Below, piece by piece: positions 1-64,000 of a DNA stretch of 64,000 bases. Where the stretch lies: the NCBI RefSeq assembly GCF_001861355.1, contig NZ_MASN01000017.1, positions 1-64,000 of the forward strand, read 5' to 3'. The notes below the pieces were generated by a model that was given only the letters and a program-made list of their open reading frames with translations, ran no database searches and was not told the origin of the DNA. Source of the stretch: Natrialba sp. SSL1 (lineage in GTDB: Archaea > Halobacteriota > Halobacteria > Halobacteriales > Natrialbaceae). Each line of letters opens with the position of its first letter. Positions within the stretch are counted from its first letter, which is position 1. The position numbers were made by a program, and so were the translations under genes.

Positions 1-956
1 TGTTCGAGGACGCCGGTATTCCGGACGGCGTCTTCAACATGGTCCAGGGCTTCGGTGACGCCGGCGCGGCCATTACAGACGACGAGCGCGTCAACACCGT
101 TCTCTTCACCGGCTCCGCAGAAGTCGGCCAGGAGATCGCCAGCAAAGTCGGCGGCGAGCCCGGCAAACTCGCGGCCTGCGAGATGGGCGGCAAGAACGGT
201 ATCATCGTCACCGAGGAAGCCGACCTCGACATCGCCGTTCACTCGGCAATTATGTCGAGCTTCAAGACGACCGGCCAGCGCTGTGTCTCGAGTGAACGCC
301 TGATCGTCCATACGGACGTCTACGACGAGTTCAAGGAGCGCTACGTCGACATCGCGAAGGACGTTGCCGTCGGCGATCCGCTGCAGGAAGACACCTTCAT
401 GGGCCCGGCGATCGAGCCCGAGCACGTCGAGAAGATCGAGAAGCACAACGAGTTGGCAGAGCAAGAGGGCGCAGACGTCCTCGTCGATCGCTTCGAACTC
501 GAGGACGACGAAATTCCCGAGGGCCACGAGGACGGCAACTGGGTCGGTCCGTTCGTCTACGAAATCGAGTACGATACCGATCTGCGCTGTCTGAAAGAGG
601 AGTGCTTCGGTCCGCATGTCGCCCTCTTGGAGTACGACGGCGACATCGAGGACGCAGTCGAGATCCACAACGACACGCCGTACGGCCTCGCCGGTGCGAT
701 CATCTCCGAAGACTACCGCCAGATCAACTACTTCCGCGACCGCGCGGAGATCGGCCTGGCGTACGCGAACCTGCCGTGTATCGGCGCAGAGGTCCAACTG
801 CCATTCGGTGGCGTCAAGAAGTCTGGTAACGGCTACCCATCGGCTCGTGAAGCCATCGAGGCCGTTACCGAGCGAACTGCGTGGACGATGAACAACTCGA
901 AGGAAATCGAGATGGCACAGGGCCTTTCAGCCGACATCGTCACCCGAGACGACTAA
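1..956 (+). CDS. Aldehyde dehydrogenase, C-terminal part (5' end outside window)
   Basis: This is the C-terminal part of an NAD(P)-dependent aldehyde dehydrogenase, which oxidises an aldehyde to the acid in the cytoplasm. The frame is already open at base 3, so the N-terminal cofactor-binding half lies outside the window; about 318 residues are visible. Counting from the ATG at base 39, the general-base glutamate is in CEMGGKN (E48), the nucleophilic cysteine is in TTGQRC (C82), and the late LPFGGVKKSGNG loop is typical of the superfamily. The substrate cannot be read from the sequence; related haloarchaeal enzymes act on semialdehydes of sugar or amino-acid breakdown. The next gene is convergent, so no operon partner is visible. 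Confidence 0.9.
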   Translation, partial: FEDAGIPDGVFNMVQGFGDAGAAITDDERVNTVLFTGSAEVGQEIASKVGGEPGKLAACEMGGKNGIIVTEEADLDIAVHSAIMSSFKTTGQRCVSSERLIVHTDVYDEFKERYVDIAKDVAVGDPLQEDTFMGPAIEPEHVEKIEKHNELAEQEGADVLVDRFELEDDEIPEGHEDGNWVGPFVYEIEYDTDLRCLKEECFGPHVALLEYDGDIEDAVEIHNDTPYGLAGAIISEDYRQINYFRDRAEIGLAYANLPCIGAEVQLPFGGVKKSGNGYPSAREAIEAVTERTAWTMNNSKEIEMAQGLSADIVTRDD

Positions 957-1455
957 ACGGATCCGGTCGGTTCGACACGGTCGACTCATCTTTTCGGTCC
1001 GGAACTGACCCGACTCGAGTACCATCGTCGTCAGCGGCGAGCGGACGACCGCTCTGGTGTGGTGACAGGCTGGACTGATCGGAGAACGGACTGGGACTGG
1101 GAGCGTGGAAGGCAAAGGGGTGAGGGGCGAAGGGGCGAAAGGAAGGATGCGGACGAGGGGGAAGGGTCGAGGAGACGGGAGTGGAGTGCTCGTCCCGGGA
1201 ACGAGCAGTCCTGTGGTCGGGCCGGAGACGCGCTTGCCGGCGATGACGTGAAAAGCGCCAGTACCGGCATCCGCTGTTTGGCTCGCTAGCACAAAAAGTC
1301 AGCGGTCAGCCGCTCGGAATGATGTCTGACTCTCTCTACCACAGGCCTGGAATCGAGGCACGACGCTACGCCGTCCACGCAAAGGGGGACTCGAGTCCCC
1401 AATCCGTTTCAGAACTGTCGTCCAGCAGTTCGGTCGCAGACCCGCCGCTCCCTGC
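957..1455. other. Intergenic region without a supported gene
   Basis: These 499 bases lie between two convergent genes. Several open frames cross the stretch, but their translations are poor in acidic residues and rich in Ser, Pro and Arg, unlike halophilic proteins, so I call none. Bases about 1089-1190 are strongly purine-rich on the plus strand (runs of G with A). A perfect palindrome sits at 1385-1400. There is no clear oligo-T terminator. Confidence 0.5.
1385..1400. repeat. 16-bp perfect palindrome between convergent genes
   Basis: GGGGACTCGAGTCCCC reads the same on both strands. It lies between the stop of the aldehyde dehydrogenase and the stop of the SRPBCC gene. Its core is ACTCGAGT, a word strongly over-represented in this window. 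It could act as a two-way terminator stem or protein site, but no T-run follows it on either strand. Confidence 0.55.
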
Positions 1456-1890
1456 TCACTGGGTCGTCTGCAGGTCACGCTCGAGTTCGTACCGGAGGTT
1501 CTCAAGTTCGTCGTCGAGGTTGCGTTTGAAGAACTGTTCGACGCCGGGCAGTTTGCCGTCGACGGTGAAGTGATTCTCGAGACGAGAGCCGGTCTCGGTT
1601 TCGACGATTTCGTGCTCGCCGGTGACGTGTAGAACGGACGAGTCACCGACGAACTTGACGTACTCGGGGGGATTTCGGGTGACGTCTTCGGTTTCGACGC
1701 GAACGGTGCGACGGACAAGTGGAATCGGGAGTTCGACGTGCCAGGTGACGTGTCGCCCGGCGCTGTCGGTTACGGTGTACTCGTCGACGACGCTGATCGA
1801 CTGAGCGCGATTCGCCGGGTCGGCGATAAAGTCCCAGACGCGCTCGGGGGGTGCCGAGAGTTCGAACGACCGATCGACCCGTACAGTCAT
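1456..1890 (-). CDS. SRPBCC (START/CoxG-like) family protein
   Basis: This 144-residue protein belongs to the SRPBCC ligand-binding fold (polyketide cyclase/CoxG type). It opens with the typical first strand (VDRSFELSAPPERVWDFIADP), has a central run of beta strands and ends in a long helix (residues about 115-140). Such proteins bind a hydrophobic ligand in a deep pocket; the ligand is not known here. The ATG at 1890 was chosen because the domain begins 3-4 residues later, and the open frame upstream reads as non-acidic filler. A second, divergent SRPBCC gene is at 22447-22977. Confidence 0.8.
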   Translation of the reverse strand: MTVRVDRSFELSAPPERVWDFIADPANRAQSISVVDEYTVTDSAGRHVTWHVELPIPLVRRTVRVETEDVTRNPPEYVKFVGDSSVLHVTGEHEIVETETGSRLENHFTVDGKLPGVEQFFKRNLDDELENLRYELERDLQTTQ

Positions 1891-2062
1891 GCCACTATCT
1901 GCGTGCGTTGTGGGTAAAAAGACCGTGGGCGGGCGCTGTCGGGGGGTGTGTCCCAAGGTACCAAGCACGGTTCCAGAACTGCGAGCGTGGTGTGGGCCGT
2001 CGCGTGCCTCGATACAGTGGCCACCACGGAGCTACCACCGGATCGGTCGAGTAGCGTCCAGA

Positions 2063-2299
2063 TCAGGCCGTCGAGGAGCGAACCGTTACTTTCCACGTGG
2101 TCGACCGGGCCCGTCCCCACTTCTCGATATCGACGTCGTCGGATTTCTCCGCGAGGTGGGGCAGGCGTGCGCCGACCTGTTTCGACGAAAGTCCGATCGC
2201 ATCAGCGATGTTTTTCGCCCGGAAGTACCGTTCGCCACGGGCAGCGCTCTCGCGTAGATACGAGATGATCCGCTGTTCTTCGTCGGAGTAATCGGTCAT
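2063..2299 (-). CDS. Small winged-helix protein (DUF7123-like)
   Basis: This 78-residue protein looks like one small winged-helix DNA-binding domain: helices at about 6-18, 27-36 and 39-50 (the last, SSKQVGARLPHLAEK, would be the recognition helix), then a short wing ending in STTWKV. I recognise it as the type of small conserved haloarchaeal protein now listed as DUF7123. It probably binds DNA, but its target is unknown. It stands alone, transcribed away from the preceding short intergenic stretch. Confidence 0.75.
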   Translation of the reverse strand: MTDYSDEEQRIISYLRESAARGERYFRAKNIADAIGLSSKQVGARLPHLAEKSDDVDIEKWGRARSTTWKVTVRSSTA

Positions 2300-2433
2300 C
2301 GTCCGTACGTCCTCTAGGTGGTCGTCGCTCTTAACTCTTGACGGCCGAATCGGCGATTGAGTCCGCTACCGTCCCAGAACAGCACCATCGATCAGGATAA
2401 ATTAGTGGGTCGATTCGTCCCGACGACTGTCGA

Positions 2434-2613
2434 TCAATCCCAGTAGAGGTGGATTGCGACAACCGCGAGCGAGCTAAAGAGGACGGCACCGGCAAAGCCC
2501 CAGGCCGCTTCGATGTCAGTGACCATCAACAGTGCGCCAAGCACCGCAACCGCGCTGAGTGCGAGCGCCAGTCCAACGCCCTTGTCCGTCGTCGACTCCG
2601 TGTGCGTAGCCAT
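2434..2613 (-). CDS. Small two-TM membrane protein (DUF7525-like)
   Basis: A 59-residue protein with a short hydrophilic N-terminus (MATHTESTTDKG) and two hydrophobic segments at about 13-31 and 37-56, ending in HLYWD. It resembles small conserved haloarchaeal membrane proteins of unknown role. The ATG at 2613 is preferred over one 12 codons upstream because the extension adds LRDPIDN-type sequence of no clear character. No operon partner is visible. Confidence 0.65.
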   Translation of the reverse strand: MATHTESTTDKGVGLALALSAVAVLGALLMVTDIEAAWGFAGAVLFSSLAVVAIHLYWD

Positions 2614-2720
2614 GCTCGACAGGTTGTCGATGGGGTCTCTTAATTGCACTTATTCCGGCCAGCGAGAACGAGTGACACGGTCCGGAGACACACCCGCTCG
2701 GCGCTTCTCGTTCGGTGGGT

Positions 2721-3752
2721 TCAATTAATGGTCGTATGCTCGGACTCCTCGTTCAGCGCGAGATTCGCTGCAATCTCGGCGTTTCGCATCGCGTACTGGG
2801 CCGTCTGCTGGAGGCTGACGAGCACCTCACGGACGCGCAGCAGTTCCTCGTTCGGCATCTCCGGCAACTCGTCGAGGATCTCCTGTTCGCGGTCTGCGAT
2901 CTCGTGGAACAGCGCTCGAACCTCGTTCGATTTGTCGTAATCGCGTTCGACCGCCGACTCGACGGCAAGCGAGGTGATCTCGTCGACCAGTTCGTTCAGT
3001 TCGCGGATATCCCGCATCACCGAGCCGTCGACGTCGAGCGTGTGGCCGTTCGTCTCGATGACGATCTCCGCGATGTCCTCGCCGTTGTCCGCCGTCAGTT
3101 CGAGGTTCTTCGCGATGGAGCGGTAGCCGATCAACGGAAAGCCGCTGTTGAGGTCGACCGCACGCGCGAGATTGGGGTTCTGGTACGCTGTAAAGATCAG
3201 CCGCAAGAGAAGGACGAAGATCTTGTTCGCCTGTCGCTCTCGGTTGAGCGCCCGCTGGGCGAGATCCGGGTTGCCGTGGGCCAGCGCCTTGATCCCCTCA
3301 CCGCGCATCGTCTGTCCGGTCCGTTCCAGCCGTTCGAGGAGATTGTCGAGCGTGAAGTCGTCCGGATCGACCGAACACCGAATCGAGATACTCTCCGGCG
3401 TCTCCTCGATCACACCGAGTCCCATCAGCTGGGTTTCGGCCTGGTAAACCGCGTTGATGTGAGCCGACTCGAGTGCACCTTCCTCGCGCTCGATGCGGAT
3501 CACGCGCCGACCGAGAACGTACTGTGCGACGATGGCGCGCTCTACGGCCCCAGCGTCGAGGTTGTCCGCGTGGATGATCGCTTCGGTCTCTTCGGAACTT
3601 GCGGACTCGGGCATCACCGTCAGCGTGCCCTTCCCGCTGGTCCGCAGCGACACCTCGTCGCCCTTTTCGACGCCGTGTTCGGAGGCCCACTCGGCGGGGA
3701 GCGTCATCGCCAGCGTGGACGGCCCGAGCCGTTGTACTTTCCGCGTTTCCAT
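2721..3752 (-). CDS. SpoVT/AbrB-PhoU fusion regulator
   Basis: A 343-residue protein with an N-terminal SpoVT/AbrB swapped-hairpin DNA-binding domain (residues about 1-48, starting METRKVQRLGPSTLAMTLPAEW) followed by a PhoU-type three-helix-bundle region (about 120-335). PhoU domains act in phosphate signalling; the fusion suggests a DNA-binding phosphate-responsive regulator. Two more fusions of this kind lie at 23147-24151 and 29530-30540, next to the pst genes, whereas this copy stands about 20 kb away and may serve another set of genes. The upstream gap (3753-3872) contains AT-rich words suitable for a promoter. Confidence 0.85.
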   Translation of the reverse strand: METRKVQRLGPSTLAMTLPAEWASEHGVEKGDEVSLRTSGKGTLTVMPESASSEETEAIIHADNLDAGAVERAIVAQYVLGRRVIRIEREEGALESAHINAVYQAETQLMGLGVIEETPESISIRCSVDPDDFTLDNLLERLERTGQTMRGEGIKALAHGNPDLAQRALNRERQANKIFVLLLRLIFTAYQNPNLARAVDLNSGFPLIGYRSIAKNLELTADNGEDIAEIVIETNGHTLDVDGSVMRDIRELNELVDEITSLAVESAVERDYDKSNEVRALFHEIADREQEILDELPEMPNEELLRVREVLVSLQQTAQYAMRNAEIAANLALNEESEHTTIN

Positions 3753-3872
3753 GCACAGTCCGTAGGACCGAGCCGACCTTAATATTGACTATACACCCAT
3801 TATGTGTGACAGCCGTCGTTATATGAGTCTGATTTTGGCCCGCTTTGTCGCTCGTCCTTAAACACACCCTCC

Positions 3873-5069
3873 TCAAACAACCTTCACAAGCCGAGTGGTG
3901 AACCGTCCCGTCCGCACGCGCTGCCAGCCCCGCAGTTCCTCGTTGATCGCCTCGTCGTCCGTATCGACGCGTAGAGCAGGAACTTCGGCCAGTTTCTCCT
4001 CGTCGGCGACGACGACGATCTCGTCGACCCGCTCGAGTACGGCCGGGGAGATCTGGTGGTTGCCGCGACCGAAGATGACCCCCTGGCCGCCGATCGGCGA
4101 GACGACGACGGTGACGGGTGACTCGAGTACGTCGAGGATGTCGGCTTCGGCGGCGTCGGTTGCGAGGAGTTTACCGTCGGTGTCTCCGCCATCGTCGACC
4201 TCGCTGTCCACACTCCCTGCCTGCCAGACGTCCACCCCCAGCGGCGACGGTTCGATTCCGAGTTCGGACTCGATTGCCCCGACCGTGCCACCCGGCCCGA
4301 AGACGTACGTCCGCCCCGGTTCGACTTCGCGCGCGAATCCCGCTGCCAGCGCGTCGACGGAACCACTCGAGAGTTGCTTGCTCGACTGGATGTCGGGCGC
4401 GACGGGGACCGGGACGACGGCCTTCAGTTCCGAGCGCACCTCGCCTGCGCGGTAGGCGTCCTCGTCGATGTCGTTGACCTCCCGGGACTCGACGCGCTCG
4501 AACTCGGCCGCGATCCGGCCGGCATCCCGTGGCGTGACCGCGAAGACGGAGGAATAGATCTTGACGCCGGCGGGTACGCCGAGCATCGGTGTTTGTTCCC
4601 GTTCCTGCGCCTGCTTTTGCTCCTGCTCCTCGAGTACCCCCGCCACATCGACGGCCGTCCCATCCCCACCGACGAACAGGACGAGATCCACACCGGACTC
4701 GAGGAGCGCGCGGACGGCGCGTCGCGTATCGGTCGCGGTAGTCTCGGCGTCGGCTGGGTCGACGGTTGGGTCGGGTGGCGTGCCGGCCGACTCCCCACCG
4801 TGTTCAGGCTCGTCACTGGGGTCGTAGACGACTCGTGGCTCGAGACCAGCATCGCGCGCGGCGAACTCGCCCATGATCCCGGCTGCGGTGTAGACCGGGG
4901 TGTCCGGTACGTGTCGGGAGAAGGCAGTGAGTGCCTCTCTCGCCCGCTCGGGAGCGCGTGGCTCGGCACCGCGCTCGCGAGCCTCGGTGAGTTTGCCGTC
5001 GGTACCTTTGAGTCCGACCCGTCCGCCCATTCCCGCGATGGGGTTGACGACGACGCCGAGTGCGTCCAT
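3873..5069 (-). CDS. ATP-NAD kinase (AcoX-like) family protein
   Basis: This 398-residue cytoplasmic protein belongs to the ATP-NAD/AcoX kinase family, part of the NAD kinase and diacylglycerol kinase superfamily. The N-terminus has NPIAGMGG, followed by the nucleotide-binding GGDGT motif at about residue 131, then a C-terminal beta-rich half with SPIGGQGVIFGRGNHQ. Family members are thought to phosphorylate NAD or a related compound, but the substrate of the AcoX branch is not settled. A Ser/Thr/Asp-rich insert at about 85-110 is typical halophilic loop growth. It is transcribed away from the 38-codon gene at 5241. Confidence 0.85.
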   Translation of the reverse strand: MDALGVVVNPIAGMGGRVGLKGTDGKLTEARERGAEPRAPERAREALTAFSRHVPDTPVYTAAGIMGEFAARDAGLEPRVVYDPSDEPEHGGESAGTPPDPTVDPADAETTATDTRRAVRALLESGVDLVLFVGGDGTAVDVAGVLEEQEQKQAQEREQTPMLGVPAGVKIYSSVFAVTPRDAGRIAAEFERVESREVNDIDEDAYRAGEVRSELKAVVPVPVAPDIQSSKQLSSGSVDALAAGFAREVEPGRTYVFGPGGTVGAIESELGIEPSPLGVDVWQAGSVDSEVDDGGDTDGKLLATDAAEADILDVLESPVTVVVSPIGGQGVIFGRGNHQISPAVLERVDEIVVVADEEKLAEVPALRVDTDDEAINEELRGWQRVRTGRFTTRLVKVV

Positions 5070-5240
5070 ACGCGGGCTACGGCGGGTTGCTCAAAAAGCC
5101 GTCCGATCGTCCGAGGTACCCTGCAAGCAGCCGCTGGTCCGTCACCTCGACCGCTTCGACAGCGATCGTAGCAACCGGCAAAACCGGCGTCGCTGCGTCG
5201 TTTCTCAAAAATTAAGAGGGATCGGGATAGAACGCCGTCT

Positions 5241-5357
5241 ATGAACGAACTGACCTACGTCCTCGATGCCGAACCAGCGATGCCGATGAGCGGCTGGGTT
5301 GCCCTGATTCTGAGCCTCCTGATCACCGTCGGCTGGATGGTCTACTTCTACAGATAG
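5241..5357 (+). CDS. 38-residue membrane peptide
   Basis: A short reading frame of 38 codons: an N-terminal hydrophilic part (MNELTYVLDAEPAMPMSG) followed by one clean transmembrane helix (about 19-36) ending VYFYR. An AT-rich word (aaaaattaa, 5208-5216) lies 25-30 bases before the ATG, which fits a leaderless haloarchaeal promoter. The third codon positions are GC-rich as in real genes. The role is unknown; such single-helix peptides are common and often missed in haloarchaeal genomes. Confidence 0.6.
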   Translation: MNELTYVLDAEPAMPMSGWVALILSLLITVGWMVYFYR

Positions 5358-5439
5358 CTGGCCGCGGCCGACGCAGGCCCGGTTGCACTCACCCGTCTGC
5401 GCTCATCCGTTCCAGTACTGCTGCTCGGGAGTTCGCGGC

Positions 5440-6126
5440 TTACTCTCGGCTTTCGACCCGCTCGCGGAGCCACGCGGCCGCCTCCTGCGCAACTGTCTCA
5501 TCAGTACTCTCGATCGCAACCCGAACCGACTCGCCCGGATAACTCCCTACGGACACGTCAAAGGCCGCCCGAACCGCCTCGATTCGATCGAGTAACGCGC
5601 TCTCCGGTTCGTCCGCCACGACAACCTCGCGATAGGTCGGTGTGCCCGAAAACTCGTCGGCCACCGTCTCGAACATCGCCTTCATCTCCGCGGGCACCCC
5701 GGGGAGAACGTAGACGGACTCGAGTACCGCGCCCGGTGCGACGCCGACCTCGTTGTGCAGGGCGCGCGCCCCAGCGGGGAGGTCGGTGGTTCCGTCGGTG
5801 AGGTCGTCGCGAGAGTAGCCCGCGTCCGCGAGCCAGGTACGGGCCTGTTCGTGGTCGGTGAGGTCGCGCCCGAGCGCCGCCGCGACGCCGGCCATCGTCA
5901 CGTCGTCGTGCGTCGGACCGAGGCCGCCCGTGACGATGACCGCGTCGTAGGCCGCTCGGTACTCGTTAACGACGCGGGCGATGTCCGCGATGCGGTCGGG
6001 GAGCGTCGTCACGCGCTCGACGGTGACGCCGCGCTCGCCGAGCTGCGTACAGAGCCAGGTAGCGTTCGAGTTGACCGTTCGTCCGGCGAGCAATTCGTCA
6101 CCGACTGTGACGACCGCGACGTTCAT
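5440..6126 (-). CDS. CinA/MoaB-type molybdopterin-binding domain protein
   Basis: This 228-residue protein is the molybdopterin-binding (MoCF/CinA N-terminal) domain alone. It starts MNVAVVTVGDELLAGRTVNSN and has the family signature TGGLGPTHDD near residue 67, then VLPGVPAEMK near 140. In bacteria the CinA N-terminal domain is linked to hydrolysis of ADP-ribose or nicotinamide-nucleotide by-products, while MoaB/MogA relatives adenylate molybdopterin; the exact reaction of this stand-alone archaeal form is not decided by the sequence. It ends before the small membrane-peptide gene, which is convergent with it. Confidence 0.85.
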   Translation of the reverse strand: MNVAVVTVGDELLAGRTVNSNATWLCTQLGERGVTVERVTTLPDRIADIARVVNEYRAAYDAVIVTGGLGPTHDDVTMAGVAAALGRDLTDHEQARTWLADAGYSRDDLTDGTTDLPAGARALHNEVGVAPGAVLESVYVLPGVPAEMKAMFETVADEFSGTPTYREVVVADEPESALLDRIEAVRAAFDVSVGSYPGESVRVAIESTDETVAQEAAAWLRERVESRE

Positions 6127-6266
6127 GTCGGGGCGTTAGAGCCGCTGACTCAAATGTATCCCGAGAGCTGTCTCGAAATCGCCATATCGACTCACCGACC
6201 AGTCAGTTTTTCGGTCACTCCGGATAACCACAAGATTCAATTCTGATAATTAGCAATGGTGGGACA

Positions 6267-6620
6267 ATGTCTCGTCGGACGGAACGAACGGAAGGCAATT
6301 CGACTGCGGTTCTGTCGGCACTCGGGAGCAAGTACAGTGCCGAAATTCTCTGCGCGGCGGGGACCCCGAAGTCGGCACAGGCGTTGAGCGACGATATCGA
6401 AATTCCGATTGCGACCTGTTATCGGCGTATCGAGGAACTCGTCGATGCGGGCTTGCTCACCTGCGAGGGTCGACAGCTCTCGGAGGAGGGGCGGCGAACG
6501 AACATCTATCGGCGGACGGTCGACGAACTCGAGGTCGACTTTTCCGACGAGCAGCCGTCGTTCTCCCAGAAGCGACGGACTGAGGCGAAAAACAGGTTGC
6601 AGGACAAGCTCGGGAACTGA
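6267..6620 (+). CDS. Winged-helix (ArsR-like) transcription regulator
   Basis: A 117-residue protein with a single winged helix-turn-helix domain: NSTAVLSALGSKYSAEILCAA forms the first helices, PIATCYRRIEELVDAGLL is the recognition helix and its scaffold, and the wing is EEGRRTNIYRRT. The rest is a charged C-terminal helix (QKRRTEAKNRLQDKL). It lies directly upstream of queD-queE-queC in the same direction, 133 bases from the queD start, and an inverted repeat lies in between, so it is a reasonable candidate regulator of these genes. That link is inference only. Confidence 0.75.
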   Translation: MSRRTERTEGNSTAVLSALGSKYSAEILCAAGTPKSAQALSDDIEIPIATCYRRIEELVDAGLLTCEGRQLSEEGRRTNIYRRTVDELEVDFSDEQPSFSQKRRTEAKNRLQDKLGN

Positions 6621-6728
6621 CGCTTCTCCGCGGTCGTTTTCCCCGGACCGAGTGGCGACGCTCCGTGTTCTCCCGTTCGACGACGCAGCCGATATCGTGG
6701 CGGCCGGACCGTCGTTCGACCAGACTTA

Positions 6729-6748
6729 AGTATTCTCTCGAGAATACT
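6729..6748. promoter_or_regulatory. 9-bp inverted repeat just before queD
   Basis: AGTATTCTC (6729-6737) and GAGAATACT (6740-6748) are perfect reverse complements separated by two bases, ending five bases before the queD start codon. AT-rich cttaagtatt, which could serve as a TATA element, overlaps the left arm. The position fits an operator that would block or recruit transcription for the preQ0 genes. I did not see the same sequence elsewhere in the window. Confidence 0.6.
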
Positions 6749-6753
6749 GGTGT

Positions 6754-7233
6754 GTGACTGAACGCGCATCGAACCGCGACCGCGACGGGACGGCTGTCGG
6801 GACACACGACATCGTCGGCCGCACGCGAACCCTCCACGTCGGTCGTGATCGTCCAATTAGAATCAGTACAGGCCATCGCATTCTGCACCACGATGGCAAA
6901 TGTGCACGACCCCACGGCCACAACTACGAGGTGTCGGTGACCGTCGAGGGGACCCTCACCGAGGAGGGGTGGGTCGCGGACAAAGGAGATATTACTGCAG
7001 TAATAGACGAGTGGGACCACAAGTTCCTGCTCCAGGCGGGCGACCCCCTCGTCGAGGCCTTCAAAACCGCCGGCGACGAAGACGGACTCGTCGTCCTCGA
7101 CCACCCGCCGACCGCCGAGGTGATGAGCGTCCTTCTCGAGGAGAAGTTGCTCACCGAACTCGGCGAGAACGTCACCGACGTCGCCGTTCGGGTGAACGAA
7201 ACGCACGAACTCTGTGGCGGGAGCCACCTCTGA
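6754..7233 (+). CDS. queD: 6-carboxy-5,6,7,8-tetrahydropterin synthase QueD
   Basis: QueD converts dihydroneopterin triphosphate to 6-carboxytetrahydropterin, the first committed step toward preQ0, the base put into archaeosine of archaeal tRNA. Zinc-binding histidines are H41 (STGH) and H54/H56 (PHGHN), the catalytic cysteine is C50 and the C-terminal glutamate motif is NETHELCGG. The length of 159 residues is slightly above the family norm because of a 25-residue polar N-terminus. The start is GTG; no ATG lies in a better position. queE starts five bases after the stop. Confidence 0.93.
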   Translation: MTERASNRDRDGTAVGTHDIVGRTRTLHVGRDRPIRISTGHRILHHDGKCARPHGHNYEVSVTVEGTLTEEGWVADKGDITAVIDEWDHKFLLQAGDPLVEAFKTAGDEDGLVVLDHPPTAEVMSVLLEEKLLTELGENVTDVAVRVNETHELCGGSHL

Positions 7234-7238
7234 TCGCG

Positions 7239-8081
7239 ATGCCGGTCTCTAACGCAGTCGATAGAGAGACGCCCGCTGACACGGACGCCGAGTCGGCGGG
7301 CGACGGCCTCCCCATCAACGAACTGTTCTACTCGCTGCAGGGCGAGGGCGTCCTCGCTGGCGTCCCGTCGGTCTTCGCCCGCACCAGCGGTTGTAACCTC
7401 CGCTGCTGGTTCTGTGACTCCTATCACACCTCCTGGGAGCCCACGCACGCCTGGATGGAACTCGACGCGATTCTCGACGAAATCGAGTCCCACGACGCGG
7501 ACCATGTCGTCCTCACCGGCGGAGAGCCGTTGCTGCACGAGGACAGCGTCACGCTTCTCGAGGCACTCGACGAACGCGGCTACCACACGACCGTCGAGAC
7601 GAACGGGACGATCCACCGCGACGCGCCGATCGACCTCGCCTCGATCAGCCCGAAACTCGCGAGCAGTACGCCGACGCCGGAGCGCGATCCGCGAAGCGAG
7701 ATTCCGGCGGACTCTCGGGACGATGAGCCCCAATCGCGAGGAGCCGCAAATCAGGGCGACGGCGAGTGGGAGGACCGCCACGAGGCAAACCGCATCGACA
7801 TGGCTGCGCTCGCCACACTCGTCGAGGACTACGAATTCCAGTTGAAGTTCGTCGTCACCGACGCCGACGACATGCCCGAAATCCTCGACCTGCTCGCCGG
7901 CCTACGAGCGGCAGCCGACGTACCGATTCGCGACGACGACGTGCTCCTGATGCCGGAGGGCGCGACCCGCGACCGCCTCGCCGAAACTCGGACGTGCGTC
8001 GCCGACCTCGCGATGGAACACGGCTTCCGGTACACGCCGCGACTGCACGTCGACCTCTGGAACGACGCCCCCGAGACGTGA
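7239..8081 (+). CDS. queE: 7-carboxy-7-deazaguanine synthase QueE
   Basis: QueE is a radical SAM enzyme that contracts the ring of carboxytetrahydropterin to 7-carboxy-7-deazaguanine. The iron-sulfur motif is CNLRCWFC (C52, C56, C59), preceded by the YSLQGEG substrate loop and followed by TGGEPLL. At about residues 145-185 there is an acidic, proline- and serine-rich insert between SPKLASS and the FQLKFVV strand, which bacterial QueE lacks and which looks like halophilic loop growth. It sits between queD (five-base gap) and queC (22-base gap), so the three are probably co-transcribed. Confidence 0.93.
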   Translation: MPVSNAVDRETPADTDAESAGDGLPINELFYSLQGEGVLAGVPSVFARTSGCNLRCWFCDSYHTSWEPTHAWMELDAILDEIESHDADHVVLTGGEPLLHEDSVTLLEALDERGYHTTVETNGTIHRDAPIDLASISPKLASSTPTPERDPRSEIPADSRDDEPQSRGAANQGDGEWEDRHEANRIDMAALATLVEDYEFQLKFVVTDADDMPEILDLLAGLRAAADVPIRDDDVLLMPEGATRDRLAETRTCVADLAMEHGFRYTPRLHVDLWNDAPET

Positions 8082-8103
8082 CTGAGACAAGTAAGAGTGA
8101 CAG

Positions 8104-8859
8104 ATGACCACTGAAACACCACAGACTGACGCACGCAACAGAGCCGAGACCGAAGCGACAGACACGAACAAACGCGCCGTCGTCCTCCTCTCCGGCGGCA
8201 TGGACAGCGCTACCGCCGCCGCCGAGGCTCGCGACCGGGGCTACGACATCTACGCCCTCCACACCTCCTACGGACAGCGAACCGAGACCCGGGAACTCGA
8301 GTGCGCCCGCCAGTTAGCCGACGAGTTCGAGGCGAACGACTTCCTCCAGATCGAGACCGGCCACCTCTCGACGATCGGGGACTCGAGTCTGACCGACGAC
8401 GAGATGGCTGTCGCAGATGCGAATATGGACAGCGACGAAATTCCCTCGTCGTACGTTCCCTTCCGAAACGCGAACCTGCTCGCGATGGCGGTCTCCTACG
8501 CGGAGGCGAACGACTGCGAGGCGGTCTTCATCGGCGCGCACAGCGAGGATTTCTCGGGGTATCCCGACTGCCGGCCCGAGTTCTTCGAAGCGTTCGAGCG
8601 GGTCGCCGACGTCGGGACGAAACCGGAGACCGAGATTTCGATCGAAGCGCCGTTCGTCGAGTGGTCGAAGACGGATATCGCGGCCCACGGCACCGAACTC
8701 GAGGTTCCCTACGAACACACCTGGAGTTGTTACCGGGACGACCAGCCGGCTTGTGGAACCTGCGACGCCTGTGCGTACCGGCTGCAGGCGTTCCAGCGAA
8801 TCGGCGTTCGCGATCCGATCGAGTACGCCGAGCGGCCATCGTACGTCGAGGAAGCCTGA
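8104..8859 (+). CDS. queC: 7-cyano-7-deazaguanine synthase QueC
   Basis: QueC uses ATP and ammonia to turn 7-carboxy-7-deazaguanine into preQ0, which archaeal tRNA-guanine transglycosylase inserts into tRNA. The PP-loop is SGGMDS (30-35), and a zinc site is formed by four cysteines near the C-terminus (C209, C217, C220, C223). The protein has 251 residues with a 22-residue polar N-terminal extension, otherwise the usual size. It is the last gene of the queD-queE-queC set. Confidence 0.95.
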   Translation: MTTETPQTDARNRAETEATDTNKRAVVLLSGGMDSATAAAEARDRGYDIYALHTSYGQRTETRELECARQLADEFEANDFLQIETGHLSTIGDSSLTDDEMAVADANMDSDEIPSSYVPFRNANLLAMAVSYAEANDCEAVFIGAHSEDFSGYPDCRPEFFEAFERVADVGTKPETEISIEAPFVEWSKTDIAAHGTELEVPYEHTWSCYRDDQPACGTCDACAYRLQAFQRIGVRDPIEYAERPSYVEEA

Positions 8860-8919
8860 GCGTTCGCTATCAGAACACAAACATTCTTTCTGCGGTCGGC
8901 CGTATACTCGGTTCACTGT

Positions 8920-9480
8920 ATGACTTCGGCCCTCCCGGTTATCGAGTGGTTTCGCGATGATGACGCCACTGATAACGGAGACGGCAACGACGACCGGGGC
9001 GGAAACGGCAGTTGGAACGGAACCGGCAGCGGGGACAGAAACGGCAACAGTAGCGGGGACGGCAACAACGGCTGGACGCTCCCCGAGGGTCGCCGCCGCG
9101 AGTTCGTCGCCCTCGCAATCGGACTCCCGGTGTTCGCCTGGTTCGTCTCGAGTGACGTTGGCTCGCTCGCACCGACGACACACTGGCTCCCCGTGCTGGT
9201 CGGTGTCTGCTGTGGCTTTCTCTACGCCGTTCACGTCCGTGATGCGGTGATCGACGCGATTCCCGATGGGCTCAGCGGCTGGACCTCGCTGTCGCTACTC
9301 AGCGGTGGTGCTGGCCTCTCACTGCTCGAAGTGTTCCACATCGCGACACCGACGGTCGTATTCATCCTCGTCGCCGGCGGAACGATTCTCGCGATCTACT
9401 CGCTGCGACTCGTCTCGCCGCTTCACGACGGATTGCAGCCAGCGCGCCGCGGCGTCGAACCGCCGCCCGCGCTGGAGTGA
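8920..9480 (+). CDS. Multi-pass membrane protein with Gly/Asn/Asp-rich N-terminus
   Basis: A 186-residue protein of unknown function. Residues about 14-50 are a low-complexity tract of Gly, Asn, Asp and Ser encoded by an imperfect repeat of ggcaac/ggaaac-type hexamers. Four hydrophobic segments follow (about 62-78, 86-103, 116-132 and 138-158), then a short cytoplasmic-type tail. The halophilic composition and clean coding frame support a real gene. It follows queC by 60 bases, but nothing connects it to tRNA modification. Confidence 0.65.
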   Translation: MTSALPVIEWFRDDDATDNGDGNDDRGGNGSWNGTGSGDRNGNSSGDGNNGWTLPEGRRREFVALAIGLPVFAWFVSSDVGSLAPTTHWLPVLVGVCCGFLYAVHVRDAVIDAIPDGLSGWTSLSLLSGGAGLSLLEVFHIATPTVVFILVAGGTILAIYSLRLVSPLHDGLQPARRGVEPPPALE

Positions 9481-9586
9481 CATGAGGTCGGGGACTCGAG
9501 TACGTCCCGTCGACGTCCCCCGAGTGCCGTTCGCCCCACCGACCTGACATAGCCATTCTTATACGAAATCAGACCAGTCAGCGATT

Positions 9587-9739
9587 ATGAACGGTTCTGG
9601 GATGGAGCGCCGAGACGTGCTCACCACGGCGGCGGTGTCGGGATGTAGCCTCGTTCTCGCCGGCTGTACCGAGATCGGAGCCTCTCGATCCGGATACGGA
9701 TCGGCTTACGGACGCGAGTACGGCGCTGGAGGGGCGTAG
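9587..9739 (+). CDS. 50-residue Tat-type lipoprotein
   Basis: A tiny protein: an MERRDVLTT twin-arginine-like leader, a hydrophobic stretch (AAVSGCSLVLAGC) with a lipobox ending at C27, then only about 23 residues rich in Gly, Ser and Tyr (GSAYGREYGAGGA). After lipid attachment the mature chain would be some 24 residues long. It lies 14 bases before the beta-helix gene at 9754 and could be its membrane-tethered partner, or a leftover signal peptide that was once fused to that protein. Confidence 0.55.
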   Translation: MNGSGMERRDVLTTAAVSGCSLVLAGCTEIGASRSGYGSAYGREYGAGGA

Positions 9740-9753
9740 CGAGTACTGTAACG

Positions 9754-11262
9754 ATGGCTGATCACACACCGCGACTTGCCCTCGGAGTCTTCGAAGACGG
9801 CGACGAGTGGGACCACACGGACACCGTCGAGGCGGTCGACAGACGCTCGATCGTTCACGGCCCGATCGCAGACCGGCCGAGTGAGGGCGAGTACGACGAC
9901 GAACTCTACCACGCGACCGACCAGGGAATCACCTGGCGCTGGGACGGCGACAGTGAGGACTGGACCGCCTTCGGCGGACACGGAAGCGCCACCAAACCGG
10001 TCCCCGGGACGAGCCACCTGGAGGCAGCACGGATCGGCCACCTCCGCTCGAAGCGAACCCCCGTCTGGAACGTCGAGGCCCACGGCATCGAGGGCGACGG
10101 CGAAACTCTGGTTGGCCAGTCCGTCCACGAGCTACTCGAGTCCGTCGCTCGGGCCGGCGGCGGTGTTGTCTACTTCCCGCCCGGTCGCTACCGCTTCGAA
10201 CGGACGCCACTGGTCGGCGACGACACGCTCGTCGTCGGCGCGGGTCGTGCAACCACCTTCGAGGGTGTACGGACCGACGGCGAAGAGGGACAGGCGCTCA
10301 TCTCCAACCAGGGGTACGACGCGACGGGGTACGGCGGCGCGTCGAACTGGGGCATCTGCAACGTTCGCATCGACTCGCCGGACTCGAACGGAATCATGCC
10401 CGCACACGCAGACGGCGTCCGCCTCGAGAGTATCTACGGCGACGCGACCTACCATCATCACATCGACGTCGTCTCGTCGCGAAACGTTTCTATCGACGAC
10501 TACTGGGCGACACGCGGCGGCGAGGGCGACTCGAACGCGCCGATTCAGTTCGATAACCAGACCGCGGGGACGGCATCGAATTACGTATGGGACGGCGAAA
10601 AACGTACGGCTGCGAGAGACGACGGAACGCCGACCAGCCGCTGTTCGCTCTCGAATTTCGAGATCGACGCCGCAAACGATCCCGACTACGGTGTCCACAT
10701 CCACCGCAATGGAACCGAGGCCCTCACCGTCAGCGACGGCACGATCACCGGCTGCCAGCACTCGGCCATCCGCGCCGACACCGGTGCCCGACTCGAGTCC
10801 CTGACGGTAGACCGAGTGGACTGTCTCGAGAACGCCCGCGGAATTTCGCTCGGGCAACTCGAACTCGAGTCCGGCCGGCGAGAGCTGACGATCAGCAACG
10901 TTACGATCAGAACGGAGAACAACGGTCTCGCGGCGGGATCAGGGCTCTACGCGAGCGGGTTCGACGGCGCTGCGATTTCGAATCTGACCGTCGACGGTGC
11001 GTTCACGAACACCGTCCTGTTCGACGATATGGACGACCTGAAACTGACGAACGTCACCGCAACGGGCGCAACTAGCCAGGCCTTCCGATTCCGTGAGAAC
11101 GTCGACGCGACGTTGACGACCGCCCGCGCCGCAGAGTGTGGAAGCGCAGGCGTCTACGTCGGTCCCGACAGCCAGGTCGCCTACGGCGGCGTCACGTTCG
11201 CCAACGTCGACAGCGAGGTCGTCGTCGACGGCGAGTTGCGAGCGTGGGGTACGTCGTCGTAG
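9754..11262 (+). CDS. Right-handed parallel beta-helix (pectate lyase-like) protein
   Basis: A 502-residue protein with a pectate-lyase/GH28-type repeated beta-helix. After an N-terminal region of about 100 residues comes VYFPPGRYRFERTPL, the usual first coil of this fold, and then successive coils rich in Asn, Thr and Val (for example ISNVTIRTENNGL, LTNVTATGATS). Relatives bind or cleave acidic polysaccharides or form surface structures. There is no signal peptide on this protein, which is odd for the family; the preceding 50-residue lipoprotein may supply or once have supplied export. The substrate is unknown. Confidence 0.75.
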   Translation: MADHTPRLALGVFEDGDEWDHTDTVEAVDRRSIVHGPIADRPSEGEYDDELYHATDQGITWRWDGDSEDWTAFGGHGSATKPVPGTSHLEAARIGHLRSKRTPVWNVEAHGIEGDGETLVGQSVHELLESVARAGGGVVYFPPGRYRFERTPLVGDDTLVVGAGRATTFEGVRTDGEEGQALISNQGYDATGYGGASNWGICNVRIDSPDSNGIMPAHADGVRLESIYGDATYHHHIDVVSSRNVSIDDYWATRGGEGDSNAPIQFDNQTAGTASNYVWDGEKRTAARDDGTPTSRCSLSNFEIDAANDPDYGVHIHRNGTEALTVSDGTITGCQHSAIRADTGARLESLTVDRVDCLENARGISLGQLELESGRRELTISNVTIRTENNGLAAGSGLYASGFDGAAISNLTVDGAFTNTVLFDDMDDLKLTNVTATGATSQAFRFRENVDATLTTARAAECGSAGVYVGPDSQVAYGGVTFANVDSEVVVDGELRAWGTSS

Positions 11263-11293
11263 CCATCGCTTCTCCCGCCCAGGCTCGTTACCG

Positions 11294-11752
11294 CTAGTTC
11301 ACCTCGAGCGAAAACTCGACGACAGCGACGAAGTACACGACATCCTCGTAGGTCACGTATTCGGCACCGGACTCGAGTACGGCCGGCAACTCGTCGGGAT
11401 CGAAGCCGCCGCTGACCGACGCGAGCACCTGAAACCCCGGTTCGCCGAGGTCGTCTTCCATCCCAGCCTCGTACGCGTCGCTCGCCTCCGCAAGCACGGC
11501 AGCGACCTGCTCGTGCTCGGTCAAGCCGGCGTCGACTGCGTCGATTGGGTCGATATCGTCCGGCACGTCTGCGTTGATGGATACCTGCAGGATCGGTGTG
11601 GACGACTCGGGCCGCGACAGGTCCGACTCCGGTGAGGTGGTCGTCGCTTCCTCGCCGGTAGCTGGATCCTGTGACTCGTCTGCAGCACCCAGACAGCCGG
11701 CTAGCAGGATCCCCGCGGTACCGATTGCACCCAGAACACGCCGTCGGTTCAT
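11294..11752 (-). CDS. Haloarchaeal lipoprotein, unknown function
   Basis: A 152-residue exported lipoprotein: twin-arginine-like MNRRRVLGAIG, hydrophobic core and lipobox LLAGC (C20), then a Ser/Thr/Glu-rich linker (about 24-52) and a compact acidic domain of some 95 residues ending in a beta strand (YFVAVVEFSLEV). I do not recognise the domain. It is convergent with the beta-helix gene (31-base gap) and shares no operon with others. Confidence 0.7.
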   Translation of the reverse strand: MNRRRVLGAIGTAGILLAGCLGAADESQDPATGEEATTTSPESDLSRPESSTPILQVSINADVPDDIDPIDAVDAGLTEHEQVAAVLAEASDAYEAGMEDDLGEPGFQVLASVSGGFDPDELPAVLESGAEYVTYEDVVYFVAVVEFSLEVN

Positions 11753-11817
11753 CGTTCTTTGTCTCAGTCGAACCCATAAATACTAGCTGGTGAGAGAGAG
11801 TGAGACGACGGATCCGC

Positions 11818-13101
11818 TCACCACGCCGACTCGAGTACACCCACGATCTCATCAACAGAAGGATCGAGCCCCGGTGGCACGTTCCCCATGAAGCTATCTG
11901 CGAGAACCGTCTCTGCGACGGCCTCGAACTCGTCGGATTCGGGGCCGTCCACGTCCCGCAGACGGGTCGGTAGCGAGAGTGCGTCCCGAACCTCGCACAC
12001 CTGCTCGACCACCGCCGCACCCGGGTCCGCGGCGTCGCCGACGCCGAGCGCGTCCGCCAACTGCCGAGCCCGCGCGTCGACGCCGTCCCGTTCGAAGAGG
12101 TACTCGAGTACGTGCGGGACGACGACGGCGTGGGCCGCCCCCTGCTGGACGGGGTAGGTGCGCGTCAGCCCGTGGCCGAAGGCGTGGACAATCGAGAGCG
12201 TCGTCCCTTCGGGCCGCGAGATGCCGTACTGTACCAACAGGATGCCCTCGAGAATCCGCTCGAACGTCTCGGTGTCGCGCTCGCCCTGACCGTACGCGCG
12301 CAGACCGGACTCGAGTGCGCCGAGGCCGCGGGCGGCCGTCGCGTCGGTGACCGGCGTCGCGTTGGCGGCGTAGATCGTCTCCAGACCCTTGTCGAAGCCG
12401 TTCATGGCGGAGCCGGAGAGCACGGAGTCAGGCGTGGTCGCGACGATATCGGGATCGTAGACCGCCGTCGCGGGCATCAGTTCGGGCGCGGAGATGCCGC
12501 CACCGATTTCTGCGTCGATCCGTCCGGTGTCGTCGGTGTCCGGCGCTGCGGTCACGCCGGCGACCTGCGAGAGCTCCGCCCCGGCGAGCGTCGTCGGAAT
12601 CGTGACGACCGGGACCAGCCCCGACTCGGGGACAGTGATCGTTCCTGACTCGGCGAATTTGCCGGCGATCTCCTCGCGCGAGCGGTCGTCCGCCGCGAGC
12701 GCCCCAATGACCGTTCCAATGTCGAGACTGCTGCCGCCGCCCAGCGCGACGATTGCATCAGCCTCAGTCTCACGCAGGCACTCGAGTCCGTCGAACGCGG
12801 TCGAGAGCCGCTTCTCCGGCGTCGTCTCGTCGAAGATACCGGCGAGCCTGTCTCCGATGCCGTCTTGGACCGGGTCGATCACCTCAGGCGTGCTCCCGAC
12901 CGTCGAACCGCAGACGACCAGCCCCCGCTCACAGCCGAGGGACTCGAGTTCGTTCGCCAGTTCGCCCACGCTTCCCTGACCAAAGCGGATCGTCGGTGGG
13001 GAGTACTCGAAGCGAAACGGGTCGGGTGCTGGCGCGTGCACTCCGTTTGTGCTCGTGCTGGTTGTCGCCGAGTCGTCATCGGTCGACGAACGCTCACTCA
13101 T
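11818..13101 (-). CDS. Iron-containing alcohol dehydrogenase family (maleylacetate reductase-like)
   Basis: A 427-residue member of the group III (iron) alcohol dehydrogenases. GGGSSLDIG (121-129) is the NAD(P) glycine motif and TIPTTLAGAEL (168-178) matches the PTT-x-AG-S/A-E motif. Of the usual metal ligands, D237 and H306/H310/H324 are present, but the position four residues after the Asp, normally His, is Glu (E241 in GFDKGLE). The start at 13101 overlaps the stop of the upstream dioxygenase by 8 bases, so the two are translationally coupled. With a ring-cleaving dioxygenase beside it, a maleylacetate-reductase-like role in aromatic breakdown is plausible but unproven. Confidence 0.8.
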   Translation of the reverse strand: MSERSSTDDDSATTSTSTNGVHAPAPDPFRFEYSPPTIRFGQGSVGELANELESLGCERGLVVCGSTVGSTPEVIDPVQDGIGDRLAGIFDETTPEKRLSTAFDGLECLRETEADAIVALGGGSSLDIGTVIGALAADDRSREEIAGKFAESGTITVPESGLVPVVTIPTTLAGAELSQVAGVTAAPDTDDTGRIDAEIGGGISAPELMPATAVYDPDIVATTPDSVLSGSAMNGFDKGLETIYAANATPVTDATAARGLGALESGLRAYGQGERDTETFERILEGILLVQYGISRPEGTTLSIVHAFGHGLTRTYPVQQGAAHAVVVPHVLEYLFERDGVDARARQLADALGVGDAADPGAAVVEQVCEVRDALSLPTRLRDVDGPESDEFEAVAETVLADSFMGNVPPGLDPSVDEIVGVLESAW

Positions 13102-14095
13102 CGGTCGACGCCACCTCCGGGCCGTCGAACGCCGGCAGTTGTGATTCGATTCGCTCGCGTTCGTCCTCGAGGTGCTCAGGTAGTACGAGGCTGGAGCCGA
13201 GTTCCTCGTACTCCTCGTCGGCTGTGAAACCCGGTCCGGTGGTCGCCATTTCGAAGAGGACGCCGCCAGGTTCGCGGGTGTAGACCGACTGGAAGTACTT
13301 GCGGTCGATGACCTCGCTCGGGGAGAGTCCCTGCTCGGCGTAGGCTTCGCGCCACTGTGCCTGTTCGTCGAGATCGGCTGCCTCGAACGCGACGTGGTGG
13401 ACCGTGCCGACGCCCATCCGACCGCGACCCGCGTCGGTCTCGACCAGATCGACGACCGAGGCGGGGCCGCCCGCTGCGCTGCGGTAGCGTCGTCGCCTGT
13501 TTGCGCTGGAGGCAGTGTCAGCACCAGTCTCATCCTCGGCTTCCAGTTCGTAGCCGAGCACGTCGGTCAGAATCGTTGCCGTCGGCCCGAACTCACTCAC
13601 CGCGAGCGTCACGCTGTGGAACCCGCGAAGCTGGTGTTCGGTGGGTACCGGGCCGTCTTCCCACGGCGTCGCGTCGCTCTCGGCGATTACGTCGTCGCCG
13701 GGTGCGACGAGCTCGAGTCGGATGCCATCGGGGTCCGAAAATCCGAGTACCGGCTCGCCGAATCGCTCTGTTCGATCGACTGCGAGGCCCGCGCTCTCGA
13801 GTCGGTCCTGCCAGTAGTCGACCGAGTCGGTCGGGATGAGGTACGCCGTTGCTTGCGTCTGCCCGGCGCCGAACTCGCCCTGTCGCCCGCGGTCGCTCCA
13901 GGGGAAGAAGGTGATGTTCGTCCCGGGCGTGCCGCCCTCGTCGCCGAAGTAGAAGTGGTACGTACCGGTGTCGTCGTGGTTGACGGTTCGCTTGACGAAC
14001 CGAAGGCCGAGCGTGCCGACGTAGAAGTCGGCGTTTTCCTGCGGATCGCCGGCGATTGCGGTCACGTGGTGGAGACCGGGTGTAGTCGGTGACAT
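13094..14095 (-). CDS. VOC-family ring-cleaving dioxygenase (hydroquinone type)
   Basis: A 333-residue protein made of two vicinal-oxygen-chelate modules. The first (about 1-130) begins GLHHVTAIAGDPQENADFY, the second (about 150-300) has GTVHHVAFEA and ends with a metal-binding Glu in GGVLFEMAT. This is the pattern of the MhqO/PcpA-like ring-cleaving dioxygenases, Fe(II) enzymes that open hydroquinone-type rings. The ATG at 14095 starts right before the domain. It overlaps the iron alcohol dehydrogenase by 8 bases, which suggests a shared catabolic task. Confidence 0.85.
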   Translation of the reverse strand: MSPTTPGLHHVTAIAGDPQENADFYVGTLGLRFVKRTVNHDDTGTYHFYFGDEGGTPGTNITFFPWSDRGRQGEFGAGQTQATAYLIPTDSVDYWQDRLESAGLAVDRTERFGEPVLGFSDPDGIRLELVAPGDDVIAESDATPWEDGPVPTEHQLRGFHSVTLAVSEFGPTATILTDVLGYELEAEDETGADTASSANRRRRYRSAAGGPASVVDLVETDAGRGRMGVGTVHHVAFEAADLDEQAQWREAYAEQGLSPSEVIDRKYFQSVYTREPGGVLFEMATTGPGFTADEEYEELGSSLVLPEHLEDERERIESQLPAFDGPEVASTDE

Positions 14096-14240
14096 ACTGC
14101 CCGTAGGACCTCGACCCTTGAGACGTTTGTCCACAGTCACGTCACCTGGTTACGCCGGTGTTACCGCTTCTCGCAGCGTTTTCGTCACTGCGCTGAAAGT
14201 AGTGCGAATAGTTAACATCCCGTATCCAAAACAGCGTGGC

Positions 14241-14489
14241 ATGACCTGTCCGTTTCTGGCGTATCGAAGCGAGGCGAACGACCGCCAGTTCGACGAGCCA
14301 CGCGCCTACTGCGAGGCCGCAGAGCAGTTTGTCCAACCGATGCGCGCCGATATCTGTAACGACCGCTACGACCTGTCCCACGACGAGCACTGCGAAATCT
14401 ATCTCGAGCACGCGGACGAGGTGCCGGCTGGGACCGAGACCGGGGACGAAACCGAGAACGCAGGGCAGTCCGCCGGTGATGATGCGTGA
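14241..14489 (+). CDS. Four-cysteine 82-residue protein
   Basis: A small conserved-looking protein of about 60 ordered residues plus a disordered acidic tail. It has four cysteines (MTCPFLAYR, RAYCEAA, ADICNDR, EHCEIYL: C3, C24, C39, C51) that could bind zinc or an iron-sulfur cluster. The ATG at 14241 follows an AT-richer stretch. Its TGA overlaps the GTG of the beta-keto acid cleavage enzyme by four bases (GTGA), so the two are co-translated. The role is unknown; electron transfer to, or metal supply for, the partner is speculation. Confidence 0.7.
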   Translation: MTCPFLAYRSEANDRQFDEPRAYCEAAEQFVQPMRADICNDRYDLSHDEHCEIYLEHADEVPAGTETGDETENAGQSAGDDA

Positions 14490-15328
14490 GCTACGAGAAC
14501 TACCTCGCCGGTGAGCCGGTCATCATCACCGCCGCACTCACCGGGGGCGTGCAGGGTAAAGAGGCGACACCGCACCTCCCCGAGACGCCCAAGGAAATCG
14601 GGAAGGCAGCAGCCGAAGCCGAGGCGGCCGGCGCCTCCGTCGTCCACGTCCACGCGCGAAAAGACAACGGCGAGCGCACGTTCGCGACCGAGCGCTTCCA
14701 AGAAATCGACGACGAAATTCGCCGGCAGGCGGACGACGTGATCATCCAGCACTCGACGGGCGGCACCGGCGCGTCGGACGAGGATCGTCACCTCCCGCTT
14801 CGGACCGATCCCGCGCCGGAGATGGCCTCGCTCGACATGGGGCCCATGAACCGGTACGACCACCTCACCAGCGAGAACACCCGCGGTCTCGTCGACTCGC
14901 TCCACGAAGAGATGGTCGAGCGCGGAATCAAACCCGAACTCGAAATCTTCAACGACGGCCACATGAACGAGACCTACGGGCTACTCGAGCGGCGCGAGCT
15001 CGCGGAGCCCGTCTACGGGACGCTCATCTTCGGTCCCGGGACGCTCACGCCTCCAAAACCGCGAAATTTCATCAATGCGATCGATAACCTCCCCGAGGGC
15101 GCACAGTTCAACACGCTCGGCTTCGGCCGCCACCAGCTTCCGTTCGTAACGATGGGCATCCTCTTCGGCGGCCACGTTCGGGTCGGTTTGGAGGACAACA
15201 TCTACTACGAGCGCGGCGAACTCGCGACGAGCAACGCACAGCTCGTCGAGCGCGTGGCTCGCATCGCCGACGAACTCGGCCGCGAGGTCGCGACGCCATC
15301 ACAGGCACGCGATATTCTGAATCTGTAG
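14486..15328 (+). CDS. Beta-keto acid cleavage enzyme (BKACE, DUF849) family
   Basis: A 280-residue TIM-barrel enzyme of the BKACE family, which condenses a beta-keto acid with acetyl-CoA and splits it to acetoacetate and a CoA ester. The opening strand VIITAALTGG, the metal-binding HVHAR motif (about residue 50), IQHSTGG (about 90) and the catalytic-loop regions ALEIFN/GFGRHQLP fit the family. The start is GTG, inside the stop of the upstream four-cysteine gene. The true substrate cannot be inferred, as the family covers many beta-keto acids (for example 3-keto-5-aminohexanoate, dehydrocarnitine). Confidence 0.88.
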   Translation: MSYENYLAGEPVIITAALTGGVQGKEATPHLPETPKEIGKAAAEAEAAGASVVHVHARKDNGERTFATERFQEIDDEIRRQADDVIIQHSTGGTGASDEDRHLPLRTDPAPEMASLDMGPMNRYDHLTSENTRGLVDSLHEEMVERGIKPELEIFNDGHMNETYGLLERRELAEPVYGTLIFGPGTLTPPKPRNFINAIDNLPEGAQFNTLGFGRHQLPFVTMGILFGGHVRVGLEDNIYYERGELATSNAQLVERVARIADELGREVATPSQARDILNL

Positions 15329-15338
15329 CCACTCTGCT

Positions 15339-16103
15339 CTAGATCCGTTCAAACGGTAATTCGTCGACCCGCTTCTCACCGCTGAGAGCGTCCGCCGCTG
15401 CCGCCAACTCCGCCCGCGTATTCACGTTTTCGAACGACTCGAGTACCGTCCGCTCGCGAAGTTCGCGCTCGTCGAGGACGAGGTACTCGAGTTCGGCCAG
15501 CGCATCCTGTACACGGGAGTCGCCACGAGCGAGGGCGCGTTCGCAGGCGTCGATCATCGGCTGGGTTCGGTAGACGGCCTGGGTGGGCTGCAGATGGCGG
15601 GACTCGAGTTGGGGAACGATGGCGTCCGGCTCTGTGGTGCCGTCGACGGTCGGCAGTTGTGCGAACAACGACGAGACGAAGTTCGGATCGACGAACGGCA
15701 TATCGCAGGCGACGATGGCGGCGACGTCGGTCTGGGTCGCCCGGAGTCCGGTCAGGATGCCAGCCATCGGTCCGCGGTCCGGGACGGAATCGACGGCGAA
15801 CGTCGGGTCGACACCGTCTGCGAGCGCCTCGCGGATCGCTGGCTGCTGTTTCGCTCGGCAGTTGATGACCACCGTCTCGACGACGGGTGTTAGCCGGTCG
15901 ACAACGCGCCGGATCATCGGCGTGCCTGCGAGTTCGGCGACGGCTTTGTCAGCGTCACCGAAGCGACGCGAGTAGCCGCCTGCGAGGATCAGGGCGCTCC
16001 GGCCGGTCGGACTGGACGCCCACTCACGCTGTGACTCGAATTCGGATGGGGGCTCGGGTTCGGACTCGGACTTGGACTGACTCTCACCCCTATCGGCAGC
16101 CAT
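15339..16103 (-). CDS. mobA: Molybdenum cofactor guanylyltransferase (MobA-like)
   Basis: A 254-residue nucleotidyltransferase that attaches GMP to molybdopterin, making the bis-MGD or MGD cofactor. The signature LAGGYSRRFGDADK (40-53) contains the GTP-binding loop and Lys; VPDRGPMAGILTGL and ACDMPFV follow. About 30 acidic/Ser residues precede the domain. The ATG at 16103 was chosen because the open frame further upstream is Cys- and Trp-rich and non-acidic. The CinA/MoCF-domain gene is 10 kb away, and no molybdoenzyme gene is in the window. It might instead act on another nucleotide, as MobA-like proteins are varied. Confidence 0.82.
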   Translation of the reverse strand: MAADRGESQSKSESEPEPPSEFESQREWASSPTGRSALILAGGYSRRFGDADKAVAELAGTPMIRRVVDRLTPVVETVVINCRAKQQPAIREALADGVDPTFAVDSVPDRGPMAGILTGLRATQTDVAAIVACDMPFVDPNFVSSLFAQLPTVDGTTEPDAIVPQLESRHLQPTQAVYRTQPMIDACERALARGDSRVQDALAELEYLVLDERELRERTVLESFENVNTRAELAAAADALSGEKRVDELPFERI

Positions 16104-16243
16104 AATTGGCGGTTGGACGACTGCCGCCAAAAGCACCGACGCGCAATCCAGCCGAGCGAGAACGGAGGTCACGGCTGGCTCCCCGCCGCAGCGACACTTA
16201 TGCCCCCAGAAAACCCAAGAGACGAAACGAGACGAGAGCACCG

Positions 16244-16675
16244 ATGAACCTAGTACTACTCGACACCGAACTCGAGTTCGACGAGTCGGTTGTCGCCGAA
16301 TCGCCCGCGGAGATCCGCGACCAGGTCCGAGAGTACGAACGCGGCGACCGGCGCACGTTCGACCTCGACGTGACGTATCTCGACGGACTCACCGGCGACG
16401 TGATGGCCGCGATGGCGGCGATCCCCTACGGCGAGACGCGGACGTACGGCGACCTCGCAGCGGATCTCGACACGAGCCCCGTCGCCGTCGGCCAGGCCTG
16501 TGGCCGCAATCCCGCCCCAATCGTCATCCCCTGCCACCGCGTCGTCGGCAGCGACGGTGCACTCACCGGCTACTCGGCGGCCGATGGCGTCGCGACGAAA
16601 CAGCGACTACTCGAGTTCGAGGCGCGCGAGAGCGGGCAGGCGGTGCAGACTGAACTGCCGGTCGAGTTCGAGTGA
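16244..16675 (+). CDS. ogt: Methylated-DNA-protein cysteine methyltransferase (MGMT-like)
   Basis: This 143-residue protein is the DNA-repair alkyltransferase that moves an alkyl group from O6-alkylguanine onto its own cysteine. The acceptor motif IPCHRV has C97, preceded by the recognition helix (VAVGQACGRNP) and followed by the GYSAADGVATKQRLLEFE C-terminal helices. The N-terminal domain is short (about 50 residues) compared with the usual ribonuclease-like domain. The ATG at 16244 starts 3 residues before the first strand. It is a single-gene unit, diverging from mobA. Confidence 0.9.
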   Translation: MNLVLLDTELEFDESVVAESPAEIRDQVREYERGDRRTFDLDVTYLDGLTGDVMAAMAAIPYGETRTYGDLAADLDTSPVAVGQACGRNPAPIVIPCHRVVGSDGALTGYSAADGVATKQRLLEFEARESGQAVQTELPVEFE

Positions 16676-16684
16676 TCCCGCGGA

Positions 16685-17113
16685 CTACTCCACGTCGTCG
16701 TGCGTGAGCAGCGGCCGCTCGCGCTCGCCCGCTGGCAACTCGTAGGTGATTACCTCGAGCAAGTTTCCGCTCGGATCGAGGAAGTAGAATCCCTCGAACT
16801 CGTCCCAGTCGTAGGGACCCTGCTTCGGGAACTGCTCGTCGAGGGCGGCCAGCAGCCGCTCGTACTCCTCGCGGTCGGTCTCGAAGGCAATGTGCGCCTT
16901 GTCGAGCGGGTGGTCCAGTCCGCGCTCGTCCCAGCCGTCGGCGCGGCCGGTTTCGGCCAGCGTGACGACGGTGTCGCCGACCCGGAACATGGCGTGGTCG
17001 CCTTTGAAATCCGAGGGCGGACGGCGAACCTCGAGTCCGAGTTCGTCGCGGTAGAACTCGTAGCAGGGGGTGAGATCGTCGACGTCGATGTTGATGTGGT
17101 CGACTGCGTGCAT
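16685..17113 (-). CDS. VOC (glyoxalase-like) protein at the end of the THI5-like operon
   Basis: A 142-residue single-module vicinal-oxygen-chelate protein: MHAVDHINIDVDD, FYRDELGLEV, then HIAFETDR and YFLDPSGNLLEVI. His at residue 6, His near 78 and Glu near 124 are the likely metal ligands. It might be a dioxygenase, lyase or a binding protein. Only 8 bases separate it from the stop of the upstream THI5-like gene, so it is very probably the fourth gene of that operon and may process the ligand those proteins bind. Confidence 0.8.
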   Translation of the reverse strand: MHAVDHINIDVDDLTPCYEFYRDELGLEVRRPPSDFKGDHAMFRVGDTVVTLAETGRADGWDERGLDHPLDKAHIAFETDREEYERLLAALDEQFPKQGPYDWDEFEGFYFLDPSGNLLEVITYELPAGERERPLLTHDDVE

Positions 17114-17121
17114 GGGTGTAG

Positions 17122-18126
17122 TCAGGTTCGTGGCTCTGCTTCCGTCTCCGTTGGCTCGCCGACACGCTCCGCGTAGTTTCCGATTATCTCGTCGTCCTCG
17201 GTGTCGATGAACTCGTTCGTCCAGACTGCGTCGGGATCGATCTCACCCTCGAGAAGGTCCGTCTCCGTGAGCGTCTGCCCAAGCGTCTGCCAGCGCTCGC
17301 CGTCGTGCAGTCCCCAGCCCTGTTCTCGAGTACGGTCGGTGAACTGGAGGTCGGTCGCCGCCGTCTCGAACTTGCGCTGTTCGACCGGGCGATTTCGCTC
17401 GAGTGTCGCGTTTCGTTCGACCAGCACGTCGATCGCCGCGTCGGGATCCGTCGTCGCAGCCGCCCAGCCGCGGGCCGTCGCTCGCAGGAACGAGCGGACC
17501 GTCTCGGGCTCCTCGCTGGCGAATTCGGGACTCGTGACGAGCATCATGCCGTAGACGCCGAGGTGGTCCCCGATCGGGAGTTCGTCGGCCTGTCGGTCGT
17601 GTTCGGCCTCGAGTTCGTAGCCGTTCGTCACGACGCCGACGGCGGCGTCGACGCGCCCGTCGAGCAGTTTGTGCTGGACGCGGTGGTGGGTGTGGTCGTC
17701 GACGCCGAGTAAGTCGACCTTGTCGCTGATGCCCTCGTCCTCGAGTAGCTGTGCGGTCAGAATTCTCGTTTTGGTCGCAGACGGCGCGACGGTGCAGCCC
17801 CGAAGCTGGTCGGGGTCGGTCAGCGGCTCGCCGAACTCGTCCCGGAAGGTGTAGATTGCGGCGGGCGTCTTCCCGGTGACGGCGGCGACGGCGAGCGGGT
17901 CGAGGCCGCGGCTCTGGATCGAGAGCACGGCGCTCGCGCCCGCGAGGGCGAACTCGGCGCGTCCCTTTGCGGCCTGTTCGGCGGCGAAGGGCGAGCCGTG
18001 GCCTTCGACGAACCGCACGTCGAGGCCTTCGTCCTCGTAGAAGCCGCGGTCGCGCGCGAGGAAGTAGGGGGCCTGGAAGCCGTTCGGTTCCCAGTTAAGC
18101 TGGAAGTCCACAGTCGCGTTCGTCAT
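17122..18126 (-). CDS. NMT1/THI5-like protein A, no signal peptide
   Basis: A 334-residue periplasmic-binding-protein fold of the NMT1/THI5 (SsuA/ThiY-like) type: VDFQLNWEPNGFQAPYFLA at the N-terminus, GRAEFALAGASAVLSIQSRGL and RVDAAVGVVTNGYELE further on. It begins directly with the first strand, so it has no leader or lipobox and should stay in the cytoplasm. Compared with yeast Thi5 (from memory), the catalytic Lys62 and His66 are both Ala here (A62, A66) and the CCCFC motif is missing, so it is not an HMP synthase of that kind. Its ATG overlaps the previous stop by four bases. Confidence 0.8.
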   Translation of the reverse strand: MTNATVDFQLNWEPNGFQAPYFLARDRGFYEDEGLDVRFVEGHGSPFAAEQAAKGRAEFALAGASAVLSIQSRGLDPLAVAAVTGKTPAAIYTFRDEFGEPLTDPDQLRGCTVAPSATKTRILTAQLLEDEGISDKVDLLGVDDHTHHRVQHKLLDGRVDAAVGVVTNGYELEAEHDRQADELPIGDHLGVYGMMLVTSPEFASEEPETVRSFLRATARGWAAATTDPDAAIDVLVERNATLERNRPVEQRKFETAATDLQFTDRTREQGWGLHDGERWQTLGQTLTETDLLEGEIDPDAVWTNEFIDTEDDEIIGNYAERVGEPTETEAEPRT

Positions 18127-19223
18127 CGCGAGGACACCTCCAGTCGGAACAGGTCGTCCGGAATGTGATCGACTCCGAGCGCCTCGGGGCCGGCGACGTC
18201 GAGCAGATGGTCGAACAGCCGCTCCATCGCGTCGACAGTCTCCGCGTCCCAGTCGGTGACGACCATCTCTCTCCAGTGGTCGCGGATACCGTGGACGACG
18301 GTCGGATCGTTCTCGTACATCAGTTGTTCGCCGAGTTCGTCCCAGAGGTCGTCGTCCGTCTGTAACTGCTCGACGGCGTCCGCGTAGGCGCGTTTGAACC
18401 CACTGACGGCGTCGGGATTGTCGGCGAGGTAGTCCTCGCTCGTGAGGAACGTGGAGATCGGCAGCGTCTGCTCGACGCCCGAGAGCTGCTGGACGAGGTC
18501 GGCCATCGGCACCGCCTCGCGGTAGGGACCGGTCTCGACGATTTCGGGGATGATCTGCCAGAACTGGAGGGCCGCGTCGACGTCGCCGTCGCGCAGCATC
18601 CGGGTCAGTCCCACCTTCGAGCCCGCCTCGACCGACGTGGCCTCGTCCTCGGGATCGAAGCCGTGGAACTCGCGGCAGGCGGCCCGGGTGAGAATCCAGT
18701 TCTTGTCGAGGCGGCGGACGACGCCGATGCGGTGGCCGGGAAGGTCCGAAATATCCTCGATCGGCGACTTCTCGGGCACGACGAGCCCGCCGACGGTCCG
18801 CCCGTAGGGGTGGAACGCGACGATCGGTGCGCCGTTCGCCCGCTCGCGTGCCGTCGAGATGTAGTCGATGTCGATCAGGTCCGCGTCGCCACCGTGCAGT
18901 TTGGCCTCGACCGTCTCGAGTCCGTCCTCGAGTTCGTCCGAGACGAGTTCGACGTCGAGGTGGAAGCCGTGGTCGTGGTCGAAGCCGAACCGCTTGATGG
19001 TGTAGAGCATGTAGCGGGGGCTCCCGTTGTGTTCGAAGCGGGCGCGGAGGACGGGGCGGTCGTCGCCGTCACGGTCACCGTCGGTGTCGGCGCGGTCCGT
19101 GCGCTCCGGACTATCGTGCAACTCGTCCAGTGCCGCTTGCTGGGTCTCGATGTCCATCGCTGTGCCTGCGTCGGTGCCTGTCTCAGTCTCGGTGTCGGTG
19201 TCGGTATCGATATCAGAACTCAT
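18123..19223 (-). CDS. NMT1/THI5-like protein B with low-complexity N-terminus
   Basis: A 366-residue binding-protein-fold protein. Residues 1-25 are an Asp/Thr/Glu-rich repeat (for example DTDTDTETETGTD) and no signal peptide is present. The binding domain starts at about 60 (RARFEHNGSPRYMLYTIKR) and continues with GDADLIDIDYISTARER, LPGHRIGVVRRLDKN and LRDGDVDAALQFWQ, a pattern of SsuA/NMT1 receptors. It overlaps protein A by four bases (ATGA) downstream and protein C by four bases upstream. Function unknown; the tight coupling suggests the three proteins act together. Confidence 0.75.
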   Translation of the reverse strand: MSSDIDTDTDTETETGTDAGTAMDIETQQAALDELHDSPERTDRADTDGDRDGDDRPVLRARFEHNGSPRYMLYTIKRFGFDHDHGFHLDVELVSDELEDGLETVEAKLHGGDADLIDIDYISTARERANGAPIVAFHPYGRTVGGLVVPEKSPIEDISDLPGHRIGVVRRLDKNWILTRAACREFHGFDPEDEATSVEAGSKVGLTRMLRDGDVDAALQFWQIIPEIVETGPYREAVPMADLVQQLSGVEQTLPISTFLTSEDYLADNPDAVSGFKRAYADAVEQLQTDDDLWDELGEQLMYENDPTVVHGIRDHWREMVVTDWDAETVDAMERLFDHLLDVAGPEALGVDHIPDDLFRLEVSSR

Positions 19224-20128
19224 TGTTTCGACGGTGCCACGATCGTCCCAATCTCCGCCTCGCTGTCGATCAACTCCCGATCCTTCATCCACTCGAGTTC
19301 CCCGTCCAGTTCGGACGGCTCCGCGAACTCGGGCACCTCGTACTCGGGTACCCGTACCGACTCGCGAATCGCCTCGAGGTCGACGTCCGCGAAGAGGTCC
19401 GGCGCAACCTCGGCGTCGGACTCGAGCATCGCGAGGTACTCGTCTCGAAACGCCTGCGGATCGTCGTTGATCGCATCCACGGCGCGCTCGTAGGCGCGCA
19501 TGAACGCGTCGAGGTCGTCTTCGGAGAGGTCGTCGCCCGCCACGACGCCGATGTGATTGTCGAACTCGAGTACCCGCTGGAAGCCGAGGTGCTCGGCGAG
19601 CGTGCTGTGGGGGTCGAGCAGCGTCACGGCGTCGACCTCGCCGTCCCGAAGTGCCTGCAGGCGATCGGTTGGCATCCCGTGGTGGGCGAGTTCGATTTCT
19701 TCTGGATCGAGGTGTTCCTCGAGTGCTTTGACGGCGGTGTACTCCTGGCCGGTGCGGCGGTTGACGCCGACGGGGACGCCGGCGAGGTCGATCGGCGACT
19801 CGATGTCGGTTTCTGGTCGCGTATAGAGCGTATAGGGCAGGTCGGCAAACGCCCCGTGGGCGACGATCGTTCCGTCGTCGAGCGACCAGGTTCGGCGCAG
19901 GCTCTCCCATTTACAGACCGGGTAGAGGTCGACGTCGTCGTCACCAGTTAGCGTCCAGTCCGCGGGCACGTACTTCCAGTCTACCTGCCGCCGGTCTCGT
20001 TCGAAGAGGTCGACCGTGAGCCCTTCCGCCTCGAAGTAGTCCCGTTCGGCTGCCACCCGCTGTGGCAGCATGAACGAAAAGGGAAGGTGAAAGACTCGGA
20101 TCCCGTCACGTGTGTCACTCTGTGCCAT
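19220..20128 (-). CDS. NMT1/THI5-like protein C, first gene of the operon
   Basis: A 302-residue binding-protein-fold protein: IRVFHLPFSFMLPQRVAAERDYFEAEGLTV, then DLAGVPVGVNRRTGQEYTA and LRDGEVDAVTLLDPH. There is no signal peptide after the chosen ATG at 20128; an upstream in-frame extension contains no usable leader either. It is the first of four tightly packed genes (C, B, A, VOC). A divergent cupin gene begins 142 bases away, so a shared control region is likely. No permease or ATPase gene exists within 10 kb on either side. Confidence 0.75.
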   Translation of the reverse strand: MAQSDTRDGIRVFHLPFSFMLPQRVAAERDYFEAEGLTVDLFERDRRQVDWKYVPADWTLTGDDDVDLYPVCKWESLRRTWSLDDGTIVAHGAFADLPYTLYTRPETDIESPIDLAGVPVGVNRRTGQEYTAVKALEEHLDPEEIELAHHGMPTDRLQALRDGEVDAVTLLDPHSTLAEHLGFQRVLEFDNHIGVVAGDDLSEDDLDAFMRAYERAVDAINDDPQAFRDEYLAMLESDAEVAPDLFADVDLEAIRESVRVPEYEVPEFAEPSELDGELEWMKDRELIDSEAEIGTIVAPSKQ

Positions 20129-20270
20129 GCAGTACACTGCACGATAACGGTCGGCATAAAACGTTTCTAGGAATCCTTTATACGCCCGTTGGCGGCGGAT
20201 ACAGTCATCAGATCCTGAACCAAGATTCACGTATCGGACCGGTGGAGAGATAATAACGGTGACTGGTGAC

Positions 20271-20612
20271 ATGGATCACAGACAGACAGACGATGTCGTC
20301 ACCGAGGAGGTCGCAAATGGCGTCTTTCTCGGGACGCTCTCGATGGGCGAGCGCGCGAGCATGAAGTACTGGCAAATCGATCCGGGCGCGTCGCTGCCGA
20401 CGCACGAACACGAGCACGAACAGATCGGCTACGTCCTCTCGGGAACACTGACGGCGATTCTCGAGGACGAGGAGGTCTTGCTCGAGGAAGGCGACGCCTA
20501 CAGGTTCCCGAGCAACGAGTATCACGGGGCTGAAAATCGAAGTGACGAACCAGCGGTGGGGTTGGGGGTACTCGCACCGCCGCGGAATCGGCCGGAGTGG
20601 CGAGACCGGTAG
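20271..20612 (+). CDS. Cupin-domain protein divergent from the THI5-like operon
   Basis: A 113-residue single-domain cupin with motif 1 THEHEHEQIGYVLSG (His45, 47, 49 and Glu region) and motif 2 GDAYRFPSNEYHGAEN, a likely metal-binding barrel. It may be a small enzyme or sensor. The ATG at 20271 is preferred, with an in-frame GTG four codons upstream as the alternative. Divergent from the triad of THI5-like genes; if it acts with them, it could handle the same ligand, but this is inference. Confidence 0.8.
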   Translation: MDHRQTDDVVTEEVANGVFLGTLSMGERASMKYWQIDPGASLPTHEHEHEQIGYVLSGTLTAILEDEEVLLEEGDAYRFPSNEYHGAENRSDEPAVGLGVLAPPRNRPEWRDR

Positions 20613-20663
20613 GGGCGGATGGTTCTGCGGGGGGCGAACGCCAACGGACCGTATCAGTCCATA

Positions 20664-21572
20664 TCAGTCCGTCTCCGGCCGTCGCCGGCGCTCGCGCTCG
20701 ATCGTCGTCACGTAGATCCCCGCGAGCACGATCAGACCGCCGAGGACCGTAATCGCGTCCGGAACCTCCTTCAGCAACCCCAGCGCGAGCAGCGTCGCCC
20801 CGACGGGTTCGCCGAGCCAGGCCACGCTGACGACGACCGACTCGAGATGCTTGAGCACCCAGTTGACGATCGTATGGCCGAAGATGCCGGGACCGATCGC
20901 CATCCCGAGGAAGAGCAGCCACTCCCGCGGCGGGTAGGCGACGACATCGTGACCCTGCGCACCGACGAGGAGCAAGAGCGTCACCGCACAGGCGGTGTAG
21001 ACCACGGTGACGTAGGGAAACAGCGAGACGCGCTGGCGGATCGACCGGCCGGCGAGCACGTAGCCCGCGACGGTGATCGCGCCCAGGATAGCGAGTGCGT
21101 TGCCGTACATCGTCGCATCCGAAATCGGGGCCTCGCCCGCATCGCCGAGCGACATCGCGGTTGCGCCGATCATCGCGATGCCGATGCCGATCACCGTCTC
21201 CCGATTGACTCGCTCGCCGAGGACGAGCGCCGCGCCGATGGCGACGAAGATCGGCTGGGTCTGGACGAGGGTCACGCTCGCGGCCACGCTCGTGTGATTC
21301 AGGCTCTCGAACCAGGCTGCGAAGTGGATTGCAAGCGCGATGCCGGCGACGACTGCGAATCCGAGGTCGTTCCGCGAGAGGCGGCCGAACTCGTCGCGGT
21401 ACCAGTAGAGGGCGATGGGGGCGACGATCACGGTGGTAAAGAGCACGCGGTAGAAGGCCGCGACCGAACTCGGGGCGTGGCTCCAGCGGACCAGAATGGC
21501 GCTGGTACTCGCGGCGAAGATAGCGAACGCGAGCGCGGCGTACGGCGTCACCTCGAGGTCCGACCTGTTCAC
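20664..21572 (-). CDS. EamA/DMT-family transporter
   Basis: A 302-residue integral membrane protein with ten predicted helices in two repeats of five, each an EamA domain (first YAALAFAIFAASTSAILVRW; second GNALAILGAITVAGYVLAG). Drug/metabolite transporters of this kind often export amino acids or other metabolites. The C-terminus is short and basic (ERERRRRPE). It stands alone; a run of short repeats rich in GAG lies between it and the next gene. Confidence 0.88.
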   Translation of the reverse strand: MNRSDLEVTPYAALAFAIFAASTSAILVRWSHAPSSVAAFYRVLFTTVIVAPIALYWYRDEFGRLSRNDLGFAVVAGIALAIHFAAWFESLNHTSVAASVTLVQTQPIFVAIGAALVLGERVNRETVIGIGIAMIGATAMSLGDAGEAPISDATMYGNALAILGAITVAGYVLAGRSIRQRVSLFPYVTVVYTACAVTLLLLVGAQGHDVVAYPPREWLLFLGMAIGPGIFGHTIVNWVLKHLESVVVSVAWLGEPVGATLLALGLLKEVPDAITVLGGLIVLAGIYVTTIERERRRRPETD

Positions 21573-21740
21573 GTCGTCCTGACTCGACTCTGAGAGTAAA
21601 CCTGTTCCGAAAGCCGAAGGTCGAGGGCTGAGAGTTACGGGAGAGGATAGAGGGTTGAGCGTCGAGAAGCGGGAACGAGAGCCAAGAGTCGGGAGTCGAG
21701 AGACAAGAGGGAAAATCGAGAGCTAAACGTTACAGGTGAT

Positions 21741-22358
21741 CTATTCGTCCGGTACGCGGCCACCGCGATAGGTCTCTGCAATCTCGCGATCGACATCCGA
21801 CAGTCCGATAATGTCGTCTTCAGTCAACTCCTCGCCATCCCACTCGTCGAGGTAGGCGACGGCATCCTCGCGGTCCGCAAACGGGCGCGGATTGATCCCC
21901 ATCGTTTCGCCGCTCACCGCATCCTCGTTGGTGACGATGACGAAGTACGCCTCGGTCGCATCGATGAGTTCACCGGTCTCGAAGTCCGTAACCCAGGCAT
22001 CCGCGATAGGGTCGTCGACCGGCGGCACCGCGTAGTAAGCGAACAGACATCCTGGCGTGTCGAACACCGCTCCCTCGCCGTTCTCGTGTGCAAGCTGACT
22101 CTGCCAGGTCGGGTAATCCGCCGGCGTCATGTTACACACCGCACAGCTCTGGTCGTCCGTGAACTCGAGTGGCTCGCCGCCGTCGTGGTCGATCATCCGA
22201 TCTTCGTAGGGGTGGCTGTCGTCGCCGTTCTCGTCCGGATCGTCGTCACCGTCCCCGCCGAAATCGCCGAGACAGCCGGCAAGTCCGATGGCTGCGCCCG
22301 TACCCAGGGAACCGAGTACCGTCCGGCGTGCGAACGGGCCGTCCGCGCGATCAGTCAT
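21741..22358 (-). CDS. NosL-like copper-binding lipoprotein
   Basis: A 205-residue lipoprotein with a twin-arginine leader (ARRTVLGSLG) and lipobox LAGC, then an acidic linker (about 33-50) and a NosL domain. The likely Cu(I) site is CAVCNM (near 75). In nitrous oxide reducers NosL supplies copper to NosZ outside the cell; no nos, nar or copper genes are in this window, so this copy may be a general copper chaperone. The start at 22358 gives the shortest leader that still contains the twin arginine. Confidence 0.8.
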   Translation of the reverse strand: MTDRADGPFARRTVLGSLGTGAAIGLAGCLGDFGGDGDDDPDENGDDSHPYEDRMIDHDGGEPLEFTDDQSCAVCNMTPADYPTWQSQLAHENGEGAVFDTPGCLFAYYAVPPVDDPIADAWVTDFETGELIDATEAYFVIVTNEDAVSGETMGINPRPFADREDAVAYLDEWDGEELTEDDIIGLSDVDREIAETYRGGRVPDE

Positions 22359-22446
22359 GCGTGGACGTACTCGGCGGGCGCTCAAAACGGCCGTGGTTCG
22401 ATTCTCGATTTTGCTTCCCCGCGTCACCAGTACACCGACACCGGCC

Positions 22447-22977
22447 TCAGACCTGCGTTCGTTCCCGCGCTCCGCTCGCTTGCTCCGTCTCGAGTACCCG
22501 CCTCATCTCACGATGTCGCTCTCGGAACATCCCCTCGAAGCCGACGACCGAAAACGGTGTTGTGAGCGTACCGAGCGGGCCGAACGGGAGCCGGTAGTCC
22601 ACGCGGTCGATGACCGTCGTCTCCTCGTCATTGCCGGCGAACGTGTGACTGTGCTCCCAGTGCTCGAACGGGCCGTCGTCCATCGTGTCCCGGAATCGTG
22701 CAATGCCGTCCCCACGTGTTCGCTCGATGATCCGCGAGGTCCAGTGCTGGCGCGGCCCGTGTCCGAACGGCTGGAGCGACAGCGCAATCTCGGTGCCGGC
22801 CTCCAGCGTGACCGACTGTGGATCGTCCCGCCGCTTGCCGTCGGGACCGATCACCGCCTCGACGCGCAGTCCGAGCCAGTCGGGTGTCAGCGACTCGAGT
22901 CCCGCGACGGTGCTGTGAAATTCCCAGACGGACTCGAGCGGTGCCTGGACGGTCGTTCGCCGTTCGTAGGTGGCCAT
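22447..22977 (-). CDS. SRPBCC family ligand-binding protein
   Basis: A 176-residue SRPBCC-fold protein: ATYERRTTVQAPLESVWEFHS is the first strand and helix, PFGHGPRQHWTSRI and HSHTFAGNDEETTVIDRVDYRLPFGPLG are central strands, and the last helix ends in the MFRERHREMRRVLE region. This pattern resembles the TDP-like cyclase/dehydrase subgroup. Ligand unknown. The ATG at 22977 begins immediately before the domain. No clear relation to the neighbouring phoU-like gene, from which the 35-bp tandem repeats separate it. Confidence 0.78.
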   Translation of the reverse strand: MATYERRTTVQAPLESVWEFHSTVAGLESLTPDWLGLRVEAVIGPDGKRRDDPQSVTLEAGTEIALSLQPFGHGPRQHWTSRIIERTRGDGIARFRDTMDDGPFEHWEHSHTFAGNDEETTVIDRVDYRLPFGPLGTLTTPFSVVGFEGMFRERHREMRRVLETEQASGARERTQV

Positions 22978-23043
22978 GGTTGTCGCTACGTCGCCCAGCA
23001 CGAAACCGCTGTGGGCGACCGGTGGTCCTGAGTGAGGAACCGT

Positions 23044-23148
23044 ACAGTCACGAACACACCCACACCTACGAACGTCCGACAGTCACGAACACACCCACAC
23101 CCACGAACATTCGACAGTCACGAACACACCTACAGCCACGAACACCCT
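23044..23148. repeat. Three tandem 35-bp repeats
   Basis: Three consecutive units of 35 bases each, starting ACAGTCACGAACACAC, at 23044-23078, 23079-23113 and 23114-23148. Units differ at only a few positions. They lie between the stop of the AbrB-PhoU gene and the start of the SRPBCC gene, covering the last two bases of the AbrB-PhoU stop codon. There are no spacers, so this is not a CRISPR array; it looks like recent slipped-strand duplication. Confidence 0.75.
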
Positions 23149-24151
23149 ACACCCGCGACGGCCGCGGCGCCGCCTTCTGCAACGCCGTCTCCGCAATATT
23201 CCCACCGTAATCCGCACTCCGCGAAAGCGAATCCAGAATCAATCCCAGCGACTGCGCCTGTACCGGCTCGAGTTCCCGCAACATCGCGTCGATCTGGCGC
23301 GTATGCTCGTCGATCGCCAGCACCGACTCGAGTGCAGCGTGGCCCAGTTCGGTCGCCGTCTCACTCTCGTCGGCGAACAGCCCGTCCAACGCCTGCTCCA
23401 GAATCGTCGCCGCATCCTCGTGGAGCGCACACAGGGCATCTGCCACGTCCGCCGGAATCTCCTCGAGCTTGCGCGCAAGCTGCGCAATCTTCACCGCGTG
23501 GTCGGCCACCCGCTCGAGCTGGCGGGCACTCGAGTGGAAGTCGAAGCAGTCCTCGCGCGAGACGCCGAGGCCTTCGGCGGCGCGAGGAGAGCGAAGCGTC
23601 GCTCGGAAGATTCGCGAGACGACGAGGAAGAGCCGGTCGACGTCGTCGTCGCGTTCGATCACGTCGGTGGCCATGTCGTCGTCGTTCTCGACGAGGGCGG
23701 TGACCGAATCCTCGAGCATTGACGTGGCGATCAGGCGCATGCGCGTGACAGCGTTGACAATCGAGAGCTCCGCGGAGTCGAGCAAGTCCTGTACTACGAC
23801 GTGGTCGGTTCCCTCCTCGACGACTTCGACACCGACGAGCCCCTGAACGGCGCTGCGGATCGCTCGCCGTTGGTCGGTCGCGATGCGGTTCGCCTCGAGG
23901 CGAATAACATCGAATCCCCTGACGTACATCGTGAAGACCGCTCGGACGAGCTCTGTGCCCTCGAGGGTCGCCACGTCCAGCGCCCCTTCCTGGTGGTCGA
24001 CGTCGGTTTGGGGTGTCACGAGGAGTGTCTCGTTGTCGGCGTACAGTTCGACTGTATCGCCGTTGCTGACATCGTTTTCGGTCGCCCACGTCTTCGGAAG
24101 CGAGACAGTGTACGTCGAGCCGCCGGTCACCTGGACCTTTCGCGTCTCCAT
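23147..24151 (-). CDS. SpoVT/AbrB-PhoU fusion regulator near pst genes
   Basis: A 334-residue protein built like the one at 2721-3752: an N-terminal SpoVT/AbrB domain (METRKVQVTGGSTYTVSLPKTW, about 1-46) and a PhoU-like helical region (about 120-325) with repeated helix pairs. It should bind DNA and respond to phosphate status. It diverges from the pst side, with an AT-rich region holding an 8-bp inverted repeat 38 bases upstream of its start, perhaps a self-control site. The ATG at 24151 is chosen because the METRKV start is shared with its relative; an open frame 20 codons longer exists. Confidence 0.87.
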   Translation of the reverse strand: METRKVQVTGGSTYTVSLPKTWATENDVSNGDTVELYADNETLLVTPQTDVDHQEGALDVATLEGTELVRAVFTMYVRGFDVIRLEANRIATDQRRAIRSAVQGLVGVEVVEEGTDHVVVQDLLDSAELSIVNAVTRMRLIATSMLEDSVTALVENDDDMATDVIERDDDVDRLFLVVSRIFRATLRSPRAAEGLGVSREDCFDFHSSARQLERVADHAVKIAQLARKLEEIPADVADALCALHEDAATILEQALDGLFADESETATELGHAALESVLAIDEHTRQIDAMLRELEPVQAQSLGLILDSLSRSADYGGNIAETALQKAAPRPSRV

Positions 24152-24188
24152 GAGAGGAGTTGCCGACAGGACGACCATAAATCTGTCC

Positions 24189-24208
24189 TTGTCTATATAG
24201 ATAGACAA
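24189..24208. promoter_or_regulatory. 8-bp inverted repeat in AbrB-PhoU promoter
   Basis: TTGTCTAT (24189-24196) and ATAGACAA (24201-24208) are perfect inverted arms with a four-base spacer ATAG. The centre contains CTATATAG, which can act as a TATA element for the leftward gene (its start is 38 bases away). Similar CTATATA words occur before the membrane-protein gene at 24361 and before pstS. This would suit a phosphate-responsive operator, perhaps bound by an AbrB-PhoU protein. Confidence 0.55.
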
Positions 24209-24360
24209 CATCTGGCTTTAGAGTGCCCAGTTATAGAACATAGTGGTGAGTACCGGATTCTATTATATCCTATTTCTACTGAACTCTATTGTGTACTCTA
24301 CATATCTATATATGGTGGAAAGATAGGAACCGTTTTACTCAGTCGACCGGATGCTGACGT

Positions 24361-24714
24361 ATGGCCGACGAGTCTTCGACCGGGCCGATGCGGCTACGAA
24401 TGTCGGGTGTTGGAGTTGTCGGTGGCGGTGTTCTCCTGGCTGGGGCGGCCACGATCGTCCCGTTCTGGTTCGCTGCATCCATCGTGGTCATCACTGGCGT
24501 CATCTGGATGGCAGTCGGTGATGGAACCGATGCGTTCCAGGGCTCAGTCGGTATCCTCGCCGTCGGCGGTATCGGGCTCTTGGAGGCGCTTCCCGGAATC
24601 GGTCTGGGACTCGACCCTGTGGCGCTCTCAGGACTCGCGATCGCTTTCGGGTGTTTCGACGTGATTGCGGGACTCGTGCTCGGCCGCTTCTCGAGTGCCA
24701 GCGACCCCTCGTGA
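24361..24714 (+). CDS. Small membrane protein upstream of pst operon
   Basis: A 117-residue membrane protein with four hydrophobic segments (about 13-31, 34-52, 60-80 and 86-107) joined by very short loops and a short polar tail. It is similar in look to small haloarchaeal membrane proteins of unknown role. CTATATAT at 24306-24313 lies upstream. It sits between the AbrB-PhoU gene and pstS and could belong to the same phosphate regulon. Confidence 0.68.
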   Translation: MADESSTGPMRLRMSGVGVVGGGVLLAGAATIVPFWFAASIVVITGVIWMAVGDGTDAFQGSVGILAVGGIGLLEALPGIGLGLDPVALSGLAIAFGCFDVIAGLVLGRFSSASDPS

Positions 24715-24899
24715 GCCGTCCCTTGCAGGTGACTTCCGACGTAATCTCGAGATGGCGACAGGGTTCTCCACGCTGGATCCACGCTGAATAGCCCTTGTAC
24801 TCTTGGTCTACGTTCGGCTATGGAGGCGTTCATACCGTTCCGAACGACTCGTGAGGTGGCTATATAATTTACTTCCTAGATATATAGTTATTAGCATAC

Positions 24900-24908
24900 T
24901 TTTTATAT
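24900..24908 (+). promoter_or_regulatory. Likely TATA element of pstS
   Basis: TTTTTATAT (24900-24908) is centred 27 bases before the pstS ATG at 24931, the spacing of a leaderless haloarchaeal promoter. A 7-bp inverted repeat (CTATATA at 24860-24866, TATATAG at 24881-24887) lies just upstream and may be the phosphate-control element. Confidence 0.6.
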
Positions 24909-24930
24909 CCACCGTTGGAACCACCGGTCG

Positions 24931-25959
24931 ATGGCACCAAGCCAGAACTTGCGTGGACGCGGACTGAGTCGACGATCGGCAATCGCGACGATCGGAAGTA
25001 TCGGTGCACTGGCGCTAGCTGGCTGTCTCGGTGGAGACGAGGACGGACTCTCCGGGACGATCCAAGCCTCTGGCTCCAACACGGTAGCACCGATTACGCA
25101 GATTGCCGCCGAGGACTTCGAGGCGGAGTTTTCCGGCGTCGGTGTCAATGTCGAACCAGAGGGGACCGGGGCTGGATTCCAGGAGTTCTGCCGCGCGAAC
25201 TCCGTGTTCCAGAGCGCGAGCCGAGAGATCACCGAGGAGGAGATCTACCTCTGTGGCGAGAACGACGTCGAGTACACTCACTACACCGTCGGCCAGGACA
25301 CACTCGCAGTCGGCGTCCACGAGGACAACGACTGGTGCGAACAGATCACGCTCGACGAACTCAACCAGATCTGGGAGTTCGAATCCGACGTCCAGCAGTG
25401 GAGCGACGTTCGCGACGAGTGGCCGGACGAAGACATCGCCCTGCACGCGCGAGACTCCGCATCCGGGACGTTCGACTATTTCACCGAAAATATCAACGGC
25501 GAGATGGGGAACATTCGTGACGACTACTCCGCGACGAGCCAGACCGACGAGATCTGGAACGCTGTCGCCGACAATGAGTACGCCCTCGGCTGGGGTGGCG
25601 TCGGCCACCTTCGAAGCCTCCAGGAACAGGACGGCACCCTGAAACCCGTCGCGGTAGAGAGCGAGTTGGATGGGGACTTCTACCCACCCGAAGAGCAGTA
25701 CATCGAAGGCGGAGAATACTCGCCGCTCGCCCGTCCGCTCTTCTTCTACTTCAATCACGCCGAACTCGAGGAGAATACCGATCTGATCGCCTCGTTCGCG
25801 CGGTTCTACATCAACAACCAGCACGAGTTCGCGACGACAGTCGACTTTTACCGAGCAACCGACCAGGATATCGTCGACAACCACGATCAGCTCGATTCGG
25901 TGATCGAATCGATCGGCGAAGATCCCGACGAGATCACGGTCGAACGCCAGGACCCCTGA
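24931..25959 (+). CDS. pstS: Phosphate ABC transporter substrate-binding protein PstS
   Basis: A 342-residue extracellular phosphate receptor. The leader has a twin-arginine (LSRRSAIATIG) and lipobox ALAGC (C31), so it is anchored by lipid. The phosphate-binding segments are ASGSNTVAPITQ (about 47-58), FQSASREI (about 93) and RDSASGTFDYF (about 172-182). It feeds the PstC/PstA channel driven by PstB. It is the first gene of pstSCAB-phoU; pstC starts 35 bases after its stop. The upstream AT-rich promoter region suggests strong induction in low phosphate. Confidence 0.95.
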   Translation: MAPSQNLRGRGLSRRSAIATIGSIGALALAGCLGGDEDGLSGTIQASGSNTVAPITQIAAEDFEAEFSGVGVNVEPEGTGAGFQEFCRANSVFQSASREITEEEIYLCGENDVEYTHYTVGQDTLAVGVHEDNDWCEQITLDELNQIWEFESDVQQWSDVRDEWPDEDIALHARDSASGTFDYFTENINGEMGNIRDDYSATSQTDEIWNAVADNEYALGWGGVGHLRSLQEQDGTLKPVAVESELDGDFYPPEEQYIEGGEYSPLARPLFFYFNHAELEENTDLIASFARFYINNQHEFATTVDFYRATDQDIVDNHDQLDSVIESIGEDPDEITVERQDP

Positions 25960-25994
25960 GCTGACTGTTTGACGATCGCCTTTTCACTGCACTC

Positions 25995-27071
25995 ATGAGT
26001 ACAGAAACACAATCCGGATCAGGAATTTCGGGCGACGATAGCCTCGAGGCTGCCCACGAGAAGAACAGGCGCGTTCGACGAGTGCTGTTCGGCTGTGCGG
26101 CGGTTACCGTCGTGACCACGGCCGCCATATTTCTGGTCCTGTTCGACAACGCGGCCAGTTACTTCTTCGGCGCACGAATCAGCGAGGTGCTGTTCGGCGG
26201 CGACTCGATCGTCCGAACGGTCACGTTCACCGAATTCGGTACCGGAACCCGGTGGGCGCCCGATCACGCGACGCCCGCACACGGTGTCTTGCCCATCGTC
26301 TGGGGGACCCTCGCGATCACGATCGGCGCCGGGTTGGTCTCGATTCCGATCGGGACGGCGACGGCACTGTACCTCTCGGAGTACGCCTCGAGTGGCACTC
26401 GAAACAGACTGAAACCCATCCTCGAGATACTCGCCGGAATTCCGACGATCGTCTACGGGTACTTCGCGGTCTCGTTTCTCACGCCGGTGCTTGTCGACGG
26501 CATCGCGACCTTCCTCGTCAATCCCGCAGGGCGAGGACTCGACTCGGTGAGCCACATCGCGCCGGGACTCCTCGAACCGCTTGCGTCCGGCATGATGGAT
26601 GCCAGTGTCGGCCGATACAGCATGCTCGCGGGGATTCTGGTCGTCGGCACGATGACGATACCGATGGTCTCCTCGATCAGTGAGGACGCCATGCAGGCGG
26701 TTCCTGACGACCTCAGGAACGGTGCGTACGCGCTCGGGGCGACGAAGTACCAGGTCTCGACGCGGATCGTCCTTCCTGCGGCGGTGTCGGGGATCTTCGC
26801 CTCGTACATCCTCGCGCTCTCGCGGGCGATCGGCGAGACGATGGCCGTCACCATGGCGGCGGGATTCAACGCGAATCTCACGGCGAACCCCTTCGACGAG
26901 ATCATGACGATGACCGCCTATCTGGTCTCGATGGCTCGTGGCACGTCCGCAGTCGGCACCGTCGAGTACCAGAGTCTGTTCGCAGTCGGCCTGCTGTTGT
27001 TCCTGATGACCCTATCGATGAACCTGCTCAACGACCGCTTGAAACGCCGATTCCAGGAGGAGTACCGATGA
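25995..27071 (+). CDS. pstC: Phosphate ABC transporter permease PstC
   Basis: A 358-residue membrane protein, one half of the phosphate channel. It has six or seven helices; the first lies at about 30-50, followed by a long extracellular loop (about 55-95), and the binding-protein-dependent transport signature EDAMQAVPDDLRNGAYALGAT near 225-245 forms the coupling helix for PstB. ALSRAIGETMAVTMAAG is typical of PstC. The stop overlaps the pstA ATG (ATGA). Confidence 0.93.
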   Translation: MSTETQSGSGISGDDSLEAAHEKNRRVRRVLFGCAAVTVVTTAAIFLVLFDNAASYFFGARISEVLFGGDSIVRTVTFTEFGTGTRWAPDHATPAHGVLPIVWGTLAITIGAGLVSIPIGTATALYLSEYASSGTRNRLKPILEILAGIPTIVYGYFAVSFLTPVLVDGIATFLVNPAGRGLDSVSHIAPGLLEPLASGMMDASVGRYSMLAGILVVGTMTIPMVSSISEDAMQAVPDDLRNGAYALGATKYQVSTRIVLPAAVSGIFASYILALSRAIGETMAVTMAAGFNANLTANPFDEIMTMTAYLVSMARGTSAVGTVEYQSLFAVGLLLFLMTLSMNLLNDRLKRRFQEEYR

Positions 27072-27988
27072 GCACGAAACGAGAGACCGACTTTCTCGAG
27101 GACGTCGACCGTAGCCGGGAGAAACTGCTGAACCGCGTCTTCTACGGCACGCTCGTCGTTGCCTCGCTGTTCGGACTCGTGATGCTAATCCTGCTGATCG
27201 CCGACGTGGTCTGGGAGGCCTATCAGGCGTTCGTGACCTTCGATATCGACCTCGGCAACTTCCTCACCGCCACTTCTTCATCGCGCGCCGAGCGTGCCGG
27301 TTTCGGGGCGTCGATACTCGCCTCACTCTGGTTGATGGCGCTGACGGCCGTCCTGGCCTTTTTCATCGCTGTCGGCTGTGCGATCTACCTGGTCGAGTAC
27401 GCCCCGGAGAACCGCGTCACCCGGCTGATCGAGGCGAACCTCGCGAACCTCGCGGGCGTCCCCTCGATCGTCTACGGGTTGCTTGTTCTGGCGCTGATCG
27501 TCAACGACGCCGGACTCGGATCGGTTATCCTGGCAGGCGCTATCGCCCTGGCGTTGCTCATCGTACCGATCATCATCGTCGCCTCGATCGAGTCAATTCG
27601 TGCGGTGCCGAGTAGCGTCCGCGACGGCTCATACGCCATGGGCGCGACGAAGTGGCAGACGATCCGACAGGTGGTACTTCCGCAAGCGATGCCCGGCATC
27701 CTCACTGGAACCATTTTGGCGCTCGCCCGCGCCATCGGCGAGACGGCGCCGTTGATCATGGTCGGCACGATGCTGCACGCGACGCGCTACCCGTCGGGAC
27801 CACTCTCGTCGTTCAGCGCGATGCCGACGCAGATCTACAACTGGACGTACCAGGCCGACCGGATGTTTAACGGGCTGGCGGCACTCGGAATCGTCGCCTT
27901 GCTGGTGTTCTTGGTCGGGATGTACGCCCTCGCAGGCTACCTGCGGAAACGATACGAAACCGACGGCGGCTCGATTAGCAATGTCTAG
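27068..27988 (+). CDS. pstA: Phosphate ABC transporter permease PstA
   Basis: A 306-residue membrane protein, the other half of the phosphate channel. The first helix (about 26-48) is followed by an extracellular loop and five helices. The coupling segment is [22 protein letters not shown] (about 176-197), then [20 protein letters not shown], the PstA pattern. It starts four bases inside the end of pstC and its stop lies inside the pstB start (8-base overlap), so all three are co-translated. Confidence 0.94.
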
Positions 27989-28868
27989 CAACACGTCAAA
28001 CGAACGGCTGGCTGACGAATCGACGACCGAAACGGATGGGACGCCAAACGACGCGATCATCGAAACCGCCATCAGCGTTGATCGCGGCGCGAGTCGAGCC
28101 ACCGGACGCACAGAGACGATCGTCCGAGCGGAGGGGCTTGACGTCTACTACGGTGACGATCAGGCGCTCGACGACGTTACGATCGAGATTCCCGAACACC
28201 GCGTGACGGCCATGATCGGTCCCTCGGGCTGTGGCAAATCGACGTTCCTGCGGTCGATCAACCGGATGAACGATCGAATTTCGGCCGCACGCGTCGATGG
28301 AGACCTCTACTTCCGCGAGAAGAACGTCTACGACGACGATGTCGATCCCGTTGCCCTCCGCCGAACGATCGGCCAGGTGTTCCAGTCACCGAATCCGTTC
28401 CCGAAGTCGATCTACGACAACGTCGCCTACGGCCTGCGCGTCCAGGGAAAAGCCGACGAGGTGGACCTCGATGCGGCAGTCGAACGCGCACTTCGTGGGG
28501 CTGCGCTGTGGGACGAAGTCGAGGACCAACTCGACGAGTCGGGCCTCGACCTCTCGGGCGGCCAGCAACAACGGCTCTGCATCGCTCGGGCGATCGCAAC
28601 CGATCCCGAGGTCATCCTGATGGACGAGCCGACATCGGCGCTCGACCCTGTCGCTGCCTCGAAGATCGAGGACCTCATCGACGAACTCGTCGACGACTAC
28701 ACAGTCATCATCGTCACCCACAACATGCAGCAAGCGGCACGCATCTCCGACAAGACGGCCGTCTTCCTCACCGGCGGTGAACTCGTCGAGTTCGACGACA
28801 CTGCGACGATTTTCGAGGACCCCGACGACGATCGTGTCGAGGACTACATCACCGGTAAGTTCGGATAA
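27981..28868 (+). CDS. pstB: Phosphate ABC transporter ATP-binding protein PstB
   Basis: A 295-residue ATPase that powers phosphate uptake. Walker A is GPSGCGKST (about 75-83), the Q-loop is [10 protein letters not shown], the signature is LSGGQQQR (about 191) and Walker B is [13 protein letters not shown]. The first 35 residues are a polar halophilic extension that other PstB proteins lack. The stop is two bases before phoU. Motifs are complete, so it should be active. Confidence 0.96.
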
Positions 28869-28870
28869 CT

Positions 28871-29530
28871 ATGTCACGAAACGCCTACCAGCAGCAACTG
28901 TACGAACTGCGTGAGAAGATTCTCGAGATGAGTGATGTCGTCTGTCAACGGGTTCGGCGCGCGCTCGAAGCCTACGAGACAGGTGACGACGCGCTCGCCG
29001 AGCGAGTGATCGAGGGTGACCACGAGATCAATCAGCTGTATCTCGACCTCGAGAGCGACTGCGTCGAATTGCTCGCCCTCCAGCAGCCGGTCGCGGGCGA
29101 CCTGCGTTTCATCGCCTCGTCGTTCAAGATTATCACCGACCTCGAACGAGTCGGCGATCTCGCCGTAAACTTAGCGGAGTACGCGACTCAGTCCACCCAC
29201 GAGCGCTACCCGAACGTCGACGTCAGCCATATCGGCACCGAGACGGTTCTGTTGCTCGAGGATGCGATGCAGGCGTACGCAACAGACGATTCGGCAGCGA
29301 CTCACGAGATCGCTGCGACAGACGACGAGATCGATGCGCTTTGCGAACGAGCTAGCCGGACTATCATTCAGGAGTTACTGACGGCTGAGTCGTCGGACGA
29401 GCAGCTCCTCGAGGATGTCTCGCGGATACTGCTTACGATCCGCGATCTGGAACGAGTCGGCGACCACGCGGTCAACGTTGCCGCCCGAACGCTGTACATG
29501 GTCGACAACGACGAGACGCTCCTCTACTGA
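28871..29530 (+). CDS. phoU: Phosphate signalling protein PhoU
   Basis: A 219-residue all-helical protein of two three-helix bundles, each with a metal-binding motif typical of PhoU (VAGDLRFIASSFKIITDLERVGDLAVNLA and ILLTIRDLERVGDHAVNVAARTLYM). It damps phosphate uptake and signalling by acting on the PstB/regulator side. It overlaps the next gene by one base (TGATG). It has no DNA-binding domain, unlike the fused relatives in this window. Confidence 0.93.
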   Translation: MSRNAYQQQLYELREKILEMSDVVCQRVRRALEAYETGDDALAERVIEGDHEINQLYLDLESDCVELLALQQPVAGDLRFIASSFKIITDLERVGDLAVNLAEYATQSTHERYPNVDVSHIGTETVLLLEDAMQAYATDDSAATHEIAATDDEIDALCERASRTIIQELLTAESSDEQLLEDVSRILLTIRDLERVGDHAVNVAARTLYMVDNDETLLY

Positions 29531-30540
29531 TGAGACACGACGAGCTGCCGATCGATTTGGCCGATCCCGTCGAACGGAAGATCCAGATGGCCGGCAACTC
29601 GACGTTCGTCGTCTCACTGCCGAAGTCGTGGGCAGTCGAACAGGACCTCGAGCCCGGCATGTCGATGTACCTCTATCCCCACGCAGATCGACTGGTCGCT
29701 GCACCCGAGACTGCCTCCGTTCAGGATCGGACCGTGACGATCGACGCGGACACCGCCGCTGGTGACATCGCGTTGCGCCGCGTCGAGGTTGCGTACAAGA
29801 CCGGCTTCGACCGGATCACGGTCACCAATCTCGAGGAGACTGACTCGCGGGTCCGGCGGATGATCGAACGTGCCACAAGTCAGCTTATCGGCCTCACCAT
29901 CCAGGAGGATACCGGTGACAGCCTGACGATCACGAACGTGCTCGATGCCAGCGACGTCTCTCTCCCCCAGACGATCACCCAGGCACAGCAACTCGTCACC
30001 GAACTGTATTCCGACGCGATCACAGCACTCGTAACCGGCGACGAAGACCTCGCTCACCGTGTGCTCACCCGTGACGACGATATCGGTCGCCTGTTTGCGT
30101 TCGTCTACCGGGGGTTTCACCGTGCCCTCGAGGACGTCCACGAGGTAGCACAACTCGGCACCGACCGCGTCGCGGCGTTCCGCGAGTATCGCGTTGCTCG
30201 CAGTCTGGAGCGTATCGCTGCCCACGCGGAACGTATCGCGGCGGTTGCAACACAGCAAGCAGCACCGCCCGAGGAGTCGTTCGCTGAGCAACTCGAGTTG
30301 GTCGGCGCTGACGTCCGTGCTGTACTCGAGTTGGCACTCGAGGGAGATGCCGAGTCAGCGTACGAAACGGCAACTGCCGTCGAACCGAAGCTAGAGGACC
30401 TCGATCAGTCGCTCTACAGCGGAATTGTCCCAAACGCGTACCTGTACGGTGCGGTTATCGGGCAACTCCGGCAAACGACGACGAATGGCCGTTTCATCGC
30501 CGACACGATGACTGAGTCCAGACTAACCGACGCGATCTGA
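29530..30540 (+). CDS. SpoVT/AbrB-PhoU fusion regulator, last gene of pst operon
   Basis: A 336-residue protein with a DNA-binding SpoVT/AbrB domain (ERKIQMAGNSTFVVSLPKSW, about residues 15-60) and a C-terminal PhoU-like helical region (about 130-325). It starts inside the phoU stop codon and would be made together with PstSCAB and PhoU, which suggests it carries the phosphate signal to DNA. Unlike the METRKV pair, it has a 15-residue N-terminal extension (MRHDELPIDLADPVE). Confidence 0.85.
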   Translation: MRHDELPIDLADPVERKIQMAGNSTFVVSLPKSWAVEQDLEPGMSMYLYPHADRLVAAPETASVQDRTVTIDADTAAGDIALRRVEVAYKTGFDRITVTNLEETDSRVRRMIERATSQLIGLTIQEDTGDSLTITNVLDASDVSLPQTITQAQQLVTELYSDAITALVTGDEDLAHRVLTRDDDIGRLFAFVYRGFHRALEDVHEVAQLGTDRVAAFREYRVARSLERIAAHAERIAAVATQQAAPPEESFAEQLELVGADVRAVLELALEGDAESAYETATAVEPKLEDLDQSLYSGIVPNAYLYGAVIGQLRQTTTNGRFIADTMTESRLTDAI

Positions 30541-30893
30541 CCGTTGAGGACCTGAAGCCGGCGATTGAACCGATCGAACGCGCGTGTAATGAACGACACA
30601 GTTGGCACACGGTGACACCTCCGCTGAACCGTGTCGTGACGACGCCGTCGGCAGTCACGATGTAGCTCCGTTCTGCTCACGAAGACGCGTCGGCGACAGA
30701 CTGGGACTACGCAGCGCTTGTCGACGGATTGCTGCAACGGGTACTGCTATTCGCGCCACGGTCGGTGAGCGCGTAGTGCTCAATAGCCGTCAGGACCTCA
30801 CAATACACCAACTAGAAGCGTCTTTGGGCCGTCTCGACGTCCACTGATTTGTCCGCACGGACACGAACTCGATACGAGAGAGAGAAGCCACCT
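30541..30893. other. Region without a supported gene
   Basis: These 353 bases follow the pst operon. A frame of 81 codons runs from 30602, but its Arg/Cys/His-rich translation does not look halophilic. No repeat, T-run terminator or RNA gene could be recognised. It might be a remnant of a lost gene. Confidence 0.4.
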
Positions 30894-31325
30894 ATGACAG
30901 ACAGTTACGGCGAACGAAACGGCGAGCGTACTATCGACACCGGTACTGAAGCTGAAACTGAAACTGATGCTGAAACTGGTACTGGTGCTGAAACCAATAC
31001 CGACTCACCCTCCAACCCCACACCCAGTCCCAGACCCAGCCCCAACCCCACTCCCGAACACGACACGGACGCCAATCGGCGGCGACCCAACGCCCGCGTC
31101 CTCACCGGCTCCCCAGCAGCACCAGCATCCAACGTTCACACATCCTCGAGCGACGATGCACTCGAGTCCGACCTCGGCGCAACACTGGAGCGAATCGTCG
31201 TCCAGTACGAAGACGAACCGAACCGGTGGACGCTCGTGCCACAGGAGCGGACGGCTGACGAGCGACTGACGGCGTGGCTCTCGGCGGACGAGGACGTCTT
31301 CGTCGATCGATCGGCAATGCGGTAG
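30894..31325 (+). CDS. DUF7511-like small haloarchaeal protein
   Basis: A 143-residue protein whose N-terminal half is low complexity: an acidic Thr/Glu/Ala/Gly repeat (for example ETETDAETGTG, about 14-33) and a Pro/Ser/Thr/Asn tract (NPTPSPRPSPNPTP). The last 55 residues form the conserved part: LERIVVQYEDEPNRWTLVP, then ERLTAWLSADEDVFVDRSAMR. This end matches the DUF7511 type known only from haloarchaea. The ATG at 30894 is preferred over one 15 codons upstream. Role unknown. Confidence 0.75.
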   Translation: MTDSYGERNGERTIDTGTEAETETDAETGTGAETNTDSPSNPTPSPRPSPNPTPEHDTDANRRRPNARVLTGSPAAPASNVHTSSSDDALESDLGATLERIVVQYEDEPNRWTLVPQERTADERLTAWLSADEDVFVDRSAMR

Positions 31326-31508
31326 TCCTTGATTGTCCCGCTCCACAGGGGTCGTACCGCGCAGCAACTCGGCGATCTGAGAACGGGCGCAGGTCGAGGC
31401 CAAAACGAGGGCCGAGATCGAGGCCGAGTCCGAGGTCAACGTCGAGACCGAGTACCCTGCGGTCGGTATCGTCCGCTCGTCGCGTTCGGGGTAACCCAGA
31501 CGTGAGAC

Positions 31509-31937
31509 TTACTTGAGTCGCTCTTGCAGGAACGATGGGTGTGCTGCCGTCACACCGTCGATTTCGAGCATCTCCTCCGAGATGAACTCGCCGAGTTCGT
31601 CGCCGTCCGCGGCGCGCACCTCCGCCATCAGCATGTGGTCGCCACTCGAGCTGTACAGCGCTTCGATCTCCGGCAGCTCCTTGAGTGCCTTCGTGGCCTC
31701 GACGTAGCGTTCGCTCGCCACGTCGAGTCCGACCAGCGCGATGGTCTTACTCGAGAGCTTCTTCGGATCGATGTCGGCCGAGTAGCCGACGATGACGCCG
31801 TCGTCCTCGAGTTGGTTGATGTACTTTCTGACCGTTGGTTTCGAGACATCGGCCCGGTTGGCGATCTCGGCGTAGGACGCCTGGGCGTCCTGCTCGAGAA
31901 CCTCCAGGATCCGATCTTCCGTCGCCTGGGTACTCAT
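31509..31937 (-). CDS. Lrp/AsnC family transcription regulator
   Basis: A 142-residue regulator with an N-terminal helix-turn-helix (DRILEVLEQDAQASYAEIANRADVSKPTVRKYINQLE, about 8-44) and a C-terminal ligand-binding RAM-type domain (about 62-135) with SSSGDHMLMAEVRA. Such proteins sense amino acids or related molecules and act as octamers. A TATA-like tatcttttgtata lies just upstream on the minus strand (around 31966-31978). The target is unknown. Confidence 0.88.
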   Translation of the reverse strand: MSTQATEDRILEVLEQDAQASYAEIANRADVSKPTVRKYINQLEDDGVIVGYSADIDPKKLSSKTIALVGLDVASERYVEATKALKELPEIEALYSSSGDHMLMAEVRAADGDELGEFISEEMLEIDGVTAAHPSFLQERLK

Positions 31938-32078
31938 GTACGATACTTTTGCTCGGATGGGAAAATATCTTTTGTATACGAAAAAGGTCGGATAGGCTAG
32001 CGGTAGGGATCCGAAGAACAGCGGGAAGACGGCGTATCGTCGGGTTTATTCGGGTGCTGTTCGGACCCTCACCAACGA

Positions 32079-32396
32079 ATGGTCGACCCGAACGTCATCG
32101 CCGCCGCGGTCTGGTACGTCTGCGGGGGGTTGATCCTGTATCTCGGCTACCTCATCGCGGTTCGCGGCCGTGCGGACCTCCACGCGGAGTACGACGAGTC
32201 GGTCGACCCGGCGTACGTCTCTCGCTGGGCTGGCGGCACTGCGCTGATGATGGGCGGTCTCGTCGTCGCCTACGCGACCCACCAGTTGCTGTACGGCTTC
32301 GACCCGTTCATGCTCGGGGCCCTCATCGTTGCGCTGCTCGTGTTGAGTTACGTCACGAAGCTGTTCGCACGCGGGTACGGGTATCGCGGTGAGTAA
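32079..32396 (+). CDS. Small three-helix membrane protein
   Basis: A 105-residue protein with three hydrophobic segments at about 6-27, 52-70 and 75-95, separated by a charged loop (RGRADLHAEYDESVDPAY). It resembles haloarchaeal proteins of the DUF3784 kind, with unknown function. The start at 32079 lies close to an AT-rich stretch. It precedes the LolA-like lipoprotein gene by 55 bases in the same direction. Confidence 0.68.
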   Translation: MVDPNVIAAAVWYVCGGLILYLGYLIAVRGRADLHAEYDESVDPAYVSRWAGGTALMMGGLVVAYATHQLLYGFDPFMLGALIVALLVLSYVTKLFARGYGYRGE

Positions 32397-32451
32397 GTGC
32401 GTGCGGTGATCCATCGGTGCGCTAATAGGTGACGCGGTTCAACGACCGTGT

Positions 32452-33708
32452 ATGTCCCCTCCAGCAGACGGTCGGGTCCGCACTCGCCACTATCTGGTGG
32501 TCGTTCTCGTTCCGCTTCTGGTTCTTCTCGCAGGCTGTACGGGGCCGCTCGCCAGTGACCTCTCAGCAAGTGATCTCGAGGCCGAGTTCGAGGAAACGGC
32601 TCCGCCTGCCGAGGTGAGCGCGACCGTCGAAATCCGCGAAGAAATCGACGGCGACGTTCGCGAACGCACAGAGGAGGTCTGGCTGCGCGACGATGGTGCC
32701 GTCCGAATCGATCCGGTCAGCGATTCGACCGACGATCCGGGCGCGCTCACCGTCAGCGACGGCGAAACCCGCTGGTACTACGACAACGCGACCGGTTCGA
32801 CGACGGCGATCGAGGTCGATCCCGACGCATCGTCGTGGCTCGAGGGCCTCTACGATCAACAGGAGCGCTACCTCGCAGCGTACGACCTCACCGACGCAAC
32901 GGAGACAACTGTCGAGGACCGCGATAGCTACCACCTCACGTTCGAGCCACCGGCGAACGAAACCGTCGACCAATCCGTCTCTATCCTCGTCGGCGAAACC
33001 GCGTACGAACTTCCGGTCTCGACCACTGAAGAGCCGTCGGAACTTGGGGTTGACCGCGTCGAGGTCTGGCTCGACCAGGAAACGCTGTTCCCGATCAAAC
33101 ACCAGATCGCAGGCGACGACTTGCTTCTCGAGACGACCTACACGGATCTCACAGTCGACGATGAGTTCGACGACGACCTGTTCGAGTTTACACCGCCCGC
33201 TGAAAACGGCGATGTGGTCGGAACCGAGGGTGAGGACGAGGGTGGAGATGGAGAAGGAGGCGAAACCGAACCGTCACCGACAGACGACGAGAACGAGACC
33301 GATTACCTCCCACTGCCGACGATCGAGGACCACGACTCGGTCGCCGACGCCGAGGAGGCCGTTCCGTTTGCAGTCGCAGAACCCCGTCCGAGTACACTCC
33401 CCGACGACGTCATCTTCGACGGCGCCACGAGCTACGAGTTCCCCGACGAGGACCGCACGCAGGTCACAGTGTTCTACCGAAGCGAGAGCGCCGGCTCACT
33501 AATGATCACGACGAGTGACGGCCCGCGAGAGTTCGCGACGAACGGGCACGAAGTCTCGGTTGGCGAGGCCACCGGCTCGCTCGAACAGACCTCACAGAGC
33601 ACGGAGCTACAGTGGTCCTGTGACGAGCAGTACTATTCGATCTACGCCGACAACGAACTTGGCGACGACACGGCACTCGAGATCGCTCAGCAACTCGGCT
33701 GTCGCTGA
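32452..33708 (+). CDS. LolA-like outer-surface lipoprotein
   Basis: A 418-residue exported lipoprotein (hydrophobic leader HYLVVVLVPLLVLLAGC, lipobox C30). The mature part has a LolA/LppX-like half-barrel (about 50-240; VSATVEIREEIDGDVRERTEEVWLR) of the kind that binds lipid, then a Glu/Gly linker (about 262-285) and a C-terminal domain ending ALEIAQQLGC. The gene at 44571-45740 encodes a clear relative with the same plan. In archaea the role is unknown; membrane lipid handling or envelope sensing is possible. Confidence 0.78.
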   Translation: MSPPADGRVRTRHYLVVVLVPLLVLLAGCTGPLASDLSASDLEAEFEETAPPAEVSATVEIREEIDGDVRERTEEVWLRDDGAVRIDPVSDSTDDPGALTVSDGETRWYYDNATGSTTAIEVDPDASSWLEGLYDQQERYLAAYDLTDATETTVEDRDSYHLTFEPPANETVDQSVSILVGETAYELPVSTTEEPSELGVDRVEVWLDQETLFPIKHQIAGDDLLLETTYTDLTVDDEFDDDLFEFTPPAENGDVVGTEGEDEGGDGEGGETEPSPTDDENETDYLPLPTIEDHDSVADAEEAVPFAVAEPRPSTLPDDVIFDGATSYEFPDEDRTQVTVFYRSESAGSLMITTSDGPREFATNGHEVSVGEATGSLEQTSQSTELQWSCDEQYYSIYADNELGDDTALEIAQQLGCR

Positions 33709-33901
33709 CTCGCGGCTCGATCCGCTTCACTCCATTGTCGCCTGTCGTTCTGCTTCACGGGGAGCGGTGATCACAGATGTGCGGGACAGGTGTTCGAAGA
33801 AACGGAGCAACGGCTACTCGAGTAGACGACTCGCAAAAAATCGAACGTGAACTCGAGTTCCACGCTGGTCGGAACTGCAACCCGACTGGGGCAGCCTGCC
33901 G

Positions 33902-34837
33902 TTACTTGTGGCGGTCGAGCAGGTCGTAGCTGCGTTCCCACTCGGCGTCGTCGTCGAAGTATCGCTCTGCGAGTGGCTGGTCGGGCATCTCGCCGACGGC
34001 CTGTTTCTCCTGGGTGTAGGACGGCCGGTCCTCTTCGACGTAGTAGCGGCCGGTGAGGACGGTGCCCTCGTTGAGGACGTCTTCGGTCTCGCGCATCATC
34101 TCGGCGGCTTCGGTCCGGTCGTGGACGTCGAAGTCGTAGTCGTCGGACTCCTGGACGTCGACGTAGGGCACGTACTGGCGTGCGTCCTTGTTCCAGGTTG
34201 GACACTGGGTCAGGAAGTCGATGTGGGCGAAGCCGTCGTGTTCGATCGCTTCCTTGATGATCTCCTTGGCCTGGTTCGGGTTGACCGCGGCCGTGCGGGC
34301 GACGTAGCTCGCGCCGGCGTTGAGCGACATCGACAGCGGGCGAAGCGGCGTCTTCGCGCTGCCGGATGGTTGGGTCTTCGACTTGTGGCCCTTGGGGCTG
34401 GTCGGGGAGGTCTGGCCCTTCGTCAGCCCGAAGATCTCGTTGTTGAACACGATGTAGGTCATGTCGTGGTTCTCGCGGGCCGAGTGGATGAAGTGGTTGC
34501 CACCGATCCCGTAGCCGTCGCCGTCACCGCCGGCGGCGACGACCTCGAGGTCGGGGTTGGCCAGTTTGGCGGCGCGAGCCACGGGCAGTGCGCGACCGTG
34601 GATCGTGTGGAAGCCGTACGTGTCGAGGTAGCTGTTCAGTTTGCCCGAACAGCCGATCCCGGTGACGGTCAGCACTTCCTCGGGGGTCTTGCCGACCTCC
34701 GGGAGGGCCTGCTTCAGCGCCTTCAGGACGCCGAAGTCGCCACAGCCCGGACACCAGGTCGGCTGCGGTTCGACACCGGGCGTGTACTCGTCCCGGTCGA
34801 TCTCTCGTTCGTCTCCGATTGCGTTGAAAGCACTCAT
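33902..34837 (-). CDS. korB: 2-oxoacid:ferredoxin oxidoreductase, beta subunit
   Basis: A 311-residue subunit carrying thiamine diphosphate. The motif WCPGCGDFG (C29, C32) and IGCSGKL hold cofactor and iron-sulfur ligands, and GGDGDGYGIGGNHFIH near 88-103 is the thiamine-diphosphate motif. Together with KorA it oxidises 2-oxoglutarate (or pyruvate) to the CoA ester and reduces ferredoxin. It lies three bases after korA. The C-terminal 40 residues are acidic and polar. A-rich bases 33835-33840 (T-run on the minus strand) just downstream could end transcription. Confidence 0.93.
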   Translation of the reverse strand: MSAFNAIGDEREIDRDEYTPGVEPQPTWCPGCGDFGVLKALKQALPEVGKTPEEVLTVTGIGCSGKLNSYLDTYGFHTIHGRALPVARAAKLANPDLEVVAAGGDGDGYGIGGNHFIHSARENHDMTYIVFNNEIFGLTKGQTSPTSPKGHKSKTQPSGSAKTPLRPLSMSLNAGASYVARTAAVNPNQAKEIIKEAIEHDGFAHIDFLTQCPTWNKDARQYVPYVDVQESDDYDFDVHDRTEAAEMMRETEDVLNEGTVLTGRYYVEEDRPSYTQEKQAVGEMPDQPLAERYFDDDAEWERSYDLLDRHK

Positions 34838-34840
34838 AGG

Positions 34841-36745
34841 TTAGTCACCTGCAGCGGGTTCGATTCGGACCTGTGCGGTCGGTTCGCGCTCTTCCTCGGC
34901 GACGTTGACCTCGTAGCCCTCGACGATCTCGGCGGGCTCGAACGGGTTGCCGTTGTACTTGAGGAGGCTGGTGAGCTTCTCGCCGAAGCGGCCCAGTTCC
35001 TTCTGCAGCAGGCCGCGGAACTGCGCGCTGGCGTTCATCTCGACGACCATCGCCTCGTCGACGCTCTCCAGGAACTCGGTCACTTCCTGCTCCGGGAACG
35101 GCATCATGTCCGAGACGCTGAGGCCGCGGACGGAGTGACCGTCCGCGTTCAGGCGATCGATTGCCTCTTCGACGGCACCCTGGCTCGAGCCCCACGTGAT
35201 GATACCGTACTCGGCATCTTCCTCGCCGAAGTAGGTCTGCGTGGAGTCGCGTTCCTCGTTGAGCTCGGTCCGGATCGCCTCGAGCTTCTCGAGACGCCGG
35301 TCCATCTGGGCGACGCGGTTGTCGGGGTCCTCGCTGATGTGGCCGACCGGGCTGTGTTCGTTACCCGTCGCGAGGTAGCGGCCGTTCTTCTGTCCGGGCA
35401 GCGAGCGCGGTGCGACGCCGTCCTCGGCGGTCTCGTAGTTGAAGCGCTTGAACTTCCCGGAGTTGTCGTGTGCGGCCTCCTTCAGCTCTTCTTCGGTCAG
35501 CGTCGAGCCGAGGTCAGGCGACGGCTCGCGGTCGAAGAACTCGACGTCGACGTTCTTGTTCTCGCCGGAGAGCTTCTGGTCGTAGATGAGCATGACCGGG
35601 ATCTGGTAGTCCCACGCGATGTCGAACGCGAGGCGGGTCTGCTCGTAGGCCTCCTCGATGTTCCCGGGCGCGAAGACGACGCGCTGGGAGTCGCCCTGGC
35701 TGGTGTAGAGAACGTGTTCGAGGTCGGCCTGCTCTGGCTTCGTCGGCATCCCGGTCGACGGACCGGCACGCATCGACTCGACGAGCACGAGCGGCGTCTC
35801 GGTCATCTCGGCGAGGCCGAGCGGTTCGCTCATCAGCGCGAAGCCACCGCCCGAGGAACCGGACATAGCCTTCACGCCGGCGTGGCTGGCACCGACGGCC
35901 AGCGCAGCGGCAGCGATCTCGTCTTCGACCTGCTCGGAGATCCCGCCCATGTCTGGGAAGTTCTGGCTGAGGATGGTGAAGACGTCCGTCCACGGCGTCA
36001 TCGGGTAGCCGGCGATGAAGCGACAGCCGGCGTCGATTGCACCGTAGGCGATCGCGTTCGAACCCGACAGCAGCGCCTGCTCGGTGTCGTGGTCGCCCGT
36101 TGGCACGCGAAGGTCGTGTTCGAACTCGTACTCCTCGTTGACGTCCTCGTAGGCCTCGTGGAGAATATCCAGGTTCGCCTCGAGTACGTCGCCGCCCATG
36201 GCGTCCGACATGAGATCCTCGATGTGTTCGAGGTCCATGTCGAGCAGCGCGGCGGTCGCGCCGACGCCGGCGGTGTTGCGCATGACTTCGCGGCCGTGTT
36301 CCTTGGCGAGGCCGCGCAGGTCGAGCGGGAAGACGTGCCAGTCGTTCTCCTCGGCGCGTTCGTCCAGGTTGAGTGCCTCGACGTCGTCCTCGCTCACGAG
36401 ACCCTCGTCGTAGATGATGACGCCGCCTTCGCGGAGTTCGTCCAGGTTCTCCGAGAGGGGCTTGATCTCCTCGTTGCCGTAGTAGGCCTCTTCCTGCGGG
36501 TTGCGGGCGAAGGAGTCACCCAGCGCGAGCAGGAAGTTGTAGCCATCCCCACGTGACTGTACCTCGTGTTCTGCGGCTCGGATCTCGACGTACGTGTGGC
36601 CGCCCCGGATCCGCGATGGATAGTGGCGGTGTGTAAATACGTTGAGCCCCGAACGCATCAGCGCTTTTGCGAAGTTCTGACTCGTCGAGTCGATCCCGTC
36701 ACCGGAACCTCCTGCGATTCGCCAGATAAGTTCGTCGTCGCTCAT
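34841..36745 (-). CDS. korA: 2-oxoacid:ferredoxin oxidoreductase, alpha subunit
   Basis: A 634-residue fused gamma-alpha subunit. The N-terminal gamma domain (IWRIAGGSGDGIDSTSQNFA, about 5-24; RIRGGHTYVEI) occupies about 1-195; the pyrimidine-binding domain starts at about 213 (SNAIAYGAIDAGCRFIAGYPMTPWTD) and includes GASHAGVKAMSGSSGGGF. The YPMTPWTD loop replaces the more common YPITPSTE. With KorB it makes acyl-CoA and reduced ferredoxin for the halophilic citric-acid cycle. First gene of the pair; haloarchaea use this enzyme instead of the dehydrogenase complex. It might be the pyruvate enzyme, as the two are hard to tell apart. Confidence 0.92.
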   Translation of the reverse strand: MSDDELIWRIAGGSGDGIDSTSQNFAKALMRSGLNVFTHRHYPSRIRGGHTYVEIRAAEHEVQSRGDGYNFLLALGDSFARNPQEEAYYGNEEIKPLSENLDELREGGVIIYDEGLVSEDDVEALNLDERAEENDWHVFPLDLRGLAKEHGREVMRNTAGVGATAALLDMDLEHIEDLMSDAMGGDVLEANLDILHEAYEDVNEEYEFEHDLRVPTGDHDTEQALLSGSNAIAYGAIDAGCRFIAGYPMTPWTDVFTILSQNFPDMGGISEQVEDEIAAAALAVGASHAGVKAMSGSSGGGFALMSEPLGLAEMTETPLVLVESMRAGPSTGMPTKPEQADLEHVLYTSQGDSQRVVFAPGNIEEAYEQTRLAFDIAWDYQIPVMLIYDQKLSGENKNVDVEFFDREPSPDLGSTLTEEELKEAAHDNSGKFKRFNYETAEDGVAPRSLPGQKNGRYLATGNEHSPVGHISEDPDNRVAQMDRRLEKLEAIRTELNEERDSTQTYFGEEDAEYGIITWGSSQGAVEEAIDRLNADGHSVRGLSVSDMMPFPEQEVTEFLESVDEAMVVEMNASAQFRGLLQKELGRFGEKLTSLLKYNGNPFEPAEIVEGYEVNVAEEEREPTAQVRIEPAAGD

Positions 36746-36933
36746 AGTAAATCAGTGGCCGGTGGGCCAACCGTAGCTGAGATTTGCCCCACTTGCCCTA
36801 AAGCCTTTGCTATAGATTACCAAGGATCTATCGTGAAGAATCCATACTCGGCCGGCTAACCCCTACGAACAATCATTACTAAGTGGGCGTAACTGTGCAG
36901 AATTGTCCACATTTTCACCCCCGATCAAGTCCG

Positions 36934-37176
36934 CTACGTGACACTACTTGCGCTGTTGAACGAGCATGCGTCCACCCATAATCGGAGCAGCCTGTACACA
37001 CCGTACCCAAGGCCCGCGGCAACCACGAGCCCAGCAAGCGACCCAAGACGGACCCCACCGTCCTGCCCGACTATCCGTACGACTCCGATGAGGGTCCACG
37101 CGTATCCGACCGCCGCAGTCCCAAGTATCAGTCTGAACTGCAGGTCGGTCACGGCGATTCGCTCGAAGAGACCCAT
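36934..37176 (-). CDS. Small membrane protein, unknown
   Basis: An 80-residue protein with two hydrophobic segments (about 14-36 and 44-64; GTAAVGYAWTLIGVVRIVG and LAGLVVAAGLGYGVYRLL). The codon usage is less GC-rich than its neighbours, and the C-terminus (DACSFNSASSVT) is not acidic, so it is a less certain gene. A start at 37176 is reasonable. It is transcribed away from the VOC gene. The function is unknown. Confidence 0.5.
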   Translation of the reverse strand: MGLFERIAVTDLQFRLILGTAAVGYAWTLIGVVRIVGQDGGVRLGSLAGLVVAAGLGYGVYRLLRLWVDACSFNSASSVT

Positions 37177-37288
37177 TAGTCGTAGTGTCTCACCACCAAC
37201 AGAAATACATTAGTACGTTCTTTGATGCGTCTCCTCCAATCTCGCACCGAGGAGTTCATTGGCCGATAGTTCGACGCGGTGAACACGC

Positions 37289-37729
37289 ATGGAAACCGGC
37301 CACGATACATCTGACCACGCCGCACCGGACCACGCCGCACCCGAACACGCCGGCCAACTCCACCACGTCGAACTCTGCACCACAAACCTCGAGTCGTCGG
37401 TCGACTTCTGGAACTGGCTGCTCGGTGCACTCGAGTACGAACCAAAAAACGAGTGGGTGGGTGGCCGTTCCTGGATCAACGGGCCGACCTACATTGTCGT
37501 CAAAGAGACCGACACCGACGACCCGTTCGACCGACGCGCGCCGGGACTGGACCACCTCGCGTTCCACGCCGCATCCCGAGCAACGGTCGACGAACTCACC
37601 GCAGGCATCCGCGAACGGACTGATTCGACCGTTCTCTACGACGACCAGCATCCCTACGCTGGCGGTTACTATGCACTCTACTGCGAGGATCCGATGGGGA
37701 TCACGATCGAAGTCGTCGGTCCAGAGTGA
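37289..37729 (+). CDS. VOC-family protein
   Basis: A 146-residue single-module vicinal-oxygen-chelate protein. The first 20 residues are a His/Asp/Ala-rich repeat (DHAAPDHAAPEHAG). The domain starts QLHHVELCTTNLESSVDFWNWLL, with later DHLAFHA and DPMGITIEVV, giving likely metal ligands H24, H91 and E144. The substrate is not known. The His-rich repeat could bind metal but may just be slippage of a short DNA repeat. Confidence 0.82.
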   Translation: METGHDTSDHAAPDHAAPEHAGQLHHVELCTTNLESSVDFWNWLLGALEYEPKNEWVGGRSWINGPTYIVVKETDTDDPFDRRAPGLDHLAFHAASRATVDELTAGIRERTDSTVLYDDQHPYAGGYYALYCEDPMGITIEVVGPE

Positions 37730-37806
37730 CGGCAGAGCCAGCGAGCGATCTCCCTCTGGCGCTCACTGACGAGAGCCCGTTCTCCAGAGTTCGTTCAGAA
37801 TCGAGG

Positions 37807-38589
37807 CTACGACTCGAGTACCGTCGACGGCGAAACCGGCTCCAGACCCAACTCGGCGGCGTACTCCTCGAGGAACGTCGCCCGCTCACCGATCTCTCCG
37901 GGACGGTGGGAGTCAGAGCCGACCGTCACCGGCACGTCGTACTCGCGTAAGGTCGACAGAAACGTCGACGACGGGTGGACGATCTCGGCATCCGTGAGCG
38001 CCCGGCCGGCGTTGAGTTCCGGGATGGTACTCGAGTCCGCGAACGCCTGGGCGACCCGGCGGTAGTGGTTCGTGGTTGCGCGGCCGCGAAGCGGCGGGGT
38101 GCGTTCGATCAGGTCGACGTGGGCGGCGATGTCGAACAGTTCTGACTCGATGAGCGAGACGAGGGTGTCGAAGTAGTCGTCGACGACGGCGTTGCGTTCC
38201 TCGTCGGTCCGCGCTGCGAACGCCGAGGGTATCTGGACGTTCTCGCCGCCGACGGTGTGGACGCTGCCGATGCTGTAGTCGAAGCCGGCGTCGTCGAGAA
38301 AGGCCTCGATTTCGGCCTCGTCGCGCGGATTGTAGTCCATTTCGACGGCGTCGTAGACCGGAATCGACGTTTCTTCGCGGACGCGCTCGATGCCCTCGCG
38401 GCGGCGTTCATAGGTGAGATCGAGGTTGAAGCCGTACAGTGTGCGCATGCTGTCAGCACCGGTGCGGTCGGCGACGTTGCAGTGGTCTGCGAAGCCGATG
38501 CCGTCGAGTCCGGCGGATTCGGCGGCGCGGACCATCCCTCTGAGAAAGCTCCCGTCCGAGTAGTTCGAGTGGACGTGGAAGTCGTGCAT
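37807..38589 (-). CDS. PHP-domain phosphoesterase (histidinol-phosphatase-like)
   Basis: A 260-residue metal-dependent phosphoesterase with all four PHP motifs: FHVHSNYSDGS (H5, H7), FADHCN (about 35), GSVHTVGG (about 112), and GSDSHRPGEIGE (about 226). The fold is a distorted TIM barrel with three metal ions. In archaea such enzymes serve as histidinol phosphatase or hydrolyse other small phosphoesters; nothing close by points to histidine biosynthesis. The first codon is ATG at 38589. Confidence 0.85.
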   Translation of the reverse strand: MHDFHVHSNYSDGSFLRGMVRAAESAGLDGIGFADHCNVADRTGADSMRTLYGFNLDLTYERRREGIERVREETSIPVYDAVEMDYNPRDEAEIEAFLDDAGFDYSIGSVHTVGGENVQIPSAFAARTDEERNAVVDDYFDTLVSLIESELFDIAAHVDLIERTPPLRGRATTNHYRRVAQAFADSSTIPELNAGRALTDAEIVHPSSTFLSTLREYDVPVTVGSDSHRPGEIGERATFLEEYAAELGLEPVSPSTVLES

Positions 38590-38700
38590 ACCGGAGACAC
38601 GGCGAACGATGGGTTAGGTGTTGTGACCAACGCAAGTGCACTTGCCGTGCACCTTGTGTGCCGCCCCACCGACTAGAAACGGACCAAAAACAGGGCGTAG

Positions 38701-39852
38701 CTACTCGTTCTGCGGGTTGCTCGGGTGGTAGTCGGTATCGTACTCGCCGGACTGGCCGTCGACGCGGTCGGGATTGAGGCGGCCCGAGAGCAGCATGAAG
38801 TCGACCAGCGTCAGCGCGAGCATCGCCTCGACGACCGGCACGCCGCGGGGCGGGAGAACGGGGTCGTGGCGGCCGATGACCTTCTCCTCTTTCAGTTCGC
38901 CGGTCTCCCAGTCGGCGGTCTGCTGGCTCTTCGGAATCGAGGTCGGCGCGTGGAGGGTGACCTCGCCGTAGATCGGTTCGCCCGAACTAATGCCGCCCTG
39001 GATGCCGCCGTGGTCGTTCTCGACGGGCGTCGGATTCCCGTCCGAATCGAACTCCCAATCGTCGTTTCGCTCCTTCCCGGTCCACTCCGCGGCCTCCGTT
39101 CCGAGGCCGAACTCGAACGCCGTCGTCGCTGGCACCGCCATCATCGCCTGTCCGAGTCGCGCCGAAAGGGAGTCAAAGCGCGGCGCGCCGAGACCGACAG
39201 GAACGCCCTGCGCTTCGAAGTAGATCGAACCGCCGATCGAGTCGCCCTCTTCCTGGTACTCCTCGATCAGTTCCTGCATCTCGGCGGCCGTCTCGGGGTG
39301 TGCACAGCGCACGTCGTTCTCCTCGGAGTGGGCCAGCATCTCCTCGAAGCTGACCTCGGGGGCCTCGATATCGCCGATCTGGTTGACGTGGGCCTTGAGT
39401 TCGATCCCTTCGCGGGCGAGCAACTTCTCCGCGATTGCGCCCGCTGCGACCCAGTTGACCGTCTCCCGGGCCGAGGAGCGGCCGCCGCCGCCCCAGTTTC
39501 GCGTCCCGAACTTCGCCGAGTACGTGAAGTCACCGTGAGACGGCCGTGGCGCGGTGATAAAGGGCTCGTACTTGCCCGAGCGCGCGTCCTTGTTCTGGAT
39601 CACGAGCCCGATCGGCGTACCGGTGGTGTAGCCGTCCTGAATCCCGGACTTGATCGAGACGTCGTCGGGTTCGCCGCGGCTGGTCGTGATCATCGACTGA
39701 CCCGGCTTGCGCCGGTCCAGGTCGGCCTGAATATCTTCCTCGGAGAGTTCGAGGCCGGCGGGACAGCCGGAAATGGTACACCCCATCGCCTCGCCGTGGC
39801 TCTCGCCGAACGTGGTCACCTGAAAGAGGCGACCGAACCGATTGCCGTTCAT
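38701..39852 (-). CDS. aroC: Chorismate synthase AroC
   Basis: A 383-residue enzyme that turns EPSP into chorismate, the last step of the shikimate path, using reduced FMN. It begins NGNRFGRLFQVTTFGESHG, and GRSSARETVNWVAAGAIAEK and DPVLPPRGVPVVEAMLAL are family motifs. Start: the ATG at 39852 is chosen over a GTG two codons upstream. aroA lies 2.6 kb away (42445-43740) on the same strand, and tyrA at 47212. It stands between the PHP gene and a phosphodiesterase-like gene with no overlap. Confidence 0.95.
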   Translation of the reverse strand: MNGNRFGRLFQVTTFGESHGEAMGCTISGCPAGLELSEEDIQADLDRRKPGQSMITTSRGEPDDVSIKSGIQDGYTTGTPIGLVIQNKDARSGKYEPFITAPRPSHGDFTYSAKFGTRNWGGGGRSSARETVNWVAAGAIAEKLLAREGIELKAHVNQIGDIEAPEVSFEEMLAHSEENDVRCAHPETAAEMQELIEEYQEEGDSIGGSIYFEAQGVPVGLGAPRFDSLSARLGQAMMAVPATTAFEFGLGTEAAEWTGKERNDDWEFDSDGNPTPVENDHGGIQGGISSGEPIYGEVTLHAPTSIPKSQQTADWETGELKEEKVIGRHDPVLPPRGVPVVEAMLALTLVDFMLLSGRLNPDRVDGQSGEYDTDYHPSNPQNE

Positions 39853-39966
39853 TGCCACCCCCTCGGAGACGCGGACACTTAGCCCTGCAGGATCCCTGCG
39901 AATTTTCGCCGCTGCCGGTGGTCGGTGGTACTCGAGTCGAGTCGCCCACAGGAGCCTACGACCACC

Positions 39967-41397
39967 CTACCCGCGAAGCGAATCCAGTCGCACCGCCGCG
40001 AGCGGGACGAGCATCTCCTCGCGCGTGAGCCCGCCGTGCAGGCCGATCTGGTCCCCAACCGCACTCTCGTCGGTGCCCGGTAGCGGCCACGACAGCCCGC
40101 GATTGCGGTGGATGACGAGCAGGTCACCGCAGCGCGAGTCGAACAGCGACGACGGCGTGCCGGGACCGAACAGGTCGCGCTCCAGTGCCTCCTCACGAGT
40201 AACGATCATCGCCTCGTCCCCGAGGTGGGTCTCGAGTTGCTCCCGAACGTCAGCGACTCGATCGGGCTGCACGTGGAAGTGGACGTTTCGCGGGCTCCCG
40301 GTCGGCAGCCGCGGCTCGCCGTGTTCATCACGCCGGAACGACTCGCGAATGGTCGGCCAGTCGTCCCAGGTTGCCATCTCGATATTCTCCGACGGCACGG
40401 TGTCGACGAGTCCGTGATCCGCCGTCACCAGCAGGAGCGTTCGCTCGGCGACCGAAGACTCGAGTGCCGCCACGAATTCCCGCTGGAGCTGCGTCGTGAT
40501 CGTGTCGAGCTCGTCCTGGTACCGGTCGGCTGTCGTCCCTTCGACGTGAGACACCGCGTCGATGGTCGGTTCGTAGGCGTAGACGTACGTCGGCGTCCGC
40601 GTCGATGCCGACGGTGCGGTTGACGACGGTCTCGACCCAGACGACTCACACACTTCCCGGATAGTCGCCGCGAGGTCGGCCGGATCTCCGTAGCCGATCC
40701 GTTCCGCGCCAGCCGTGCTCGCGCGGCTGTACCCCGAGTCTGCGTACGCCTCGGGCTGAATCGCGTAGCTCTCGATTCCCTCGTCGACCGCTCGCGTGTA
40801 CACCGGCTCGGCGTCGAACAGATCGTCTGGGTCCGCGTCAGGTGCGACCGACTCGAGTGGCTCGCCGCTCGTCGTCAGGAACGGGAGCGTCGTGATTACC
40901 TGGTCGGCGGATGCGAGGTACTGGAACCAGCCGAGAAGGCCGTGTTCGACGGGCAGCGCACCGGTCTGGAGGGTCGTTATCGCTGCGGCGGTTTCGGAGG
41001 GATAGATCGAGGTGAGCGGCGTGACGGTTCCCTGGTCAGTAATCCGAGCGAGCAGGTCGTGGTCGCGATAGTCGCGCGTCCAGTGTTCGTAGCCGAAGCC
41101 GTCGAGGAGGAACAGGACGACGGTGTCGATGCCGTCGAGGTCCACACCGTCGAAGACTGAGTCTGGGAGCCGATGGTCGAAGGCGTCCGCACTCGAGTGC
41201 GAAAGCAGCGAGAGCGCGGTTTCGGGGACGTTGGCGACGCAGTAGTCGTCGTATGCGGGGAACCAGTACGCTGCAGCGTCGTCGTCTCCCAGCTCTGGGT
41301 CGCTCGCGTCTCCGGTAGCGCCGTCGGTAGCCTCGACACTACCTACGTGCTCGCGTTGTGTCGCACGCAGTCGCCGTTCGACGGACTCCTGAAGCAT
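39967..41397 (-). CDS. Alkaline phosphatase superfamily (nucleotide pyrophosphatase-like) protein
   Basis: A 476-residue metal-dependent hydrolase. It shows the superfamily sites: metal Asp in LFLLDGFGYEHW (about 96), nucleophilic Thr/Ser in TSIYPSETAAAITTLQTGALP (about 128-148), Asp/His in EPTIDAVSH (about 300) and TADHGLVD (about 342), and His in GLHGGLTREEM (about 455). The N-terminal 60 residues are polar and halophilic. Members of the family cleave phosphodiesters or pyrophosphates, or transfer phosphoethanolamine. No signal peptide is seen. Function beyond the superfamily is open. Confidence 0.82.
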   Translation of the reverse strand: MLQESVERRLRATQREHVGSVEATDGATGDASDPELGDDDAAAYWFPAYDDYCVANVPETALSLLSHSSADAFDHRLPDSVFDGVDLDGIDTVVLFLLDGFGYEHWTRDYRDHDLLARITDQGTVTPLTSIYPSETAAAITTLQTGALPVEHGLLGWFQYLASADQVITTLPFLTTSGEPLESVAPDADPDDLFDAEPVYTRAVDEGIESYAIQPEAYADSGYSRASTAGAERIGYGDPADLAATIREVCESSGSRPSSTAPSASTRTPTYVYAYEPTIDAVSHVEGTTADRYQDELDTITTQLQREFVAALESSVAERTLLLVTADHGLVDTVPSENIEMATWDDWPTIRESFRRDEHGEPRLPTGSPRNVHFHVQPDRVADVREQLETHLGDEAMIVTREEALERDLFGPGTPSSLFDSRCGDLLVIHRNRGLSWPLPGTDESAVGDQIGLHGGLTREEMLVPLAAVRLDSLRG

Positions 41398-41554
41398 GAT
41401 CCGTTCTTCGCCACCGCTCCAATAAGTGCTATCGGTGGTTTGACACGGGGAAACACGACACGACACGAGACGGGTGTAGCCAGCGAGTCCAGTCAGGCGC
41501 GCCGTATCGCGACTACTGGACGCGAGAGACAGGGATGGCCAGTCGGTGTGTCGA

Positions 41555-42388
41555 CTATCGCCACTCGCCCGCCAATAGCACCGACATGACGAGACTGATG
41601 AGGCTGAACGCGACGATCATCGTGAGCACGCTCGGATTCGAAAAGCTCGCCGTCGCGATCAGGAGTGCGATAGCCGCGTTTCGCGCCGCAGTCGTCGTCG
41701 CGAGCACCTCCCGCGTGGTGCGCGCTGGGCCGCCGAACGCGTACCCGAGCAGCAATGAACTCCCCACGACGACGATGGAGACGAACAGCGTTCCGGTCCC
41801 GACCAGCCCCAGGAGTTCCTCGCCGTTGATGACCACTAGCAACGCGATCAAGAGTAGCAGGGAAAGGGTCGAGAGGCGCTGGACCGGTGGATACAGCCGC
41901 GTCGCGAGACCTGCCGAGCGCGCGTTGACACCCAGCCCAAGCAGGAGCGGTACGAGCTGGGCCACGATCACCATTTCCGCGATGGCGACCGGGTCGACGG
42001 CGACGCCTGCGGGCATGAGCACGCTCACGGAGAGCGGAATAGAAATGACCGACACAATCCCCAGAATGGCCATTAGACCACTTGCGAAGGCGAGATCACT
42101 CCGCGAGAGTTCGGCGAGCTTCGGCCCGAACGGTGCACCCGGCGCAATCGCGATCAACAGCAGCCCAATCGCGTACTCGGTCCGCATCGGCACGGCGAGA
42201 ACGAGCCCGAACGCGAGCAGCGGCACGAGCACCAGATTCGCGACGAGTGCCCGCGCGAGCAGCCGCCGCTGCTCAAGCGACGCCCGAATCTCCTCGAGCG
42301 TCAACTCGAGTCCCATCGACAGCATCGTCGTGAGCACGAAGAAGATCGTCAGAGAATCGATGACGGCTCCGATCGGAACAGTCTCCAT
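41555..42388 (-). CDS. Bile acid:sodium symporter (BASS)-family transporter
   Basis: A 277-residue membrane protein with eight or nine hydrophobic helices, among them FFVLTTMLSMGLELTLEEI, ALVANLVLVPLLAFGLVL and LLLIAIAPGAPFGP, a pattern of the BASS superfamily (bile acid or pyruvate:sodium symporters, arsenite permease relatives). The last residues are short (AGEWR). It lies between aroA and the phosphodiesterase gene, same strand, but is not overlapping. The substrate is unknown. Confidence 0.8.
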   Translation of the reverse strand: METVPIGAVIDSLTIFFVLTTMLSMGLELTLEEIRASLEQRRLLARALVANLVLVPLLAFGLVLAVPMRTEYAIGLLLIAIAPGAPFGPKLAELSRSDLAFASGLMAILGIVSVISIPLSVSVLMPAGVAVDPVAIAEMVIVAQLVPLLLGLGVNARSAGLATRLYPPVQRLSTLSLLLLIALLVVINGEELLGLVGTGTLFVSIVVVGSSLLLGYAFGGPARTTREVLATTTAARNAAIALLIATASFSNPSVLTMIVAFSLISLVMSVLLAGEWR

Positions 42389-42444
42389 TCGGTCGTCGAG
42401 TACTCGGTCGCTCGATGTGAAAGAGCTCTCGATTTACAGGCGGT

Positions 42445-43740
42445 TCACGCCCGGTTGATGCTCGTACCGAGCTCCGCCAGCATCTCGAAGAAACCAGGGA
42501 ACGAGACATCGACGTGATCTGCGCCGCGAATCGTCGTCTCGCCCTCCGCAACCAGCCCCGCCAGCGCGAGCGACATGATGATCCGGTGGTCGCCCCGGCC
42601 CTCGACGGTCGCGCCCTCGAGTACCGACGCGTCGCCGTGGACCGTCAGCGAGTCCTGTCCTTCGGTCGTCTCGACACCCATCTTCCCGAGCTCTTCGGCC
42701 ATCGCGCTCACGCGATCGGTCTCCTTGTAGCGGACGTGTTCGGCGTTCGTGATGTGCGTGTCTCCGTCGGCGACGGCACCGAGCGTCGCGATGGTCGGCA
42801 GCAGATCCGGCGTGTCCTCGACCGAGACTTCGACGCCCTCGAGTGCACCCGCTTGCACGTCGATCGTCCCGCCCTCCTGATCCCAGTCGACGGTTGCGCC
42901 CATTCGGTCGACGATGTCGACGATGGCGGTGTCGCCCTGTGCGCTCGGGTGTGCGCCCTCGATGCGGACGCCGTCGTCGCCCGCGATAGCGCCCGCCGCG
43001 AGCGGGTAGGAGATCGACGAGAAGTCGCCCGGGACGGCGTACTCGCCGTCAGTTGCGTCGTAGGTCTGGCCGCCCTCGACGGCAAACCCGGTGTCCGTTT
43101 TGCGCGCCTCGACGCCGAACGCCTCCAGCACCTCGAGCGTAATGTCGACGTAGGGCGCGGATTTGAGTGCCGTCTCGAGTTCGATTGCGAGTCCCTCCTC
43201 GGTTACCGCGCCGGCCAGCAGCAAGGCCGTGATGTACTGCGAGGAAACGTCGCCCGGAATCGAAACCTGCCCGCCCGAGAGTGGACCGGTGACGACGAGC
43301 GGTGCCTGACCGTTCCCGCGGGTACTCAGTGCCTCGCCGCCGAGATCGGCGACGGCCTCGAGCAGCGGTCCCTGCGGACGCGAGCGAAGCGACTCGTCGC
43401 CGGTGAGCACCGACGTCCCGTCTGCGAGTGCGGCCGCGGCGGTGACGAGGCGCATCGTCGTCCCGCTGTTATCACAGTCGATGACGTCCGCGGGGACGCC
43501 GGGGCGGCCGCCGAAGCCCTCGATCTCGAGTGTGCCGTCCTGGCGCTCGACACTGCCGCCGAACAGATCGACGGCGCGGGCGGTCGCCTGCGTGTCGGCG
43601 CTCCAGAGGGCGTCCCGGACGGTCGTCTGCTCGGCGTAGCCGGCGGCGAGAATGGCCCGGTGGGTGTAGCTCTTCGAGGGGGGCGCTCGCGCGGTTCCCG
43701 CGACGCGCGAGGGCGTGATCGTGACGTTCGTCCCGTTCAT
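42445..43740 (-). CDS. aroA: 3-phosphoshikimate 1-carboxyvinyltransferase AroA
   Basis: A 431-residue enzyme (EPSP synthase) that joins shikimate-3-phosphate and phosphoenolpyruvate. The N-terminal PPSKSYTHR (K23, S24, R28) binds shikimate phosphate, [11 protein letters not shown] is the PEP-site loop (about 88-99) and RSRPQGPL follows. A later domain contains [15 protein letters not shown]. It is on the same strand as aroC, separated by two unrelated genes. A methyltransferase gene (43865) is divergent, and the intergenic 124 bases should contain both promoters. Confidence 0.95.
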
Positions 43741-43864
43741 GCTCGGGGTGTGGGCCGGCCGGCCTATACCGGTACCGGTCGCGCCAGTATCTGTGCCCCA
43801 GTGATCGCCGCCGTGGCGCACATTCACCGGTACTTCTATGCTCGCTTCTCGAGTACACCCACCG

Positions 43865-44512
43865 ATGAGAGACGAGGAACGCGAGCGTGTCTACGGGCGG
43901 GCGGACTACTACTGGGGGACCGAGCCGAACGAGCTGGCGCACGAGGCCCTCGAACACGCGCCGGAGCGCGCGGACGCGCCGACGGTGATCGATATCGGCG
44001 CCGGCGAGGGCAGAGACGCCGTGTTCTTTGCCGAACAGGGATGGACCGTGTACGCGATGGATATCTCTCCGAACGGCCTGGAAAAGGCGGCGCGTCTCGC
44101 CGAAGACAGGGGTGTGACGATCCAGCCGATCGAAGCGGACGCGAACGAGGCGTCGCTCCCGGAGCCGGTCGACGTGGTCTACTCCGCCGGGACGATCCAG
44201 TACGTTCGACCAGCGAACCGCGAGCGCCAGCTCGAGCACTTCAAGGCGAAGACGACTCTCGGCGGCCTTCACGTCCTGTTCGCCTTCGTCAATCACCCCG
44301 ACGTTCCGACGCCACCGGACTGGACGGCCAACGAGTACTTCTACGAGCCGGGCGAGCTAGCCGGCTACTACGAGGACTGGAACGTGCTTCGGGTGGACGA
44401 CCTCGTCTTCGACGACGATTCTGGTGGCGAACCGCATCAACACGCGGCCGAGATTCTGTTCGCACGAAATCCCGACGAAACGTCGAACCGTCGGGAGGCA
44501 GAACGTAGGTAA
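43865..44512 (+). CDS. Class I SAM-dependent methyltransferase (TehB-like)
   Basis: A 215-residue methyltransferase: SAM motif [20 protein letters not shown] (about 43-61), acidic end of strand two in [10 protein letters not shown] (about 65), and [11 protein letters not shown] motif IV (about 110). It fits the tellurite-resistance TehB/thiopurine-type Rossmann fold. The ATG at 43865 is preferred to one 9 codons upstream because [17 protein letters not shown] starts the domain. The acceptor molecule is unknown. It is convergent with the LolA-like gene. Confidence 0.82.
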
Positions 44513-44570
44513 TACCTACCCCGAACAGCACATCTACTGGCCGCGATTGACCGCCGTTCCCCCGACGACG

Positions 44571-45740
44571 CTACGAACAGCCGATCGACGCCGCAACTTC
44601 GGCGATCGATTCCTCATCGGTCGCACTCGAGACCTCGTAACTCAGCTCCGAACAGGTCCAGAACAGGCTGTCGATCCGACCTTCTCGACGGTAGGCCGTG
44701 TGGCCGTTCACCGCAGTCTCCTCGAGTGCGTCCGGATTGAACCGAGGATCGGTTCGGACGGCGACGTAGAGTTCGCGCTCCGGCCGTTCGGGGTCGATGT
44801 ACCACAGCATCGTCGTCGGGCCGGTCTGTCGCTCCTTCTCGACGAGGGTGACCCGATCGAGTTCGTACGGTGCTGGCACGTCGGGTTCGGGGAGGTCGTA
44901 CGGCGCGTCCGCCGCGGCCGCCTCGAGCGAATCGTAGATCCGGCTGGGCTCGAGTCCGATCGTGACGACTTCGGCGTCCGCTGGCGGTTCGTAGACGAAC
45001 GTTTCGGGATCGAGACCAGCGTCGATCTCGAGATTTTCGTAGGTCACCGTCAGCCGGTGGAGCAACTCGCCATCGCCGCTTCGGACGTCATCGCGCTCCT
45101 TGATCGGATACCGGCGCTCGTCGTCGATCCAGATCGTTCGCGAGACGGTGGCCTCGTCCAGCTCCGACTCGGAGACCGTCTCGAGTGGGATCCGATACAC
45201 CGTTTCGCCGACCAGCAGGTCGATGGAGCGCCCGGCATCGTCGCCCGCAGGGTCGATCGGACTCGCGTCGATCCGATGCGCGTCGCGGTCGTCGACGGTA
45301 TCCAGACCGTCGTAGCTGAGGTCGTAGTCGTCACGGAGGCTCTCGAGTGCGAGTCGCGGCCCGTCGGCGACGACTCGGTTCGGGTGGTGGCGTTTCATCA
45401 CGAGATCTTCTTCGGGATAGTAGTCCCAGGTGATCTCGCGGTTCGTGACTGAGACGGTTCCTGCGGCCGGGTCATCGTCGTCAGACCGACGAACTGCGCG
45501 TCGCTTCTCGGCCGGCGGCTTCCGGTAGATCTCCTCGACCTGTGTCGTCGTCTCGTCGGGTGTTTCCGCGGTCACCCGTCGTCGTGCCTGGAGATCGGTG
45601 AGTGCGATGCGGGTCTCGATCGCGTCCTCGATGTACTCCTCGCCGGTCTTCTCGTCGGTTTCGTCTTCGTCCGCAGGGACTGCGACACAGCCTGCGAGCG
45701 CGACAACAACACCCGTCGAAAGGAGCCGGCGGCGGCGCAT
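44571..45740 (-). CDS. LolA-like lipoprotein, paralogue of the one at 32452
   Basis: A 389-residue exported lipoprotein with a twin-arginine leader (MRRRRLLSTGVVVALAGC, lipobox C18). The rest follows the plan of the gene at 32452-33708: a half-barrel (EIYRKPPAEKRRAVRRSDD to about 210), then a C-terminal domain ending SIAEVAASIGCS, close to ALEIAQQLGC there. The shared late motif is WxCxExxY-like (FWTCSELSYEV; in the other, LQWSCDEQYYSIY). The likely role is lipid or hydrophobic ligand binding at the cell surface. Confidence 0.75.
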   Translation of the reverse strand: MRRRRLLSTGVVVALAGCVAVPADEDETDEKTGEEYIEDAIETRIALTDLQARRRVTAETPDETTTQVEEIYRKPPAEKRRAVRRSDDDDPAAGTVSVTNREITWDYYPEEDLVMKRHHPNRVVADGPRLALESLRDDYDLSYDGLDTVDDRDAHRIDASPIDPAGDDAGRSIDLLVGETVYRIPLETVSESELDEATVSRTIWIDDERRYPIKERDDVRSGDGELLHRLTVTYENLEIDAGLDPETFVYEPPADAEVVTIGLEPSRIYDSLEAAAADAPYDLPEPDVPAPYELDRVTLVEKERQTGPTTMLWYIDPERPERELYVAVRTDPRFNPDALEETAVNGHTAYRREGRIDSLFWTCSELSYEVSSATDEESIAEVAASIGCS

Positions 45741-45877
45741 ACACGTGGGTTGGAACCATCGGGTATAAGTCTATGGTTCCGTGAATGTCGACAGTGAATA
45801 TATTGGGGGACCGCCAGGCAGCGGCGACCCCGGCCGAGACCCTCGCCATTATGTACGGGCCGGTCACACGAGAACGT

Positions 45878-47068
45878 ATGAACGACCCCGTCGACCTCAC
45901 CCCGCTGCGGACGGCACTCGAGACCGACGACCTGGACGGCTACCTCATCGACGCCGACGCGTCCGATTCGGACCAGCGCTACGTCTCCGGCTTCACCGCG
46001 CCGGATCCCTACCAGACGCTGGTCACCCAGGACGGCGTCCACCTGCTGGTATCGGGACTCGAGTACGGCCGCGCGGAGTCGGAAGCCGCTGCGGACTCGG
46101 TGTCCCGGCTGTCGGCGTACGACTACCACGAGCACCGCGCCGAGCACGGCCCGTACGGCGGAAAACTGCACACACTCGCGGCGTTTCTGGCGGACCACGA
46201 CGTCGAGTCCGTCGCGGTTCCGCGCTCGTTCCCGACCGGGACCGCGGACGGCCTGCGCGAGCAGGGACTGACCGTGACGGTCGAGAGCGAGGGCATCGTC
46301 GAGGAGATTCGTGCGACGAAGACGCCCTGGGAGGTCAACCAGATTCGGGCGACCCAGCAGGCGAACGAGGCCGCGATGGAAACCGCGGAGCGACTTATCG
46401 CGAGCGCGGAGATCGACGACGAGGGCGGACTCGTTCTGGACGGCACGCCGCTCACTAGCGAACGCGTCACAGAGGAGATCGAGGTGACACTGCTGCGCCA
46501 CGGCTGCGGGCTCGACGAGACCATCGTCGCCTGCGCCGCGGATGGTGCGGATCCCCACGACCGCGGTAGCGGCCAGCTCACGGCAAACGATCTCATCGTG
46601 ATCGACATCTTCCCGCGGGACAAGGAGACGGGCTACTTCGGCGACATGACCCGTACGTTCGTTCGCGGCGAGCCGAGCGAGGAAATGGTGCGACGCTACG
46701 AGGTTACCCAAGAAGCCTACGAGGCCGGACTCGAGGCGGTCGAGCCAGGTGTTACCGGCGAGGCTGTCCACGATGTGGTCTGTGACGTGATCGAGGACGC
46801 GGGCTACGAGACGCTTCGCAGTGATCCGAACGCCGAAACCGGATTCATTCACAGCACCGGCCATGGCGTCGGGCTGGACATCCACGAGGAACCGCGCGTC
46901 TCCCCGAGCGGCGGGGAACTCGAGCCGGGGCACGTCATTTCGATCGAGCCGGGCATCTACGACCCTGCCGTCGGTGGCGTCCGTATCGAGGACCTCGTCG
47001 TCGTTACCGAGGACGGCTACGAGAACCTGACGGAGTATCGGGTTGGACTCGAGCCGGTCGCCGAGTAG
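45878..47068 (+). CDS. M24 family metallopeptidase (Xaa-Pro dipeptidase-like)
   Basis: A 396-residue aminopeptidase-type enzyme. The N-terminal creatinase domain runs to about 130; the catalytic pita-bread domain has five metal ligands in IDIFPRDKETGYFGDMTRT (two Asp, around 246-258), STGHGVGLDIHE (His, about 327), SIEPGIYD (Glu, about 361) and VRIEDLVVV (Glu, about 374). It removes N-terminal residues preceding proline, or splits X-Pro dipeptides, in the cytoplasm. The ATG at 45878 is preferred over an earlier one because the extension lacks domain character. Confidence 0.9.
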   Translation: MNDPVDLTPLRTALETDDLDGYLIDADASDSDQRYVSGFTAPDPYQTLVTQDGVHLLVSGLEYGRAESEAAADSVSRLSAYDYHEHRAEHGPYGGKLHTLAAFLADHDVESVAVPRSFPTGTADGLREQGLTVTVESEGIVEEIRATKTPWEVNQIRATQQANEAAMETAERLIASAEIDDEGGLVLDGTPLTSERVTEEIEVTLLRHGCGLDETIVACAADGADPHDRGSGQLTANDLIVIDIFPRDKETGYFGDMTRTFVRGEPSEEMVRRYEVTQEAYEAGLEAVEPGVTGEAVHDVVCDVIEDAGYETLRSDPNAETGFIHSTGHGVGLDIHEEPRVSPSGGELEPGHVISIEPGIYDPAVGGVRIEDLVVVTEDGYENLTEYRVGLEPVAE

Positions 47069-47211
47069 TCGCTGGCGGACGGCGAACGGCGGTGACGGTG
47101 GCGGTGGGTAGGGCGGGGGCGGCGGTTAGAGCAGATTTGCCGGCGCACGTGACGCTCACGCGAACTGATCGATCGAACGGCTTTTGCAACGGCAGACGGT
47201 AGGAGCCACCG

Positions 47212-48111
47212 ATGAACGTCTTGATCGTCGGCGCTGGCTCGATGGGGATCTGGTTTGGGACCGCCATCGGGAGCGACGCGACGATCACCTACGCCGATGT
47301 CGACCGGGAGGCGGCGGCCGCAGCGGCGGAGACGACCGGCGGTTCCGTAACGACGCTCGACGGTAACAGCGGCCGCGATGGCGACAACGGTGACGGCAAC
47401 GTCGAGGACGGGGTCGGGGACAAGCACACACAGGATGAACAGGACACCTACGACGCCGTCTGCCTCGCGGTCCCGATGGCCCACGTCACCGAGGCAATCG
47501 CCGAGCAGGCCTCGCGGGCCGATCACGCCGTCATCGACGTCTCCGGGGTCATGGCCCCGCCACTCGCAGCGATGCGCGAACACGCACCCGACCGCGAGCG
47601 CGTGAGCCTCCACCCGCTGTTCGCCCCCGAGCGCGCCCCGGGCTCGATCGCCGTCGTTCGCGACGTCGGAGGACCGGTCACCGACGACCTGCTCGCGGCG
47701 CTCGCCGCCCGCGGGAACGACCTCGTCGACACGACGGCGGCGGAGCACGACGACGCCATGGAAACCGTCCAGGCGATGACCCACGCAACCGTGCTCTCGT
47801 TCGCCCTCGCGGCAGACTCCGTTCCCGACGGCTTTGAAACTCCGATCTACGAGCAACTACAAACGCTCGCCGAACAGATGACCGGCGGCACACCCCGTGT
47901 CTACGCCGATATTCAGTCCACCTTCGACGGCGCCGAGGCGATCGCCGACGCCGCACGCACGATTGCCGACGCCGACCCGGCCGAACTCGAGTCCCTCTAC
48001 CAGGAAGCGGGGGCACGGTGGCACGACGACAGCGAGACCGAAACCGAAACCGAGACCGCGACCAGCAGCCCGACGACTGCCGACCAGCCCGCAGAGGGAG
48101 CAGACCAATGA
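47212..48111 (+). CDS. tyrA: Prephenate dehydrogenase TyrA
   Basis: A 299-residue enzyme that oxidises and decarboxylates prephenate to 4-hydroxyphenylpyruvate in tyrosine biosynthesis. The NAD-binding GAGSMG is at 8-13, the acidic end of strand two at YADVD, then VPMAHV and VSGVMAPPLAAM and the SLHPLFAPERAPG motif (about 124-136). Residues about 50-78 are a Gly/Asp/Asn-rich insert (for example DGDNGDGNVEDGVGD) within the Rossmann domain, likely from slippage. The C-terminus is Thr/Glu-rich. It overlaps the next gene by four bases (ATGA). Two more shikimate genes are within 10 kb. Confidence 0.88.
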   Translation: MNVLIVGAGSMGIWFGTAIGSDATITYADVDREAAAAAAETTGGSVTTLDGNSGRDGDNGDGNVEDGVGDKHTQDEQDTYDAVCLAVPMAHVTEAIAEQASRADHAVIDVSGVMAPPLAAMREHAPDRERVSLHPLFAPERAPGSIAVVRDVGGPVTDDLLAALAARGNDLVDTTAAEHDDAMETVQAMTHATVLSFALAADSVPDGFETPIYEQLQTLAEQMTGGTPRVYADIQSTFDGAEAIADAARTIADADPAELESLYQEAGARWHDDSETETETETATSSPTTADQPAEGADQ

Positions 48112-49703
48112 CCGACCAACGAGAAGCCATCCGATCGAACGCGAAGTACCTACGCAACGTCCGGCCGATCGATCCCGACGAGATTTCCGAGTACGTCACC
48201 GGCACACCACATCCGGCCGTCGTTCGCCAGCATCTCCGCGAGGAGGCGCTGGATCTCGGACTGATCGAGCGCGACGACGGCACGTTTGTCCCCGTCTCTG
48301 ACGAGCCGGTTCCCCCGAATCGGGGACCAGTCCAGACGTTCCCCGACCGCTACGCGCAGGCACTCGAGGACCTCCTCGTCGAGCGCTACGGCGTGAACTG
48401 GCACACCGACAGCGTCGGCGACCTCCTCCGGTCGACGATCCGCCGGTTCAAAGCCCAGTACCTCGAGCGTCGGGTGGTGACGTACGACGAGGACGTGGCG
48501 TCGGGCTACGCGATCTACCACCTGCCGGGCTACTACGCCGCGATCCAGTACGCGCTCGACGACCTGGCCGAGCGCAGGCTGCTCGACCGGACGATCCGCG
48601 TCCTCGATGTCGGCGCAGGCGTCGGGGGCCCCGCGCTCGGGCTCTGCGACTACCTGCCCGACGACGCGCTCGTCGAGTACCACGCCGTCGAACCGAGCGC
48701 CGCCGCCGATGTACTCGAGTCCCTGCTCGCGGAGACGGGGCAGAACATCCATGCGACGATTCACCGCGAAGCGATCGAGGACGTGGAACCGGCAGCGCTC
48801 AGCACTACTGCGCAGGGTGACGATGAACCGTTCGACCTCATCCTCGCTTGCAACGTCCTCAACGAACTCGCAAATCCCACGGCCGTCGCTCGCTCGCTGC
48901 TCGACGCGCTCGCCGACGATGGGACTCTCCTCGCGATGGAGCCCGCCGATAAGAACACGAGCGTCGGTCTGCGCGAACTCGAGCGAACACTCGAGGACGA
49001 GCGGATTCGAGACGCGAGCGAGTTCCCGGGAGGGTCGGCTGGGGGTGACGGCGACGGCGACGTTGACGGTGGCGATAACGGTGATGACGACGATACCAGT
49101 GCAACCGCCAGCGACAGAGACGACCGTCGCGGGCTCGTCACCGTCTACGGCCCGACCGTCCGCCTCTGGCCCGACGAGCGACCCACGGATCGCGGCTGGT
49201 CGTTCGACGTTCGTCCCGATCTCGACGTCCCCGAGTTCCAGCGCCAACTCGACGAGGCGACGCCCGAAGACGACGAGGAGCACGCGCCCGGCGAGTTCGT
49301 CAACGTCGACGTGCAGTTCTCACACTCGCTGTTGCGTCTGGACGGCACTCGGCGGATCGACCTCGAACTCGACGACGGTGACTGGGCGAAGATGGCCGAT
49401 ATGGAGCGCCACGTTCCGAACCGGATCGACCTCGTCGCGGCGAAGCTGAGCCACTCGCTGAGTTCGGACGACGACGCCGAGTACGGCGACTCGTCGAACC
49501 CGCTGTTCAAGATCAGCGACGGCAGCGAGGCGATCGACCACTACGCCGTCCTCACGAAGGAGACCTCGCTCAACCGACCCCTACTCGAGGCCGAGTACGG
49601 CGAGGTCTGTTCGTTCGAGCAGATTCTTGCGCTCTGGAACGACGACGAGGAGGCGTACAATCTGGTGGTCGACGAGGAAACGATCGTCGACCGAATCGGC
49701 TGA
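48108..49703 (+). CDS. Rsm22-family putative rRNA methyltransferase-like protein
   Basis: A 531-residue protein with an N-terminal helical region (1-160), a SAM-binding Rossmann domain (LDVGAGVGGPALGL about 165-178, ACNVLNELANP about 248) and a C-terminal beta-rich part. It matches the Rsm22/METTL17 family of small-subunit ribosome-linked methyltransferase relatives. Between the SAM domain and the C-terminal part there is a Gly/Asp tract (about 309-332). No four-cysteine iron-sulfur site, which the mitochondrial members have, is seen. It is translated with tyrA (ATGA overlap), but that link is probably positional. Confidence 0.75.
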   Translation: MTDQREAIRSNAKYLRNVRPIDPDEISEYVTGTPHPAVVRQHLREEALDLGLIERDDGTFVPVSDEPVPPNRGPVQTFPDRYAQALEDLLVERYGVNWHTDSVGDLLRSTIRRFKAQYLERRVVTYDEDVASGYAIYHLPGYYAAIQYALDDLAERRLLDRTIRVLDVGAGVGGPALGLCDYLPDDALVEYHAVEPSAAADVLESLLAETGQNIHATIHREAIEDVEPAALSTTAQGDDEPFDLILACNVLNELANPTAVARSLLDALADDGTLLAMEPADKNTSVGLRELERTLEDERIRDASEFPGGSAGGDGDGDVDGGDNGDDDDTSATASDRDDRRGLVTVYGPTVRLWPDERPTDRGWSFDVRPDLDVPEFQRQLDEATPEDDEEHAPGEFVNVDVQFSHSLLRLDGTRRIDLELDDGDWAKMADMERHVPNRIDLVAAKLSHSLSSDDDAEYGDSSNPLFKISDGSEAIDHYAVLTKETSLNRPLLEAEYGEVCSFEQILALWNDDEEAYNLVVDEETIVDRIG

Positions 49704-49803
49704 GTTCTCCCCGTACGCAGGCGGTTTGGGGGTTGTCTCCAGATCGATCGAGTAGATCTCCGAAACCAGAGTGCTTTTCGCGTCGGACCCCAAGCCAACC
49801 GAT

Positions 49804-50628
49804 ATGAGCGACTCCCTCGAGATCCTGCTGACCAACGACGACGGGATCGACAGCGTCGGAATCCGCGCGATTCACGACGCGCTCGTCGACCACGTGAACG
49901 CAAACGTCACCGTCGTCGCCCCCGCGAGCGACCAGAGCGCCTGTGGCCGCTCACTCTCTCACAACGGCGAGATCGGACTCGTCGACCACGAACTCGGCTA
50001 TGCCGTCGAGGGAACTCCTGCGGACTGCGTCGTCGCCGGTCTCGCAGAACTCGGCCCCGACCCGGACCTCGTCGTTGCGGGTTGCAACCGCGGTGCGAAT
50101 CTCGGCGAGTACGTCCTCGGCCGCTCGGGAACGATCAGCGCCGCCGTCGAGGCCGCGTTCTTCGACGTTCCGGCGATCGCGACCTCGATGTACGTCCCAG
50201 TCGACGACGTGCCGCTCGGCGAAATCGAACTCACGGTCGACGACTTCCGCGAAGCCCAGCGCGTGACGACCTATCTCGCCGAACACGCTCTCGACGCCGG
50301 CGCATTCGAGCACGCGGCGTATCTCAACGTCAACGTCCCGATGGCGGACACAAACGACGGCCCCGCGCCGATCGAGATCACACACCCCTCGAAGCGCTAC
50401 GAGATGGACGCCAAATCGGACGGTGACCAGGTCACCCTCTACGACCGCGTCTGGGAGTCCATGGACCCAGAGACGATTCCGGACCCTGACGGAACCGACC
50501 GTCGAACGGTTGCCGAAGGCCGTATCAGCATCTCGCCACTCACTGCGCCCCACTCGACGAACCACCACGAGGTGCTCACCGACCTCGCCGAAACCTATCA
50601 CGACCGCGTTGCGACGGCTGGTGACTAA
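49804..50628 (+). CDS. surE: 5'/3'-nucleotidase SurE
   Basis: A 274-residue nucleotidase/polyphosphatase. The SurE active-site motif LLTNDDGIDSVG (8-19) binds the metal through Asp12/Asp13; VAPASDQSACGRSLS (about 38-52) and AGCNRGANLGEYV (about 93-105) complete the site. It dephosphorylates nucleoside monophosphates and possibly other phosphoesters. The ATG at 49804 begins three residues before the first strand. It is about 100 bases after the Rsm22-family gene. Confidence 0.92.
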   Translation: MSDSLEILLTNDDGIDSVGIRAIHDALVDHVNANVTVVAPASDQSACGRSLSHNGEIGLVDHELGYAVEGTPADCVVAGLAELGPDPDLVVAGCNRGANLGEYVLGRSGTISAAVEAAFFDVPAIATSMYVPVDDVPLGEIELTVDDFREAQRVTTYLAEHALDAGAFEHAAYLNVNVPMADTNDGPAPIEITHPSKRYEMDAKSDGDQVTLYDRVWESMDPETIPDPDGTDRRTVAEGRISISPLTAPHSTNHHEVLTDLAETYHDRVATAGD

Positions 50629-50889
50629 CGGGGTTTGCCCGACGACTTCCGTCTGAACGCGACTCTCACGGTCGTCGTACACAATTGTATCAGGTATCGT
50701 ACTTATCGTGGGGGTGGCGTCGGTGTTCGACCACCGCGGCGGCGAAAACCACCGGACGCTACACGCGGCCGACAGACAGCCGCGTTGCTCGGGCAGAGCA
50801 CAGATATATAACCGATAGGACAGAAGAAGAGAGTACCGACAACGGTGCGCGACACGCAGCTCCGAAACCTACGAAATGGGTGATCGACA

Positions 50890-51294
50890 ATGGTATTCAG
50901 TACACTCTGGGCTCGCTTCTCGTCTCTCTGGCAGGGGGACTCGACAGACGAGAGCGACGCACGCGAGTCCACATCGACATCGACTGCGACCGACGAATCG
51001 GCGGACGAACGCGACAACGAGACACTCAGTTACGCCGAAGAGATCGAGTACGGCGTCGACGAACACGATCTGCCTGACGAGGACAAAGTGCTTCGACTCC
51101 TCGTCAAACGCGGCGGGCGCGTCGACGAGTCGACCGTCCGCGAGGAAACCGGCTGGTCCGCCGACCGACTCGAGTCGGTGATCGATCGCATGGAGGACGA
51201 CGACCAGATCAGCGCGATCACGGTCGGCCGAAAGCGCGTCATCTGCCGGCGCGGCTTCGAGCCGAAGGGGTATCGATCGCACCTCGGAGAGTAG
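50890..51294 (+). CDS. Small helix-turn-helix regulator
   Basis: A 134-residue protein with an amphipathic start (MVFSTLWARFSSLWQGD, possibly membrane-touching), a Ser/Thr/Asp-rich linker to about 45, then a winged helix domain: EDKVLRLLVKRGGRVDESTVREETGWSADRLESVIDRME (about 62-100), with a basic wing VGRKRVICRRG. A TATA-like gatatata (50809-50816) lies about 75 bases upstream. Palindromes that could be operators lie 75 and 255 bases downstream of its stop. Target unknown. Confidence 0.75.
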   Translation: MVFSTLWARFSSLWQGDSTDESDARESTSTSTATDESADERDNETLSYAEEIEYGVDEHDLPDEDKVLRLLVKRGGRVDESTVREETGWSADRLESVIDRMEDDDQISAITVGRKRVICRRGFEPKGYRSHLGE

Positions 51295-51366
51295 GTCGGC
51301 AGCAACCACCGTGCTGAACGCTCTGAATCACGCAACGGGCGAACGATACACGCGGCGCAGTGTTAC

Positions 51367-51380
51367 TCGTTTGCAAACGA
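51367..51380. promoter_or_regulatory. 14-bp perfect palindrome TCGTTTGCAAACGA
   Basis: TCGTTTGCAAACGA is a perfect palindrome 73 bases after the HTH gene stop and 225 bases before the DUF1328 peptide. Its position between an HTH gene and another promoter suits a regulator binding site. Confidence 0.5.
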
Positions 51381-51549
51381 TTGCTTCTATCTTCTGAATG
51401 TTGGCTGATGCCGCCCGGTACCATCTCGAGTAGACCTGTGCCGCTCTGGTTTCCTCTTTAGAGAGTCAGCCACTCGGGAGAGTTCCTCTCGAGTACCCCT
51501 CAGTACGCAAGAGAACGTGGTTCGGAGCCTGAGTAGGGGTGTTATGCAG

Positions 51550-51575
51550 GAATTCGGCGTATGCATGCCGAATTC
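51550..51575. promoter_or_regulatory. 9-bp inverted repeat before DUF1328 gene
   Basis: GAATTCGGC (51550-51558) and GCCGAATTC (51567-51575) are perfect inverted arms with an 8-base spacer GTATGCAT, itself containing ATGCAT. It ends 17 bases before the first possible start (51593) and 29 before the preferred one (51605). It could be an operator, or a hairpin in a short leader. Confidence 0.5.
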
Positions 51576-51604
51576 ATATCCACGTCTCGGGCATGTTTCT
51601 ATCC

Positions 51605-51751
51605 ATGCTAGAACTTGCACTCCTGTTCTTCGTGATCGCAATCATCGCCGGCGCACTCGGCGCAGGTGGTGTCGCCGGACTGACGATGTCGATCGCGAAG
51701 TGGCTCGTGTTGCTGTTTCTGGTGCTGGCCGTCGTGTCGTTGCTGCTCTGA
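51605..51751 (+). CDS. DUF1328-type small membrane protein
   Basis: A 48-residue peptide with two hydrophobic helices ([19 protein letters not shown] and [21 protein letters not shown]), joined by a small GGVAGLT turn. This is the YtjA/DUF1328 pattern, small membrane peptides found in bacteria and haloarchaea with unknown function. The ATG at 51605 gives the usual MLELALLF start; another ATG lies four codons earlier (51593). It could be controlled through the palindromes upstream. Confidence 0.75.
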
Positions 51752-52069
51752 CCGGCACCACCCGCGCTACCGTGTCCGCACAGCCCCATCGCAACTGCTA
51801 TCGTCAAGTTCCGCAAGAGACTTGCGAGACCAGTGAGGAGCAGTGGTAAATCGATAGCCGCGATATTAAACGCTCCATCCAGTAGTTGAGACTGGTCGTT
51901 TCAGTGCTACGCTGTGATCTGCAAGCGGCTACTTGCATGGGTGTCGTTGAAACCTGGCTGCACGGGCACGGTTCCCTCGTGGACATGCCGCCGTGGCAGT
52001 CGCCAGTGGTGAGGGTGATGGAGACGTCCTGTGCGGTTGCCGGCAACGTCATCTGGATGTAGGGATCGC
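51752..52069. other. Gap with no supported gene; hairpin and weak Cys-rich frame
   Basis: These 318 bases are less GC-rich than the window average. A small stem-loop (CGCAAG, AGA, CTTGCG) is near 51811-51825. An 82-codon minus-strand frame (start 52052, 17 bases after the oxidase stop) has six cysteines, but its composition is poor in Asp/Glu and does not look halophilic, so I do not call it a gene. The sequence may be a worn remnant of a mobile element; I could not identify one. Confidence 0.4.
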
Positions 52070-53020
52070 TTAGTGGCCAGCGGCGCTCTCACCACCTTCG
52101 ACTCGAGTGAGTTCCTCTATCGTGGGAAGTGTGGCGTCCTGGTCGGTGATAATCTCGACGCGCCGCGTCAGTTTATCTCTGGAGAACTCGGCGATCGGCT
52201 CGGTACGAGAGATTTCCGAGTCGGTCGCGCTAGCGCCTACGACGCGGGGCATCAGCCCCTGCAGGGTGTCCCGGACGACCTGGGGTTCGACGCCAGCGTC
52301 TTGAATAAGCGAGCGCACCTTCTGCATTCCCCAGCCAACGTGGCGGCCCTCGTCGCTGCGGACGTAGTTGATACCGTCGATGAGACCAGGCAGTTCCGGC
52401 CACTCGCGGCGGGCCACGTCGTCGCGGCCGCTGTCACTGAAGATACTCTGGAACGCGAAGTACCCTGTTTGGGCGACCACGCTCTCGATGGTGAGGTGGT
52501 AGTGGCTGATGGCGCGCGCCATTTGCTCCGGGGAGTCGTCGGTCAGCAGCTGCTCCATCGCTTCCTCGGTCGCATCGAAGATGGCGACGTAGTCCTCGTT
52601 GAAGTAACGCTGGTCGGTCGGAGCCGTCACTTCGTGGCCGAGCGTCTCGGCAGCGGGATTGACCACCTCGCGCCAGTACCGGTCAAAGAACTGGGTGTGT
52701 TTGGCTTCCTCGTAGATCTGGCTCGAGACGAACATCTGGTCGTTGATGTCGTCCAGCGCAATCATGAGGGGCGCGAGATCCTCGGTCACGGCCTCCTCGC
52801 CCGCTCCGAACTGGGCGATGAACTCACGGAACTCGTCGAACTCCGCCGCAGTCGGTTCGTCCGCGACGAGCCGTTCCCGGTCGGCTTCGAGGTCGTCCTG
52901 GGGGACATCCTCGTAGGGGTCCCAGTGGCGATACACTGCGTTTTCAAAGTACCCGCCTGCAAACGAGTCAGGGTCGATGCGCATCTCGCGGCTCGTGTCT
53001 CTGATTTGCGTCACGGTCAC
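52070..53020 (-). CDS. R2-like ligand-binding oxidase (R2lox)
   Basis: A 316-residue ferritin-like metalloprotein. The six metal ligands of the family are all visible: E75, E105 and H108 (EEAKH), E179 (TIESVV), E224 and H227 (DEGRHVGW). V78 and Y174, which become cross-linked in R2lox proteins (Val71/Tyr162 in the mycobacterial protein), are also kept, so this is R2lox rather than the true ribonucleotide reductase small subunit, and no large subunit gene is nearby. R2lox uses a Mn/Fe centre and binds a long-chain lipid-like ligand; the reaction is unknown. A Bat-type HTH gene lies upstream on the same strand. Confidence 0.82.
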   Translation of the reverse strand: MTVTQIRDTSREMRIDPDSFAGGYFENAVYRHWDPYEDVPQDDLEADRERLVADEPTAAEFDEFREFIAQFGAGEEAVTEDLAPLMIALDDINDQMFVSSQIYEEAKHTQFFDRYWREVVNPAAETLGHEVTAPTDQRYFNEDYVAIFDATEEAMEQLLTDDSPEQMARAISHYHLTIESVVAQTGYFAFQSIFSDSGRDDVARREWPELPGLIDGINYVRSDEGRHVGWGMQKVRSLIQDAGVEPQVVRDTLQGLMPRVVGASATDSEISRTEPIAEFSRDKLTRRVEIITDQDATLPTIEELTRVEGGESAAGH

Positions 53021-53068
53021 TACTTGAGACGCTCAGAGCTCACCACTGTCGGCGAACATCTTGTGTGG

Positions 53069-53078
53069 GTTTATATAG
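53069..53078 (-). promoter_or_regulatory. TATA-like element before R2lox
   Basis: On the minus strand the word TATATAAA (53070-53077) is centred about 53 bases before the R2lox ATG, so transcription would start about 25-30 bases before the start codon. The rest of the 168-base gap to the HTH gene has no ORF. Confidence 0.45.
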
Positions 53079-53188
53079 CGGTCGTATCTTCGGTAGGCAT
53101 CATTGCCTTCTGAGACCTACAGAGATCAGTAGGTCTTCAGGAGGTTTTCGCTGCGAACGAATACGTACGCAGGGTCGTCCTGTTGGAT

Positions 53189-53839
53189 TCACAATTGAGG
53201 GACGAAATGGGTGAGTATCTTGGCCTCTATCCGCTGGATATGCTCGGCGACTGTAGACTGATTCACACCCAACTCTTCCGCGACCTCCTCATAGTTCGTC
53301 TCACGAGGGAACTCAAAATACCCCATCGTGACAGCGAGTTCTAGAACCTCTTGCTGCCGTCTGGTTAGCGTCTCCTGGAGTTGTTCGATAGTGGGTCGGA
53401 ACTCCCCTCGGTTCACTAGTTCGGTGCGAACACTATCAGATACCTCCGACGCCGCCTCCTGAATCGCCTCGCTAGTCCCGGCAATTTTGACTTCTACTCC
53501 CTGTTTCGTATATACTATTGGATACTCTATCAGTATCTCCTTCTGGTCGAGGATCTTGGTTAGCACCAGGTCCGGTTCTGCAGCCTCTAGATGGGCAAAA
53601 ATGAAACCGTCTCTATCTCCCGCGAGGTCTACATTGAATACGTCCGACCTGTCCTCGAGTATCTCGATAGCCCTCTCAAGGTCTCCTTGTACCTCGTAAA
53701 GCGTAACGAGCGTATCGCCGTCGAGGACGTTGAGGTAGTGTATCTGTTTGCGAGTAACGGATGGTTCCTCACGGAGGGCAATATCCGCTGGATGGAACCC
53801 CTGTTCACCAGCATCGAGCAGCAGCGTGATTTGTCTCAT
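53189..53839 (-). CDS. Bat-type HTH-10 regulator
   Basis: A 216-residue regulator with a C-terminal HTH of the bacterio-opsin activator kind (LTRRQQEVLELAVTMGYFEFPRETNYEEVAEELGVNQSTVAEHIQRIEAKI, about 158-207) and an N-terminal sensor-like region of about 150 residues (LHYLNVLDGDTLVTLYEV and following) with no known name. The codon usage is much less GC-rich than in other genes of the window, which suggests recent arrival. The next gene in this direction is R2lox, 168 bases downstream of its stop, a possible target. Confidence 0.8.
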   Translation of the reverse strand: MRQITLLLDAGEQGFHPADIALREEPSVTRKQIHYLNVLDGDTLVTLYEVQGDLERAIEILEDRSDVFNVDLAGDRDGFIFAHLEAAEPDLVLTKILDQKEILIEYPIVYTKQGVEVKIAGTSEAIQEAASEVSDSVRTELVNRGEFRPTIEQLQETLTRRQQEVLELAVTMGYFEFPRETNYEEVAEELGVNQSTVAEHIQRIEAKILTHFVPQL

Positions 53840-54260
53840 TATCGGTATTAGTACACACGTTTGTTGTACGGGTTGTAACCGTCCCATCTAACTGTACGCG
53901 AGCGGAGCGACATGCAATACCTAAGTTTTGTATCTTTAAATGATCCCTCCTGGTTTAGTTGCCATTGCTGCGAATGTCGACTAAGTGTCGCCTTCACCCC
54001 TGGTGGTCGGTGGATGAGGGGCGTATGGCTTGTCGCATGTTCCGGATGTACGGTCGACACAGTTTACAAGTGCCCCCAAGATGGTCGGCGGTTGCGTACT
54101 GAATCATCCCCCTAACGGCTGCTTCGGATCCACAGACGTCATAGCCTGTATTAGCCGCAACTCCGATAGACGAACACGAGTTTCAGTCCGCCGCAACGCT
54201 CTCCCGAATCAATAAGTACCCGCCAGCCGACCGTCCGGACGAATACGATTTCGTCCCCAC
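53840..54260. other. AT-richer gap without a supported gene
   Basis: These 421 bases separate the divergent Bat-type regulator and helicase operon. Base content is near half AT in the first 250 bases, unlike the rest of the window. A 67-codon plus-strand frame (53912-54115) has several CxxC-like pairs (CHCCEC, CSGC) but lacks acidic residues, so I do not call it. The last 50 bases hold the probable helicase promoter. Confidence 0.4.
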
Positions 54261-56798
54261 ATGTCTCAGTCTCAACCACCCGCTTCAGACACAGCAGCCC
54301 CTCCCCTCACCGGCACGCTTCACATCCTTCCCTTCGGCGGCGGCTCGCTCGCCGCGCGTGTCGCAGAAATCTACTCGAGTACCCTCAAGCACGAACCAGT
54401 AGATGGCGACCCGCGGAACGTCCTGGTGCTCAAGCGGTTGCCGACGGCGATCGACGAGTTTGCGGCGTCGTTGCGCGAGGAAGTCGGACTCGAAGGGCGA
54501 CCGAACGTGAAGTCCTTGCCTCGGCACGCGACGGCGGTCGTAGAGGAAGCAGAGCCGGAGTTGACGCGGTTGTCCTACGAGGAGCGGATCGAATTTCTCG
54601 CGCGGGTGCTCGACGGCTACGACTGGTCGTCGTACTTCGAGCGGGCGAGCGAGCACGATTCGTTCGGTCGGGACGTGGGGCAGTTGTTGTTGGATGCGAC
54701 GTGGAACGGTGGGTTCGGTGTGGATGTGGATGTAGATGCAGATGCAGATGCAAATGCGAATCTGGATGTCGATGGATCTGTGGACACCGAGAGTGCTGGA
54801 AGCAGCAAGAGTGACGGCGCCGACACGACGGGCACGGACGACGCCGGTCACGACTACGACGACTACCTCCGGGAACTGGCCGACGTCAACGCTTCCTTCC
54901 ACGACCACCTCGCCGAGCGCGATCTGGCGGAGCAGGCCCAGACGATCGAACGCGCGATCGCGGCACTCGAGCGAGAGGCGATTCGCGAACGGATCGAGCG
55001 CGAGTTCGACGCCGTGCTCGTCGTCGAGTACGAGGAGTGTGGCGACCTCGACCGAGAATATCTGCGCGCACTCACGCGGAACGTCGACCTGATCTGCGTC
55101 GCCGAGGAGCACGCGAGTATCGAGCGGACGAAGACCGAGGCGGGATCGGTTCGGCGATTTGCGGACGAACTCGAGATCGTCGATCACACCGCTGACGGCG
55201 CGAAGAAGGGAGAAACCGACGCGATACCCGGTGTTGCCTCGGATGGCGGAACGGCAGTAGCACAGCCGACCACGGTGTCCGAACCGGGACGAGTCGGTCA
55301 ACCGTTCGGCGCGTTTCTCGCGACCGGACGGCCGACTCGCCGGGGAGAGAACGGCGAGTCTGCAGAAACGGAGAGTCACGATTCGACCACCGCTGCGCGC
55401 GTAATCAGCGAACCCACGCTCGATCAGCAAGTCGAGACCGTCGCGAACGAGATCGAGTATCTTCGACAGGAGCAGGGCCTCGAATACGAGGACGTGGCCG
55501 TCCTGCTCCGCTCTATCGGGAACCCTGCGCCGCGCGTTCGAAGGGTGCTCCAGCACGCCGGGGTGCCGACGGCCTCCGCCAGCGTCAATGGCCTCGAGCA
55601 GGATCTCGCCGTCCGGGAACTACACGCACTCGCCCAGTACCACATCGACGACCGCGAGCGGGCCTACGACCTGCTCGCGGCGCGGGTGCCGGACCTCACC
55701 GAGGATCTCGTGCAGCGCTGTGTCGTCAGGAACTCGGTTTCGAAGAGTCTGAAGCGCTGGATCGTCACGACGGACCTCAAGCGTCGAATCGCCGAGGACG
55801 CCGACCCGATCGATGCCAGAGAACAGTTTCGAAATGTCTCCCGGCTCCTCTCGATCGCCGAATTCGTCGACGAGCAGGACATCCTCGCGGGCGACTGGAT
55901 CCAGTTCGTCACCATGCTCGAGCGGGCGATCACCTACGACGCGCCATACGCTCATACGGCCGAGGTCGCCGTCCCCGAAGGCGGCGTCACCGTTGGCGAT
56001 GTGGGGCTCGTAAAACACGATAGCCGGCGCGCCGTCTTCCTGCTTAACGTCGTCGATGGCGAATATCCGGGGAGCGAACCCCTCTCCCCGCTCTTTCCGA
56101 CCGCCTGGATCAAACGGATGGACGGCTACCCGGCCGTCACGAATCCGAGTCCGGAGGCCGTCGCGGAGACGTACGCCACCGTCAACGTCGACGAGATCAC
56201 CGACAACGCGTTCGAACGCTATCACGCCGAACGGACGCGCCGCCAGCTCGCGATCGGTACCCGCGCCGCCGAGGAGCACCTCTATTTCTGTACCTACCGC
56301 CAGACGGACGGCTCGGTTGGCCGCCTGCAACACCGATCACGGTATCTGCACGCGATCGACGAACACCCACATCCCGCGCTCTCGCTCGCTGACCTCGACG
56401 GAGCGGACGTTCCTGATCGCGACCTCTACACCCTCGGCAGCGCCTCCGCCGAAATCCTGTCTCAGCCCTGGAACGCCCTCGAAACGGTCCAGGCCGAAGC
56501 CAGCACCGGCGGCGAGGTCGCACTCGAGTCCACCGAAGAAACGCTGGCTGCGATCCAGCGGGTACTCGAGGACAGCGATAATGTGGACTCGCGGTTCGAG
56601 CGGGCGGTCGAGACGCAGTTCGACCTGGCGAGAGGGGCGATTCGACCGGAGAGTGGTGAGAGCGGTGGTAGTGGCGGTAGTAGTGAGAGCGGTAAGTGTG
56701 GTGAGAACGGTGAGAGTGACGGTAGGAGGCGAGTAGATGACGATGGACGGGAAGATGACGACAGACTGGGCGGAAACGGCGGAGGTGAGACGCGATGA
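54261..56798 (+). CDS. AddB-like inactive helicase subunit (UvrD-type C-terminal motifs)
   Basis: An 845-residue protein that looks like the helicase half of AddB. The N-terminus has a worn P-loop (ILPFGGGSLAARV, 22-34, no Lys or GKT), a region of Asp/Ala repeats (DVDVDADADANANLDVD, about 153-172), and from about 385 the UvrD-type C-terminal motifs: YEDVAVLLRS (IV, about 409), GVTVGDVGLVKHD (V, about 575) and ERTRRQLAIGTRAAEEHLYF (VI, about 656). With no Walker A it should not hydrolyse ATP. It ends in a Ser/Gly/Glu-rich tail (about 795-845), and its TGA overlaps the start of the next gene by four bases. Confidence 0.65.
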   Translation: MSQSQPPASDTAAPPLTGTLHILPFGGGSLAARVAEIYSSTLKHEPVDGDPRNVLVLKRLPTAIDEFAASLREEVGLEGRPNVKSLPRHATAVVEEAEPELTRLSYEERIEFLARVLDGYDWSSYFERASEHDSFGRDVGQLLLDATWNGGFGVDVDVDADADANANLDVDGSVDTESAGSSKSDGADTTGTDDAGHDYDDYLRELADVNASFHDHLAERDLAEQAQTIERAIAALEREAIRERIEREFDAVLVVEYEECGDLDREYLRALTRNVDLICVAEEHASIERTKTEAGSVRRFADELEIVDHTADGAKKGETDAIPGVASDGGTAVAQPTTVSEPGRVGQPFGAFLATGRPTRRGENGESAETESHDSTTAARVISEPTLDQQVETVANEIEYLRQEQGLEYEDVAVLLRSIGNPAPRVRRVLQHAGVPTASASVNGLEQDLAVRELHALAQYHIDDRERAYDLLAARVPDLTEDLVQRCVVRNSVSKSLKRWIVTTDLKRRIAEDADPIDAREQFRNVSRLLSIAEFVDEQDILAGDWIQFVTMLERAITYDAPYAHTAEVAVPEGGVTVGDVGLVKHDSRRAVFLLNVVDGEYPGSEPLSPLFPTAWIKRMDGYPAVTNPSPEAVAETYATVNVDEITDNAFERYHAERTRRQLAIGTRAAEEHLYFCTYRQTDGSVGRLQHRSRYLHAIDEHPHPALSLADLDGADVPDRDLYTLGSASAEILSQPWNALETVQAEASTGGEVALESTEETLAAIQRVLEDSDNVDSRFERAVETQFDLARGAIRPESGESGGSGGSSESGKCGENGESDGRRRVDDDGREDDDRLGGNGGGETR

Positions 56799-57805
56799 CG
56801 CCATCATCGTCTGTTGAAAGTGAGGCAGACGACGAGTCGGCTGCGCAAGCGGATCAAACCGTCGTCACCGCCGACGCGCTCGCGACACACCTCGTCTGCC
56901 CGCGCCAGTACGAGTTCGCGTTCGAACGCCCGCTCTCGGCGCGCGAGACGAGCACTGACCGGGTTCGCGACCGCCGTCGGCAACTGCTCCGGCGGTCGAT
57001 TATCGCCGGACTCCGCTCGGAGGCGAATGCAGACGAGGAGCGTGTCGAGGCTGCACTCGAGTGGCTCGATCACGAGTGGCGACAGGCCAGCGCTGGTGAC
57101 CGGCAGCCCTACATCGCAGACGCACAGGAGCAGTACGATGCGGACGCGTTGGCGGCTGCGGTGGAGGCGTACTTCGAGAACGGCGGGCACGAGCATGCCG
57201 AGCGGCTGGTCGAGGCGGACACCGTGGTCAGCTACGAGCGCGACGACGTCCGATACGAGGCGACCGTCGACGCCGTGGTCGAGCGCGACAGGGGCTATCT
57301 CGGCATCAGGTACGTCCCGACGCTACACGGCGTCTTGCAGGTAAGCTGGTCTGACACGCACGTCCGGGAGTTCGTGGACGGCCAGTCGTACTATCCGCGC
57401 CAGATCGGCAGTTTCGTCAGGGCGGGTGTTGCGATTCGGGGGCTGAAGGCCGAGTACGGCTTCGATCTGCCCTGTGACTTCGCCTACGTCGCGCCGCTGG
57501 CTGAGAGTCGGCCGGCCTACGAGTCCGAGTCGGGCGTGCGCGTCGACGTGGAGCAACGGCACTTCGAGGACGCATTCGAGGAGGAGACGCGGGACCTCGT
57601 GGACCTGATCGAGGAGCGAGCCGCAGCGATTGTCGACGGGAAAACCGACCCGCGGGCGTGGCGGTTCGAGAAGATCATCGACTCAGCCTGCCAGTACTGC
57701 GCCTATCGGGACGCCTGTCCCGATCGGATGGGTGCCGAACTCGCGTTTATCGACCGGGAACCGACTCGCGGTGAGCGTGGTGGGCGAGGTGAGATCGATG
57801 ACTGA
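56795..57805 (+). CDS. Cas4/AddB-nuclease-like Fe-S protein, probably inactive
   Basis: A 336-residue protein of the RecB/Cas4 nuclease fold. Four cysteines (C35 in LVCPRQYEF; C299, C302 and C308 in CQYCAYRDAC) match the iron-sulfur pattern of Cas4 and AddB. D159 (ATVDAVV) is the first active-site acid, but the expected Asp/Glu-x-Lys pair in the next strand is replaced (YLGIRYVP, about 168-175), so nuclease activity is doubtful. Q203 and Y199/Y200 partly keep the later QxxY-type motif. It overlaps the gene before it by four bases and the next by eight. Together with the upstream gene it corresponds to the two halves of bacterial AddB. Confidence 0.7.
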   Translation: MTPSSSVESEADDESAAQADQTVVTADALATHLVCPRQYEFAFERPLSARETSTDRVRDRRRQLLRRSIIAGLRSEANADEERVEAALEWLDHEWRQASAGDRQPYIADAQEQYDADALAAAVEAYFENGGHEHAERLVEADTVVSYERDDVRYEATVDAVVERDRGYLGIRYVPTLHGVLQVSWSDTHVREFVDGQSYYPRQIGSFVRAGVAIRGLKAEYGFDLPCDFAYVAPLAESRPAYESESGVRVDVEQRHFEDAFEEETRDLVDLIEERAAAIVDGKTDPRAWRFEKIIDSACQYCAYRDACPDRMGAELAFIDREPTRGERGGRGEIDD

Positions 57806-60800
57806 GCGTGAGACAATGAGTGAGCGTGAGACAACGACTGATACCGCGGACGCTGTCGCACCGACCAGTGAGACGGACGCCGAACCCGACGCCGCAGCTC
57901 TCGAGCCGAAGGGCAACCAGCCGGCCGTCATCGACGCGACCGGCGGCGCACACACCGTCGAGGCCGTCGCCGGCTCCGGCAAGACGACGACGATGGTCAA
58001 GCGCCTGCAGGCCGAAATCGAGGAGCGCGACGTTGCGCCCAACCGGCTGCTGGTGCTCACCTTCGCGAACGAAGCCGCCCACACGATTCAGGAGAAACTC
58101 CGCGAGGCGCTCGGTCCGCAGGTCGCCTTCGATATCGACGTCTACACCTACCACTCGTTCAGCTCGAAGCTTCTGACCGAGTACGCCTACCACGTCGGCG
58201 TCTCGCCCGAGTTTGACCTCGTCACCGAGGAAGACCGTCCGCAACTGATCGAGTCCGTCTACGAGGAGGTCGACTTCTCGTTCGTCGCAGCCGGCTCGCC
58301 CTCCGCCGGCGGCACGAGCGACCAGACGCTCTCCGCGCTCACCTCGTTCATCGAGGCGATGCGCCGCGAAGCCGTCTCTCCCGCCGATATCCGCTCGTAT
58401 CTCCCCAGCGACGAGGACCTGCGAGACCTGCTCGGCCTCGTTACCGACCTCGAGGAGATGGCCCATCAGGTCATCAACGTCGACGCGAACGACCTCTTCG
58501 GGAACGCGGACGACCTCGCCGACCGCTGTGACCGCCTGCCGCGAGTCTACCGCGCGAAAGCCAGCCAGTTCGACGGCGGCGGTCGGGTTCACTCGGCCGT
58601 TAGCGCCCACCTCGAGGCGATGGCCGAAACAGCCGAGAACATGGCCGACCACCTCCGAACTGAATCCGAACTCGAGTGGCAGGCGTTTCGGCTCCCCGAG
58701 GCGATGTTCGAGGGCGAGCGGGGGCCACTGACCTCGATCACGCAGACGCCGATGGGGCGGCTGTCGAACTACGTTCACATGCTCCGGCGGGCACGAGCGT
58801 TCGTCGGCGCGTACGAGGCCTATCTCGAGGCGCTCGAGGAGCGCAACGCCTTCGACTACGACGAACTGATCCACCGGACCGTCGACTTGCTTCGCGACGA
58901 GCGCGTCCGTGACGATATCCTCGCCGAGTGGGACGCCGTCTACTGCGACGAGTTTCAGGACACGGACGAGTCTCAACTCGAGTTGGTCGAGGAACTGCGC
59001 GACGGCCTCGATATCATGGTCGTCGGCGACAGCGATCAGGCCATCCACGAGTGGCGCGGGCAGGATCCCGAGAACATGTCGAAACTGCCCGAGTCGTTCG
59101 AGGAGATCGGCCTGGACCTGAACTTCCGGTCGCGCCAGCCGATTCTCGATCTGGCGACGAATCTCGATCCCGACAAGGACGAGATCGAGGCGTACAAGGA
59201 GCCGAACCCGCCCAGCGTCGTCACAGTCGACAGCGAGGGCGAGCGCACGCCGGCGCAGGTGAGCACGACAATTTCACACCTCCTCACGGGTCGGTTCGAG
59301 GACGTTCCAGAGCGCAAACTCGAGGACATCGCGGTACTCGTCCGCCAGAACCAGAACGCCCGCGATATCGCGGCTCAGCTGGATCGCGACAGCATTCCCT
59401 ACACCCTCTCGAGTGACGCCTCTGGCGAACTCGGCCACGGCGTGCGGACGGTGCTGTCGTACTTCCGGGTCCTCGTGGAACCCGGCGACGATGTGAGCTG
59501 GCAGCGCGTCCTCTTGCATCTCTATCGCGTCCCCGAGGTCGATGTGGATACGTTGCTGCGAGCCGGCGAGACCGTTCCGGCGGGGTACGACGCGCTCGCA
59601 GAGCCGGCCGCCGAACTTCGCTGTCCCGACCGCGTTCGCGAGGCGCTCACGGACTACGACACGCTTCAGTCGGTCTCGGACACCCACTCGATCTCCGAGC
59701 TCTACCGGCATTTCAAGCGCGAGACGCGCATCGACTGGTTCCTCCGGGAACACGACCGGGACGCCCTCGCCAACGTCGAGCGGCTGATCGAGGCGTTCAA
59801 CGACAGTCCCGTCCAGTCCGAACTAACACCGGCGTTCGTCGACTACCTGGAGCGCCAGGCCCACCTGCTCTCGGCCGACGACGAGACGGCGACCAGCCCC
59901 GGTTCGCAGTCCGAAAATGCCGTCGACGTCATGACGATCCACCAGGCGAAGGGCCTCGACTTCGATACCGTTCTGCTCCCCTTCCTCACCGAATCCGAGT
60001 TCGGCCACATCACCCTCGCGAACTACCAGCGAGACCTCTACCGCTACGACGTGCTCGTCGACGACGTGCAGGGCGAGCTGGCCGATCCGCTGCGGGCCGA
60101 CTGCAGCGACGACCAGATCGCAGAGGAGTGGCGCGTCCTCCACGTCGCGCTCACCCGTGCGAAAGAGCACCTGTTCCTCTTCGGCAACGACGTCGAGGAG
60201 CAAGGGCCCGGTGCCGACATGCTGGACGAGCACCTGCCCGGCGAGCGCAGCGAGACGCCGATCCACTGGTCCGCCGAGGGGCCACGCTTCCCCGTCTGGA
60301 ACGCACTCATGGACAGCTACGACGAGATCTCGGCCGACACACCCGACGCCGTCAGGGACTACACGGACGCCGTCAACCGCGGCGTCGACGAGGACCCGGG
60401 GACGATCACGTACTACCAGACCGAGGTCTCGACCGACGAAGCGCTCGAGACGGTACTCGAGTTCGCCGACAGGGTCGTCGCCGGGACGCTCGCTGATGGC
60501 GACAGCGCTTCAAATCCGAACACCGCCCGCTTCGCCGACGCCCCCCTCGGTACCAGCGTCGACGTCGAACTTGCCCGCCAGCACAGCCACACCGCACTCG
60601 AGTCCGTCCGCAACTGCGAGCGAAAGCACGTCCTCGATCACGTGGTGGATGCGTTCCCCGACCCGATTCCAGCTACCGGCGGGGAAGCAGAAGTGACGCA
60701 AGCCGACGTGGGTTCGCTCTTCCACGACGTCGCCGAACTCGCCTACTGGCGCGGCTACGACAGCAAAGCCGAGTGGCGCGACGCCTGTGAATGGGTCGCC

Positions 60801-61364
60801 CGCAGCCGCGACCTGACGACCGCACTGGAGCCGGCACTCGAGTGCATCGATCGCTACTTCGAGACCGATGTGCCGGAGTGGCCGGCGGTCGGGGCTGAGG
60901 TGCCGATCGCCGTCGAGGGCGACGATATTGAAGATCTGGACGGCGATGCCATCGCGGATATTGAGGGCGACGTGACCGGCTACGTCGACAGCGTTCGCCG
61001 CCACCCAGACGGCGGCCTCGTCGTGCTCGACTACAAGACGAGCCAGGCACAGAAGGACCTGGAGACGAGCCACCAACTCGAGCTCTACGTCCGTGCCTGT
61101 CGGGACCGCTTCGACGAGCCGATCGGCCACGCGGGCTACGTCTACGTCGGCGACGCCGGACCAGCAGTCCAGCTGTTCACGGTCGACGAACTGGCCACGC
61201 TGTGGGAGTCGGTACTCGAGGACCTGTCGGCAGCGGACGGTTCGTCGTTCGCGAACGCGACGCCGGGACCACACTGTCAGTTCTGTCCGCACCGATCGCT
61301 CGGCTGTTCCGAGGGCGAAGACGAGTCACCGTCTCTGGATGCGTTTCAGATCGATGGCCAGTGA
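57798..61364 (+). CDS. AddA-like UvrD helicase with Cas4/RecB-type nuclease domain
   Basis: A 1188-residue superfamily 1 helicase fused to a nuclease. The helicase motifs are complete: Walker A AVAGSGKTTT (K62), motif II CDEFQDTD (D384, E385), III VVGDSDQAIHEWRG, V IHQAKGLDFD and VI HVALTRAKEHLF. The C-terminal nuclease has D1064 (GYVDSV), D1078/K1080 (LDYKTS) and HQLELY, and Fe-S cysteines C940, C1160, C1163 and C1169. It should unwind and cut DNA ends, as bacterial AddA does. The start ATG at 57798 overlaps the preceding stop by eight bases. It is the active engine of this three-gene unit. Confidence 0.82.
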   Translation: MTERETMSERETTTDTADAVAPTSETDAEPDAAALEPKGNQPAVIDATGGAHTVEAVAGSGKTTTMVKRLQAEIEERDVAPNRLLVLTFANEAAHTIQEKLREALGPQVAFDIDVYTYHSFSSKLLTEYAYHVGVSPEFDLVTEEDRPQLIESVYEEVDFSFVAAGSPSAGGTSDQTLSALTSFIEAMRREAVSPADIRSYLPSDEDLRDLLGLVTDLEEMAHQVINVDANDLFGNADDLADRCDRLPRVYRAKASQFDGGGRVHSAVSAHLEAMAETAENMADHLRTESELEWQAFRLPEAMFEGERGPLTSITQTPMGRLSNYVHMLRRARAFVGAYEAYLEALEERNAFDYDELIHRTVDLLRDERVRDDILAEWDAVYCDEFQDTDESQLELVEELRDGLDIMVVGDSDQAIHEWRGQDPENMSKLPESFEEIGLDLNFRSRQPILDLATNLDPDKDEIEAYKEPNPPSVVTVDSEGERTPAQVSTTISHLLTGRFEDVPERKLEDIAVLVRQNQNARDIAAQLDRDSIPYTLSSDASGELGHGVRTVLSYFRVLVEPGDDVSWQRVLLHLYRVPEVDVDTLLRAGETVPAGYDALAEPAAELRCPDRVREALTDYDTLQSVSDTHSISELYRHFKRETRIDWFLREHDRDALANVERLIEAFNDSPVQSELTPAFVDYLERQAHLLSADDETATSPGSQSENAVDVMTIHQAKGLDFDTVLLPFLTESEFGHITLANYQRDLYRYDVLVDDVQGELADPLRADCSDDQIAEEWRVLHVALTRAKEHLFLFGNDVEEQGPGADMLDEHLPGERSETPIHWSAEGPRFPVWNALMDSYDEISADTPDAVRDYTDAVNRGVDEDPGTITYYQTEVSTDEALETVLEFADRVVAGTLADGDSASNPNTARFADAPLGTSVDVELARQHSHTALESVRNCERKHVLDHVVDAFPDPIPATGGEAEVTQADVGSLFHDVAELAYWRGYDSKAEWRDACEWVARSRDLTTALEPALECIDRYFETDVPEWPAVGAEVPIAVEGDDIEDLDGDAIADIEGDVTGYVDSVRRHPDGGLVVLDYKTSQAQKDLETSHQLELYVRACRDRFDEPIGHAGYVYVGDAGPAVQLFTVDELATLWESVLEDLSAADGSSFANATPGPHCQFCPHRSLGCSEGEDESPSLDAFQIDGQ

Positions 61365-61447
61365 GTTTCGGACCGAGTGCATTCGTTCGTGCGGACTCCC
61401 CCGTCCGTGTTCGGTCGGGTTTCTCGCGGCTCTGGCCGTGTCAACTA

Positions 61448-62404
61448 CTACGGCGTCGTATCAGACCCTCCGATTCGACTAGTCTCGGGTCGACGCGGTC
61501 GGTCCGGAGCGACCGCGTGCGCAAGCACCTCGAGTCCTGTCCCGAGCGGGTACTCGAGAACTGCCGCCGGCTCCTCGAGCACGCGTCCGAAAACTAGCTC
61601 TGACGCTCGTGCAACCGGGTTCCAGGTATCATAGTAGGCGTCGTAGACGCCCGCCATCTCCGCAGTTTCCATGTACCCACAGAGCACGTACCCCTCGGGT
61701 CGTCGCTCGAGCACCACCGACTCAGTGTACATGGACTCGGCTTCGAGCATCGCCGCGCTCCACCGCTCGACGGGGCCGAGCTCGATCTCACCCGCCGCAA
61801 CACGCCGCGAGAGTCCGGCGAATCGGTCCGCGAGCCGCTCAGCCAGCCCCGGTTTCAGGTGCAACTGGACGAGGGCGATATCGACGCTGTTCTCGAGTGC
61901 TGCACCGCTGACGGCGAGGGGGCCATCGTCGGTCCCCGTCGCGGTCCGAGGTCGGTTCGGGTTGACCGCGTGGACGAGCAGCTCGCGGTCGACGCGGGCT
62001 TCCTCGGCGACAAGCGCGTCGTCCTCGAGTGGGAACGCCGCCTCGATTCGCGATTCTGGATTCTCCCAGTCGGCCATCGCGGCGTGTGGCACCTCGACGT
62101 ACCAGATCAGCTCCGGGTCGTCGCCAGCGTCGAGAAACAGCGTCGCCGTGGCCGCGCCCTCGAGCCCGAGCAGCGGTCGCGGGTCGTCAGGGTCGACACA
62201 GCGATCGGCGACTGCCTCGCGAACGGACTCGAGGCGGTCCTCGTCGATGGATCGACGGACGAGAAATGCGCTCGCGTGTCGCTCAGTGATGTTCTGGGAT
62301 TCGTGCGCTGTCGACGCAACCCGCTGGCGATACCGCGCGTAGCTGACGGTGGCGGCGAGTACTCCGAGAACGATGCTCCGGCGTATCCACGGTCGAAGGT
62401 CCAT
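61448..62404 (-). CDS. Membrane-anchored haloarchaeal protein, unknown
   Basis: A 318-residue protein with one N-terminal transmembrane segment (about 6-24; WIRRSIVLGVLAATVSYAR) followed by a large soluble acidic part. Pieces such as RHASAFLVRRSIDEDRLESVREAVAD and LCGYMETAEMAGVYDAYYDTWNPVA repeat, resembling two copies of a small dimeric alpha-beta (DUF6176-like) fold; this is a weak guess. It is transcribed toward the helicase gene, which it faces tail to tail. Function unknown. Confidence 0.6.
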   Translation of the reverse strand: MDLRPWIRRSIVLGVLAATVSYARYRQRVASTAHESQNITERHASAFLVRRSIDEDRLESVREAVADRCVDPDDPRPLLGLEGAATATLFLDAGDDPELIWYVEVPHAAMADWENPESRIEAAFPLEDDALVAEEARVDRELLVHAVNPNRPRTATGTDDGPLAVSGAALENSVDIALVQLHLKPGLAERLADRFAGLSRRVAAGEIELGPVERWSAAMLEAESMYTESVVLERRPEGYVLCGYMETAEMAGVYDAYYDTWNPVARASELVFGRVLEEPAAVLEYPLGTGLEVLAHAVAPDRPRRPETSRIGGSDTTP

Positions 62405-62566
62405 ACTAGATGGTCGACGCGAGCGGCGTTCGCACTGTTCCCGAAACCTATCGCCTCTTTAAGTACTCTGTGAGAGAGTCGTTGCCTGCTCATGGGTGTC
62501 GAATCCGTTCTCGTCACAGCCCGTACCTCGCGGTGTCGACCCCTGATCACAACGGAGAAATTGGAG

Positions 62567-62638
62567 TGGACTCGCCGGGATTTGAACCCGGGGCCTCTCC
62601 CATGCCAAGGGAGTGATCTACCTCTGATCTACGAGCCC
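62567..62638 (-). tRNA. tRNA-Ala (GGC anticodon)
   Basis: Read on the minus strand from 62638, the sequence folds as a full tRNA: acceptor GGGCTCG pairs with CGAGTCC (one G-T), the T-arm has GGGTTCAAATCCC, the D-arm has AGATCAGAGGTAGATC and the anticodon stem is CTCCC/GGGAG with loop TTGGCAT, giving anticodon GGC, which reads GCC. The discriminator base is A. CCA is not encoded. Length is 72 bases. Confidence 0.95.
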
Positions 62639-62670
62639 GCTTCGCAATACGCACTTTCCCACGGGAATAG

Positions 62671-62676
62671 ATAAAC
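62671..62676 (-). promoter_or_regulatory. TATA element of tRNA-Ala
   Basis: On the minus strand GGTTTATC lies about 33-38 bases before the tRNA start, the usual place for a haloarchaeal TATA box. Confidence 0.55.
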
Positions 62677-63001
62677 CCCTCGAAATCGTCGGGTCGGCCC
62701 TGTCGTTGTCACACAGGGGTACTCGAGTACACCACCGTTTCCCACATCCCAACCACGCCCACGACGGTGGCCGGTTCACGACGTGCACCGACTGTGACCG
62801 CTGTCTAGAAACCCTTTAGTCCGTGCCGCGGGAAGCGACGGTGGGAAGCGCACGGCCGCAAATCTGACAGTGCCACTCGCTTGGGTGGCTTGGGATTGCG
62901 GAAGTGCATCTTGCACGGAGCCGGATTGCGGTCGACTGGGTCATGCGATCCAGTGCGAGCGCTATCCATCCGAGCGGTCAGTGCGGTTCCTATCCTCACC
63001 A
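62677..63001 (+). other. Long rps15 leader region with repeats and hairpins
   Basis: No gene is supported in these bases. A promoter-like gaaacccttta (62808-62818) points right, with rps15 starting at 63002, so the transcript would carry a leader of about 160 bases. The region has hairpins GCCAC/GTGGC (62872-62876, 62885-62889) and GTGCA/TGCAC (62904-62908, 62912-62916), a pair CCGTGC/GCACGG (62821-62826, 62850-62855), and direct repeats GGGAAGCG (62830, 62843) and GGATTGCGG (62893, 62923). It may be a structured RNA leader, but could be chance. Confidence 0.45.
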
Positions 63002-63472
63002 ATGGCACGAATGCATACCCGCCGTCGTGGCTCGTCCGGTTCGGACAAGCCATCGGCAGACGAACCACCGGAGTGGAGCGACGTCGACCCAGCAGATGTC
63101 GAAGAACGGGTCGTCGAACTGGCAGCACAGGGGCACGACCCGAGTCAGATCGGCATCAAGCTGCGTGACGAAGGCGTCACCGGCACCCCCGTCCCTGACG
63201 TGAAGCTGGTAACCGACAAGAAGATCACCGAGATTCTCGAGGAGAACGACGCCAAGGCGGACGTTCCCGAGGACCTTCGGAACCTGATGGAGCGTGCGGT
63301 CCGACTGCGCGAGCACGTCCAGGAGAACCCACAGGACTACCAGAACAAGCGCGCGCTGCAGAACACGGAGTCGAAAGTTCGTCGCCTCGTCGACTACTAC
63401 CGAGGCAACGAGCTCGAGCCGGACTTCACGTACTCCTACGAGGTTGCGGTCGACCTCCTCGAGGAGCACTGA
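63002..63472 (+). CDS. rps15: 30S ribosomal protein S15
   Basis: A 156-residue archaeal/eukaryal-type S15 (S13e/uS15). It starts MARMHTRRRGSSGSDKP, as in all archaeal S15, and has the N-terminal extension of about 60 residues plus the bacterial-S15-like core (DLRNLMERAVRLREHVQENPQDYQNKRALQNTESKVRRLVDYYRG, about 95-139). It binds 16S rRNA on the small-subunit platform. The ATG at 63002 is clear; an open frame reaching further upstream is incidental, since the conserved start is here. A structured leader may precede it. Confidence 0.96.
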   Translation: MARMHTRRRGSSGSDKPSADEPPEWSDVDPADVEERVVELAAQGHDPSQIGIKLRDEGVTGTPVPDVKLVTDKKITEILEENDAKADVPEDLRNLMERAVRLREHVQENPQDYQNKRALQNTESKVRRLVDYYRGNELEPDFTYSYEVAVDLLEEH

Positions 63473-63579
63473 GTTCTGAGCTGGGAACGAAGACAGACGG
63501 GAGGAGCTGGAACCTAGAACCCGGACGCTGCGTCCGTAGCGTCCGCAGGTGACCCGCGACCGCGAACACGACACCCACA

Positions 63580-64000
63580 ATGTCCACGAACGGCCACCCG
63601 GATCAGGAATCGGACACCGAGTTCGGTTCCGACGCCGACATCGCTGTGACAGCCGCCACCGCCATCGAGAGCGCCGGCTTCGTCCGCGTCATCACGCGGG
63701 CCGACGGCGACGCCCTCGCGGCCAGCGGCCTGCTTACGGCAGCACTCTCGGTGACTAACACGCCGTTCCAGGTGACCGTCGGTCGGACGATCGCCGACCG
63801 AACCGAGCGCGCAACGCGCCGGACCAACACCGACGCCGACGCCGACGCTGACACTGGCGACGACAGTGACGAACTGACCGTCGTCTTCGGCACGGTCGAC
63901 GAACCGGCGCGCAAGCACGCCATCCGCCTCGATTCCGACGAGCGGCCGGCCACGCTCGCAGCAGCCGATACGGTTCGCGAACTCGGTTCGACGGGATCGG
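63580..64000 (+). CDS. DHH/RecJ-like protein, N-terminal part (3' end outside window)
   Basis: The first 140 codons of a protein that runs off the window. VRVITRADGDALAASGLLTAAL (about 35-56) resembles the first DHH motif of RecJ-like nucleases/phosphodiesterases (usually DADGIASAALL). In haloarchaea a RecJ-like gene usually follows rps15, which supports the call. An Asp/Ala/Thr repeat (TDADADADTGDDSDE, about 86-100) marks a loop. The metal-binding Asp set is only partly visible, so identity is tentative. Confidence 0.65.
   Translation, partial: MSTNGHPDQESDTEFGSDADIAVTAATAIESAGFVRVITRADGDALAASGLLTAALSVTNTPFQVTVGRTIADRTERATRRTNTDADADADTGDDSDELTVVFGTVDEPARKHAIRLDSDERPATLAAADTVRELGSTGS

Follow-up and report, generated by a model that had tools for sequence, protein, structure and literature searches.

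The window, i.e., the whole stretch of 64,000 nt from Natrialba sp. SSL1 that was analysed, carries on its + strand three consecutive, overlapping genes, for which the following features were delineated.

54261..56798, + strand: gene 1, 845 aa, predicted inactivated UvrD-like helicase, an AddB/AdnA/RecC-type partner without nuclease domain (structure, hhalign, motif tally)
54330..54359, + strand: gene 1, place of the worn P-loop, PFGGGSLAAR, residues 24-33 (homologue alignment)
55014..55064, + strand: gene 1, motif II position, where VLVVEYEECGDLDREYL replaces DEFQD; aligned to AddB VVILSGYYEFRPVERHI (hhalign, motif tally)
56795..56798, + strand: gene 1/gene 2 overlap, 4 nt
56795..57805, + strand: gene 2, 336 aa, free-standing Fe-S PD-(D/E)XK domain, predicted to be catalytically dead in this lineage (Pfam PDDEXK_1, Foldseek, active-site tally)
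56897..56899, + strand: gene 2, Fe-S cysteine C35, invariant
57308..57316, + strand: gene 2, lost active site, R172-Y173-V174 versus D-Y-K in active relatives
57689..57718, + strand: gene 2, Fe-S cysteines C299, C302, and C308, invariant
57798..57805, + strand: gene 2/gene 3 overlap, 8 nt
57798..61364, + strand: gene 3, 1188 aa, fusion of an SF1A helicase motor with an intact Fe-S PD-(D/E)XK nuclease (Pfam, motifs)
57972..57986, + strand: gene 3, Walker A, GSGKT, residues 59-63
58947..58967, + strand: gene 3, motif II, DEFQDTD, residues 384-390
60141..60161, + strand: gene 3, motif VI, HVALTRA, residues 782-788 (LHVALTRA from 781)
60585..61307, + strand: gene 3, nuclease domain with C940, H976, D1064, D1078, K1080, Q1093, C1160, C1163, and C1170 (Pfam PF12705, residues 930-1167; invariant columns)

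The overlaps of 4 and 8 bases given in the initial annotation are exact, and the arrangement recurs well beyond the window. Gene order and strand are the same in 72/73 complete named haloarchaeal loci and in all 20 further loci fetched from other genomes (some genomes being common to both sets); the trio is thus a conserved unit beyond chance, as opposed to unrelated genes that merely happen to be adjacent. Spacing is −4 or −8 between genes 1 and 2 in 72/79 named loci and between genes 2 and 3 in 69/73, with order and coupled overlaps persisting to ~30% identity. A search for fused AddB-like forms yielded no fusion of gene 1 with gene 2: in G382, G442, and Halopiger, the long open frames considered as candidate fusions were found to represent upstream read-through. 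The window genome also encodes, apart from the trio, a genuine unsplit AddB-AddA pair. The window operon contains no further helicase gene, such as one for a RecD-type 5'-3' subunit.

Gene 3 matches the Pfam models UvrD-helicase (E 9e-54), UvrD_C (1e-30), and PDDEXK_1 (3e-21), and its motifs are whole in 92/92 homologues. Its helicase motifs, the nuclease residues D1064, D1078, and K1080, and the cysteines C940, C1160, and C1163 are as initially annotated; only the fourth cysteine was misplaced, being C1170 and not C1169.

Gene 1, as proposed at the outset, is a helicase relative with a worn P-loop: neither GKT (P-loop) nor DEFQD occurs in any of the 101 homologues tallied. Sequence-only PDB searches with genes 1 and 2 as single queries returned nothing useful. 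For the predicted structure of gene 1 (pLDDT 77), AddB (4cej_B) is the best PDB match (E 7e-18), with the top TM-score among the matches listed, bearing out the expected structural similarity. UvrD/PcrA structures also match this model with similar E-values, and the designation "AddB-like" therefore rests on the higher TM-score, on collinearity, and on shared degeneration. In profile-profile comparison by hhalign, gene 1 is collinear with AddB residues 14-557 (98.5%, E 2.5e-15); by predicted structure and profile, AddB is thus its best fit.

A PD-(D/E)XK fold for gene 2 is indicated by Pfam PDDEXK_1 (5e-6) and by a structural model (pLDDT 82) for which Foldseek returned AdnA as best match, and RecC as well at lower significance. 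Its profile aligns to the start of the AddB C-terminal nuclease domain, over 51 residues only; UvrD-Cas4 fusions also align with it through their Fe-S nuclease domains. Among 99 gene 2 sequences tallied (some genomes counted twice), all retain the four cysteines, 53 lack the active site, and 46 possess it; a single change on the unrooted gene 3 tree suffices to account for the loss, and the sister clade of the window's lineage keeps the active site. Of the free-standing Fe-S nuclease originally annotated, fold and cysteines hold, but the catalytic D and K are absent here, ruling out an active free-standing Cas4-like nuclease. A decaying pseudogene is likewise ruled out by the invariant cysteines and by a dN/dS of 0.11-0.13 against close Natrialba relatives, with similar values for genes 1 and 3. 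Judged from these residues, gene 2 of the window's lineage would be a RecC-like pseudonuclease (DYK to RYV) under purifying selection, and as such appears nearer RecC than AddB. The first reading of the sequence was silent on this active-site loss.

The earlier suggestion that genes 1 and 2 together equal a split AddB stands at the level of architecture: with gene 1 aligning to AddB residues 14-557 and gene 2 to the start of the AddB C-terminal nuclease domain, the sequence profiles point to a split AddB-like subunit plus a motor. We consider it probable that the trio operates as one DNA-end-processing helicase-nuclease akin to AddAB, AdnAB, or RecBC; the activity, complex formation, polarity, and role of the trio are inferred. 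Gene 3 would supply the ATP-driven motor, presumably 3'-5', together with the sole working nuclease, while gene 1, as the inactivated helicase partner, would hold and scan the other strand. Gene 2 would be the partner's nuclease domain encoded as a separate Fe-S protein; having lost catalysis in this lineage, it may retain a structural or strand-guiding role, like the dead nuclease domain of RecC. The Natrialbaceae trio would most likely unwind and trim DNA that is linear or broken, serving RadA-dependent repair, the degradation of foreign DNA, or both. Elsewhere in haloarchaea, the form with an active gene 2 is often tied to an Argonaute/PLD immune locus.

The gene 1 family is present in 39/43 Natrialbaceae versus 38/191 other genomes of the order; Natrialbaceae carry the window's clade on the chromosome as a near-core element. 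Sister-clade trios are often either plasmid-borne or placed immediately downstream of Argonaute and PLD genes (APAP defence). Double-strand-break processing, the role first envisaged, is consequently not the only likely one; across the whole family, a defence role is favoured over one in repair by the link of relatives to Argonaute. An alternative explanation, which we regard as unlikely though worth weighing, is that the trio is primarily an immune (anti-plasmid/anti-virus) helicase-nuclease that unwinds and chops foreign DNA, with relatives providing Argonaute with single strands or with fragments that serve as guides, and with the Natrialbaceae form acting alone. Consistent with this, (i) 10 named loci have an Argonaute gene 1.1-2.2 kb upstream of gene 1, and in 7/7 genomes with an Argonaute at least 86% alike the distance is ~2.2 kb; (ii) in relatives an AgaP-type PLD gene lies 6 nt ahead of gene 1; (iii) R-M and Mrr genes occur near the trio in relatives; and (iv) 16 plasmid records are among the matches, 14 of them with a near-full-length gene 1. 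Moreover, APAP immunity (long-A Argonaute plus the PLD protein AgaP) has been tested experimentally (PMC11442185), in a study that, for the vicinity of some operons, notes just "a helicase-encoding gene", and pAgo guides are shaped by RecBCD (PMC10269773). Against it, no scanned locus of the window's clade has an Argonaute, PLD, or ATPase gene beside the trio, no Piwi gene was found in the window genome, and a near-core, chromosomal distribution within the family is unlike that of a typical defence gene. In some plasmid-type loci, a gene between the trio and the PLD gene was considered as an Argonaute and found to encode an OB-fold protein sharing the Argonaute N-terminal OB domain. Viral carriage of the trio was rejected, as the viral contigs searched contained no gene 1 relative.

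A reading in which gene 3 suffices by itself as a UvrD-Cas4-type fusion, genes 1 and 2 being degenerate neighbours of little function, is very unlikely. The gene 3 profile does give its top score (335 bits) against stand-alone UvrD-Cas4 fusions, which occur without partners; however, genes 1 and 2 accompany gene 3 in the complete fetched loci, with coupled overlaps and under strong purifying selection. In the tree, for which a single archaeal fusion family was sampled, the UvrD-Cas4 fusions make up one clade (100/100) and gene 3 another (100/99).

Orthology of the haloarchaeal trio with bacterial AddAB, the addB gene having simply been divided, is highly improbable and, on tree and cysteine pattern, largely refuted: an AddB-like gene 1, B-before-A order, and two nuclease folds speak for it, but an AddA+RecB clade (98/97) leaves gene 3 outside, grouping of gene 3 with AddA is opposed (AU p 0.005), the four Fe-S cysteines of the gene 3 motor subunit are missing from the AddA, RecB, and AdnB sequences examined, and gene 3 reaches 143 bits on the NCBIfam AddA model versus a cut-off of 708. 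The description of gene 3 as "like AddA" thus does not survive; by descent, these comparisons indicate, the trio is not AddAB, nor can it be this genome's AddAB, given the unsplit AddB-AddA pair encoded separately. AddB is found in 19/99 genomes of the order, with no signal of mutual exclusion between AddAB and the trio (both in 3/99 genomes, ~4.6 expected). Long methanogen-type matches considered as "unsplit AddB" were half UvrD-Cas4 fusions and half true AddB-AddA pairs. Gene 3 groups with AdnB (97/93), represented by a single long branch of odd composition; the nuclease-domain tree gave no resolution of deep relations.

Set beside known systems, the proposed end-processing enzyme shares with AdnAB two UvrD-like subunits with PD-(D/E)XK domains, the gene for the Fe-S-bearing AdnA preceding that for AdnB, as well as the match of the gene 2 model to AdnA; gene 3 may also belong with the one sampled AdnB. 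AdnA, however, is one chain with Walker motifs and a live nuclease, whereas here the partner comprises two proteins, with no P-loop in gene 1 and a dead nuclease, and the Fe-S cysteines of gene 3 have no counterpart in the sampled AdnB. AddAB/RexAB offers an inactive-helicase partner, an Fe-S nuclease domain, a motor-nuclease, and B-before-A order, but its partner carries an active Fe-S nuclease in the same chain; in the window that partner is split, gene 2 being separate and dead with its four cysteines kept, gene 3 falls beyond the AddA/RecB clade, and Fe-S cysteines occur in the motor subunit too. In RecBCD, RecC combines a dead helicase and a dead nuclease fold, with a single nuclease in the motor (PMC1185551), as in the window trio; RecC is nonetheless one chain, gene 2 retains its Fe-S cysteines, and the window operon has no RecD-like gene. 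UvrD-Cas4-like fusions (PMC5704561) resemble gene 3 in joining an SF1 helicase to an Fe-S PF12705 nuclease but are encoded singly. As for APAP (PMC11442185), some sister-clade trios immediately follow ago-agaP, unlike the window trio, which has a dead gene 2 and no Argonaute, PLD, or ATPase partner.

As a tentative scenario, the trio may belong to a haloarchaeal RecBCD-type line of its own, in which each half bears an Fe-S nuclease fold. One branch would have become firmly tied to Argonaute/PLD immunity, unwinding DNA and providing either guides or targets; the other, like RecC, would have lost its second nuclease to become a near-core end processor in Natrialbaceae. Provided that the three proteins act as a single enzyme, they would constitute an archaeal counterpart of AddAB/RecBCD, absent from a Haloferax repair review, in which the partner's two domains are encoded separately and its nuclease occurs naturally both live and dead; the presence of both states in one family would render the inferred AddAB-to-RecBC step, i.e., loss of the partner nuclease, testable there. 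The sister clade's linkage would likewise provide a concrete candidate helicase-nuclease for opening DNA or making guides for haloarchaeal Argonautes. NurA and the unsplit AddAB, two further candidate end-processing enzymes, are also present in the window genome, which counts against the reading proposed here for the trio.

Three overlapping genes of the window (the trio) encode a helicase relative, an Fe-S PD-(D/E)XK protein and an SF1 helicase-nuclease:

54261-56798, + strand, gene 1, helicase relative
56795-57805, + strand, gene 2, Fe-S PD-(D/E)XK protein
57798-61364, + strand, gene 3, SF1 helicase-nuclease

Positions and the overlaps of 4 nt (genes 1/2) and 8 nt (genes 2/3) are exactly those of the initial annotation, which had read the trio as an AddAB-like system with a split AddB. 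Among 99 genomes sampled from the order, 24 encode a gene 1 homologue and one more gave a marginal match; genes 2 and 3 followed gene 1 in 20/20 loci from relatives. A scan of named genomes, some of them shared with the 20-locus set, yielded 80 haloarchaeal loci, of which seven end at contig ends and 73 contain all three genes; there, the gene order that had been put forward as a check is likewise kept, with the trio ordered, adjacent and on the same strand in 72/73. The lone exception is a decayed locus (L116:145-16378, also L175), in which gene 3 lies in two pieces beside an Argonaute gene broken into two frames, genes 1 and 2 being intact. Overlaps of 4 or 8 nt join genes 1/2 in 72/79 loci and genes 2/3 in 69/73. 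Genes 1 and 2 are never fused in the locus set, in which suspect long frames were inspected, and no relative of gene 1 was found in viral contigs.

The only Pfam-type match of gene 1 is UvrD_C, below threshold. The P-loop that had been described as worn is gone across 101 homologues, and motif II reads approximately VLAVEFEE..xLDR in place of DEFQDTD. The predicted structure (pLDDT 77) has AddB as its best PDB match (E 7e-18, TM-score 0.53), in agreement with the proposed AddB-like helicase relative, with UvrD/PcrA a close second. By profile, gene 1 matched archaeal AddB at 98.5% (residues 14-557, E 2.5e-15), UvrD-Cas4 fusions at 98.1% and gene 3 at 96.1%, and retrieved AddB from the PDB by sequence (E 4e-8). 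Together, the lost motifs and the structure and profile matches mark gene 1 as an inactivated helicase of the AddB/AdnA/RecC type. Natrialba gene 1 also carries an Asp-rich insert, DVDVDADADANANLDVDG (residues ~152-193, window 54714-54839), and a Gly/Ser/Glu/Asp tail (residues 797-845, window 56649-56795), both predicted to be disordered and missing in most other homologues.

Gene 2 (domain match PDDEXK_1; model pLDDT 82) adopts a PD-(D/E)XK fold with four cysteines clustered as in Cas4, its best PDB structure match being AdnA, followed by RecE, Cas4 and Exo5, with RecC lower. Profile alignment pairs the whole of gene 2 with the Fe-S nuclease domain present in UvrD-Cas4 fusions (E 3e-10), and 51 residues of it with the start of the corresponding AddB domain (E 2.5e-7). 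All four cysteines are kept in 99/99 sequences; the catalytic H-D-D-K is complete ("live") in 46 and has DxK replaced by RxV or similar ("dead") in 53, the window included, in a tally that counts some genomes twice. The free-standing Fe-S nuclease reported earlier thus stands as to fold and cysteines, but has lost its catalytic DxK in the window. On the unrooted gene 3 tree, a single change is enough to separate live from dead. Comparison with two closely related Natrialba species gave dN/dS values of 0.11 and 0.13, which point to purifying selection and hence to gene 2 of the window as a putative maintained pseudonuclease. RecC, whose dead nuclease domain resembles the dead gene 2 of this lineage, provides a precedent in which such a domain guides a DNA strand (PMC1185551).

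Gene 3 matches UvrD-helicase, UvrD_C and PDDEXK_1 far above threshold, and 92/92 homologues retain the four cysteines and the complete set of helicase and nuclease motifs. Its catalytic residues and cysteines were correctly assigned at the outset, apart from the fourth cysteine, which is C1170 and not C1169. The likening to AddA did not hold: in the helicase tree an AddA + RecB clade (98/97) excludes gene 3, the AU test rejects the grouping of gene 3 with AddA (p 0.005), and the C-terminal cysteine set is missing in the archaeal AddA, E. coli RecB and Nocardia AdnB sequences examined, whereas those of AddB, AdnA and UvrD-Cas4 have it. Gene 3 groups with the sole AdnB in the tree (97/93), tentatively, because AdnB is a long branch.

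The trio differs from AddAB, AdnAB and RecBCD in that its motor subunit carries an Fe-S nuclease, which the motor subunits sampled from those systems lack. The trio would work like AddAB, AdnAB or RecBC, yet misses defining features of each. We propose that the three proteins form a complex that would unwind and trim DNA ends: gene 3 would most likely translocate 3'-5' and cut, the polarity being presumptive, and gene 1 with gene 2, its detached nuclease domain (dead here), would hold and scan the complementary strand. We found no earlier description of the trio in the open-access literature, and the consulted passages of a Haloferax repair review name UvrD and Mre11-Rad50 and no AddAB-type enzyme. 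Other archaea of the phylum have either stand-alone UvrD-Cas4 fusions (L139-L142, L176) or genuine AddB-AddA pairs (L143-L146).

Of the Natrialbaceae sampled, 39/43 have the gene 1 family, compared with 38/191 genomes from the rest of the order. Natrialbaceae typically carry a trio of the dead-gene-2 clade; a live copy is present in addition in a few of them, and a few copies of the dead type come from outside the family. No Argonaute, PLD or ATPase genes adjoin the trio in named loci of this clade, and Piwi genes are missing from the window's genome. For this lineage, we mildly favour housekeeping end processing or DNA degradation over dedicated immunity. Downstream of the trio lie tRNA-Ala(GGC) (62566-62638), a ribosomal protein S15-like gene (62870-63472) and an apparent RecJ/DHH-type gene (63580-64000), the latter two identified by eye; Natrialba hulunbeirensis has a similar flank.

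The live-gene-2 clade is patchy and frequently plasmid-borne. Ten of its named loci carry a gene for a long-A Argonaute (PADLOC pAgo, 1082 bits; with DEDX residues) 1.1-2.2 kb upstream of gene 1. Across 234 genomes, 7/7 Argonautes with 86% identity or more are encoded ~2.2 kb away from gene 1. Such loci usually include a PLD protein (HTK/GSAN motifs) whose gene stops 6 nt ahead of gene 1, and a divergent upstream AAA ATPase gene (DUF4143). The arrangement, which spans many haloarchaeal genera, is:

Argonaute, PLD (AgaP), gene 1, gene 2, gene 3: L104, L105, L113, L114, L117, L118, L123, L127, L128, L130

Published work on the Argonaute-AgaP defence system (APAP) names only a nearby helicase (PMC11442185). 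An Argonaute-free variant comprises the ATPase, the trio, an OB-fold protein with an N-terminal OB domain in common with Argonaute, and the PLD protein (L095, L096, L177; L100 lacks PLD). At L177, a Haloprofundus plasmid, it lies next to type III R-M-like genes for a DNA methyltransferase and a DEAD/DEAH helicase.

The window's genome separately encodes an unsplit AddB (1059 aa), with active-site DYK and Fe-S cysteines kept, and AddA (1218 aa), from two genes that share 8 nt (contig C38:2775-9603; L157:2775-9603). AddB of this type occurs in 19/99 genomes of the order, and its frequent 73-78% identity across families suggests transfer between haloarchaeal families and a mobile gene. AddB and the trio occur together in 3/99 genomes, against an expectation of ~4.6, and so are not mutually exclusive. 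The window's genome also encodes a Dna2-like protein (1003 aa) with an N-terminal Fe-S PD-(D/E)XK nuclease and an SF1 helicase (G000:C52:124903-127914; L158:8904-11915).
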